Made by a program: the position numbers and the translations under genes
Origin: a virus
Strand: one strand, 5' to 3'
IMG/VR virus record: IMGVR_UViG_3300043446_001327
Location: 1-39,772 of that record
DNA: 39,772 bases
Notes under the pieces: model-generated
Seen by the model: only the letters and a program-made list of their open reading frames with translations
Database searches by the model: none
Told to the model about the DNA's origin: nothing
Shown here: one piece after another, positions 1 through 39,772 of the stretch
How positions within the stretch are numbered: position 1 is the stretch's first letter
Layout: the number at the start of each line of letters is the position of its first letter

Positions 1-60
1 ACCCGAAAGACCCGTTCCGGCAGGTCGGCCCGGGTATGGGAAATCTGCCCCCGTTACTAA
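1..60 (+). CDS. 3' end of winged-helix-like small protein (rest at 39201-39485)
   Basis: The first 60 bases are identical to 39426-39485 and encode the last residues of the HTH protein that begins at 39201, ending with TAA at 58-60. It is partial only because the linear window cuts the circle here. See the 39201-39485 entry for its description. Confidence 0.8.
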   Translation, partial: TRKTRSGRSARVWEICPRY

Positions 61-347
61 AGTCTGCACAGTATGTTGCCGATAGTGGGATCATGTTGAC
101 CACACTCATCGCCATCGTCATCTCGCAAGCGACCCCTACAACTGACAGGCTCCCAAACGCGCTAGAACGGGCTGTGCTGCATTCTTTGCGTCAGGTAGAG
201 TCTGGGGGCCACCCGGACCCAAAGAACGCGGTAGGGGACAACGGCAGGGCCATCGGGCCATACCAGATCCACCGGCAGTACTGGCAAGACGCACTGCAAT
301 TCAGGCCCAGCCTTGGCGGAACCTACGAGAGCTGCCGCGAAACCGCG
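1..347. repeat. Terminal overlap, left copy (matches 39426-39772)
   Basis: Bases 1-347 align without gaps to 39426-39772. I see eight substitutions, at 128, 131, 137, 185, 197, 203, 215 and 294 of the left copy. The sequence therefore closes into a circle of about 39,425 bp. Seven of the eight changes are at third codon positions of the lysozyme-like gene and silent. The eighth (294) changes L to V. This may be an assembly overlap of a circular or permuted genome drawn from a mixed population, or a genuine terminal repeat. The mismatches favour two natural variants. Confidence 0.95.
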
Positions 348-542
348 TACGCCGAGCAAGTCATCCTGGCCTACTGGGATCGGTACGCCACACCAGCCAT
401 CAAGACGTACGCCAAGTTCCATACCCTCGACCGCCTAGCAACCGCCGAAATCCTCGCACGCATCCACAACGGCGGACCAGCCGGAAACTCAAATCCGAAA
501 ACCTTCGCATACTGGTTGCGCGTCAAGCAGCATCTGCGCTAG
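93..542 (+). CDS. Secreted lysozyme-like protein (i-type lysozyme / transglycosylase-like), probable endolysin
   Basis: This is a 149-residue protein if it starts at ATG 93. An alternative in-frame ATG at 36 overlaps the preceding gene and has no Shine-Dalgarno. The 93 start gives a hydrophobic N-terminus (MLTTLIAIVISQA) that reads as a signal peptide or signal-arrest-release segment, so the enzyme could reach the periplasm without a canonical holin. The body has the lysozyme-superfamily layout: VESGG with probable catalytic Glu at about residue 36, GDNGRAIGPYQI at about 48-59, then a RIHNGG motif near the C-terminus. These resemble invertebrate-type lysozyme and SLT motifs. It probably cleaves peptidoglycan. 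The gene crosses the circle junction (second, truncated copy at 39518-39772) and is followed by a strong terminator. A virion-associated role cannot be excluded. Confidence 0.7.
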   Translation: MLTTLIAIVISQATPTTDRLPNALERAVLHSLRQVESGGHPDPKNAVGDNGRAIGPYQIHRQYWQDALQFRPSLGGTYESCRETAYAEQVILAYWDRYATPAIKTYAKFHTLDRLATAEILARIHNGGPAGNSNPKTFAYWLRVKQHLR

Positions 543-566
543 ACTCGACCAACAGTCCCCCGGAAG

Positions 567-611
567 CGCACCCCCGTAGACCAATAGGTCCGGGGGTGCG
601 TTGTTTTTATT
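567..611 (+). terminator. Rho-independent terminator after the lysozyme-like gene
   Basis: A 10-bp stem (567-576 with 591-600) is extended inside by GACC/GGTC and followed by TTGTTTTTATT at 601-611. It separates the rightward early operon, which ends with the lysozyme gene, from the packaging genes that start at 638. Confidence 0.9.
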
Positions 612-637
612 TCCCTATAGCCCGCACAATATGAATC

Positions 638-889
638 ATGCCGAACGACAAATTCGTTCTCGTTGCACTCAACGAACGCGGATATCGCATCGGCCAGACG
701 CACCACAACTCCAAAGTGCCAGACGAAATCATCAGCAAGATCCGGGATCTGCACGAATACCATCGAATCGGATACCGGCGCCTTGCCCGTATGTTCAACC
801 TCAAACGCGCCTTCATCCAAAAGGTTTGCAACTATGCCATCAGAGCGCAAATCCCAGCCCGATACGCCAGAATCCAAGCCTGCGCGTAA
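638..889 (+). CDS. Helix-turn-helix protein upstream of terminase
   Basis: This is an 83-residue basic protein. Residues from about 29 (DEIISKIRDLHEYHRIGYRR) to about 60 read as an HTH of the kind found in small phage DNA-binding proteins next to terS: a helix, then GYRRLARMF, then a recognition-like helix. It may be a regulator of late genes or an accessory packaging protein. It is the first gene after the terminator. No clear Shine-Dalgarno precedes the ATG. Its 3' end overlaps terS by 56 bp in another frame. I see no paralogue in the window. Confidence 0.7.
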   Translation: MPNDKFVLVALNERGYRIGQTHHNSKVPDEIISKIRDLHEYHRIGYRRLARMFNLKRAFIQKVCNYAIRAQIPARYARIQACA

Positions 890-1292
890 GCCCGGACGCC
901 CGCCCACCCCAGTTCCACAGCATTTGGCCGAAGAGGCGATCGCTTGGCTTGAGCAAGGCAAGACCCTGGCCGAATGGTGTCGCTTGCCCGGGAAGGTCGA
1001 GCGCAGCACCGTGCATCGGTGGATGGAGAAGGATGAAGCGTTTGCGCAACGCCTCGCGCGCGCGCGGGATAAGGGAATGGAGGTCATGCTGGAGCAGTGC
1101 GGAGAACTGGCAGACACCAAGCCGGAGGACAACGTGGAAGTCCAGTGGCGCAAGCTTCAGATCGAAACGCGCCTGAAGCTGCTGGCGATCTACAACCCCA
1201 AGAAGTACGGACCCAAGGCGCACCTCGACCACGGCGGCAACGTCAGCATTGAGGTCATCACCGGCGTACCCGACCGTGACCCTGAAGCTTGA
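834..1292 (+). CDS. Terminase small subunit
   Basis: The protein is 152 residues from ATG 834, which has an AAAAGG Shine-Dalgarno about 11 bp upstream. Longer in-frame starts lie deep in the HTH gene. A basic proline-rich N-terminus (KPGRPPTP) is followed by a helical DNA-binding region (WLEQGKTLAEWCRLPGK, STVHRWMEKDEAFAQRLARA) typical of HTH terminase small subunits, then a helical segment with RLKLLAIYNPKKYG, a common TerS C-terminal pattern. It recognises viral DNA and recruits the large subunit encoded immediately downstream, whose start overlaps this gene's end. The identification rests on fold pattern and position before terL. Confidence 0.85.
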   Translation: MPSERKSQPDTPESKPARKPGRPPTPVPQHLAEEAIAWLEQGKTLAEWCRLPGKVERSTVHRWMEKDEAFAQRLARARDKGMEVMLEQCGELADTKPEDNVEVQWRKLQIETRLKLLAIYNPKKYGPKAHLDHGGNVSIEVITGVPDRDPEA

Positions 1293-2601
1293 CCTGAACT
1301 ACAAGCCGCGCGCGTGGCAGCGGGAATGCCATTGCCGCATGCGCCGTTTCACGGTGCTGGCCCTGCATCGCCGCGCCGGCAAGACTGAGCTGGCGCTCAT
1401 GGAACTCATCAATGCGGCTATCAAGTTCAAGGGCGATCTGGGTCTGTTCTTCTACATCGCTCCGTTCCTGAAGCAGGCAAAGGCCATCGCCTGGGCGCGA
1501 CTCAAGCAGAAGCTGCAATCGTTGCTGGTCGGCAACGGGGTCGAGTTCAACGAGGTGGATCTGTCCGTGGTGTTCAAGCACAACGGCGCGACGATTCGCC
1601 TGTTCGGCGGCGACAACCCAGACGCCATGCGTGGCGTTCGCCTTGACGGCTGCGTCATCGACGAGGTAGCGCAGATCAAGCCCGAGGTCTGGAATGACAT
1701 CATCCAGCCGGCGCTGTCAGACCGGAAGGGCTGGGCCGTGTTCATCGGCACGCCGAGCGGCATCAACCTGTTCAGCGAGATTTACTACGCCGCGCAGAAT
1801 CTGCCCGATTGGCGCGCCTCGCTCTACACCGTTTACGACACCGACTCGCTGGACGCCGACGAGGTTGCGCGACTGAAACGCGACATGCCGGAGACGGCAT
1901 TCATGCGCGAATACATGTGCGACTTCAGTGCGGCCGGTGACGATCAGCTCATCAGCCTGTCGGACGCAGACGAGGCATCGAAGCGCAAGTACAAGCCCGC
2001 AGAGTTTGACGATCTGCCGCGCATCCTAGGCGTCGATCCGGCGCGGTTTGGTGATGACCGCAGCGTCATCGTCAAGCGCCAAGGCTTGCAGATGTTTGAT
2101 CCCATCGTGCTGCGCGGGCTAGACAACATGACGCTGGCCGGAAGAGTCGCGGCCGTAATCGACGAGTGGGATCCGGACGCCGTGTTCGTTGACGCCGGCG
2201 CCGGCAGCGGCGTGATCGACCGCCTGCGGCAGCTCGACTACGACGTCATCGAAGTGCCGTTTGGTGGCAAGGCCATCAACGAATCCCTGTTTGTGAACCG
2301 TCGCACCGAAATGTGGTGGCAGATGCGCGAATGGTTGGCGCTGGGCGGTGCCATCCCTCGCGATGCGTCATTGCGCCAGGAACTGTCCACGCCGATCTAC
2401 TGGTACGACGCGGCTGGGCGCAAGGTGCTGGAGCCAAAGGACGAGATCAAGAAGCGCCTGAATGGTGGCGCATCGCCCGACATTGCCGACGCCTTGGCGC
2501 TCACGTTCGCGCACCCAGTCAAGCAGCGGATGCCGTCAGAGATCCGCAACATGGTGCGCGCAGGAACGCAGCGCGAGCATGACCCGTATCGCGTTCTTTG
2601 A
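1276..2601 (+). CDS. Terminase large subunit
   Basis: This packaging motor ATPase/nuclease is about 441 residues from GTG 1276. A TTG at 1249 would add nine residues, and neither start has a good Shine-Dalgarno. The N-terminal ATPase shows a Walker A-like ALHRRAGKTELAL and a Walker B-like CVIDEVAQ. The C-terminal RNase H-like nuclease begins near ILGVDPARFGDD and has later acidic positions including AVFVDAGAGSG and SPDIADALAL. The protein cuts concatemers and drives DNA into the prohead through the portal encoded at 3439. Length and motif order fit a full-length terminase. Confidence 0.95.
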   Translation: MTLKLDLNYKPRAWQRECHCRMRRFTVLALHRRAGKTELALMELINAAIKFKGDLGLFFYIAPFLKQAKAIAWARLKQKLQSLLVGNGVEFNEVDLSVVFKHNGATIRLFGGDNPDAMRGVRLDGCVIDEVAQIKPEVWNDIIQPALSDRKGWAVFIGTPSGINLFSEIYYAAQNLPDWRASLYTVYDTDSLDADEVARLKRDMPETAFMREYMCDFSAAGDDQLISLSDADEASKRKYKPAEFDDLPRILGVDPARFGDDRSVIVKRQGLQMFDPIVLRGLDNMTLAGRVAAVIDEWDPDAVFVDAGAGSGVIDRLRQLDYDVIEVPFGGKAINESLFVNRRTEMWWQMREWLALGGAIPRDASLRQELSTPIYWYDAAGRKVLEPKDEIKKRLNGGASPDIADALALTFAHPVKQRMPSEIRNMVRAGTQREHDPYRVL

Positions 2602-2610
2602 GGTATCCGT

Positions 2611-3078
2611 ATGCCAAAGCGCGTTGCATACCGTTCTCGCATGGTGCGGATTGATCTTGCGGATCCCGGAGTGGTCATTCCGGCGATCACCAAGTTGATG
2701 ATCGACAACTGGGACGAGACGGGTTTCGACTTTGAATTCCGTCCCTCAGTTGACATGTATCGCCTGGCCGTCGAGGCCGGCGTGATGTTCGTCATGGTGG
2801 TTGCGCTGGACAACGAGATCGTCGGCTATTGCAGCATGGCGATACATCCGCACATGCACAACCCAGACGTCATCATGGCGGCGAACGATGCGTTGTTCGT
2901 CAAGAAGGAATACCGGGGCATCATCAGCGGCCGACTGATCCGCGCCGCCGAGCAGGAAGCGAAGAAACGAGGTGCCACGCGCGTGCTGTGGCACACCAGG
3001 GCAGGAACCTCGCTGGCCGCGATGCTGGAGCGTCGTGGATACAAGCCGGCGGATGTTGTCGTAATGAAGGAGCTTTGA
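2611..3078 (+). CDS. GNAT-family acetyltransferase-like protein
   Basis: This 155-residue protein has GNAT features: a central strand region (MFVMVVALDNEIVGYCSMAI), a segment FVKKEYRGIISGRLIRAAEQEAKKRGA corresponding to the acetyl-CoA-binding strand and helix, and a C-terminal LERRGYKPADVVVMKEL strand. The usual R/Q-x-x-G-x-G/A loop is altered to YRGIISGR. GNAT-like genes between terL and portal are common in podoviruses, with unknown substrate. The gene starts 9 bp after terL within the late operon. The motif GGTATCCGTA lies immediately upstream, its last base being the A of the start codon. Confidence 0.8.
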   Translation: MPKRVAYRSRMVRIDLADPGVVIPAITKLMIDNWDETGFDFEFRPSVDMYRLAVEAGVMFVMVVALDNEIVGYCSMAIHPHMHNPDVIMAANDALFVKKEYRGIISGRLIRAAEQEAKKRGATRVLWHTRAGTSLAAMLERRGYKPADVVVMKEL

Positions 3079-3079
3079 A

Positions 3080-3436
3080 ATGGGCATTGAAGCAAGCGTG
3101 CTAGTTCCGTACTTCATCGGTGCCATGGCAGCGTCCGCTGCCGCCGGTACGGGCTACAGCATTTATGCCGGCGAGCAGGGTCGCAAGGCCCAGCAGGACG
3201 CAATGGCCAAACAGCAGCAGGCGCAGAAGCAAGCCGCCGCGGCCGCAACGTCGCAGGCCCGCAAGAGCGAGATGGCGATGAACGCGGCCAATCGCGCGCA
3301 GCCAGACGTGTCCGCGATCATGTCTGCCGCGACTAAGGGCGCTGCCGGCGGGCCCGCTGGCACCATGCTCACGGGTCCGACTGGCGTTGATCCCAACGCA
3401 CTGTCGCTGGGCAAGAACACGCTGCTGGGTTCCTGA
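3080..3436 (+). CDS. Small Ala/Gln-rich probable virion protein
   Basis: This 118-residue protein has a hydrophobic N-terminal stretch (VLVPYFIGAMAASAAAG), a coiled-coil-like AKQQQAQKQAAAAA segment at about 43-60, and a Gly-rich C-terminus. Composition and position between the GNAT gene and the portal match small internal or head-tail proteins of podoviruses. It is somewhat like the longer internal protein at 13791, which also has an N-terminal hydrophobic part and a Q/A-rich helix. I do not recognise a named family. Confidence 0.6.
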   Translation: MGIEASVLVPYFIGAMAASAAAGTGYSIYAGEQGRKAQQDAMAKQQQAQKQAAAAATSQARKSEMAMNAANRAQPDVSAIMSAATKGAAGGPAGTMLTGPTGVDPNALSLGKNTLLGS

Positions 3437-3438
3437 CC

Positions 3439-5151
3439 ATGAGCGCATACACAGGCGACGCGCAGTCCTATCCCAACGCACCCAAGCGCAGCCAGTTGTG
3501 GACGCGCTGGGGTCAGCTCAAGACCGAGCGCGCGACCTGGTGGGCGCACTGGCAGGAAATCACCAACTTCCTGCTGCCTCGCAACGGACGTTATTACCGG
3601 CAGGACCGCGACAAGGGCTGGCGGCGGCACAACAACATCTACGACAACACCGGAACGCGGGCGCTTCGCACGCTAGGAGCAGGCATGATGGCTGGCGCGA
3701 CCAGTCCCGCCCGCCCGTGGTTCCGGCTTTCTACCGGCGATCCTGGTCTGAACGCATACCAGCCCGTGAAGGAATGGCTGGATGACGTGACCAAGCGCAT
3801 GCAGATCGTGTTCCAACGGTCGAACACCTACCGCACCCTGCATCAGATGTACGAGGAGTTGGGCGCATTCGGCACCGCCGGATCGATCATGCTGCCCGAT
3901 TTCAACAACGTGATTCATCACTACCCCGTTACCTGCGGCGAATATTGCATCGCGCAGGATTTTCAGGGCCGGATCTGCACGCTGTATCGCGAGTTTGAGA
4001 AAACCGTGGGCGAGATCGTGAAGGAGTTTGGCTACGAGAACTGCTCCAACACGGTCAAGAACATGTACGACCGTCACAACCTGGACCAGTGGATTCCGCT
4101 GATCCATGCGATTGAGCCGCGAGCAGACCGCGACCTGAACAAGCGCGACAGCAAGAACATGGCGTGGGGATCGTGGTATTTCGAGGTGGGTGGCGATCCG
4201 GGCAAGTTCCTGCGCGAGAGCGGATTCAACGAATTCCCGTGCCTTGTCCCGCGCTGGGCCGTGGCCGGCGGCGACATCTACGGCAACAGCCCTGGCATGG
4301 AAGCCCTTGGTGACATCAAGCAGCTCCAGCATGAGCAGCTCCGCAAGGCGCAGGTCATCGACTACCAGACCAAGCCGCCGCTTCAGGTTCCGATCAGCAT
4401 GAAGAACCGCGATGTTGAGACGCTGCCCGGTGGCATCACCTACATCGACGGCGCCAGCCAGGGGATCAAGACGGCGTTTGAGGTGAACCTGAACATTCAG
4501 CACCTCCTGTTCGACATTCAGGACTGCCGCGAGCGCATTCGCGGTTCGTTCTACGCGGACCTTTTCCTCATGCTGGCCAATGCCACCGACACCCGGATGA
4601 CAGCGACTGAAGTGGCCGAGCGGCATGAGGAAAAGCTACTGATGCTTGGCCCCGTTCTTGAGCGGCTGCACAATGAGCTGCTGGATCCGCTGATCGACCG
4701 CACCTTCACCTGCATGCTTCAGGCTGGCCTGATTCCGCCAGCTCCAATGGAGTTGCAGGGAATGGATCTGAACGTGGAGTTTGTGTCCATGCTGGCCCAA
4801 GCCCAGCGCGCCATTGGCACCAACAGTGTTGACCGTTTCGTTGGCAACCTTGGCGCCATCGCACGGTTCAAGCCGGACGTGCTGGACAAGTTTGACAGCG
4901 ACCAGTGGGCCAACATGTACAGCGACATGCTGGGAATTGACCCGCACCTGATCGTCGCGGACAAGGAAGTGGCGATGGTGCGCGATGCACGCAGCAGGGC
5001 GCAGGCCGCGCAGGCGCAGGCCCAGATGCAGCAGCAGCAGTCGCAGACGGTCAAGAACCTGGCGCAGGCTCCGACATCGCAGCCCAACGCGCTTCAGGAC
5101 GTGATGAACATGTTCAGCGGTTACCAGTCGCCATCTCCGCTTGAGATCTAA
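3439..5151 (+). CDS. Portal (head-to-tail connector) protein
   Basis: This 570-residue protein fits the podovirus head-tail connector family of T7 gp8 and BPP-1-like phages. Its N-terminal region shows RWGQLKTERATWWAHWQEI followed by FLLPRNGRY, then LGAGMMAGATSPARPWFRL, a strongly conserved-looking block. The C-terminus is low-complexity helical (AQAAQAQAQMQQQQSQ). The protein forms the dodecameric ring at one capsid vertex through which DNA is packaged and ejected. It starts 2 bp after the previous gene and is followed within 2 bp by the phosphoesterase gene. Confidence 0.92.
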   Translation: MSAYTGDAQSYPNAPKRSQLWTRWGQLKTERATWWAHWQEITNFLLPRNGRYYRQDRDKGWRRHNNIYDNTGTRALRTLGAGMMAGATSPARPWFRLSTGDPGLNAYQPVKEWLDDVTKRMQIVFQRSNTYRTLHQMYEELGAFGTAGSIMLPDFNNVIHHYPVTCGEYCIAQDFQGRICTLYREFEKTVGEIVKEFGYENCSNTVKNMYDRHNLDQWIPLIHAIEPRADRDLNKRDSKNMAWGSWYFEVGGDPGKFLRESGFNEFPCLVPRWAVAGGDIYGNSPGMEALGDIKQLQHEQLRKAQVIDYQTKPPLQVPISMKNRDVETLPGGITYIDGASQGIKTAFEVNLNIQHLLFDIQDCRERIRGSFYADLFLMLANATDTRMTATEVAERHEEKLLMLGPVLERLHNELLDPLIDRTFTCMLQAGLIPPAPMELQGMDLNVEFVSMLAQAQRAIGTNSVDRFVGNLGAIARFKPDVLDKFDSDQWANMYSDMLGIDPHLIVADKEVAMVRDARSRAQAAQAQAQMQQQQSQTVKNLAQAPTSQPNALQDVMNMFSGYQSPSPLEI

Positions 5152-5153
5152 CA

Positions 5154-6167
5154 GTGCCACGCATTCCGGCCAAGAAGAAGAAGCCCAAGGCAAACAAGGC
5201 CACGGGTGAAATCATCGTCGCTGGACGGCCGAAGTATGCCGAACGCAAGCGCGGCTGGAATGTCACGCACCACACACAGAACGTTCATGTGGTGCAGGTT
5301 CAGCGCGACAACGCCAAGAACTTTGAGCAGTGGATCTTGCTGGTCGCGGACAACCACCACGATTCGGTGAGCGCCGATCACGCGATGGAGAAGCGGCTGC
5401 TTGAGGAAGCTGTACGCCGAGATGCCATCATCATCGGGGTGGGCGACCAGCTCGATTTGATGCAGGGCGTCAACGACAGGCGGGCGGCCAAGTCTGCGCT
5501 TCGGTCCAGCCTGCTTGCGGACAACTACTTCGACAAGGTGATTGAGCAGGCGGCAGACTTCTACGCTCCGTTTGCAAGCCATTGGGCGGTCATGGCTACT
5601 GGCAATCACGAAACCGCCTGGCAGCGACACAACTCGTCCAATCCGACCGAACACCTTGTTCGTGCGATCAAAGACCGTGCTGTTTCGCCCATCGGTGCCG
5701 GCGGCTACGGGGGATGGATCGTGTTCCAGATTCGGGTTGGCGGATCGCAGTTGGCATACACGATGCGCTATCAGCACGGGACTGGGGGTGGAAACGCCTT
5801 TGCCACCATGGGCGCCTTGGACGCCAAGCGCATGTTCTCATGGCTTGAAGGCGTGGATTCCATCGTCATTAGCCACAACCACGCCAGCAACGTAATGGGC
5901 ATTGCTCGCGAGTTTCTGAACACCCACAACGGCGTGTACCGGGTCGAGAAGCGATACTGCGATTTCATCCGCGTGGGCACGACCAAGGATTCGTGGTCTC
6001 ATTCGCAGGGTGCCGGCGGTTGGGAAGTTGAGAAGGGATTCGGTCCATCGCCGTCACGCCAGAAGTGGGTGCGCCTCTTCATTCGATGGGAACCCATTGA
6101 GAACCGATCTGGCTTGCGGCAAAGCGGTCGGCCACGCCTGTGCTGGGAAGTCACCGATGCACAGTGA
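5154..6167 (+). CDS. Calcineurin-like metallophosphoesterase
   Basis: This 337-residue protein starts at GTG 5154, two bases after the portal stop. The metallophosphoesterase signature runs in order: ADNHHDS (about 65-71), GVGDQLD (about 95-101), TGNHE (about 149-153) and SHNHA (about 240-244). These supply the two-metal site. The basic N-terminus (RIPAKKKKPKANK) may bind nucleic acid. Substrate is unknown: a nuclease, phosphodiesterase or protein phosphatase role is possible. Its position inside the head operon suggests it is made late, and it could be packaged or take part in DNA processing. Confidence 0.85.
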   Translation: MPRIPAKKKKPKANKATGEIIVAGRPKYAERKRGWNVTHHTQNVHVVQVQRDNAKNFEQWILLVADNHHDSVSADHAMEKRLLEEAVRRDAIIIGVGDQLDLMQGVNDRRAAKSALRSSLLADNYFDKVIEQAADFYAPFASHWAVMATGNHETAWQRHNSSNPTEHLVRAIKDRAVSPIGAGGYGGWIVFQIRVGGSQLAYTMRYQHGTGGGNAFATMGALDAKRMFSWLEGVDSIVISHNHASNVMGIAREFLNTHNGVYRVEKRYCDFIRVGTTKDSWSHSQGAGGWEVEKGFGPSPSRQKWVRLFIRWEPIENRSGLRQSGRPRLCWEVTDAQ

Positions 6168-6462
6168 GGCACGTTTGACCATCAACGGCCGCAAGTGGCG
6201 CGTGCGCCTCGTCCCGGCACGCGAGATGCCACGAGACGCGCTCGGCGATTGCGACCATCCGCCTGGGCCGCATCCGACCATTCGGGTTCGCCGCAACCTG
6301 TCGCAGCAGCGTCTGACCGAAATCGTGGCCCACGAAGTCCTCCACGCTTCGGTGCCGGCCCTGTCCGAAGAAAGCGTAACGACCGCCGCAGCAGCCATCG
6401 GACGCGCACTCTTTGCGCTTGGATGGCGACGTTCACCCCTACAATCACGCACTAACTCATAA
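6157..6462 (+). CDS. Small HExxH putative zinc metallopeptidase
   Basis: A 101-residue protein begins at ATG 6157, overlapping the end of the phosphoesterase gene by 11 bp. The motif IVAHEVLHASVP contains a complete HExxH zincin site. A downstream SEES could supply the third ligand. It is much shorter than SprT or ImmA proteases, so it is either a minimal metallopeptidase or a degenerate one used for binding. No maturation protease is otherwise evident in the head module, so a role in scaffold or capsid processing is conceivable but speculative. Confidence 0.65.
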   Translation: MHSEARLTINGRKWRVRLVPAREMPRDALGDCDHPPGPHPTIRVRRNLSQQRLTEIVAHEVLHASVPALSEESVTTAAAAIGRALFALGWRRSPLQSRTNS

Positions 6463-6473
6463 GGAGCCCCAAC

Positions 6474-6893
6474 ATGGCAATGCCCGCAAAGTCCACCCTG
6501 CTCTACGGCGATGATTCGGCAAAGGATGCCGGAGGCGCCAGCGCGTTCGTGTCCCGCATCATGCACGCCGCGAATGCCATTCACATGCACCACCTGATGG
6601 TCGAAGGCCCGGGATCGTTCGCGCAGCACATGGCTCTGGGCGTGTACGACGATCTGCGCGAGGCTGTGGACGGTCTGGCTGAGGCTTACATGGGCTGCAC
6701 CGGCAACAAGCTGAAGTTCAGCGGCGGCTCGTTTGAGCTGGCTGCCAGCCCTCTCGCCGAGGTGCAGGCGATCTACGATTACCTCGAGCAGAACCGCAGC
6801 CTGATGGGCAGCGAAAGCCACATTCAGAACGAAGTGGACGCGATCTGCACCCTGATTTCCACCACCCTCTACAAGCTCACGCGCCTGGCGTAA
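6474..6893 (+). CDS. DUF5856-like, ferritin-fold small protein
   Basis: This 139-residue protein has a good Shine-Dalgarno (AAGGAG) upstream. It appears all-helical, with HLMVEGPGSFAQHMALG, YDDLREAVDGLAEAYMG and a C-terminal VDAICTLISTTLYKLTRL helix. Conserved His and acidic residues on the first two helices resemble the phage DUF5856 family, which has a predicted Dps/ferritin-like four-helix bundle. Function in phages is unknown. It is encoded between portal and capsid genes and is probably expressed abundantly with them. The family call is from recall of the H-MALG...YD...DGLAEAY pattern. Confidence 0.65.
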   Translation: MAMPAKSTLLYGDDSAKDAGGASAFVSRIMHAANAIHMHHLMVEGPGSFAQHMALGVYDDLREAVDGLAEAYMGCTGNKLKFSGGSFELAASPLAEVQAIYDYLEQNRSLMGSESHIQNEVDAICTLISTTLYKLTRLA

Positions 6894-6902
6894 GGAGCAA
6901 AC

Positions 6903-7163
6903 ATGGCTGTTCCAGCAATCGGAAACGCAACCTCCCCGGTCAATTACGACTACGCATTCGTCCCCACCACGGGCGTTGATTTCCCGAGTGGCGTGTGTCG
7001 CGCGCTATGGATTTCCCACAACGCCGCCGCGACGTTCACCGTGATTACCGCAAACGGCGATTCTGTGGTGATCCCAATTCAGGGCGGCGCAATGTTTTTC
7101 CCGCTGCGCGTGAAGCAGATTTCCGCAAACGCCAATGCGGTGAGCATTGTCGCGCTGTATTGA
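6903..7163 (+). CDS. Small beta-rich protein of the head operon
   Basis: This 86-residue protein has a Shine-Dalgarno (AAGGAG) before its ATG. The sequence alternates short strands (CRALWISHNAAATFTVITA, SVVIPIQGGAMFFPLRVKQI) and ends NAVSIVALY. This pattern is common in small podovirus and siphovirus proteins near the capsid, which are probably beta-sandwich structural or decoration proteins. I cannot assign a role beyond likely virion component. Confidence 0.6.
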   Translation: MAVPAIGNATSPVNYDYAFVPTTGVDFPSGVCRALWISHNAAATFTVITANGDSVVIPIQGGAMFFPLRVKQISANANAVSIVALY

Positions 7164-7205
7164 TGCGGTATCCGTAGTTGCCAAATAAGTGACTACCGTT
7201 TCACC

Positions 7206-7550
7206 GTGAGCAGTTACGACCCCCTCGACATTCGCGGCCAGGAAAAAGCCAAGGCGGAACGGGAACTCCGCGACCGGCTTGATTACGAAACCGAGGGGGA
7301 GGACATCAAGTGGTTGATGAGCGACAAGCGTGGTCGCCGTGTTCTTTGGCGATTGATGGATCGGGCAGGCGTCTTTCGTAGCAGTTTCAACACCAACGCA
7401 TTGGCCATGGCCTTTGCCGAAGGAGAAAGAAACTACGGGCTTCGCCTGATGTACAGGATCCACAAGCTTTGTCCGAATTTGTACCCCGTGATGATGAAGG
7501 AAAACGGCAATGAACGAACCAACAGCGACACCAGCGGAAACAACCAGTAA
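7206..7550 (+). CDS. Bbp19-like phage protein
   Basis: This 114-residue protein starts at GTG 7206. The core EGEDIKWLMSDKRGRRVLWR, then AGVFRSSF and EGERNYGLRLMYRIHKLCP, matches the pattern I know from the Bbp19 family of Bordetella phage BPP-1 and relatives. These sit just before the scaffold and capsid genes, and their exact function is not established. The end overlaps the scaffold start by 41 bp. A GGTATCCGTA motif lies 30 bp upstream at 7167-7176, in the only sizeable gap of the head operon. Confidence 0.75.
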   Translation: MSSYDPLDIRGQEKAKAERELRDRLDYETEGEDIKWLMSDKRGRRVLWRLMDRAGVFRSSFNTNALAMAFAEGERNYGLRLMYRIHKLCPNLYPVMMKENGNERTNSDTSGNNQ

Positions 7551-8157
7551 CGCTGCTGCGCCATCGGAATCCACCCTTGTGGTGGATGGTCAGATTGCGG
7601 ACGCCAAGCAGGACCAGGCACCCGTGGATGCGGGCAAGGCTGGCAATGACGAAGGCAAGACGGCGGATGCCCCAAAGGGAGCGCCGGAGAAGTACGAATT
7701 CAAGGCGCCTGAAGGCCGACAGTTCGACAACGAGGTGATTGCCTCGTTCTCCGAAATTGCCAGGGAATTGAACCTGACGCAGGAATCCGCGCAGAAGATG
7801 CTGGACAAGGTTGCGCCAAAGATGGCGGAACGTCAGGCCCAGCAAGTCGAGGCGATTCGCCAAGAATGGGCGTCGCTTTCGCAGAACGACAAGGAATTCG
7901 GCGGTGAGAAGATCACCGAGAACCTGTCGGTTGCGAAGCGGGCGCTTGACACGTTTGGAACGCCCGAACTGCGATCACTTCTCAATGACTCCGGTTTGGG
8001 GAATCATCCGGAATTGATCCGGTTTTTCTACCGAGCCGGCAAGGCAATCAGCGAGGACAGCAAGGTGATCGGAACCGGATCGACCGCGCCAAGCAAGGCC
8101 GGCCCCCGCGATTTCGCTACCGCAGCTGCCGCGCTGTACGCAAACCAAAACTCCTAA
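7510..8157 (+). CDS. Scaffolding protein
   Basis: This 215-residue protein has an acidic, disordered Ala/Pro/Thr-rich N-terminus (about 1-60), a helical middle (FDNEVIASFSEIARELNLTQ, then KMAERQAQQVEAIRQEWASL) and a small C-terminal segment (PRDFATAAAALYANQNS). This layout, placed immediately upstream of the capsid gene, is typical of podovirus and siphovirus scaffold proteins that guide procapsid assembly and then leave the head. It overlaps the Bbp19-like gene, suggesting translational coupling. Confidence 0.85.
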   Translation: MNEPTATPAETTSNAAAPSESTLVVDGQIADAKQDQAPVDAGKAGNDEGKTADAPKGAPEKYEFKAPEGRQFDNEVIASFSEIARELNLTQESAQKMLDKVAPKMAERQAQQVEAIRQEWASLSQNDKEFGGEKITENLSVAKRALDTFGTPELRSLLNDSGLGNHPELIRFFYRAGKAISEDSKVIGTGSTAPSKAGPRDFATAAAALYANQNS

Positions 8158-8175
8158 CACAAAGGAACCATTCAC

Positions 8176-9201
8176 ATGGCAACCGCACTTTCTACCACCA
8201 ACCTGACGCTGGCCGATTGGGCCAAGCGCACCGATCCCGATGGCCGCATCCCGGTCATCGCGGAACTGCTTTCCCAGAGCAACGAGATCCTTGAGGATTG
8301 CGTGTTCAAGGAGGGCAACCTGCCCACCGGCGACCGCGTGGTGATCCGCACGGGTCTGCCCACCGTTTACTGGCGCGCCCTGAACCAGGGCATCCCGAAC
8401 AGCAAGTCCACGACCGCGCAGGTCGATGAGGCTTGCGGCATTCTGGAAGCCCGCAGCGAGGTCGACAAGGATCTGGCGATGCTGAACGGCAACACCGCTC
8501 AGTTCCGCCTGTCTGAAGACACCGCCTTCCTTGAGGCGATGAACCAGACTCAGGCCACCACCCTGTTCTACGGCAACCCCGCCACCGATGCCAAGCAGTT
8601 CCTTGGCCTCGCGACCCGCTACTCGTCCACCACCGCCGGCAACGGCCAGAACATTCTGAAGTCTGGCGGCACCACTGCTGGTGCGCAGACCAGCGTGTAC
8701 CTCGTTGTGTGGGGCGACCAGACCGTGTACTGCCCCTTCCCCAAGGGCAGCAAGGCTGGTCTGATCCACGAGGATCTGGGCGAGCAGACCGTGTACAACA
8801 GCGACGGCACCCGTCTCCAGGCGTATGCCACCCGCTACCAGTGGAAGAACGGTCTGGTCGTGAAGGATTGGCGCTACGTCGTTCGCATTGCGAACATCGA
8901 AGTGACTGATCTGCTTGGCCAGACGGGTACGCAGGCTTGGAACACCAGCACCAACATCATCAAGCTGATGGCCCGTGCCCTGTACCGCATTCCGAACATG
9001 TCGATGGGTCGTGCGTGCTTCTACATGAACCGCACCGTCCACAGCGGCCTGTCGGTTGCGGCGCTGGATCGCAGCCAGTACGTGCTGAAGGTGAACGAGG
9101 GTCTGTCGCAGTTCGGCACCCCGTACAGCTGGCTGTCGTTCCTGGGCGTTCCCCTGCGTCGCGTTGACGCCATCCTGAACACCGAGAGCGTCGTGTCCTA
9201 A
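8176..9201 (+). CDS. Major capsid protein (BPP-1 Bbp17-like)
   Basis: This 341-residue protein is preceded by AAAGGA. It lies directly after the scaffold gene, begins MATALSTTNLTLADWAKR and includes GDRVVIRTGLPTVYWRALNQG and a C-terminal LSFLGVPLRRVDAIL segment. I recognise these as the capsid family of BPP-1-like podoviruses. In BPP-1 this protein has an HK97-related fold with changed topology and is stabilised by a separate cement protein. Codon use is strongly biased to C/G at third positions compared with neighbours, as expected for the most highly expressed gene. No N-terminal pro-domain is evident. Confidence 0.9.
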   Translation: MATALSTTNLTLADWAKRTDPDGRIPVIAELLSQSNEILEDCVFKEGNLPTGDRVVIRTGLPTVYWRALNQGIPNSKSTTAQVDEACGILEARSEVDKDLAMLNGNTAQFRLSEDTAFLEAMNQTQATTLFYGNPATDAKQFLGLATRYSSTTAGNGQNILKSGGTTAGAQTSVYLVVWGDQTVYCPFPKGSKAGLIHEDLGEQTVYNSDGTRLQAYATRYQWKNGLVVKDWRYVVRIANIEVTDLLGQTGTQAWNTSTNIIKLMARALYRIPNMSMGRACFYMNRTVHSGLSVAALDRSQYVLKVNEGLSQFGTPYSWLSFLGVPLRRVDAILNTESVVS

Positions 9202-9236
9202 TCGGAACGACCTGAACACGAAAGGAAAACACTCCA

Positions 9237-9755
9237 ATGATGAACGACGCACTTGCACGCCTGTCCGGAACGTCTATCGGCACTGCGCCGACTTGGACGC
9301 CTACTGCTCAGGCCATCACTACCACTGCGATTTCGGATTACGCCTTCGACACCCGTTCGCCCACCAACGTGAACGGCGGCACCACGACCACGCAGATGCG
9401 TGATCTTGGCGAAGGTCAGGATCTGTACGTGTCGCTGACCGTTGGCACGGCTTTCACCGCTGCCGGCGCTGCGACTCTGACCCCCACCGTGGAGCTGTCC
9501 GACGATCTGTCGGGTACCAACACCGTGGTCATCGGAACCTTCGGAACCATCGGCAAGGCGGCCCTGACTGCTGGCGCGAACTTCGTGGCCCGCATCAACC
9601 CCCGTCTTGGCGCCCTTGGCACCACCTACCGCTACATCATCGTGCGGTACACCGTGGCCACGGGTCCGATGACTGCCGGCGCTGTGTTCGCAGATATCGT
9701 CACCGACATCTACGACAGCACCAAGTTCTACGGCAGCGGCTTCAGCGTGTCGTGA
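9237..9755 (+). CDS. Capsid cement/decoration protein (Bbp16-like)
   Basis: This 172-residue, Thr/Ala/Gly-rich, beta-dominated protein starts at ATG 9237 (a second ATG follows at 9240) after AAAGGA. It has the features of Bbp16-like capsid cement proteins: MRDLGEGQDLYVSLTVGTAF, ATLTPTVELSDDLSG and GTTYRYIIVRYTV. Bbp16 forms jelly-roll trimers on the BPP-1 capsid. Immediate adjacency to the capsid gene and similar high-expression codon use support the call. Confidence 0.75.
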   Translation: MMNDALARLSGTSIGTAPTWTPTAQAITTTAISDYAFDTRSPTNVNGGTTTTQMRDLGEGQDLYVSLTVGTAFTAAGAATLTPTVELSDDLSGTNTVVIGTFGTIGKAALTAGANFVARINPRLGALGTTYRYIIVRYTVATGPMTAGAVFADIVTDIYDSTKFYGSGFSVS

Positions 9756-9769
9756 TGTGAGGATCAATC

Positions 9770-9979
9770 ATGCCCAAGGTTCGTGCAATCACCAAGTGCT
9801 TCATTGACAACGCGCTCCGCGAGGAGGGCGAGGTGTTTGAGTACAACGGCGCCAAGAATGTGTGTGTTGAAAGCTTGGATGCCGTGACCGTGCCGGAGTC
9901 TGAGGAGCCGCAGCCGGAGCGTCGGAAGCCCGGTCGGCCCCGTAAGGCATCGGCAAGCACGGACGGCGAGATGGGCTGA
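9770..9979 (+). CDS. Small protein with AT-hook-like tail
   Basis: This 69-residue protein combines a short beta-like N-terminal half (KCFIDNALREEGEVFEYNG) with a Pro/Glu-rich linker and RKPGRPRK, an AT-hook-like minor-groove DNA-binding motif at about residues 51-58. It closes the head operon 23 bp before a perfect hairpin. In comparable phages small proteins here are predicted head components. DNA binding inside the capsid is possible but inferred from one motif. Confidence 0.6.
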   Translation: MPKVRAITKCFIDNALREEGEVFEYNGAKNVCVESLDAVTVPESEEPQPERRKPGRPRKASASTDGEMG

Positions 9980-10001
9980 TTGGGAATGAGGTAGCCACGC
10001 A

Positions 10002-10042
10002 AAACGAGGGGTGCCGCTGGGCGACCACGGCACCCCTCGTTT
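10002..10042. terminator. 15-bp perfect hairpin between head and tail genes
   Basis: 10002-10016 pairs perfectly with 10028-10042, AAACGAGGGGTGCCG with its complement, around an 11-nt loop. The flanking A and T runs make it symmetrical, but only TTT lies at the 3' end. It may act as a partial terminator that lowers tail expression relative to capsid, or as an mRNA-stabilising end. Confidence 0.85.
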
Positions 10043-10057
10043 CACTAGGAGATCGCC

Positions 10058-10738
10058 ATGGCATCAGTTGTTGACATCTGCAATCTGGCGCTGGGCCACC
10101 TTGGCGACAACGCCACCGTTTCCAGCATCGATCCGCCTGAGGGTTCCGCGCAGGCCGAGCATTGTGCCCGGTTCTATCCGATTGCCAGGGACACCCTGCT
10201 GGAAATGCACTCATGGAACTTCTCTGTTCGTCGTTCCGCACTGGCGCAGCTGACGGCGGATTGGCCGGAATGGAAGTACGCCTATGCGCTTCCCGGCAAC
10301 GTCATCAACGTGATTTCGGTGCTGCCGCAGGACGCGGCCGACGATTACGCGGCACGGTTCATCCCAACGGATACGCCAGTGTTTGCCCACAACTATTCCC
10401 CGGTGATCGCTGCTGGCCGCTATGTGCCGCAGCCGTACACCATTGAAACCAAGGACGATGGCAGTCAGATCCTGTACACCAACATGGAGAACGCCGTGCT
10501 TCGATACACGGTCCACGTTGATGATCCGACGCTGTTCAGTCCGTTGTTCACGATTGCGCTGTCGTGGCATCTGGCATCCATGCTGGCTGGACCCGTCATC
10601 AAGGGCGATCAGGGTGCCGCCGAGGCCAAGCGATGCCAGCAGATGACCATGGCGTATCTCCAGCAGGCCCGTGCTTCTGACGCCAACCAGCGCAAGATCA
10701 ACGTCGAACACATCGTGCCCTGGACGAGCGGACGCTGA
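10058..10738 (+). CDS. Tail tubular protein A-like (adaptor, T7 gp11 family)
   Basis: This 226-residue protein begins VVDICNLALGHLGDNATVSS and continues AEHCARFYPIARDTLLEMHSWNF, the standard pattern of podovirus adaptor proteins related to T7 gp11 and P22 gp4. It forms the ring joining portal and tail nozzle. A Shine-Dalgarno (AGGAG) lies just upstream. The tail nozzle gene follows within 3 bp. Confidence 0.9.
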   Translation: MASVVDICNLALGHLGDNATVSSIDPPEGSAQAEHCARFYPIARDTLLEMHSWNFSVRRSALAQLTADWPEWKYAYALPGNVINVISVLPQDAADDYAARFIPTDTPVFAHNYSPVIAAGRYVPQPYTIETKDDGSQILYTNMENAVLRYTVHVDDPTLFSPLFTIALSWHLASMLAGPVIKGDQGAAEAKRCQQMTMAYLQQARASDANQRKINVEHIVPWTSGR

Positions 10739-10741
10739 TCC

Positions 10742-13700
10742 ATGCCAACCACCCGCACGCTCAACCGATCCTTTGCCGGCGGCGAACTGTCTCCGGAGAT
10801 GTTTGGCCGCATTGACGATGTGAAGTATCAGACTGGTGCGGCAAAGGTACGCAACATGATCGCGGTGCCGCAGGGTCCGGTGCAGAACCGACCGGGCCTT
10901 TCGTTTGTGCGAGAGGTCAAGGACAGCACCAAGCAGGTGCGGCTGATCCCGTTCACCTACAGCACGGATCAGACGATGGTGATTGAACTGGGGAACCAGT
11001 ACATCAGGTTCCACACGCAGGGCGCCACGCTGATGTCTGGCGGCGTGCCATACGAGATCGCCAGTCCGTACCTTGAGGCTGACCTGTTTGACATCCATTA
11101 CGTCCAGTCGGCGGACGTGCTGACGCTTGTGCATCCGTCGTATGCGCCGCGTGAGTTGCGTCGGCTTGGCGCGACGTCGTGGACGCTGACCGAAATCACG
11201 TTCGGTGCGACGATTGCGGCGCCGGCATCCGTGACCATTACGGCATCGCCTGGCAGCAGCATCAACATCAGCAACGTGAGCAACGCCAATCCGGCTGTCA
11301 TCACCATGGTGTCCGCGCACGGCCTAGTGGTCGGTGATAGCGTGTACATCAAGGGCATCGGTGGCATGACGCAGTTCACCGACGGGTTCTACATCGTCAG
11401 CGTCGTTTCGACGTATGCCATTTCGGTGCGAACCTACAACGGTGGGCAGCAGGTTGATAGCAGCAGCTGGACGCCATACACCAGCGGCGGATCGGTGCAG
11501 TACGGATCGCAAACGGCCGACGTGGACAACTATTACGTTGTCACATCGGTCGCTTCAAACGGCATGGACGAGAGCGTGCCGTCATCGTCGGCGCACGTCG
11601 TGAACAACTTGAACGTCACCGGGTCATACAACACGGTGTCGTGGGCATCGGTTGCGGGCGCGGTGCGCTACAACATCTACAAGCGCCAGTCCGGCCTGTA
11701 CGGGTACATCGGACAGACCGATGCGACAAGCTTCGTGGACAACAACATCGCACCCGACATGGGAATCACTCCGCCGATCTACGATCTGTCGTTTGTAAAG
11801 AACGGCATTTCAAGCGTTCCGGTGACGAATGGCGGATCTGGATACGGAACGTCCTTTACTGGCGGCGCGTTCTCTGTCATCAACGTTACCAATCAGGGCA
11901 GCGGATACGTCGCGCCGACGCTTACGGTGGCCGATCCAACCGGAACCGGAGCGGCATTCACGGTCAATCTGACGGCTGGCAAGATCACCAGCATCACGAT
12001 CAATACTGCTGGCAGCGGATATACGGCACCGATCTTCACGCTGGCTGACTCCGCCGGCACCGGTGCCGTGCTTGCGCCCGTGCTGACGCCAGTTGTGTAT
12101 GGAACGGTGACTCTAGGCGTGACCGATGCGACCGGAACTGGCGCATCTTTGTCCCCGGTCATTTCGGGCGGCGTGATTACGGGCGTGACTGTGGTGTCGC
12201 CAGGATCGAACTACACGGCGCCGACCGTGACGGTGACGGCCGCTGCCGGCGGATCCAGTGCCACGTTCGGTACGCCGACCCTGACGGGCCTGAACTACCC
12301 CGGCGCCGTGTCGTACTTTGAGCAGCGCCGCGTGTTTGCCGGATCGACCAATTCGCCGCAGCAGTTGTGGATGACCCGTTCTGGAACCGAAAGCGATCTG
12401 TCGTATTCGCTTCCGCTCAAGGACACCGACCGGGTGTCGTTTGAGGTTGCCGCGCGCGAAGCCAACACGATTCGGCATGTCGTTCCGCTGACGCAACTGG
12501 TGCTTCTGACAAGCGCAGCGGAATGGCGCGTCAGTCCGATCAATTCGGATTCCATTACGCCGACCACCATTTCCGTGCGTCCGCAATCGTATATCGGTGC
12601 GTCGAATGTCCAGCCGTCGATCATCAACAACAGCCTGGTCTACTGCGCCGCACGCGGTGGCCATGTCCGTGAACTTGGCTATTCGTGGCAAGCGAACGGA
12701 TTCATCACCGGCGATCTGTCGCTGCGCGCGGCCCACCTGTTTGATATGTACGAGATTTCGGACATGGCATATCAGAAGTCGCCGCACCCGCTGCTGTGGT
12801 TTGTGTCCAGCGGAGGCAAGCTGCTGGGCCTGACATATGTTCCAGAGCAGCAGATTGGCGCGTGGCACCAGCACGATACGGACGGCACGTTTGAAAGCGT
12901 CACTTGCGTCGCAGAGGGCGAAGAAGATCACGTCTATGTCGTGGTCAAACGAACCATCAACGGGCAGACCAAGCGATATGTCGAACGAATGGCGAGCCAA
13001 CAGGTCACGACGCTTGAGGATTGTTTCTATGTGGATTCGGGCCTGTCATATGACGGGACGAATACGACGGCCACGACGGTTGCCGTTTCGGGCGGCACGA
13101 CCTGGGGGCCGTCTGATGCGCTGACGATCACGGCATCGTCGGCAATCTTCTCGTATCCGGGTACGGCAGACGTTGGCGATGCCATTGTTCTGACCGCATC
13201 GGATGGATCGAAGTATCGCCTTCGCATTACCTCGACCAGCTCCACGACGGTTGCTACAGCTCGCGTGGACGTGACGCTGGCAGCGTCGTTGCGTAACGTC
13301 GCAACAACTGTCTGGGCGTTTGCGCGCAACAGCGTCAGCGGCCTGACGCACCTTGAGGGCAAGACTGTCAGCATTCTGGCAGACGGCGCTGTCATGCCGC
13401 AGCGCGTGGTTACCAGCGGCACGGTCAGCATGGATCGCGCAGCGGTGGTCATTCACGTTGGGCTGCCGTATGACTCCGATCTACAGACGCTGCCGCTGGC
13501 GCTGAACATTGATGGCGCGGGCCAAGGCCGTTACAAGAACGTCAACAAGGCGTGGCTGCGCGTGGTCAATTCATCCGGCATCTTTGTGGGGCCAGATGCG
13601 GACAATCTGGTGGAAGCCAAGCAGCGCACTACTGAACCGTATGGCAGTCCGCCGGCCATGAAGAACGACGAGATTCTTGTGGTGCTGACGCCGACCTGGC

Positions 13701-13789
13701 AGGCTGGCGGTCAGATTTATGTGCGGCAGAGCGATCCGCTCCCGCTGACCATTGTGAACATGACTTTGGAAGTCACCATCGGAGGCTGA
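10742..13789 (+). CDS. Tail tubular protein B-like nozzle with inserted repeat domains
   Basis: At 1,015 residues this is longer than T7 gp12 (about 800). The N-terminal region has RSFAGGELSPEMFGRIDDV and NMIAVPQGPVQNRPGLSFV, a standard nozzle signature. Residues about 255-345 look like a fibronectin III-type fold. Residues about 360-516 hold three to four copies of a Gly/Thr repeat built on GSGYTAPTLTVADPTGTGA. The body continues with nozzle sequence (FEQRRVFAGSTNSPQQLWMT) and a beta-rich C-terminus. It forms the hexameric tail tube end, and the inserted repeats probably project outward. Confidence 0.88.
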   Translation: MPTTRTLNRSFAGGELSPEMFGRIDDVKYQTGAAKVRNMIAVPQGPVQNRPGLSFVREVKDSTKQVRLIPFTYSTDQTMVIELGNQYIRFHTQGATLMSGGVPYEIASPYLEADLFDIHYVQSADVLTLVHPSYAPRELRRLGATSWTLTEITFGATIAAPASVTITASPGSSINISNVSNANPAVITMVSAHGLVVGDSVYIKGIGGMTQFTDGFYIVSVVSTYAISVRTYNGGQQVDSSSWTPYTSGGSVQYGSQTADVDNYYVVTSVASNGMDESVPSSSAHVVNNLNVTGSYNTVSWASVAGAVRYNIYKRQSGLYGYIGQTDATSFVDNNIAPDMGITPPIYDLSFVKNGISSVPVTNGGSGYGTSFTGGAFSVINVTNQGSGYVAPTLTVADPTGTGAAFTVNLTAGKITSITINTAGSGYTAPIFTLADSAGTGAVLAPVLTPVVYGTVTLGVTDATGTGASLSPVISGGVITGVTVVSPGSNYTAPTVTVTAAAGGSSATFGTPTLTGLNYPGAVSYFEQRRVFAGSTNSPQQLWMTRSGTESDLSYSLPLKDTDRVSFEVAAREANTIRHVVPLTQLVLLTSAAEWRVSPINSDSITPTTISVRPQSYIGASNVQPSIINNSLVYCAARGGHVRELGYSWQANGFITGDLSLRAAHLFDMYEISDMAYQKSPHPLLWFVSSGGKLLGLTYVPEQQIGAWHQHDTDGTFESVTCVAEGEEDHVYVVVKRTINGQTKRYVERMASQQVTTLEDCFYVDSGLSYDGTNTTATTVAVSGGTTWGPSDALTITASSAIFSYPGTADVGDAIVLTASDGSKYRLRITSTSSTTVATARVDVTLAASLRNVATTVWAFARNSVSGLTHLEGKTVSILADGAVMPQRVVTSGTVSMDRAAVVIHVGLPYDSDLQTLPLALNIDGAGQGRYKNVNKAWLRVVNSSGIFVGPDADNLVEAKQRTTEPYGSPPAMKNDEILVVLTPTWQAGGQIYVRQSDPLPLTIVNMTLEVTIGG

Positions 13790-13790
13790 C

Positions 13791-14549
13791 ATGGGTTTCG
13801 TTTCCACATTCCCCGTGCCCGGAAGCATCGGAAGCATTGGTGGTCCGGGCGCATCTCTGATGACGGCTGGGCCGCAATACCCAGCACTGAACGAGATGAT
13901 GGCGCAACGCATGGCTGAACCGCTTGCGACTAGCGCACCGTCGTTCAGTAGTCAGTTGGCGCAAGGATTCACAACTATTGGTCCGCTCATGGCGATCTTT
14001 GGCGCAGCAAACAGCGCCATTGGTTCGTTCTACAGTGCGCAAAGTCAGCAGAATCAGCTGAAGATGCAGGCCCAGAATCAGCGGTTTGCCGCTCAGATGG
14101 CGCGCATCAACCAGCAGCAGGCTGAATACGCGGCGCAGCAGGCGGGGTACCAAGGCCAGCTGGCGTTCGGCAGGTATTCCATGGGCGCCGGCCAGCAGAG
14201 GGCGTCGGCACAGGCGGCGTTGGCGGCGCGCGGAATTCAGGCTGGCAAGGGCAGCGCGGCCGAAATCATGGCCAGCATGGATCTGACGAAGGAAATTGAC
14301 CGCCTGACCATGAACGCCGCAAATGTGCGTCAGCAGGAAGCCATGCGGATGCAGGCGTTCAACATCGGCGTCGGAGCAACCATGGCAGACATTTCCGCCG
14401 CCAATCTCCAGGCGACTGCTGGAACGATCTATCCGGGGCTGTCCATGGGAACCAGCTTGCTGACCAGTGCAGCCGACATCGGCAGCACTTGGGCGCGCAA
14501 CAAACGCATTGAGGAACTGCTTGGTGGCGTGTCCACCAAGAGGATGTAA
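13791..14549 (+). CDS. Internal virion protein (T7 gp14-like)
   Basis: This 252-residue protein has a hydrophobic stretch (FTTIGPLMAIFGAANSAIGSF) followed by a long Gln/Ala-rich helix (SQQNQLKMQAQNQRFAAQMA) and the conserved-looking GRYSMGAGQQRASAQAALAA...GIQAGKGSAAEI block found in gp14-like ejection proteins. It is stored in the capsid and would form an outer-membrane channel during DNA ejection. It starts 1 bp after the nozzle gene and precedes the gp15-like gene. Confidence 0.8.
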   Translation: MGFVSTFPVPGSIGSIGGPGASLMTAGPQYPALNEMMAQRMAEPLATSAPSFSSQLAQGFTTIGPLMAIFGAANSAIGSFYSAQSQQNQLKMQAQNQRFAAQMARINQQQAEYAAQQAGYQGQLAFGRYSMGAGQQRASAQAALAARGIQAGKGSAAEIMASMDLTKEIDRLTMNAANVRQQEAMRMQAFNIGVGATMADISAANLQATAGTIYPGLSMGTSLLTSAADIGSTWARNKRIEELLGGVSTKRM

Positions 14550-14552
14550 ACC

Positions 14553-16322
14553 ATGCCAACCGTACCAACGTCATTCCTTCCCAGCGTCGCACCCGCATCC
14601 GGCGTTGACATCGGACAGTTTCAGGCGCCGCAGGTGGCCGTTGCCGAGAACCTTGCTGCCGAGCAGGAGGCGCGCTTTGGGCAGGCAATGACGCAGGCCG
14701 GCAATGTGGCGTTCCGCGTCGGCTCTGCGATTCAGGATGATATTGACGAAGCGCAGACAAAGGAAACCGACACGTGGTGGCTGGGGCAGGCGAACGAGAT
14801 TTTGAAGGGCAAGTCCGGGTATCTGCGAACGACGGGCAAGGACGCAGATGCTGCGTATCAACAGGCCAGCGACGCGCTGTCAGCGTCTGCCGAACAGGCG
14901 ATGGGAAGGCTTCAGAATGACACGCAGCGTTCCATGTTCAAGGGCGTGCTGGCCAGGAACATGATGGCGTTTCAGGGGCAGATGACTGAACACCGTGATC
15001 GTGAGGTCAAGGTCTATGCCACCAACGAATCCAAGGCGCGAGCAGAGCGATATGCGCAGCTTGCGGTGGACGATTGGGCCAACCGGGACATGCCTTTGAG
15101 TTCCTATCAGATCAATCGCGGCGTGGCACTGGCAGAGATTCGCAAGGCGGGTGCGTTGGCCGGCATTGAGGAGGGGTCCGCGCAAATGCAGGCGCTGGAG
15201 CGCACGGTCAATACGCAGATCACTGGCGGTGTTGCCAATCGCCTGATGATGGACAGCCAATACGACGAAGCGTGGAAGTTCGTCAAGGGCCAGATCAAGG
15301 CTGGCGAAGTGGATGACAAGGTGGGCGAGAACCTGTTGGCATCCATCGACGTCAACCGCGACCGCTGGATGATCGACCAGTACGCGACGAACATTCGTCA
15401 GTTTGGTCGTGTCGGCATGGCGGATGACAAGGACAACGATCCAAACAGCGCACCGGCCAGCGCCCGGGACGCCATGGACATTGCGGACGGCATCAAGGAT
15501 CCGGAGATCCGCAAGGGTGTTCAGGTCATGCTCAAGCAGCAGTACGCGCAGGAAGCGGCTTTGGCAAAGCAGGAATATGAGGGACTTGTGGATCAGACCG
15601 AGCAGTTCCTTGCGACTCCTGGCAACACCTACAGCATGCTTCCGCTGGACGTGGTGGCCAAGTTGAAGCCAAAGGATCGGCAGACGTTCATGGCCAACCA
15701 GCTGCGCAAAGACGATCTGGATGTGCAGGAAGAACTTGCTCGCAATCCAGCACTTCTGACGCGCGAATGGATTGATCGGAACCGAAGCAAGATGACGCCG
15801 GAAACCGCCATTCGTCTGCTGAAGGATGCTGCGGATCCCGAGAAGGTTCTTGAGGCCACGTTTGATGCCGACATGTTCAAGGAGACTGCCATGAACAACG
15901 GCATGAGCAAACTGGTGACGCCAAAATCAGACGCAGACAAGGCGCAATCTTTTGCATTGCGCAACGACATCAAGCAGCGCATCGACATTGAACAGCGCAG
16001 GCGTGGCGCAAAACTGAGCCGAGATGAAAAGCAGGCGATCATTGATTCGGTGTTTATGCAAGCAACAGAGGAAGCCAAGGTCGAACGCAGTTGGATGTGG
16101 GATTACAGTCGGCCACTTGCACAACTCACCGATGATGAACGAAGGCGCGCATATGTTCAATTGGATATGCCAGATGGAATAGAGATTGTGCGGGTTGATG
16201 ACGTGCCCGCAACGTGGACGGCTCGTGTTGCGATTCCGGCGTTCAAGGCAGCAGGTGTTCAATATCCGTCATTCCGTCAGATTGCTGAACTGTGGATCAA
16301 GAAGGGTAGCCCGAGTCAATGA
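14553..16322 (+). CDS. Internal virion protein (T7 gp15-like)
   Basis: This 589-residue, largely helical soluble protein is rich in Asp/Lys/Gln and has repeated helical segments such as NDTQRSMFKGVLARNMMAFQ and EQFLATPGNTYSMLPLDVV. Position between a gp14-like and a giant gp16-like gene identifies it as the middle ejection protein, which in T7 spans the periplasm. Sequence identity to T7 gp15 is not evident by eye. Its stop overlaps the next start (ATGA). Confidence 0.75.
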   Translation: MPTVPTSFLPSVAPASGVDIGQFQAPQVAVAENLAAEQEARFGQAMTQAGNVAFRVGSAIQDDIDEAQTKETDTWWLGQANEILKGKSGYLRTTGKDADAAYQQASDALSASAEQAMGRLQNDTQRSMFKGVLARNMMAFQGQMTEHRDREVKVYATNESKARAERYAQLAVDDWANRDMPLSSYQINRGVALAEIRKAGALAGIEEGSAQMQALERTVNTQITGGVANRLMMDSQYDEAWKFVKGQIKAGEVDDKVGENLLASIDVNRDRWMIDQYATNIRQFGRVGMADDKDNDPNSAPASARDAMDIADGIKDPEIRKGVQVMLKQQYAQEAALAKQEYEGLVDQTEQFLATPGNTYSMLPLDVVAKLKPKDRQTFMANQLRKDDLDVQEELARNPALLTREWIDRNRSKMTPETAIRLLKDAADPEKVLEATFDADMFKETAMNNGMSKLVTPKSDADKAQSFALRNDIKQRIDIEQRRRGAKLSRDEKQAIIDSVFMQATEEAKVERSWMWDYSRPLAQLTDDERRRAYVQLDMPDGIEIVRVDDVPATWTARVAIPAFKAAGVQYPSFRQIAELWIKKGSPSQ

Positions 16323-19300
16323 TTGAGCCGAACATCGAAGATCGGATGGCACGCATCGCATCTGGGTCGGTTGGAGGTAATCCAATTGATCCTGATGTTT
16401 CCAGCATTCTGAATCGGCCAGCAACCGAATCGATGCCGGCCATGACTCAAACTGTTGAACCATCGGGAACGGATCCAGATGTTTCAGACATTGTTGGGCG
16501 CAGCAATCCGATTCCACTGATGTCATCTCTGATGTCTGCACGCCAGGTCGATCCTGCACAGGCGGCACGGGCGCAGACGCTTGGGCAGCAACTGGGAATC
16601 GGGCAGGACATCGCATTGCGGAACATGGGGTCCGTTGCGGATCGCGCATTCATGGCAGAGATCAATCGGCGCGACATTGCCGTTGCCAACCCGGTGGTGG
16701 CGCGATTGTTGTCACAGCGCGATTTCGCAAACATCGCCCACGATGACATTCCCAATCTGGTCGATGCCGATGAGTTCTGGAAATCGGTGCCACTGACCAA
16801 CAACGTTCTGGTGGACTGGCTGCTGCCAATCGAATGGAAAAAGCAGTTTGCTGGCGGCGTTGCGAAGGAACTAGGCAATCCAGAGCGACAGGATCTTGTG
16901 CGCGACATCGTGTGGCAGCGCGACATTTCTTCCGATGAGCGCAAGGCGCGGGCCAAGCGGTTCAACGAACTGCGCGCACAGGAAGCGATGTTTGAGCCGA
17001 TGTCATCTGGGTGGATTGCCACGCCAGTATCGTTCATCACGCAGCAACTCGTGGACATCCCGCGCACCCTTGATTATGTGGTGACTGGTGCAACTGTTGG
17101 AGCTGGCATTGGTGCCGTCGGCGGAATGGGCGCACTTGATTGGGCCACAATTCCGATGGGTGCGTTGGGTGGTGGAGCCGTCGGCCTGACTACAGGCTTT
17201 GGAATGAATTCGTTCTATTCCAATGCCGCAGAAATCTATTTTGATCTGACGAACAAGGGATACGATCACGAAACCGCACGAGCCGCAGCGCAGATTGGAG
17301 GCGGACTGATTGCGGCGGTGGACATTGGCACTTTGAAACTCGCGTCGGGCTTTACCCGTGGCGTCGTGAAAAAGGCGCTTGGGAATGCGATGCTGACCAA
17401 TGTGCTGGAACGATTCGGATTGCAGGCAACGGAGGCGGCGGCAGAGCGTGCTGCGGCCACGCTTGCCACGCAGGCAGTGACGGCTCCGGCCAAGGTGACA
17501 ATGCTTCGGGGGCTTGCAAAGGCTGGTTTGGAAGGATTGAAAGCAACTTCTGTAGAGGCTGGCGGCGAAGCGTTTCAGGATGTGATTCAGTACGCGACAG
17601 AGGTTGCTGCGAATCAGATCACGCCAGCGGAAATGCGCAAGGCGCTTCAATCGCCTGAAAGTTTGGCGGATGCCGCCAAGGGTTGGGCCAATACTTTCTA
17701 CGAAACGATGCGCGGCGCGTGGGTGTTTGAGATTCCAGGCATGGCGGGTCATGTTCGCCATACCTATAAGCAGGTCCAAGCCGTTGAACGCTTTACTGCC
17801 TTGACCAATCGCGTGGCATCGCTTTCGCAGAGCAGTGCGCTGCGTGAGCGAAGCCCGGATACCTATGCCGGCGCGGTGGACACGATGGCTCAGGGAAGCG
17901 GTGCCGAAACGATCTACATCGACGGCATGACGGCACGCAACGTGCTGGCACAGGCCAATGTGTCTGATGAGCAGGTTGAGCAGATTATGCCGGGGTTGTC
18001 GGCGCAGATTCGTGATGCTGCGGAAAGCGGCACGGATGTCACTATTCCGATGGGACAGTTTGCGGCGCGCGTGGCAAATACGCCAGTTGACCAGGCATTG
18101 CGCCAGCACATGCGCGGCAATCCATCTGAAAGCACGGCTGCCGAGATGCAGTTTGCCAATCGCATGGTGACGGCAATGGTTCAGGAAAAGGAACAGGAAC
18201 TGTCTGAACAGATCAGCCGCACGAAAGAGTTCATCAAGTCGGCGAATGAAGTGCAGGACACGGTTTATTCGGATCTGTTTGCGACAGGTCGATACACGGC
18301 AGAACAGGCGCGTACACAGGCTGCGTTTGCCAAGCGGTTCTATGCGACGATGGCAGCGCGGCAGAATCAAATGCCTGGCGAGCTGTATGCCAAGTTGCCA
18401 TATCGCACGGTGATGGAGGGACAGGCAATTCCATCGCCAAGTCAGCCATCGCCAACTCCAGCAGTTCCACAGGCTGAAGCAACAGTTCCAGCCACGCAGT
18501 TTGCAGATGTGTCTACCGCAACGGCCGATGCGAGTGCGCAGGTGGATGCCGCTGTTGCGGCTGGCGAGTTGAATGAGCAACAGGCTAGTCAGGCTCGTAA
18601 TTCAGTCAAGAAATTGAATCGGGCATCTGTTGGTGGAAAGATTGCAGAATTGGCACAGGCTGCATGGCAAGCAGCAAAGCGGAATATTGGCGCAATCAAG
18701 AATGCGGTAGACAAGGCCAATTCGGCTTTGGCAGCTCTCGGAGTGGAAGTGGTTGATCCGGTTGGAAGTAAGTATGTAGAGGGAATCCAGGAATATGAAG
18801 TTGTTTCGTTTGAGCCATACCAAGAAGGTCAAGCGAACGAGGCTCCGCATGTTTCCAGAACTATTGCTCCAATCGTTCGCAGGAACGGCCAGATCATTGC
18901 TAAAGGGCAGGTGGTGGTGCGAGAAGGCAGTCCGCAATACATCGCACAGCAAGAGCAGTTAGAAGAATCCAAGAAAGCGGAAATGCGTGCGCGACTTGGC
19001 GGCGCGGCGCAGCCGCTGGAGCAGGCAGCGATTCCATTCGCGCAGGCTCCCGTCAGCCCAGGCTTCTATTCCGCGCTTGCCAAGGCGGTCGATGCGGTCG
19101 ATGCCAAGAGCATGGCGGCGTCCGGGTGGAAGGAGCGCATCAAAGGGCTCGTCAACAAGGGCGATGTCAAGCAGGACGAGGTGGACTGGAGCGGCCTGAC
19201 GGACTGGCTCGACATGCAGGAGGGCAAGGTCACGAAGGAGGCCGTGGCCGAATTCCTCAAGAACAACGGCGTGCGCGTGGAGCGCGTGCAGATTGGCGGC

Positions 19301-22300
19301 ACCGAGCTTGAGAATCTCCGCAACGAGCACGCCCGTGCGGAAATGGACTATGACGATGCCTTTGAGGCAGAGCGTGCCGCGCAGCTAGGAACCGATGAGG
19401 CGGCATGGAATGCTGCCGACGCTCGTCTTTCAGAAGCACGTCGCAGAGTTTCGGTGTTGTCGGCAAGGCTCGCGGAAACAGAACGCGCATCCACGAAGTT
19501 CAGTCAGTACACGCTTCCAGGCGGCACGAACTACCGCGAGGTGCTGATTACGCTGCCTTCGGTAATTACATCAAGGGCGGCAGAGCAGGCGCGATACAAC
19601 GAACTTGTTGCGGCTGGATTCCCACTAATGGAAGCCCAGCGGATCGCTAGTGAAACTGCGGCAGACATACAAGACAGACAACTAGAATTGCAAAAGCAGC
19701 AAGAGCCATACGCATCAAACGTAGCGGAACTTGTTCGTTTGGTTTCTGGAAATGTGGAAGGATCAAGTCCATTCACAATGTTCCAATGGCTCAAGGATCA
19801 TCCAAACAAAGCCGAATGGCAACCGCAAATTGATGCGTGGATTGATGCTGTTGGCGGTGATTTCCTGGCATATGTCGAAAACCGTGGATGGCTAAACGAC
19901 CTTGAGGCATTCCAAAATCTCAATTTGCAAATAGAAGCATTGCGAGCGGAGCGTCGTATTCGTGAGCGTGAACAGCGCGGGTTCAAGAGCAGTCATTGGG
20001 ACCAGCCAAACGTCCTCGTTCACTTCCGCCTGAACGACCGAGTCGATGCGGACGGGAAGCGCGTGCTGTTCGTGGAAGAGATTCAGAGCGATTGGGGACA
20101 GGCTGGGCGAAAGAAGGGCTTCGCAAGTCCGATGCTTTCAACGCTGCCCGCAGGAACCAAGTTGTATGAACCAGGAACGTCGCCATATGACGCGAAGATG
20201 GCAGTTGTTGAGTTGCCAGCTGGAATTGGCGGCCGCAGTTTGTTTTATGGAAACACCATTGAGGAAGCCAAGGCCAATGCACTTGCGTTCACAAAGCCCG
20301 GTGCCGTGCCGCTTGCTCCGTTTGTTGAGAACACGGACGGCTGGCTGAACCTTGGCCTGAAGCACATCATGCTTGAGGCCACGCAGGGCAACTACGACCG
20401 CGTTGCGTTCGTCAACGGCAAGCAGAGCGCGGATCGCTATGAATTGAGCAAGCAGGTGTCATTGCTATCGGTCAACAAGCAGGCCGATGGGCGGTATCTG
20501 ACATACATCGAAGGCATTGACGGAAGTCCACTTATTCGTAATCGCGATGGCTTCAGCGACTCTGGTCAGAAAGTAATGACCGCTGAAGAATTGGCCGACA
20601 CGGTTGGCAAAGACGTTGCCGAGCAGGCAATCAACGGCAAGCCCAATAAGGATGGATGGGTAGATGTTCGCGGCGATGATCTGAAGGTCGGCGGCAAGGG
20701 CATGATTGAGTTCTACGACAAGATCGTGCCTACGGCAGTCAACAAGTTGCTCAAGAAGTACGGCGGCGGGAAATTGGGAAACGTGATGCTTTCCAACATG
20801 CGTGAGCAAGAACTTGCGCAAGACGCCGAGCGCATGGGGATGACGCAGGCAGATGTTCTTGACTTGGCAGAACCAGGCGAATATGCAGCAGCGCAGCCCG
20901 GCTTCCTCGTCACGCCCGAGATGGTCAAGAAGCTGGAGTCTGGCCTTCCGCTGTTTCAGGCCATGCCTGCGCCTGGCGCGCCTCGCGGCGGCTTTGACCC
21001 TGCGCGACTGACAACGCTGCTGACCAAACGGTCAGACCTTACGACGTGGTTGCACGAAACCGCGCACTTCTTCTTTGTTGGTCTGTCTCAAATGGCATCG
21101 CAGGCGGATGCGCTGCCTGGCATTCGCGCTGACATGGACGCGGTGCTGACGTGGTTCAAGATTGAGGGAGCGACGCCAGAGGAGCGGTTGGCAAACTGGA
21201 ACGCGCTGACGATGGAGCAGCAGCGCAAGTATCACGAGCAGTGGGCGTACAACTTTGAGCAGTATCTTGCCGATGGCAAGGCACCCAGCATTGAGCTGCA
21301 GGGCGTGTTTGATCGCTTTGCGGCATGGATTCGCGGGGTGTACAAGACCGTTCGTGATGAACTGAACGCGATTTACCGCCGCGAGTTTGGCGAGGATCTT
21401 CCGATCCTGACGGGCGAAGTGCGCTCGGTCATGGATCGCATGCTGGCATCCGAGGAGCAGATCAAACTTGCGCGCGAAGTGCAATCCGCCAAGCCGCTGT
21501 TTGCTGGTCGGCCCGAAGGAATGTCGGATGCCGAATGGGCTGCATATCAGGCGATGGCCGAGGAGGATGAGAACGAAGCGATTGCGGCAATGACCAAGGC
21601 CAGCATCGGGTCAATGGAATGGCTGTCTGGCGCGCGTAGTCGCATGCTGGCGAAGTTGCAGTCGAAGCATGACAAGGTGCGCGGCGAAATCCGAAAGCGG
21701 TTGCAGGCTGAGGTGGAACGCGAACCGGCGTATCGCGCCTTGCGGTACTTCCGTACTGGCGTGCTGGTGAACGAGGATGGAACCGAGGTCAAGACGGAGA
21801 GCGGATACAAACTGCGCACGACTGGCATCGAGCAGGTACTAAATACGGTGAACCGGATGATTCCGGTGCCTGGCACGTCAGAGATGCGATTTGCCGAGGG
21901 ATACATTGATCCTCTCAAGGTTCCAAAGTCGATCATGGCTGCTGACGGCATGGACCCCAGCGTGGCGGCTGAAATGCTCGGGTTCGCCAGTGCTGAGGAA
22001 ATGTTGCGCGGCGTGGTGAATGCCAAGCCGATCCGCGAGGAAGTGAACGCGCGCGCGGATGCTGAGATGGCGCGCGACTACAGCGAGTTGGCGACGCCCG
22101 AGGGGCGCGAGCGCCAGATTCAGAAGGCGCTGCACACCGAGATGCGAGAACGCATGATTGGCGTCGAGCTGCGCTGGCTGGCAAAGGCGACCCAGCCGGT
22201 GCGCGTGTTTGTTGAGGCTGCCCGTCAGGCGGCCGAGCAGATTATCGGCGGGGTGCTGGTCAAGAACCTGTCTGTGGCCGATTACACGGCTGCAGAGGCT

Positions 22301-24979
22301 AGGGCAGCCCGAGATGCGTCCATGTCCCTTGAGAGCCTGCAAAGCCCAGCACAGGCCCGCCAGCGCGCTTATACGGCCGAATACAACAAGGCCATTGCGG
22401 AAGGCGAACCCGAGGCCACGGCGGTAACACGGGCTAACGGAGCCGGGACGATTGCGGAAGTCAAGGCGCAGCAAAGGATTGACCAGTTCAAGGCCAAATA
22501 CGGCGATGCAACGCCAGAGCAGATCACGTTGCGCGCGACCAGGCAGAGACTGCTAAACAATCAATTGGCGAAGGCTGCGCTTTCAGTTCGCGATGAAATC
22601 CAGACCAGTGTGAAGTATCTGCGCAAGGTCATGCGCGACACAAACGTCAAGCGCATGGGGGCTGAGGCGGCCGATCAGATTGCATCGCTGCTGGAGCGGT
22701 TCGACGTTCGACCGCTGACCAAGGCCGAGGCGAACCGCCGCGCTGTCTTGGCGAAGTGGGTCGAGGATCAGGAATCCAAGGGCATTGAACCCGATCTTGA
22801 TCCTGAGCTGCTGAAGGAATCGTATCGGATCTCGTACAAGAACATGACGATCACTCAGTTCCGCGATTTGGTCGCGGCGATTGAGCAGATTGAACACATC
22901 GGCAAGCATGCGAACAAGTTGCTGTCACAGCAGCGCAAGGCAGAGTTCCAGGCTGTTCTTGAAACGATCAATACGCGCGTTCGGCAAAGCGCGAAGGAGC
23001 AGGGCCGAACGAACTTGGCGCGCAACCCAAACACGCCAAGCAAGGCGGTGTTCAAGCAGATCAGAAAGTTCCACATCAGTCATCTCACCGCATCCTCAAT
23101 CATTCGCATTCTGGATGGCGGCAAAGATGGCGGTCCCATCGCGCAGATGTTGCTGCTGCCCATGAACAAGGCTGGCGATCTGAAAACGCAGATGACGGCC
23201 GATGCTACTGTGAAGCTGACGGAAATCCTGAAACCGTTCCTGAGCAGCGGAGCCATGACAGGTCAGATGATGACGTTCCCGGGAATCAATCGACCATTGA
23301 CGCTTGAAGAGCGCATGGTCATCGCCCTGAACGTTGGCAACGCCGGCAACCTGCAACGCCTGCTGGATGGTGAGGGCTGGACGATGGACACCATTCGGCC
23401 CGTGTTGGAATCGCTGACGAGCGAGCAATGGAATGCGGTGCAACAGGTGTGGGATTATCTTGACACGTTTCGGCCTCTGTTTGCCGAGCGTTCGCGTCGG
23501 ATGATTGGCCGCGAACCGCAATGGGTTGAAGCTGTTCCGTTTCAGGTGCGTACATCCGATGGCAAGGATCTGTCGCTTCGTGGTGGCTATTACCCGGCCA
23601 AGTACGACACAGAAGCAAGCATTCAGTCCGAGCGCCTTGATGCTGCCACACAAGCCGAGCAGCAGATGAATTCGGCACGCATGGTGCCCAGCACGCGCAA
23701 CAGTGGTTTGCTCAAGCGCGCAAAGCAGGTCAAGAATCGCCCGATCTTGCTGAATCTGTCGGCGCTGTATTCGCGCGTGGATGAGATGATTCACGACTAC
23801 GCATATCGCGAAGTCATCATTGACGCCAACCGATTGCTGAACTCATCTTTTGATGACACGATGCGCGAAACCTTTGGAGCTGAATGGGTTCGCAAATTGC
23901 GTGAATGGGTAAGTGATGTTGCGGCCGGAGACAGCGGGCCGATGGACGCTACAGATCAGGTGCTGAACTTTGTTCGTCGTGGCAAAACGGCATCGGTCAT
24001 GGGATTGAACCTGTTCAACACCGTTCAGAACCTGACAGGCATGGCAAACTCGTGGGAACGTATTGGCGGCAAGTGGCTGGCAAGTGGCATTCAGCAGTTT
24101 GCGTCACGTCCACTTGAACAGATCAAGCGGGTGTATGCCATGTCATCGTTCATGCGCAATCGTGCGCGGACCAGCATGATGACTCTGAACGAGGTCAGGA
24201 ATGTGGTGCAGGGCGAGAGCCGAACCATGCGACAGGTTGAGATCGCGGCGTATTACTTGACGCTGCAATCGCAGCGTGTGGTGGATATGTGTACTTGGCT
24301 GGGTCAGTACTCAAAGATGATTGCGGAAGGCAAGACCGAAGAACAAGCAATCGCTCTTTCTGACCAGGCCGTGATTGACGCACAGGGTTCTGGAATGACC
24401 AAGGATCTTGCGGCGGTCATGCGCGGGTCGGGCAAGAAGAAGATTCTGACCATGTTCTACAGTTTCTTCAACAGCACCTACAACATGATCTCGGTGAAGC
24501 AGATGACCAGCCGTGACGCGGCTGACATCGCGGCGACGTATTTCCGGGTGATTGTCGTTCCAGCAACCTTGAGTTACATGCTGAAGCAATTGCTGAAGCC
24601 GTCGGTTGATGACGAAGAAAAGGATCTGACGGAAATTGCTCGCGAGCTGGCTGGCGAAAACCTTTCGTACCTGATGAATACGGTGATCGGTGTTCGCGAA
24701 CTGGCACCGCTCGCGCAGTCGGTTTTCGATTCGGACAACCGCCCGCTGACATATGGAGGTCCGGCCGTGTTTGGGGGGATTGGTGACGGATACCGATTCC
24801 TGAATCAGGTTCGCCAGGGCGAGCTTGATGCCGGCTTCAGGCGTGCATTCTTGAGCATTCTTGGCTGGGGCACAGGCCTGCCGACTGCGCAGCTGAATCG
24901 AACGCTTGATGGTTTGACAGCCATATACGAAGGCAAGACCGTCAGCCCGCTCGCGCCAGTCTTTGGTACGCGCAGGTAA
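16319..24979 (+). CDS. Giant polyvalent internal virion/ejection protein
   Basis: This is a 2,886-residue protein, 22% of the window. Regions in order: an N-terminal helical part; a Gly-rich hydrophobic segment (about 255-330, TGATVGAGIGAVGGMG) that could insert in membrane; helical spacer with an Ala/Pro/Gln linker (about 700-760); a large polyvalent-protein-associated domain containing SSHWDQPNVLVHFRLNDR and LFVEEIQSDWGQAGRKKGF (about 1225-1262); a zinc metallopeptidase site HETAH at 1579-1583, followed by EQWAYNFEQYLADGKAPS; a long helical stretch; and the C-terminal domain with GGYYPAKYDTEASI (about 2422) and DYAYREVIIDANRLL. Such giant proteins are injected with phage DNA, as in Bcep22-like podoviruses and P1 DarB-like proteins. 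The gene occupies the gp16 position. I see no clear SLT motif. Base composition is mosaic, AT-richer near 18.6-18.8 and 19.65-19.97 kb. Confidence 0.85.
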   Translation: MIEPNIEDRMARIASGSVGGNPIDPDVSSILNRPATESMPAMTQTVEPSGTDPDVSDIVGRSNPIPLMSSLMSARQVDPAQAARAQTLGQQLGIGQDIALRNMGSVADRAFMAEINRRDIAVANPVVARLLSQRDFANIAHDDIPNLVDADEFWKSVPLTNNVLVDWLLPIEWKKQFAGGVAKELGNPERQDLVRDIVWQRDISSDERKARAKRFNELRAQEAMFEPMSSGWIATPVSFITQQLVDIPRTLDYVVTGATVGAGIGAVGGMGALDWATIPMGALGGGAVGLTTGFGMNSFYSNAAEIYFDLTNKGYDHETARAAAQIGGGLIAAVDIGTLKLASGFTRGVVKKALGNAMLTNVLERFGLQATEAAAERAAATLATQAVTAPAKVTMLRGLAKAGLEGLKATSVEAGGEAFQDVIQYATEVAANQITPAEMRKALQSPESLADAAKGWANTFYETMRGAWVFEIPGMAGHVRHTYKQVQAVERFTALTNRVASLSQSSALRERSPDTYAGAVDTMAQGSGAETIYIDGMTARNVLAQANVSDEQVEQIMPGLSAQIRDAAESGTDVTIPMGQFAARVANTPVDQALRQHMRGNPSESTAAEMQFANRMVTAMVQEKEQELSEQISRTKEFIKSANEVQDTVYSDLFATGRYTAEQARTQAAFAKRFYATMAARQNQMPGELYAKLPYRTVMEGQAIPSPSQPSPTPAVPQAEATVPATQFADVSTATADASAQVDAAVAAGELNEQQASQARNSVKKLNRASVGGKIAELAQAAWQAAKRNIGAIKNAVDKANSALAALGVEVVDPVGSKYVEGIQEYEVVSFEPYQEGQANEAPHVSRTIAPIVRRNGQIIAKGQVVVREGSPQYIAQQEQLEESKKAEMRARLGGAAQPLEQAAIPFAQAPVSPGFYSALAKAVDAVDAKSMAASGWKERIKGLVNKGDVKQDEVDWSGLTDWLDMQEGKVTKEAVAEFLKNNGVRVERVQIGGTELENLRNEHARAEMDYDDAFEAERAAQLGTDEAAWNAADARLSEARRRVSVLSARLAETERASTKFSQYTLPGGTNYREVLITLPSVITSRAAEQARYNELVAAGFPLMEAQRIASETAADIQDRQLELQKQQEPYASNVAELVRLVSGNVEGSSPFTMFQWLKDHPNKAEWQPQIDAWIDAVGGDFLAYVENRGWLNDLEAFQNLNLQIEALRAERRIREREQRGFKSSHWDQPNVLVHFRLNDRVDADGKRVLFVEEIQSDWGQAGRKKGFASPMLSTLPAGTKLYEPGTSPYDAKMAVVELPAGIGGRSLFYGNTIEEAKANALAFTKPGAVPLAPFVENTDGWLNLGLKHIMLEATQGNYDRVAFVNGKQSADRYELSKQVSLLSVNKQADGRYLTYIEGIDGSPLIRNRDGFSDSGQKVMTAEELADTVGKDVAEQAINGKPNKDGWVDVRGDDLKVGGKGMIEFYDKIVPTAVNKLLKKYGGGKLGNVMLSNMREQELAQDAERMGMTQADVLDLAEPGEYAAAQPGFLVTPEMVKKLESGLPLFQAMPAPGAPRGGFDPARLTTLLTKRSDLTTWLHETAHFFFVGLSQMASQADALPGIRADMDAVLTWFKIEGATPEERLANWNALTMEQQRKYHEQWAYNFEQYLADGKAPSIELQGVFDRFAAWIRGVYKTVRDELNAIYRREFGEDLPILTGEVRSVMDRMLASEEQIKLAREVQSAKPLFAGRPEGMSDAEWAAYQAMAEEDENEAIAAMTKASIGSMEWLSGARSRMLAKLQSKHDKVRGEIRKRLQAEVEREPAYRALRYFRTGVLVNEDGTEVKTESGYKLRTTGIEQVLNTVNRMIPVPGTSEMRFAEGYIDPLKVPKSIMAADGMDPSVAAEMLGFASAEEMLRGVVNAKPIREEVNARADAEMARDYSELATPEGRERQIQKALHTEMRERMIGVELRWLAKATQPVRVFVEAARQAAEQIIGGVLVKNLSVADYTAAEARAARDASMSLESLQSPAQARQRAYTAEYNKAIAEGEPEATAVTRANGAGTIAEVKAQQRIDQFKAKYGDATPEQITLRATRQRLLNNQLAKAALSVRDEIQTSVKYLRKVMRDTNVKRMGAEAADQIASLLERFDVRPLTKAEANRRAVLAKWVEDQESKGIEPDLDPELLKESYRISYKNMTITQFRDLVAAIEQIEHIGKHANKLLSQQRKAEFQAVLETINTRVRQSAKEQGRTNLARNPNTPSKAVFKQIRKFHISHLTASSIIRILDGGKDGGPIAQMLLLPMNKAGDLKTQMTADATVKLTEILKPFLSSGAMTGQMMTFPGINRPLTLEERMVIALNVGNAGNLQRLLDGEGWTMDTIRPVLESLTSEQWNAVQQVWDYLDTFRPLFAERSRRMIGREPQWVEAVPFQVRTSDGKDLSLRGGYYPAKYDTEASIQSERLDAATQAEQQMNSARMVPSTRNSGLLKRAKQVKNRPILLNLSALYSRVDEMIHDYAYREVIIDANRLLNSSFDDTMRETFGAEWVRKLREWVSDVAAGDSGPMDATDQVLNFVRRGKTASVMGLNLFNTVQNLTGMANSWERIGGKWLASGIQQFASRPLEQIKRVYAMSSFMRNRARTSMMTLNEVRNVVQGESRTMRQVEIAAYYLTLQSQRVVDMCTWLGQYSKMIAEGKTEEQAIALSDQAVIDAQGSGMTKDLAAVMRGSGKKKILTMFYSFFNSTYNMISVKQMTSRDAADIAATYFRVIVVPATLSYMLKQLLKPSVDDEEKDLTEIARELAGENLSYLMNTVIGVRELAPLAQSVFDSDNRPLTYGGPAVFGGIGDGYRFLNQVRQGELDAGFRRAFLSILGWGTGLPTAQLNRTLDGLTAIYEGKTVSPLAPVFGTRR

Positions 24980-24994
24980 CGGTCGGGATCAGCG

Positions 24995-25068
24995 ATGAGC
25001 ACCAGCGCCCCAGAGTTTGACCACGGAATCAGCCCCGCCGCTGGTGCTCATTCTTTGCATTCCGTGGT
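24995..25068 (+). promoter_or_regulatory. Interleaved inverted repeats (pseudoknot-like or switch RNA) over the methyltransferase start
   Basis: Arm A (24995-25007, ATGAGCACCAGCG) is perfectly complementary to A' (25039-25051). Arm B (25020-25029, ACCACGGAAT) is perfectly complementary to B' (25059-25068), and G-U plus T-A can extend it by two. The order A-B-A'-B' is that of an H-type pseudoknot with connecting segments of 12, 9 and 7 nt. Alternatively it gives two competing hairpins. Arm A contains the ATG of the methyltransferase. The element begins 15 nt after the stop of the giant gene. Confidence 0.8.
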
Positions 25069-25612
25069 TAGACCTCTTTCGGGCTACTCGGTGATACTGG
25101 CTGACCCGCCGTGGAAATACTACGGAGATCCGAACAAAGACCAAGCGTGTGGAAAACACTACAACTGCATGACGCCAGAAGAAATCGCCGCGCTGCCGGT
25201 AAAGATGCTCTGCGCCGACCGCGCCGTGGTGCTGGTGTGGGCGACGTGCCCGATGCTCGACGTGGCGATGGATACCATCCGGGCATGGGGACTCCACTAT
25301 CGAGGCGTGGCCTATGTGTGGGTGAAAACCCGCGCCGACGGCGGAATCATCAACGGGCAAGGCGTGCGACCGACGCTGACAAAACCGACAACCGAACTTG
25401 TGCTGGCTGCCAGCACGGTGAAGCGTGGAAGGCCGCTCAAAATCCTGAATGAAGGGCAAGGGCAAGTCGTCCTCGCGCCAAGAGGAGAACACAGTAAGAA
25501 ACCAGACGAAGTGCAGAAGCGAATTGAAACACTACTCGGCGACGTGCCGCGCCTCGAACTATTCGCAAGGCGGAAACGACCAGGTTGGGATGCGTGGGGC
25601 AATGAGGTCTAA
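24995..25612 (+). CDS. MT-A70-like DNA N6-adenine methyltransferase
   Basis: This is a 205-residue protein from ATG 24995. The catalytic DPPW motif (VILADPPWKYYGD) lies at about residue 37, with later LVWATCPML, HYRGVAYVWVKT and a C-terminal GDVPRLELFARRKRPGWDAWGNE, the usual MT-A70 ending. It should transfer a methyl group from SAM to adenine N6 in phage DNA, probably protecting it from restriction. Family members often begin close to the VILADPPW strand, so the first 20 or so residues, encoded by the inverted repeats, may be leader; GTG 25064 is an alternative start without an obvious Shine-Dalgarno. It sits alone between virion genes, like a moron. Its frame is open back to the giant gene's TAA. 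Confidence 0.85.
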   Translation: MSTSAPEFDHGISPAAGAHSLHSVVRPLSGYSVILADPPWKYYGDPNKDQACGKHYNCMTPEEIAALPVKMLCADRAVVLVWATCPMLDVAMDTIRAWGLHYRGVAYVWVKTRADGGIINGQGVRPTLTKPTTELVLAASTVKRGRPLKILNEGQGQVVLAPRGEHSKKPDEVQKRIETLLGDVPRLELFARRKRPGWDAWGNEV

Positions 25613-25614
25613 CA

Positions 25615-25643
25615 GGTATCCGTAACGAGGTACGGCATCCGTA
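25615..25643. repeat. Paired GGTATCCGTA / GGCATCCGTA elements before the tailspike gene
   Basis: GGTATCCGTA at 25615-25624 and GGCATCCGTA at 25634-25643 are spaced 19 bp apart in the 60-bp gap between the methyltransferase and tailspike genes. The first 10-mer recurs exactly at 2602-2611 and 7167-7176, also at gene boundaries. TACGG-CAT-CCGTA (25631-25643) forms a 5-bp hairpin followed by AGTTTT, which could be a weak terminator. Function unknown. Confidence 0.5.
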
Positions 25644-25672
25644 AGTTTTGAGAACTATCCCGGAGCAAACGC

Positions 25673-27592
25673 ATGACGATCAATTCGACCACCCGAACTG
25701 CTGGACCCTTCATCGGTAACGGGACGGCTTCCGTCTTTCCGTTCACGTTCAAGGTGTTCCAGGCTTCGGATCTGGATGTCATCAAGCTGACGATCAGCAC
25801 TGGCATTGAGTCCACGCTTGTGCTTACTACCGACTACACCGTCAGCCTGAACGGCGATCAGAACAGCAACCCCGGCGGCAACGTGACCTTGACTGCCGGC
25901 GCGCTGGCGGCTGGTTACACGCTGACGATCACCTCCGACATCGCCAACCTCCAGCCCACGGACCTGACGAATCAGGGTGGGTTTTATCCCGAGGTCATTA
26001 CTGATGCACTTGACCGGGCCACGATCCAGATTCAGCAGATGGCTGATGATCTGACTCGTTCAATCAAGACTCCGATTTCCGATGGTTTGGCGTTGAACAT
26101 GGAACTGCCGACGGCAGCGCAGCGCGCCAATTCGTTCTTTGCGTTTGATGCCAGCGGCGAGCCAACAATGGTTACTGCTGGATCCAGTGGCGCTCCGGCA
26201 ACAATTACACGGCAGACGTTCAGCGGCACGGGATCACAGACGGCGTTTACGCTGGCATCAGATCCTGGCGCGCTTGGTAACAGCGCACAGGTCTACATTG
26301 GCGGCGTCTACCAGCAGCGCAGCACATACACGATCAGCGGCACGACCCTGACGTTCTCAGCTGCCCCGGTGGCCGGGACCGACAACATCGAGTTCGTGAA
26401 CTTCCTGACCGACAACATTGGAAGCACCAGCGCCGATCTGGTGACCTATACGCCAAGTGGAACTGGCGCAGTCGCACGCAGCGCGGCAAGCAAGTTTGGC
26501 GATGTGGTCAGTGTCAAGGACTTTGGCGCCGTCGGTGATGGTGTGACGGATGACACGGCGGCCATCAATGCGGCGTTGCTGGCAAGTCCAGCGGTGTTTC
26601 TGCCCATTGGAACCTACAAGACAACGGCACCCATCATGCTGAATGACAGCAACATTCTTGTCGGCGCCGGCATCACCTCAATCATCAAGAACACTACTGG
26701 CTCATCCGTGATTCGATCCGTTACGCCGACCGGCGCCAGGATCTATCACGTCGGCGGTGGCAACTTCAAAATTGAGGGCAACACGTCTGGCGCAGCGGCC
26801 GGCAGCATCGGCCTGGACATGCAGAACGTGACGTATGCCAGCTGGACTGACGTGTGGATCAATTATGTCGAAACCGCGATCAGGCACGGCAATGGGTATC
26901 CGTCGTACTACAACGACTATTTCACCTGCACGATCACGTCCTGCACAATTGGTATCGACAACTCCAGCGGCGGAAACGAAAACCGATTCACGGCTATGCG
27001 AATTGGCGCCACTACGGGCACCAGCGATCAGGCATGTACGTCCAACACTTATTTGGCATGCGCGATTGAGGGCTTTACGACTGGGCACAAAATTACTGGG
27101 GCAGCAACACAGGCCATTCGCTACATCGGCAGCCGACTGGAATCTGTTGTTGGCGGTGCGGTCGGAATCGACATCAACGCATCTGCACAGCAGACGCAAA
27201 TCCTAAGCCCGTTCTTCAGCGTCGCTACAAACATTGCGGATGCTGGATCCAGTGGCGCAACCGTTCTGTATTCGGACGAATTCAAGATCAACTCTGGAAC
27301 GGCAGCGCAACGCCATGTGGTTTCCAAGGTGGTCAAATCGATTGCATCGCTTGCGCCGCTCACGTGTCGGCAGGAACAATTCACCGTTTCGTCCCTTGGC
27401 GGTGGACTGGCAAATCGAGACATCGTTTCGTTTACCGCGCCTATTTCGTGGCCAGCAAAGGTCATTGCCGGACCAGTCATCAATGGCGGCGCGGGCATCG
27501 TCTATGTGAATCTGTACAACACTGATACGGTCAATACCGCCAACTTCACGGCAGGCGAAACGTATCTGTTTGATTCTTGGCGATATGCCTAA
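25673..27592 (+). CDS. Tailspike: T7 fibre-like N-terminus plus beta-helix
   Basis: This is a 639-residue protein. The N-terminal about 150 residues (INSTTRTAGPFIGNGTASVF ... ITDALDRATIQIQQMADDL) match the virion-attachment domain of T7 gp17-type fibres. A second small beta domain (about 180-260, TFSGTGSQTAFTLASDPGAL) follows. Then comes the pectate-lyase-3-like start of a right-handed beta-helix (KDFGAVGDGVTDDTAAINAA, about 282-301). The shaft ends in a small C-terminal beta domain. It is the receptor-binding protein or capsule/LPS depolymerase. Catalytic residues cannot be located by eye. Confidence 0.85.
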   Translation: MTINSTTRTAGPFIGNGTASVFPFTFKVFQASDLDVIKLTISTGIESTLVLTTDYTVSLNGDQNSNPGGNVTLTAGALAAGYTLTITSDIANLQPTDLTNQGGFYPEVITDALDRATIQIQQMADDLTRSIKTPISDGLALNMELPTAAQRANSFFAFDASGEPTMVTAGSSGAPATITRQTFSGTGSQTAFTLASDPGALGNSAQVYIGGVYQQRSTYTISGTTLTFSAAPVAGTDNIEFVNFLTDNIGSTSADLVTYTPSGTGAVARSAASKFGDVVSVKDFGAVGDGVTDDTAAINAALLASPAVFLPIGTYKTTAPIMLNDSNILVGAGITSIIKNTTGSSVIRSVTPTGARIYHVGGGNFKIEGNTSGAAAGSIGLDMQNVTYASWTDVWINYVETAIRHGNGYPSYYNDYFTCTITSCTIGIDNSSGGNENRFTAMRIGATTGTSDQACTSNTYLACAIEGFTTGHKITGAATQAIRYIGSRLESVVGGAVGIDINASAQQTQILSPFFSVATNIADAGSSGATVLYSDEFKINSGTAAQRHVVSKVVKSIASLAPLTCRQEQFTVSSLGGGLANRDIVSFTAPISWPAKVIAGPVINGGAGIVYVNLYNTDTVNTANFTAGETYLFDSWRYA

Positions 27593-27619
27593 CCTTTGTG
27601 AAACCATTTGGCCTAACCC

Positions 27620-29119
27620 ATGCCCATGACCAAACCAACATCTGAACAGGTCACGTTTCTCGCCTCTGGTACTGGCGCGTCCCAGCGCACGGTGCTGGAC
27701 AAGCTCCGCGAAACATTCAACGTCATGGATTATGTTCAGGGCGATTGGGTGCCAAATGATTCAGCCAAGGATTTCACTCCAACTTTTGCAGCAGCGATTG
27801 CCGCTGTCGCTGCTGCTGGAGGAGGCGTGCTGGAATTTGTTGGCAAAGACAACTATTACTTTCTGACTCGCCCGCCCGAAATTTCTGGCGGCGTATGTCT
27901 TGAAGGCAACCGCTGCATCATTTACAAAAAGTACATTGAAACGGGTACGGGAACATATGCTGGCGCTGAAGGGACAAAGCGCGGCGTGTTCTCGTTTGAC
28001 GGCAACACCAACAACAACACGTTCATCAGAAATTTTTCAATTATCAACGATGGGTGGGATGGTGTTGATACGACCGGCAATGGAAGTGCGATCAGCATTG
28101 TTTCCGATGCTGGAGATAGCAACGGTCCAGGAATCATTTTCATTTCAGGAATTCATTCAACAGCCACATCTACTGGGCTGGCTGCACCGGCAGACTACGT
28201 TTGGTGGAAAACCAATTTCTTCTTTGATGGATCCGAACGTAGAACCTCGCCAATTGGCATTCGTGGCCTTTACGTAAGTGATTGCACATTGTTTACGGCC
28301 GCCGTTGCTTCAATTGAGGCATATGCAGTTGAACATTTGTTTGTGAACTCTGTTGAAGGCAACGTGAATAGGACCGGCGCTGTTGGCGTCAAGATTGATG
28401 GCGGAACTCGTAGCGGAGGAATCGGAGCGCAATCAGATAGGCCAATGTTTACTGGTTGCGATTTTCAGTCCGTGTTTGGATACAAAATCGGAACTGAATC
28501 CGCAGCCACGCATTCGTATGTGCAATCGCCTGTCATTACTGGAACAATTGGTCAGCTTGAACTTGGATCACAAGCATTGTCTCCAACATTGTTTGGATCT
28601 CAAACCAATACGCTTACTACAGCATCTTCGGCATATACGATGGTTACCGAAGATGGTTCAAATTTGAATGGCGCGGTTGCGGTCAATGGAACTTTGACAG
28701 CAAGCGGTCGAATTCTTGCAAACGATGCTGGAATTACCGGTGTCAAATATCCCGTGGGATCAACGGCCTGGGGCGTGGCTCACATCGGAGCAGTCGATAC
28801 TGGCGCATATTCAAATCCAACACTTGCGGCTGGCGAGTCGATCCGAATTACTTGTTCGTCATCGAAATTGTTTGCGGTGTCATTGGGAGGCGGAGCTGCA
28901 TGCTTGTTCTTTGCTGATTACAAATCTGCAACTGTGACCTTGCTTTCAAATCCAAGTAGTGAGTTTACAAACGCTACTGGAACCGCAAACAAAGTCAGCA
29001 TTACCAAGTCCGCAAACAGTCATCAGGTTCGTATTTACAACGAATGGACCGCCACGTCTCAGATTGTGAGCATTTGTTCAATCGGAAACGTGCCAACAAT
29101 CATTTCTATGGGTGTCTGA
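27620..29119 (+). CDS. Second beta-helix tailspike, AT-rich
   Basis: This 499-residue protein begins MTKPTSEQVTFLASGTGASQ and VLDKLRETFNVMDYVQGDW, an anchor typical of spikes that attach to another fibre. A parallel beta-helix pattern follows (FAAAIAAVAAAGGGVLEFVG, then repeated short strands with N and G turns). GC content is visibly lower than in neighbouring genes, with runs such as AATTTTTCAATTATC, suggesting recent acquisition. Probably a host-surface-binding or degrading spike in addition to that at 25673. Confidence 0.75.
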   Translation: MPMTKPTSEQVTFLASGTGASQRTVLDKLRETFNVMDYVQGDWVPNDSAKDFTPTFAAAIAAVAAAGGGVLEFVGKDNYYFLTRPPEISGGVCLEGNRCIIYKKYIETGTGTYAGAEGTKRGVFSFDGNTNNNTFIRNFSIINDGWDGVDTTGNGSAISIVSDAGDSNGPGIIFISGIHSTATSTGLAAPADYVWWKTNFFFDGSERRTSPIGIRGLYVSDCTLFTAAVASIEAYAVEHLFVNSVEGNVNRTGAVGVKIDGGTRSGGIGAQSDRPMFTGCDFQSVFGYKIGTESAATHSYVQSPVITGTIGQLELGSQALSPTLFGSQTNTLTTASSAYTMVTEDGSNLNGAVAVNGTLTASGRILANDAGITGVKYPVGSTAWGVAHIGAVDTGAYSNPTLAAGESIRITCSSSKLFAVSLGGGAACLFFADYKSATVTLLSNPSSEFTNATGTANKVSITKSANSHQVRIYNEWTATSQIVSICSIGNVPTIISMGV

Positions 29120-29120
29120 C

Positions 29121-29255
29121 ATGATCTATCGAAAACACGATGCAGACCACGTTGTGAATGTTGACAATGTGTGGCCATTGATTCCAATCACCAGTCCCGA
29201 ATATGTCGCGTGGCTTGCAAATGGCAACACGCCTATTGAACAAAACCAAGAATGA
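29121..29255 (+). CDS. 44-residue protein between tail fibre genes
   Basis: Starts at ATG 29121, 1 bp after the tailspike stop, and ends with an ATGA overlap into the next fibre gene. The sequence contains VWPLIPITSPEYVAWLANGN, a pattern seen in short C-terminal tail fibre or fibre-assembly proteins. Tight packing on both sides and the recognisable motif support a real gene despite its size. Confidence 0.65.
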   Translation: MIYRKHDADHVVNVDNVWPLIPITSPEYVAWLANGNTPIEQNQE

Positions 29256-30901
29256 TCCGGTCGCATGGTGGCATCTTTGGTCGCAACCCTGCGTTCCAGG
29301 ATGTTGACGTTCAGGGCAATCTGACGGTTGCTGGCACGGCGTCGTTTGGCACGGCAGCATTCACGAATGTCACCATCACCGGGGATCTGTCGGCGTCCAC
29401 GATTGGACTGACCACGCCAGGCTGGGCGTCGTTCACCAACATCGCGTTGCCGTCTGGCGCAATCGGCGACATCCAAATGGTTGGTGCTGGCGTTCGGATG
29501 GTCGTGGACAGTGCGAACAACACCATCAGCATTGGCGATGTCACCGGGTCGGGCGCATCAACCGAAATCGTCATCAACGACGATACTCAAACGATCACAT
29601 TGTCGGGCGCAGTCAGTGCTGGTTCCGTTACGGCATCGACCGTCAATCTGCTGGCATTCAAGGCAACGCAAGGTCCCAACATTGCTATTGGAACCTCGGC
29701 TGGAAATGCTCTTGCCGCGGGCGCGACGGACAACATTCTGATTGGTTCAGCTGCTGGCGATGCCATTACGACCGGGGACAGGATCATTGCGATTGGGGAT
29801 GATGCTGTTGGAGCGGCCACGACGTCGGTGGATTGCATTGGAATCGGGCACAATGCGTTGCTGCTGAACACCGCCAACGGTTCGATTGCAATTGGTGCCA
29901 GGGCGCTGGATGCACTTACCACCGGAACAAACAACGTCGCGCTTGGAACGGATGCCGGCACCGCAATCAATACGGGCGCCAACAATTTCGCTCTTGGAAC
30001 CAACGCGCTGAAGGTTGCGACAACGGTCAGTAGCAATGTGGCTATTGGAACCGATGCGTTGCAGGCAAAGAGCAGCAGCGGTGACGGCAACGTGGCGATT
30101 GGAACCAGTTCGTCATATCGATTGACAACCGGATCGCAGAACACGGCAATCGGATTCCAGTCGCTGTTTGGTGGTGGCGCGGGCCCGAACACTTGCAATG
30201 CAAACACGGCCGTTGGATACAACTCCATGGTTGGCATCACCAGCGGTTCGTACAACTCTGGCATCGGAATCAGTTCGTTGTTCAGCCTGACAACGGGACA
30301 GCAGAACACGGCGGTCGGTACGGAATCGCTGTATTCAATTACGACCACCAGCGACAACACCGCGATTGGTCAGCTTGCCCTGCGCAACGTGACTGGCGGA
30401 ACCGGGAACATCGCCATCGGAATCAACGCCGCCAGGTACAAGACAAGCAGCAACACCAATCACACTACGACCGGCAACTACAACGTCTACATCGGACCGC
30501 AAGCACGGGCCAGCGGGGACTCTGTAACCAATGAGGTGGTGATCGGTGGATTCGATTGTCTTGGTTTGGGTTCCAACACCACGACCATCGGAACTATTGG
30601 TACGACAGCCAACAGGATTTACGGTGTCGCATCCACCGGGCAGGTGGCGCCGACGATTGCAAGCGCCGCGACGATTGCGCCTACGACGTCAATCGTGTTC
30701 ATTTCTGGAATTACCCAGATCAACACGATCACGGCGCCAACGCTGATTACGGGAACGGGAGGGCGAATCACTTTGATTCCCACCGGCTTGTGGACTACCG
30801 GAATCACAGGCAACATCGCACTTGCATCGACTGCGGTAATCAATCGTGCCTTGACAATGACCTACGACGCCGGCACGGCGAAGTGGTATCCGTCCTACTG
30901 A
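29252..30901 (+). CDS. Tail fibre with YadA/Hep-Hag-like head repeats
   Basis: This is a 549-residue protein. The N-terminal part (FQDVDVQGNLTVAGTASFG) resembles phage fibre repeat domains. Residues about 142-410 carry about 16 repeats of roughly 14 residues built on N-x-A-I-G-x-x-A (for example NIAIGTSAG, SIAIGARAL, NVALGTDAG, NTAVGTESL). This is the left-handed beta-roll repeat of trimeric autotransporter adhesin heads. The C-terminus is hydrophobic and beta-rich, without a membrane anchor domain. It is probably a trimeric adhesive fibre that recognises the host. Confidence 0.8.
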   Translation: MIRSHGGIFGRNPAFQDVDVQGNLTVAGTASFGTAAFTNVTITGDLSASTIGLTTPGWASFTNIALPSGAIGDIQMVGAGVRMVVDSANNTISIGDVTGSGASTEIVINDDTQTITLSGAVSAGSVTASTVNLLAFKATQGPNIAIGTSAGNALAAGATDNILIGSAAGDAITTGDRIIAIGDDAVGAATTSVDCIGIGHNALLLNTANGSIAIGARALDALTTGTNNVALGTDAGTAINTGANNFALGTNALKVATTVSSNVAIGTDALQAKSSSGDGNVAIGTSSSYRLTTGSQNTAIGFQSLFGGGAGPNTCNANTAVGYNSMVGITSGSYNSGIGISSLFSLTTGQQNTAVGTESLYSITTTSDNTAIGQLALRNVTGGTGNIAIGINAARYKTSSNTNHTTTGNYNVYIGPQARASGDSVTNEVVIGGFDCLGLGSNTTTIGTIGTTANRIYGVASTGQVAPTIASAATIAPTTSIVFISGITQINTITAPTLITGTGGRITLIPTGLWTTGITGNIALASTAVINRALTMTYDAGTAKWYPSY

Positions 30902-30902
30902 C

Positions 30903-31139
30903 ATGAGCATTGAACCCGAATATCTGACTGGTCTGGAAGATGTCGCGGCGCAGATGCGATCCATCATGGATGGCTCGTTTGTTCAGGACGCGATCATGCC
31001 GGAACCTCTGTCAGCGATCATGGAGCGTCTGGTGGCGCATGTCGAAATCATCGTGCGCATGTATCCCAATGAGAATCTGATCCGGTTTGCCGATGTCGCG
31101 AATCAGGGGCGCGCCTGGATCTTGGAAGGGAATCGCTGA
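30903..31139 (+). CDS. Small helical protein after fibre gene
   Basis: This 78-residue acidic protein has a helical pattern ending YPNENLIRFADVANQGRAWILEGN. Comparable small proteins with RFADVANxGRAWI occur after tail fibre genes in podoviruses, function unknown. It starts 1 bp after the fibre stop and its stop overlaps the next ATG by one base. Confidence 0.6.
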   Translation: MSIEPEYLTGLEDVAAQMRSIMDGSFVQDAIMPEPLSAIMERLVAHVEIIVRMYPNENLIRFADVANQGRAWILEGNR

Positions 31140-31450
31140 TGCCACTGCAATCCGCTCGTACCGTGACGGCCGCAAATCAATGGACTACGCCGCTGAACCT
31201 GATCGGCTGGTTCACCGTCACGATCCGGCGAGCTGACGGGGCGGTGGGATCTTTGGGTGGCACCACCGTCACCGTGCAGCGTTCCGTGGATGGCGGCGCG
31301 TCCTATCAGGACGTGGATCGCTGGACCAAGACGAGCGAGGACATCGGCTTTGAGGCCGATCAAGCCCTTTACACTATCGGGGTCAAGACGGGCGAATACT
31401 CGACCAGCGTATATGTCGGGTTCACATTCGTCGGCAGCGTGCGAGCATAG
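31139..31450 (+). CDS. Small beta-sandwich-like virion protein
   Basis: This 103-residue protein is almost entirely predicted beta strands: WFTVTIRRADGAVGSLGGTT, VTVQRSVDGGASYQDVDRW and ALYTIGVKTGEYSTSVYVGF. The VxxxVQRSxDGGxxWxDV pattern is widespread in small phage tail or head proteins of unknown role. Its position after the fibres suggests a virion part. Confidence 0.6.
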   Translation: MPLQSARTVTAANQWTTPLNLIGWFTVTIRRADGAVGSLGGTTVTVQRSVDGGASYQDVDRWTKTSEDIGFEADQALYTIGVKTGEYSTSVYVGFTFVGSVRA

Positions 31451-31459
31451 GAGATCGGA

Positions 31460-31729
31460 ATGGATCAGCAGATCATCAACTGGGTGTTTGGCGTCGCGTG
31501 CGCGGCAACGGGCTGGGTAATGAAGGTGCTGTGGGATGCCGTGAGCGATCTCAAGCGCGACATGCGCCAGATTGAGCGTGACCTGCCAGGGATCTATGTT
31601 CGCCGCGACGATTTCCGGGATGCGGTTCGCGAGCTGAAGGCGGACATGCAGCACGGTTTCGACAAGGTTGAGGCTGCCTTGGGCGCTCTATCGGAGCGAC
31701 TGGACAAGCAGCAGGATCACAGGGAATGA
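31460..31729 (+). CDS. Membrane-anchored coiled-coil protein, candidate holin or lysis protein
   Basis: This 89-residue protein has an N-terminal hydrophobic segment (INWVFGVACAATGWVMKVLW, about 5-24) and then a long charged helix (SDLKRDMRQIERDLPG, DKVEAALGALSERLDKQQD). Similar short TM-plus-coiled-coil proteins sit in phage lysis cassettes and are annotated as holin-like or of unknown function. It overlaps the lipoprotein gene by ATGA. The topology is clear, the function inferred. Confidence 0.6.
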   Translation: MDQQIINWVFGVACAATGWVMKVLWDAVSDLKRDMRQIERDLPGIYVRRDDFRDAVRELKADMQHGFDKVEAALGALSERLDKQQDHRE

Positions 31730-32241
31730 ACCGTGCTGCCGCCTTGGCCTGTGCTTTGGTGCTGGGCTGCAATCCTGTTCAGCGGATCGCACTCAATACG
31801 AATGAGATCAGCGCGCAAGCGCAAGCATTGTCCGATCACGGGCGGCATATGGGGGACGCGGTTGTCGTTGACCGATCCACGAAAATCCTTGAACTGGCGG
31901 CGGACATTCACGCGACGCTGCCGGACGTTGAGGCGCGCACGCCGGCGTGGATGAGCATGCTGATGTGGTTGGCTGGCGCCGTGGTTGCCGTGGCTGTGTG
32001 CATCATCCTGTGGCAGACCGGGATTGGTCGAACGATCAAGGTGCTGCTGGGCTGGATCCCTGCGCCTATTGAGCGCGAGGCCAAGTTGCTCAAGGATGTG
32101 ATGGACCCCAATCGTCAGGAGGATCTGCGGGAATTCGTGGCGGCCCGCAGGGCTAGTTCGCCGTTGTTTGATTTGGCCTGGCGCAAGGCGAACGACAATC
32201 CAGCCGCTACACAGGAGACGCAACATGATGATGCTCGCTGA
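31726..32241 (+). CDS. Lipoprotein with internal transmembrane segment, spanin-like candidate
   Basis: This 171-residue protein has a lipoprotein signal ending in LVLGC (Cys15 the likely lipidated residue), then a soluble segment of about 58 residues, a strong transmembrane helix (about 75-96, MLMWLAGAVVAVAVCIIL) and a basic cytoplasmic-like tail. Lipid anchor plus C-terminal membrane helix is the arrangement of unimolecular spanins (T1 gp11 type), which join inner and outer membranes in the final lysis step. The intermembrane segment is short for spanning the periplasm and the tail long, so this is a candidate rather than an assignment. Confidence 0.55.
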   Translation: MNRAAALACALVLGCNPVQRIALNTNEISAQAQALSDHGRHMGDAVVVDRSTKILELAADIHATLPDVEARTPAWMSMLMWLAGAVVAVAVCIILWQTGIGRTIKVLLGWIPAPIEREAKLLKDVMDPNRQEDLREFVAARRASSPLFDLAWRKANDNPAATQETQHDDAR

Positions 32242-32338
32242 CTTTTCGTCCTTCCTCGGCTCGCTCTGGTTCGCCGGCCTGGCCTTCGTGGTCGGGCTTG
32301 GTGCGGGTTACGTTCTGCGCAGCAAGAAGCAGCTCTAA
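32225..32338 (+). CDS. 37-residue single-pass membrane protein, possible holin
   Basis: ATG at 32225 follows AGGAG by 7 bp and overlaps the lipoprotein gene end by 17 bp. The peptide is one hydrophobic helix (FLGSLWFAGLAFVVGLGAGY) with a short basic tail (RSKKQL), like very small phage holins or antiholins. It is the last gene before the terminator at 32358-32398 and closes the lysis cassette. Confidence 0.6.
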   Translation: MMMLADFSSFLGSLWFAGLAFVVGLGAGYVLRSKKQL

Positions 32339-32357
32339 TCGCACCCGGGCTGAAATC

Positions 32358-32398
32358 AAGAACCCCCCGCTGTCGGAGCCGGGGGGTTCTTTGTTTCT
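32358..32398. terminator. Strong bidirectional terminator between converging operons
   Basis: A 12-bp stem, 32358-32369 with 32380-32391, and a 10-nt loop are followed by TTGTTTCT on the plus strand. On the minus strand the same stem is followed by TGATTTCA. It ends both the late rightward operon and the leftward recombination operon. Confidence 0.92.
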
Positions 32399-32412
32399 AA
32401 CCACGCCGTGGT

Positions 32413-32616
32413 TCAGGTGGGAACTCTGCGCTTGTGCTTGCGTTCCCATTCAACGATGTCATCCAAGTCGTAGACCACGCGCGCGCGTGATCCGTCTCCG
32501 ATCTTGACGTAGGGCGGCCCCTCATTGTCGGCGCGCCATCGGCGGATGGTGTAAGGCGCGACGCCGTATCGCCGTGCCAGGTCTGCGGTTGAGAGCATCA
32601 CCTTACTCATCTGCAT
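32413..32616 (-). CDS. MerR/excisionase-like HTH protein
   Basis: This 67-residue protein has LSTADLARRYGVAPYTIRRW, the helix-turn-helix of HTH_17/excisionase-type proteins, and a wing (GPPYVKIGDGSRARVVY) with a final DDIVEWERKHK helix. It overlaps the recT stop by 14 bp and is last in the leftward operon. Such proteins act as excisionases or small regulators. No integrase is visible, so regulation or DNA architecture is more likely here. A start two codons downstream (MSKVML) is possible. Confidence 0.8.
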   Translation of the reverse strand: MQMSKVMLSTADLARRYGVAPYTIRRWRADNEGPPYVKIGDGSRARVVYDLDDIVEWERKHKRRVPT

Positions 32617-33451
32617 TCACCTCCACGGTTTCAACCTGCTCGGCTTCGGCGGCCTCGGGTTGTGGCTCCGGCCGCGCAGTCTTGACCGCCATGGTGCGCC
32701 GGAGACGGCTTGTGGGGCGTTCCTGCGCCGGAGGCTCCGGCAGGGCAGGCTGGGCGTTCGCGTCGATCCTGACGGCTCCTGCTGCGTCCTGACCGATTCC
32801 GGTCGCCTCGTTATCGGAATCCAGCACGCGGTCAAGGTCGGCGCTGCTGGGAAGGCGCTTTGCCAGGCGCTTGATGGCTGTCTTCCGCGCCATCTCGTCC
32901 CACCAGTTTGTCCAGGCCGGGCCGTTTGCCGCCTTGCTGGCACGGCGCACCTTCTCGACTTCCGCAACGCTCATCACCTCGCGGTAGATCGCTCCGTCCT
33001 TGGTCTTTGCGATGGCGTACACGGCCACGGCGCGGCCACGGTCTTCGCCCAGGTGGGGCTTGTGCGTGATGCGATCATCGTCACCCAGGGCGTAGTCAAA
33101 CTGATCACGCTGGTACACGACATTCGCGCTGATGGTCGAGAGTTCGCCGCTGTTGCGAATCTTCTTCAGGATGCCGCCGATCATCGGCATGTACTGGAGC
33201 GCGTCGCCAAACGGAACCAGCGCGGCCTCGCGACCGTCGAGCAGTAGACCATCTTGCGCAGCCTTCATGCAGGAACCCAGCAGGCTGCGCCGGTCGGCGT
33301 TGAGAAACTTCGGGTTCATTTGCACGGCCGTGATGACGGTCCGAATGAAACGATCCGCCGGGATCTGCGGCGGCAAAGCAGCGGTGAACTCCGGCTGCAT
33401 GCGGGCGAGCGTGGATCGGAACTGTTCGATTGGAGTGATTGCGGTTGTCAT
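32603..33451 (-). CDS. RecT-family single-strand annealing protein
   Basis: This 282-residue protein has RecT features: AVQMNPKFLNADRRSLLGSC, MKAAQDGLLLDGREAALVPF, YMPMIGGILKKIRNSGELS and WWDEMARKTAIKRLAKRLP. It anneals complementary ssDNA produced by the exonuclease encoded just upstream, for phage recombination and possibly concatemer formation. The C-terminal about 60 residues are Pro/Glu-rich and acidic. A Shine-Dalgarno (AAGGGA) precedes the ATG on the minus strand, 3 bp after the exonuclease stop. Confidence 0.93.
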   Translation of the reverse strand: MTTAITPIEQFRSTLARMQPEFTAALPPQIPADRFIRTVITAVQMNPKFLNADRRSLLGSCMKAAQDGLLLDGREAALVPFGDALQYMPMIGGILKKIRNSGELSTISANVVYQRDQFDYALGDDDRITHKPHLGEDRGRAVAVYAIAKTKDGAIYREVMSVAEVEKVRRASKAANGPAWTNWWDEMARKTAIKRLAKRLPSSADLDRVLDSDNEATGIGQDAAGAVRIDANAQPALPEPPAQERPTSRLRRTMAVKTARPEPQPEAAEAEQVETVEVNADE

Positions 33452-33454
33452 TGG

Positions 33455-34390
33455 TTAGTTCCCTTTCTTCGGGGTGAAGCGGAAGTTGCGATACCCGGCG
33501 CGCGCACCAACGTAGGTGCCGACCATCTCGGGCGTAATCAAAGTGCCAGTCGATGCCTTGACCATGCCACACGAAATCGTCCCCAGATCGGACACAACCC
33601 TTGCGGCATCGCCGATCCGAGTCAGCAATTGAGCCTTGGTCTGTTCCTTGAGATCGGCCATGTTTGCCGCCTCGCGCGAAACAAACTGATATTGCGCGAT
33701 CAGTTCGGTCAGCTCAGGATCGGCCGTCATCACTTCGCCGTCGTTTGCATTGGCATGCAGGCGCTTGATTACAAAATCCGCGTCGCGCGTGTAATCGGCT
33801 GAAGGCGCCTTGCCTGCGGCGACGGATGACCAGAACGCATTCACGCGCTCGCGCAGAGTCGCACCGATTTCCGCATCGCGCTCGCGTCGAACCCAGCGCA
33901 CGCGGTTGCCGCCGACCAACGCGATCAGGATGCAGAACGGCTCATCAGCCACCTCCATCTGGTGCTGCATCTGAAGTTCAATGTGTTCCGGCGCCTCCAG
34001 CGTGGTGCCGTCATCAATCCACTTCTGTGCAAACTGCACGGCGTCCACGTTCTTGACTTCGATCAGGCCGCCGGCCACAAGCGAATAGTCGAACGAAGAT
34101 CCCATGAGCAGCTGCGGAATGCGCATGTAGTAGTTGGCTGGCTGGATGTTCCACCCCTCGTCGGCCGCAACGCCCTGCGCAATGACTGCTTCCAGTCTCT
34201 TTCCCCAGGTCATGCGCTCGTTCTCCTGAATGCGCACGATTTCCGCGTTGGCCTTGCGGTGCCACAACTCAAACTCGGTCATGTACGGAGACAGGCCAAA
34301 CAACGCGCTGACCTCCGTGGACGTCACGTCCTTCGCGCGCTGTTCCAGCCACGCCTGTTCTGATGTGCGTTCGATGCGTTCACGATTCAT
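33455..34390 (-). CDS. YqaJ-type viral recombinase (exonuclease)
   Basis: A 311-residue protein starts at ATG 34390 (minus) with AAGGGA upstream. The reading frame is open further but those starts lie beyond the promoter. Motifs of YqaJ/lambda-exo-like PD-(D/E)XK nucleases: TSTEVSALFGLSPYMTEFEL, MTWGKRLEAVI, SSFDYSL then LIEVKNV (acidic-x-K), and HIELQMQHQME. It would resect dsDNA ends to give ssDNA for the RecT partner. First gene of the leftward operon under the 34434-34461 promoter. Confidence 0.9.
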   Translation of the reverse strand: MNRERIERTSEQAWLEQRAKDVTSTEVSALFGLSPYMTEFELWHRKANAEIVRIQENERMTWGKRLEAVIAQGVAADEGWNIQPANYYMRIPQLLMGSSFDYSLVAGGLIEVKNVDAVQFAQKWIDDGTTLEAPEHIELQMQHQMEVADEPFCILIALVGGNRVRWVRRERDAEIGATLRERVNAFWSSVAAGKAPSADYTRDADFVIKRLHANANDGEVMTADPELTELIAQYQFVSREAANMADLKEQTKAQLLTRIGDAARVVSDLGTISCGMVKASTGTLITPEMVGTYVGARAGYRNFRFTPKKGN

Positions 34391-34408
34391 GTTGTCCCTT
34401 TCGGTTGG

Positions 34409-34426
34409 CCTCGCGGAATTGCGAGG
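34409..34426. promoter_or_regulatory. Inverted repeat at the leftward transcript start
   Basis: CCTCGC-GGAATT-GCGAGG: 6-bp arms perfectly complementary around 6 nt. It lies where the leftward message should begin (7-8 bp past the -10) and upstream of the Shine-Dalgarno of the exonuclease gene. It may be a 5' stem-loop that protects the mRNA, or a further operator. Confidence 0.5.
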
Positions 34427-34427
34427 T

Positions 34428-34444
34428 GTTGCCAAGATAGCAAC
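34428..34444. promoter_or_regulatory. Operator 1 (GTTGCCAAGATAGCAAC)
   Basis: This 17-bp inverted repeat covers the -10 of the leftward promoter. It shares GTTG-n-CA-nn-AT-nn-CAAC with the second operator at 34480-34496. Centre-to-centre distance is 52 bp, five helical turns. It is probably bound by the Cro-like protein encoded at 34515. Confidence 0.65.
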
Positions 34445-34461
34445 ACATTGCGTGCCGTCAA
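34434..34461 (-). promoter_or_regulatory. Leftward sigma70-like promoter for the exonuclease-recT operon
   Basis: On the minus strand TTGACG (34461-34456) and TATCTT (34439-34434) are separated by 16 bp. Transcription would start near 34427 with a leader of about 36 nt before the exonuclease ATG. The -10 lies inside operator 1, so bound repressor would block it. Confidence 0.7.
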
Positions 34462-34479
34462 GTGGGGGGAAGTGGGGAA

Positions 34480-34496
34480 GTTGACAGAATGTCAAC
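34480..34496. promoter_or_regulatory. Operator 2 (GTTGACAGAATGTCAAC)
   Basis: This perfect 7-bp-arm palindrome around GAA covers the -35 of the rightward promoter. It has the same length and pattern as operator 1. A protein bound here would repress the Cro-like gene itself and the rightward early genes. Confidence 0.7.
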
Positions 34497-34508
34497 GGGC
34501 GATAAGAT
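34481..34508 (+). promoter_or_regulatory. Rightward sigma70-like promoter for the Cro-like gene and early operon
   Basis: Consensus -35 TTGACA (34481-34486), 16-bp spacer and -10 TAAGAT (34503-34508). The expected start, 6-8 bp downstream, falls on or next to the ATG at 34515, and no Shine-Dalgarno is present, so the first message is probably leaderless. Confidence 0.75.
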
Positions 34509-34514
34509 CGGGCC

Positions 34515-34718
34515 ATGAACCCAGCGGAGGTTGTCATTGCACGATTTGGAGGCGTCAGGCCCGCAGCTAGGGCGCTTAGGAGAGATCCATCTGGGATCTG
34601 CCGCTGGCGTGAGCGCGGTGCAGTTCCGACGTCCGCACAGAAACTGGTGCTGAAAACCGCAAAGGCCATGCGCATTCGCATTACAGCGGAAGAACTGATC
34701 TATGGCGCAGCTCGCTGA
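34515..34718 (+). CDS. Cro-like / YdaS-like HTH regulator
   Basis: This 67-residue protein has the pattern VIARFGGVRPAARALRRDPS, ICRWRERGAVPTSAQKLVL, the HTH of Cro/YdaS-type phage repressors, with the recognition helix around SGICRWRER. It is first in the rightward early operon and divergent from the recombination genes. It probably binds the two 17-bp operators and controls both promoters, including its own. Its message looks leaderless. The RusA-like gene overlaps its end by 17 bp. Confidence 0.8.
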   Translation: MNPAEVVIARFGGVRPAARALRRDPSGICRWRERGAVPTSAQKLVLKTAKAMRIRITAEELIYGAAR

Positions 34719-35067
34719 AATCCTGCTGCCATGGCCGGAACCCCGGCTATCGCCAAATACCCGGCAGCATCACATGGTGCTGGCCTCCGCTAAGGCCGCG
34801 TACTTTGCCGTGTGCCGCTCCGCTACCAGCGAGCAGATCGCGTGGGATGCCGTGCCTTCGCAGCGTCGGCTGACACTGCACATCACATTTCACCCGCCCA
34901 CGAAACGGCGGTACGACCTGGACAATTTGTACGCGCGCATGAAATCCGGGATCGATGGCTTATGCGCGGCCCTTCAAATTGACGATTCACAGTTTGAGGA
35001 AACCACCCTTCGGCGCGCAGACAAGCAGCAAGGCGGATCTGTGATCATCAAAGTGAGGGAACTGTGA
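34702..35067 (+). CDS. RusA-like Holliday junction resolvase
   Basis: This 121-residue protein has the signature of RusA-type nucleases: LPWPEPRLSPNTRQHH near the N-terminus, HPPTKRRYDLDNLYARMKSG with the metal-binding Asp pair, and LQIDDSQFEE with further acidic residues. It resolves branched DNA from recombination or replication and fits with RecT/exonuclease. Its stop overlaps the next start (GTGA). Confidence 0.88.
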   Translation: MAQLAEILLPWPEPRLSPNTRQHHMVLASAKAAYFAVCRSATSEQIAWDAVPSQRRLTLHITFHPPTKRRYDLDNLYARMKSGIDGLCAALQIDDSQFEETTLRRADKQQGGSVIIKVREL

Positions 35068-35414
35068 AGCCAGAGATCATTCAGAAACTTGTGGATCGGA
35101 TCGAATCGCTGACCGGAGAGGATCCGTTCTACACGATGATTACGCGCGACGAGATCACGCTGCTGGTTCACCTGGCAGATTCGTGGGCTTCGCGCGTCGA
35201 TGCGCTAGAGAAGCGCAACATTGATCTGTTAGGCAAGATCCGCGTTGGCGACGAGCTGGCGCGGAAATTAGATGCGGACAAGAAATCGCTCGTATGCGAG
35301 CGAAATGCGTTGCGTCGTTTGTATTGCGAATCAGAGGCGAAGCGCCGGCGGTGTTCGCCGGAAACTGTCGCCGTCAGTCACCGCTGGTTGAAACTGTACC
35401 CAGCGTCCATTTGA
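35064..35414 (+). CDS. Small helical protein, unknown function
   Basis: This 116-residue protein starts at GTG 35064 in a 4-bp overlap with the resolvase gene. The sequence reads as two helices with a coiled-coil-like middle (WASRVDALEKRNIDLLGKIR, ELARKLDADKKSLVCERNAL) and a basic C-terminus. CERNALRRLYCESEAKRRRC and the following SPE resemble the small paralogous proteins at 37653-39204, so it may be a diverged member. No function can be assigned. Confidence 0.6.
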   Translation: MKPEIIQKLVDRIESLTGEDPFYTMITRDEITLLVHLADSWASRVDALEKRNIDLLGKIRVGDELARKLDADKKSLVCERNALRRLYCESEAKRRRCSPETVAVSHRWLKLYPASI

Positions 35415-35425
35415 AAGGGACTCAC

Positions 35426-35785
35426 ATGCAGAAGCTGTACGACATCGTTGCGAAGGTTGGTGAATACCAGAGCAAGGACGGGGAAACCAAGGCCAAGTGG
35501 CAGACGGTTGGCGCGCTGTTGGAGGGCGACAAGGGGCCGTTCCTGATGCTTGCGAAGTGGTTCAACCCGGCTGGCGTCCCTGACGCTCGCGGCGGCGAGA
35601 ACATCCTGCTGTCACTGTTCAAGCCAAAGGAGCAGGATGGAGACCGCAGCCAGCGCGAGTCGCGCCCGCAGCAGAACGCTGCGCCGGCCGCTGTGCGCGA
35701 AGTTCCCAGCGCCAGCAAGACGCGGGCGAAGCAGGCTGCCCCAGCGCCAGCGCCGGTCGCTGGTGATGATGAAATCCCGTTCTAA
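35426..35785 (+). CDS. Single-stranded DNA-binding protein-like
   Basis: This is a 119-residue protein from ATG 35426, after AAAGGGA. The N-terminal half is a short OB-like beta domain (KLYDIVAKVGEYQSKDGETK, then GPFLMLAKWFNPAGV), followed by a Gln/Pro/Ala-rich disordered linker and the acidic tip DDEIPF, the SSB C-terminal hook that recruits partner proteins. It is shorter than bacterial SSB. It probably coats ssDNA for replication and RecT recombination. Confidence 0.78.
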   Translation: MQKLYDIVAKVGEYQSKDGETKAKWQTVGALLEGDKGPFLMLAKWFNPAGVPDARGGENILLSLFKPKEQDGDRSQRESRPQQNAAPAAVREVPSASKTRAKQAAPAPAPVAGDDEIPF

Positions 35786-35800
35786 TCCATCGGGGGACAT

Positions 35801-35914
35801 ATGCCCTATCTGAGCGTGTGTAGCGGCATCGAAGCTGCCACGGTTGATTGGCATCGACGCGGATCGATCAGGGTCGGCTTCAGCGAGATTGAAGTGAAGG
35901 AGTTGTGGCGATGA
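35801..35914 (+). pseudogene. 5' remnant of a dcm-type cytosine-C5 methyltransferase
   Basis: This 37-codon frame encodes YLSVCSGIEAATVDWHRRG and VGFSEIE. That is the N-terminus (motif I and the SEIE segment) of phage Dcm-like DNA cytosine methyltransferases, which normally continue for about 200 residues or more. Here the match stops after SEIE, and the frame ends at 35914 just as the mom-like gene starts (ATGA). The matching C-terminus survives at 36473-36565. Confidence 0.75.
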
Positions 35915-36552
35915 AGCCGATTGACGGGTTTATTTTTGACCGAGAATGGCGCAAGGCGTGTCATGTGGAGCCGTGCGGCGTGAAAGATGTTGATGTATTC
36001 ATTCACGCACATTACCTCAGAAAGAGGCCGGCGATTGTTCTTCTTGCTTTGGTTATGCTGCACAATTCGCGCCAGGTTGGATGCGTAATTTATTCCGCAC
36101 CTCCGCGTGAATGCGATAAGAGGTACGGAGGCAAAACATGGGAACTGGCCAGGCTGTACCTGCTGGATGAAATTCCACAGAATGCCGAAACTTGGCTAAT
36201 TGCGCAAAGCATAAAGTGGATTAGGCGAAATCGACCAGATGTATGTAATTTGGTTAGTTACGCCGACCCAAGCGCCGGCCATTCCGGCACGATTTATCGT
36301 GCGGCTAACTGGCGCAAGGACGGGCAAACTGATGATGATCGCAAGACTCCGCGCTGCGATTACTATGACGCAAGGACGGGAAAGAAGTACGGGCGTCGTG
36401 GCAATATGCCAACGGATGCTGTTGTCGAACGAAGGCCTAGAGTTAGCAAGCACCGTTTCGCGATAACTATTCGGCCCGCGATACAAGGCGCTGGGGAACA
36501 GCATGGCCGTCAATTGCATGGCGTGGATCGGGGAACGCATTGCAATCGTTGA
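35911..36552 (+). CDS. Mom-like DNA adenine modification protein
   Basis: This is a 213-residue protein from ATG 35911 (AAGGAG 9-10 bp upstream; GTG 35905 is too close to the Shine-Dalgarno). It shows the pattern of the Mu Mom family, a GNAT-related fold: FIHAHYLRKRPAIVLLALVM, GCVIYSAPPRECDKRYGG, WELARLYLLDEIPQNAETW, and SYADPSAGHSGTIYRAANW (about 116-134). Mu Mom converts adenine to an N6-carbamoylmethyl form that resists many restriction enzymes. The last about 30 residues are encoded by out-of-frame dcm remnant DNA and look unnatural. GC is lower than the flanks, suggesting acquisition. No com-like gene is visible. Confidence 0.78.
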   Translation: MKPIDGFIFDREWRKACHVEPCGVKDVDVFIHAHYLRKRPAIVLLALVMLHNSRQVGCVIYSAPPRECDKRYGGKTWELARLYLLDEIPQNAETWLIAQSIKWIRRNRPDVCNLVSYADPSAGHSGTIYRAANWRKDGQTDDDRKTPRCDYYDARTGKKYGRRGNMPTDAVVERRPRVSKHRFAITIRPAIQGAGEQHGRQLHGVDRGTHCNR

Positions 36553-36565
36553 TTCGTTACCATAA
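36473..36565 (+). pseudogene. 3' remnant of the dcm-type methyltransferase
   Basis: In frame 2, the same as the 5' remnant, the DNA encodes GPRYKALGNSMAVNCMAWIG then ERIAIVDSLP and a stop. This is the typical C-terminus of Dcm-like enzymes (motif X region, YKALGNSMAV). An in-frame TAA at 36464-36466 and the lack of a start rule out expression as an enzyme. It overlaps the end of the mom-like gene in another frame. Confidence 0.8.
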
Positions 36566-36571
36566 GCGAAA

Positions 36572-36596
36572 CGGCCCCCGTAGCGTGCGGGAGCCG
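36572..36596. terminator. Stem-loop between modification and replication genes
   Basis: 36572-36580 pairs with 36588-36596 with one C-A mismatch and a 7-nt loop, GC-rich. The following CTTCTAAC is a poor U-tract, so this may be a weak terminator or RNA-stabilising stem. The rest of the 88-bp gap holds only the AGGAGG Shine-Dalgarno (36630-36635) of the replication gene. Confidence 0.5.
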
Positions 36597-36640
36597 CTTC
36601 TAACCGTAACCGCGCCGACTAGAAGGCGCAGGAGGCTTTG

Positions 36641-37444
36641 ATGAGTGTACAACCCGACAGCGGTGCGCTGGGCTTCATGCCGTTCTATTACCAGCGGTTC
36701 GCATGGTCTACGCGCGGCTGGCCGCCAGAAGCTGCGCTGGCTTACTTGTTCCTGCTGTGCGAGCAATACAGCAACGGCGGCCTGAACCCTGACCCACAGG
36801 TGCTGGAGGAGATCGCGCCAGGCACGGTTGCGCATTGGGATCGCATCAAGCGCAAGTTCACCCAATGCTCTGACGGCCTGCTTCGCAATGCGCGATGTGA
36901 GGAGTTCAGGGAGAAAGCATTGGCCGCCGGCGACCGAAGGAAGCGTCAGGCCCGCAATGCAGCAGCAATGCGTTGGCAATGCTCGAGCAATGCTGGAGCA
37001 ATGCTGGAGCAATGCTCGAGCAATGCGGCAGCAATGCTCATCGATGCCAACGATAACGATAACGAGAACGATATCGATAACGAGATCGAAAACCAGAGCG
37101 AGAGCAAGAAAACAGAAACGCTCAACGGCTTTGCCGTCGAGCCAGTTTCAGTCCCGGCTGCAAAGCAGCGCCGAGCAGTTATCAGAACCGAGGTGCTGGA
37201 GGAGCTGTGGGGACTGTTCCCGCGAAAGGTGGGGAAGCGAAAGGCGCTCACGCTCCTCGACAGGGCCGTGCGCGAGGTCATGGATGACTTTGAGCAGGAC
37301 GATCCAGCCGACGCAATCGAATGGATGCGTGAGAAAATCACCGCGATGGCTCAAGCCACGCGCACGCTTGAGACGAAATTCATTCCGCACCCAGCGACCT
37401 GGCTGCACCAAGGCCGGTACCTCGACCCGGTGGAGGCAACCTGA
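36641..37444 (+). CDS. Replication initiator-like protein (YdaU/DUF1376-type N-terminus) with embedded origin
   Basis: This 267-residue protein starts at ATG 36641 after AGGAGG. N-terminal FMPFYYQRFAWSTRGWPPEA then AALAYLFLLCEQYSNGG is the DUF1376/YdaU-like winged-helix pattern of phage replication proteins. The middle (about 105-150) is encoded by eight 11-bp iterons and an A-rich tract and consists of NAAAMRWQCSS-type repeats followed by an Asp/Asn/Glu-rich linker. The C-terminal domain (LWGLFPRKVGKRKALTLLDR, IPHPATWLHQGRYLD) may contact the host helicase loader. The arrangement of DNA-binding domain, origin in the gene, and partner domain parallels lambda O. Confidence 0.8.
   Translation: MSVQPDSGALGFMPFYYQRFAWSTRGWPPEAALAYLFLLCEQYSNGGLNPDPQVLEEIAPGTVAHWDRIKRKFTQCSDGLLRNARCEEFREKALAAGDRRKRQARNAAAMRWQCSSNAGAMLEQCSSNAAAMLIDANDNDNENDIDNEIENQSESKKTETLNGFAVEPVSVPAAKQRRAVIRTEVLEELWGLFPRKVGKRKALTLLDRAVREVMDDFEQDDPADAIEWMREKITAMAQATRTLETKFIPHPATWLHQGRYLDPVEAT
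36954..37037. repeat. Eight GCAATGC iterons at 11-bp spacing, candidate replication origin
   Basis: GCAATGC begins at 36954, 36965, 36976, 36987, 36998, 37009, 37020 and 37031, each exactly 11 bp apart. The 4-bp spacers vary (AGCA, GTTG, TCGA, TGGA, TGGA, TCGA, GGCA). An 11-bp DNA period is not a codon multiple, so selection acts on DNA, placing sites on one helix face. Typical of initiator-binding iterons. Confidence 0.9.
37051..37092. other. A-rich hexamer tract beside iterons, candidate DNA-unwinding element
   Basis: Seven tandem hexamers of the form CGANAN (CGATAA, CGATAA, CGAGAA, CGATAT, CGATAA, CGAGAT, CGAAAA) start 13 bp after the last iteron and lead into a purine-rich stretch to about 37118. 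The local AT content is much higher than the genome average. It could be the site of strand opening next to the iterons. It encodes the DNDNEND-type linker of the replication protein. Confidence 0.65.
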
Positions 37445-37656
37445 TGCGACTGACCAGAAACGCCAACACCGCACCCGGCGCGGAATCGCGAGGCGGACGC
37501 AATCACTTCAACCCAGCCGCGCCAGTCCGCGACTTGCGCGAATGTGCAATTATTTTGAACATTACCTACGAGCAGGCGAAGGCCGCGCAGCGATCCGCGT
37601 TGGACAAGCTGCGGGAAGCACTGCAAGCATTTCAATACGAAGGGGAACGAGCGTGA
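37444..37656 (+). CDS. Small HTH protein, sigma region 4-like
   Basis: A 70-residue protein begins at the ATG overlapping the replication gene stop. AIILNITYEQAKAAQRSALDKLREAL resembles a sigma-70 region 4 helix-turn-helix (ILxIxxxxxxxxxxxALxKLR). The N-terminus is basic and Asn-rich. It may be a small DNA-binding regulator, or it could bind host RNA polymerase. No -10-binding domain is present, so it is not a complete sigma factor. Confidence 0.65.
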   Translation: MRLTRNANTAPGAESRGGRNHFNPAAPVRDLRECAIILNITYEQAKAAQRSALDKLREALQAFQYEGERA

Positions 37657-37895
37657 ACCACATCATCAAGCGACTGCGTGAGGTGCAGCGCGTCAGCACC
37701 AGCATTGACGGAGCCGCGATGGCCGGCGTCGCAGCAGACATGATCGAAGCAATGCAGGACGAGATCCGGGAACTGCGCAAGGATGTGTGCTGGCTGGAGT
37801 CACTGCGCACTCGCAATTCCGTTTTGGAACCAGGTCGAACACCCGAGGAAATTGCCGAGGAGCGCGAATGGGACTGCTTCAAGGAGACACGATGA
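37653..37895 (+). CDS. Paralogous small protein 1 (C-terminal WDCFKE)
   Basis: This 80-residue protein starts at GTG 37653 in a GTGA overlap. A coiled-coil-like helix (MIEAMQDEIRELRKDVCWLE) leads to GRTPEEIAEEREWDCFKE. The same ending recurs in the next two genes. The DNA encoding CFKE contains AAGGAG, the Shine-Dalgarno of the next gene. Function unknown. Confidence 0.6.
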   Translation: MNHIIKRLREVQRVSTSIDGAAMAGVAADMIEAMQDEIRELRKDVCWLESLRTRNSVLEPGRTPEEIAEEREWDCFKETR

Positions 37896-38149
37896 CGGAG
37901 AAAATAGACATCGTGGATCGGCTGCGCAGTATTTGGCATGACAACGACTGCACTAGAGCATTGATTGAACAAGCGGTTGACGAGATTGAACGGCTGCGAG
38001 CCGAGCGCGACGAGGCGAGGATGAAATTTTGTAAGAGCGAAGCGGCAGCGCGCACCCAATCCGCTTGGTCAAACGGAATTTTGATGCGCTACCTTTGGCA
38101 GGACATTGCGCGGGAGCAGGGCTGGGACTGCTTCAAGGAGAAGCCATGA
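37892..38149 (+). CDS. Paralogous small protein 2 (C-terminal GWDCFKE)
   Basis: This 85-residue protein starts with ATGA overlap. It shows IVDRLRSIWHDND, then EIERLRAERDEARMKFCKSE, and ends AREQGWDCFKEKP. It shares the ERDEAR-C pattern and C-terminal motif with its neighbours. The GACTGCTTCAAGGAG stretch carries the next gene's Shine-Dalgarno. Function unknown. Confidence 0.6.
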   Translation: MTEKIDIVDRLRSIWHDNDCTRALIEQAVDEIERLRAERDEARMKFCKSEAAARTQSAWSNGILMRYLWQDIAREQGWDCFKEKP

Positions 38150-38424
38150 GAGACGAATCAGCATCCGAGGAATGGCGCAGCCCATGGGAAGTGGCAACGT
38201 GGAAGGCGCTCATCATCGCCAGAAACGAACGCGACGAGGCACGCCGGGAATGCTGCCGCTGGATGGCCGAGGCCGAGGGTGGCACGCCAGAGGAACACGC
38301 GCAGGAGCAGGGATGGGACTGCTACACCCAGCAGACGTTCCCGACCAACCAGGAATCACGGAGCGAATCGACATCACTTCCTGACAACGGTGGCGGAAAC
38401 GATCCAGAGGATGACGGCGCATGA
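38146..38424 (+). CDS. Paralogous small protein 3 (GWDCYTQ)
   Basis: This 92-residue protein has ALIIARNERDEARRECCRWM followed by TPEEHAQEQGWDCYTQ, aligned with the two genes before it, and an extra polar, disordered tail (QESRSESTSLPDNGGGN). It starts in an ATGA overlap. Function unknown. The family resembles phage ASCH/Lar-type small helical proteins only in size; no real match is seen. Confidence 0.6.
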   Translation: MRDESASEEWRSPWEVATWKALIIARNERDEARRECCRWMAEAEGGTPEEHAQEQGWDCYTQQTFPTNQESRSESTSLPDNGGGNDPEDDGA

Positions 38425-38891
38425 GAAGCGAAACAGCAGCCACGATTCTTGAATACTTCGCCGGCGCCAACTGGGCGCGCGAGGATTCAAAGCGCCACGA
38501 AGCAGCGTCGCAGGTGCTGGCCGAATGCACGCATGAGGAAATCACGCAAGCCTGCACGACCATGCGGCAGTCCATTTCGCGAAGCGCCATCAAGCCCGAA
38601 GAACTGCTTGGAGAAATCAAGCGCAACCGCAAGAAGACCAGCAAGGCAACGAAGTTCTGGGAAAGCAGCATCGACGGCAACGAGGTCGAAAGGCACCGCG
38701 CTGAAATGCGCCGCGATCTACTGCTCGCACCACGCGAGGTTGTCGCAAGGGGCGTCGCGCATTGTCGAAAGGTTCAGGCGCTGGACGCGCAACCCTTGGC
38801 ACCAGACATCAGCACTTGGTCGAACTTTGAAGTCGGCGTCGTTCACGCAGCAATTTCCATTCTGGAGGAATCAAATGAAGCACGGAGTTGA
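38421..38891 (+). CDS. Unknown helical protein
   Basis: This 156-residue protein starts in an ATGA overlap. Sequence features: TILEYFAGANWAREDSKRHE, a basic middle (EIKRNRKKTSKATKFWESS) and a C-terminal helix (FEVGVVHAAISILEESNEA). It does not look like the paralogous family around it and I recognise no domain. The basic stretch may bind nucleic acid. Confidence 0.6.
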   Translation: MRSETAATILEYFAGANWAREDSKRHEAASQVLAECTHEEITQACTTMRQSISRSAIKPEELLGEIKRNRKKTSKATKFWESSIDGNEVERHRAEMRRDLLLAPREVVARGVAHCRKVQALDAQPLAPDISTWSNFEVGVVHAAISILEESNEARS

Positions 38892-39204
38892 ACTGACGGA
38901 TCGCCTGTATGAACACTGGCATCGGACTGGGCTGACCATCGCCGTCGAGGCCGCAGCCGAAATCGGAAGCCTGATCGGAATGGTCACGCTGGCAGAGCAG
39001 CGGGAAGCCGAGCTGCGAAAGAACCGCGACAGCCTGGACTACGAGGTGCGCCAGTTGCACGAATTGGTGCGACGCCTGTTCCACGAACGAAACAGCGCCA
39101 GGCATTCAGCCTGCGAAGCAGTCGCCGCCGGCAGCCGGGGTGCCCTGAGCGTCGAGGACGTCGCGCGTCAGATGGGTTGGAATCTCCGGGAGGCCCACGC
39201 ATGA
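38875..39204 (+). CDS. Paralogous small protein 4 (diverged)
   Basis: A 109-residue protein starts at ATG 38875 with GGAGGAA upstream, overlapping the previous gene by 17 bp. Its second half (LFHERNSARHSACEAVAAGS, then ALSVEDVARQMGWNL) matches the ERDEAR-C ... TPEExAxxxGWD pattern of the genes at 37653-38424. A long helix precedes it (AEQREAELRKNRDSLDYEVR). Function unknown. CGGGAGG near its end serves the next gene. Confidence 0.6.
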   Translation: MKHGVELTDRLYEHWHRTGLTIAVEAAAEIGSLIGMVTLAEQREAELRKNRDSLDYEVRQLHELVRRLFHERNSARHSACEAVAAGSRGALSVEDVARQMGWNLREAHA

Positions 39205-39485
39205 TCCGCAGAACCGCACGCCAAGCAACCCGGTGGGACACGCAGGACGAGGCATTTCGGGACAGCAAGGACATGGCCTTCGGCCTGCGCTGGGCGATTC
39301 TGGAAATGCTTGAGGAGCGGCCATCGACCTGCGACGAGTTGGAACTGGCGTGCAATCGCACCCACCAGTCCGTCAGCGCCGCGATCAACGGACTGATGCG
39401 TGACGGCGAAATCCGGGCTGCCGGCACCCGAAAGACCCGTTCCGGCAGGTCGGCCCGGGTATGGGAAATCTGCCCCCGTTACTAA
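39201..39485 (+). CDS. Winged-helix DNA-binding protein
   Basis: A 94-residue protein starts at ATG 39201 (ATGA overlap; CGGGAGG Shine-Dalgarno). FGLRWAILEMLEERPSTCDE, LELACNRTHQSVSAAINGLM and RDGEIRAAGTRKTRSGRSARV form a MarR/ArsR-like winged helix: three helices then a basic wing. Similar small proteins control phage early or late transcription or replication. The gene ends at 39485, and the lysozyme-like gene follows. Its last 60 bases also occur at positions 1-60. Confidence 0.7.
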   Translation: MIRRTARQATRWDTQDEAFRDSKDMAFGLRWAILEMLEERPSTCDELELACNRTHQSVSAAINGLMRDGEIRAAGTRKTRSGRSARVWEICPRY

Positions 39486-39772
39486 AGTCTGCACAGTATG
39501 TTGCCGATAGTGGGATCATGTTGACCACACTCATCGCCATCGTCATCTCGCAGGCCACCCCCACAACTGACAGGCTCCCAAACGCGCTAGAACGGGCTGT
39601 GCTGCATTCGTTGCGTCAGGTGGAGTCCGGGGGCCACCCAGACCCAAAGAACGCGGTAGGGGACAACGGCAGGGCCATCGGGCCATACCAGATCCACCGG
39701 CAGTACTGGCAAGACGCAGTGCAATTCAGGCCCAGCCTTGGCGGAACCTACGAGAGCTGCCGCGAAACCGCG
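39426..39772. repeat. Terminal overlap, right copy (matches 1-347)
   Basis: This segment is collinear with 1-347 with eight substitutions and no indels. See the left-copy entry. Joining the two ends restores one HTH gene and one lysozyme-like gene. Confidence 0.95.
39518..39772 (+). CDS. 5' part of the lysozyme-like gene (variant copy, cut by window end)
   Basis: ATG 39518 corresponds to ATG 93 of the left copy. This copy encodes the signal-like N-terminus, VESGG, GDNGRAIGPYQI and on to YESCRETA, where the window stops. Compared with the left copy there is one amino-acid change (DALQF to DAVQF) and seven silent changes. It is not a second gene but the same gene across the circle junction. 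Confidence 0.75.
   Translation, partial: MLTTLIAIVISQATPTTDRLPNALERAVLHSLRQVESGGHPDPKNAVGDNGRAIGPYQIHRQYWQDAVQFRPSLGGTYESCRETA

Follow-up and report, generated by a model that had tools for sequence, protein, structure and literature searches.

Interleaved inverted repeats ahead of an inserted MT-A70 methyltransferase gene in a BPP-1-like phage: a possible two-state RNA leader

What role, if any, do two long inverted repeats have when their arms are interleaved with each other and lie over the start of a gene? The question is raised by a virus record of 39.8 kb (IMGVR_UViG_3300043446_001327; 39,772 nucleotides), which was analyzed over its whole length and is referred to here as the window. 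It comes from a podovirus related to Bordetella phage BPP-1 and carries genes for the terminase, portal, and capsid proteins, a gene encoding a 2,886-residue Bbp10 homologue (the giant gene), and a tail-fibre gene next. Around the start of an MT-A70 methyltransferase gene in this region, a first-pass annotation had pointed out two perfect inverted repeats, A/A' and B/B' (Table 1). Both were verified: the complementarity is 13/13 for A and A' and 10/10 for the core of B and B', and the arms follow one another along the plus strand in the order A-B-A'-B'. When the B pair is lengthened to 15 nt (25015-25029 with 25059-25073), 87% of the positions are complementary. A regulatory role of such repeats, judged from their sequence and position, is plausible. 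Our best guess, which falls somewhat short of an even chance but is the most likely single explanation, is that they form a two-state RNA leader that limits or controls translation of the methyltransferase.

The interleaved pair is beyond chance, as had been proposed. Interleaved repeats of at least 13 and 10 bp within 80 nt did not occur once when the whole 39.8-kb record was shuffled 200 times with its dinucleotide composition preserved, while the window contains one such pair. Counted singly, perfect repeats within 80 nt that reach 13 bp or more were found at a mean of 0.06 per shuffle and three times in the record; one of the three is a compact terminator-like palindrome, and another is a 13-bp perfect inverted repeat with a 49-nt spacer within the portal gene (4561-4635). 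Because the portal gene also holds such a repeat, a single 13-bp repeat would be unremarkable by itself, and it is the interleaving that is remarkable. Neither hairpin has the makings of an intrinsic terminator: no T run follows B', and A' is followed by TCTTTGC but encloses a loop of 31 nt. Elsewhere in the window, a tandem array of an 11-bp unit (GCAATGCTGGA-like) at 36943-37049 is, on either strand, among the segments of the genome with the strongest predicted folding.

Table 1. Features of the methyltransferase insert, its repeats, and the corresponding slot in related phages
Feature	Position	Strand	Remarks
Inserted unit (leader with repeats plus MT-A70 gene)	24979-25612	+	About 634 bp; absent from L082
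Direct repeat CAGGTA, left copy	24973-24978	+	Target duplication or microhomology
Direct repeat CAGGTA, right copy	25613-25618	+	Homology to L082 resumes at 25614
Arm A	24995-25007	+	ATGAGCACCAGCG; 13 nt; opens with the candidate ATG start
Arm B, extended	25009-25029	+	10 perfect bp at 25020-25029, then an extension with G-U pairs and bulges
Arm A'	25039-25051	+	CGCTGGTGCTCAT; perfect complement of arm A; weak Shine-Dalgarno-like GGTG inside at 25043-25046
Arm B', extended	25059-25083	+	Perfect part 25059-25068; candidate GTG start 25064-25066 inside
MT-A70 methyltransferase	25064-25612	+	GTG start according to homologues; TTG 25055 possible; ATG 24995 would give 205 aa
GTTAGACCT	25067-25075	+	Inverted 9-nt match to 25605-25613
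AGGTCTAAC	25605-25613	+	Right end of insert, up to the right junction; overlaps the stop codon of the gene
Family's own gap between giant gene and tail-fibre gene	25614-25672	+	Displaced by the insert; equivalent gaps in relatives
Gap hairpin in relatives	L084:6904-6970, L284:3898-3965, L292:3910-3977, L295:3904-3971, L296:3910-3976, others		Corresponding window slot 25614-25672

The repeats form part of an insert, at its left end. L082, the closest relative found with the giant protein (66% identity), has the stop codon of its giant gene directly abutting the sequence equivalent to window position 25614 onward. In BPP-1 and the other relatives examined, the giant gene is likewise followed by the tail-fibre gene, usually across a gap of 50 to 70 nt, and no match to the methyltransferase was found in the L082, L083, and L084 records or at the junction locus of any relative. 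Since these phages pass from the giant gene to the tail-fibre gene without a methyltransferase, the window carries a recent insertion of about 634 bp.

The same slot showed other signs of exchange. The gap and the beginning of the tail-fibre gene (25614-26151) are 91% identical in DNA to L082, as opposed to only 69% for the giant gene upstream, a contrast suggesting that the tail-fibre module was recently exchanged. In another relative, what looks by eye like an HNH-endonuclease gene (L201:2516-3004) lies between the conserved gap and the tail-fibre gene. The slot seems to accept cargo repeatedly. In the window, the methyltransferase is in the frame of the giant gene (24977-25612) and is separated from it by a TAA alone, with the structure beginning 15 nt past this codon. 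Readthrough of the stop would thus yield a fusion of the two proteins. We considered this possibility and set it aside: a shared frame has a one-in-three chance of arising, and nothing else spoke for readthrough.

The junction location brings up the main rival of the two-state leader, which we regard as unlikely on balance but which carries real weight. According to this explanation, template switching or microhomology-mediated recombination during capture of the gene copied nearby sequence in reverse complement at the left junction, so that the repeats are functionless or gained a function only later. Template switching is documented to make perfect stems in a single event (PMC8794818), the insert is bordered by 6-bp direct repeats, the family's junctions lack the inverted repeats, and the phage encodes a recombination exonuclease of the RecE/YqaJ type. 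However, one inverted duplication yields the order A-B-B'-A', and the observed A-B-A'-B' would therefore require at least two separate events. Moreover, neither the rest of the window nor the compared loci yielded an ancestral sequence for either arm, and the strand bias of the B stem described below is not expected of a scar.

Another possibility is that the unit is the remnant of an integron cassette. Here 25015-25073 would be an attC-like site, and the methyltransferase with its terminal GTCTAAC would be the cassette. The candidate site has a length of 59 bp and ends in GTTAGAC (25067-25073), which satisfies the R' consensus GTTRRRY, and GTCTAAC (25607-25613), overlapping the stop codon, satisfies the R'' consensus RYYYAAC. 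Known attC sites commonly have an unpaired central spacer and an extrahelical base (PMC2727003), whereas the arms here pair through 15 nt without a bulge and leave neither. In addition, the left box, GTTTGAC at 25015, violates RYYYAAC, the conserved start of the gene would fall within the site, and GTCTAAC is followed by phage sequence rather than by an attC, so that the cassette context is absent as well. A cassette remnant is thus very improbable.

Whether the repeats are coding or noncoding depends on where the methyltransferase begins. The gene encodes a complete MT-A70 domain with the DPPW motif, which matches PF05063 with an E value of 5.3e-29 (residues 31-204 of the 205-residue frame, model positions 1-172 of 172); it also matches PHROG 359, and its relatives in the PDB include 7f4r and METTL3. 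Close homologues were compared from viruses, Brevundimonas phages, and Sphingomonas, and their nearest likely start codons precede DPPW by 13 to 22 residues. The candidate starts in the window precede it by 13 (GTG 25064), 16 (TTG 25055), and 36 (ATG 24995) residues, and the homologues thus suggest GTG 25064 or TTG 25055 as the true start over ATG 24995. With either of them, about 85 nt become mainly 5' leader, and 24980-25063 is probably, though not certainly, such a leader. The first-pass annotation had placed the ATG of the gene in the first arm and the repeats in protein-coding sequence. Arm A does begin with an ATG, but the homologues make it a doubtful start; the repeats are in coding sequence only if ATG 24995 is used, and the domain begins at residue 31. 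Both ATG 24995 and GTG 25064 sit within repeat arms.

If ATG 24995 were nevertheless the true start, the first 23 to 26 residues would be a genuine extension of the enzyme, and the repeats would be coincidental. The frame is open from 24980, frame 0 is the top-scoring one in the leader, and of the four Shine-Dalgarno scores, all weak, that of this ATG is the best. On the other hand, the extension is absent from all homologues compared, and chance does not explain the repeats. The G+C content by codon position is flat in the leader (0.58/0.58/0.58) as opposed to 0.65/0.46/0.66 in the methyltransferase, although only 26 codons enter the former figure. We therefore give a coding N terminus little credence. 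The weakness of the Shine-Dalgarno sequences at all candidate starts counts against the two-state leader.

We next turn to the B repeat, which had been described as a stem of 10 bp. The perfect part has this length, but in plus-strand RNA it belongs to a longer, imperfect stem (25009-25029 with 25059-25083) that comprises about 22 bp, including G-U pairs, and has two bulges. Beyond the core, the pairs are G-U, U-A, U-G, U-A, and G-C, and past the bulges AGA pairs with UCU and CCC with GGG. With the perfect core held fixed and the flanks shuffled, the real flanks folded better than 98.7% of the shuffled ones on the plus strand (P = 0.013) and better than 83% on the minus strand (P = 0.17). Both non-Watson-Crick positions adjoining the core are G-U in plus-strand RNA; G-U pairs instead of A-C mismatches would be expected in about one case in four if both changes were transitions, a caveat that weighs against the two-state leader. 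The asymmetry of the flanks is modest evidence that plus-strand RNA is the molecule that matters.

This bias also argues against a DNA-level operator, in which the four arms would be bound by a repressor or by the methyltransferase itself. The arms are long and perfect, and their midpoints are placed almost regularly, at approximately 25001, 25022, 25045, and 25066 (with 15-nt B arms), or about 21 to 23 bp apart, near two helical turns. However, A and B differ in sequence, the genome holds no further copies, and neither pair of arms makes a compact dyad, the spacers being 31 and 29 nt. A search for a sigma-70-like promoter found none. Overall, we consider an operator improbable, and like the coding N terminus and the cassette remnant it is less likely than the two-state leader.

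Folding of the growing transcript is consistent with two competing hairpins, one of the two arrangements that had been suggested for the repeats. In these computations, the A hairpin was present with 3' ends at 25050-25075 and the B hairpin from 25080 onward. The calculated energies were -49.2 kcal/mol with A forced, -60.5 kcal/mol with B forced, and -61.1 kcal/mol without constraint, which places the B fold about 11 to 12 kcal/mol below the A fold. The B fold is predicted to pair GTG 25064 completely and to leave ATG 24995 mostly free. By computation only, then, the RNA has the two stable and mutually exclusive folds of a bistable leader. Against this reading, the region does not stand out in folding energy, since 81 of 1,984 plus-strand windows scored better after correction for G+C content, and the B hairpin, fixed and stable, may simply be inert.

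The other suggested arrangement, an H-type pseudoknot, fared less well. The two stems do have the A-B-A'-B' order of such a pseudoknot, and with stems of 13 and 10 bp its loops would measure 12, 9, and 7 nt. Judged on general geometry, a full pseudoknot is unlikely, because the 7 nt of the third loop must span the 13-bp stem and because arm A is separated from the extended B stem by a gap of 1 nt. Partial pairing of A with A' inside the B loop is possible.

Taken as a two-state leader, the region would work as follows. The methyltransferase gene, acquired horizontally and placed in a late phage operon, would be fronted by an RNA in which hairpin A-A' forms first during transcription and masks ATG 24995 and the weak Shine-Dalgarno-like GGUG. 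Once transcription has reached about 25080, the longer hairpin, B-B', would win and disrupt A-A', exposing ATG 24995 and trapping within its stem the GTG 25064 favoured by the homologues. Because either fold would restrict initiation, translation would be low or would rely on ribosomes coming from the giant gene immediately upstream. The repeats, their nonrandomness, the insertion, and the plus-strand bias of the extended stem are observed, and the order and energies of the folds are computed; production of the RNA, its folding in this manner, and its control of translation, including the direction of that control, are inferred.

We searched for relatives of the leader. Viral contigs scanned for the patterns A...A' and B...B' gave no match, and in blastn searches the region matched phage records only by the body of the methyltransferase, in two Brevundimonas phages, and did not match plasmids. 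Comparison of the leader with all fetched loci returned chance words only; its similarity to the family's own gap sequence is weak (P = 0.04). Comparable repeats were absent from the leaders of 80 viral methyltransferase homologues, and none of the homologues examined in viral contigs, phages, and bacterial genomes carried the leader. Rfam gave no match at the gathering score in the window and none up to an E value of 5 in 24900-25200, and we found no described element with interleaved repeats at a phage MT-A70 gene in the literature. At present, in collections from which very close records may be missing, the leader is thus one sequence without relatives and therefore without covariation, which counts against the two-state reading.

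Hairpins that mask start codons and bistable leaders exist in bacterial and phage mRNAs. The present leader would resemble them in holding start codons or the ribosome-binding region in alternative hairpins, one giving way to the other as the transcript lengthens. It differs in that no arm is common to its two stems, which are mutually exclusive by geometry only. The autogenous translational operator of T4 and RB69 gene 32 likewise consists of interleaved complementary segments in a phage mRNA leader, ahead of a gene whose product acts on nucleic acids. Its pseudoknot is common to T4, T2, and RB69, with a solved structure, footprints, and coaxially stacked stems (PMC3014915). By contrast, the stems considered here comprise 13 and about 22 bp, the loops are too short for both to form fully, and neither relatives nor a ligand are known.

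Another parallel lies within the phage family itself. In BPP-1-like phages, the motif GGTGC[ACG]CGTA is conserved after the stop codon of the giant gene. One subgroup carries in this gap a hairpin with a conserved apex, GATAGCCTTGCGGCAATC, and a variable stem that includes the Shine-Dalgarno sequence of the tail-fibre gene. Among ten subgroup sequences, 82% of the cells pair, compared with 38 to 52% when the partner is slid, and four pairs have changed on both sides in a compensatory manner. A model built from the ten sequences (R1) detected further members in the same slot, such as L308, L310, and L319. The hairpin became visible only once the alignment was limited to one subgroup; RNAalifold found no consensus structure in 30 mixed gap sequences of the family. 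Rfam gave no match in the six loci tested, and we found no description in the literature.

The gap hairpin occupies the same genomic slot as the methyltransferase leader and likewise extends across the initiation region of the next gene, but its sequence and structure are different, and the window and L082 fail to match the model. A leader hairpin over the start of the following gene thus occurs in the family, in some of the relatives, which we count in favor of the two-state leader. The gap hairpin may prove a more rewarding lead than the methyltransferase leader.

What would the two-state leader mean for the phage? In its boldest form, the MT-A70 gene would travel with a two-state leader of its own, and the enzyme, or methylation of the leader, would provide autogenous control. 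Phage MT-A70 enzymes can act on RNA as well as DNA, and one prophage enzyme prefers 16S rRNA (PMC10810198); action of the enzyme on its own leader is for this reason conceivable. We nevertheless view autogenous control as a long shot, and control through a ligand, which the first-pass annotation also raised, is conjecture. If autogenous control were true, the leader would join a very small set of viral leaders in which interleaved stems control their own gene, and here it would be carried within a small cargo insert. More generally, if the two-state leader works, a single cargo gene would have entered a late structural operon together with a translational switch of its own, and this would account for the tolerance of a potentially harmful methyltransferase at that place.
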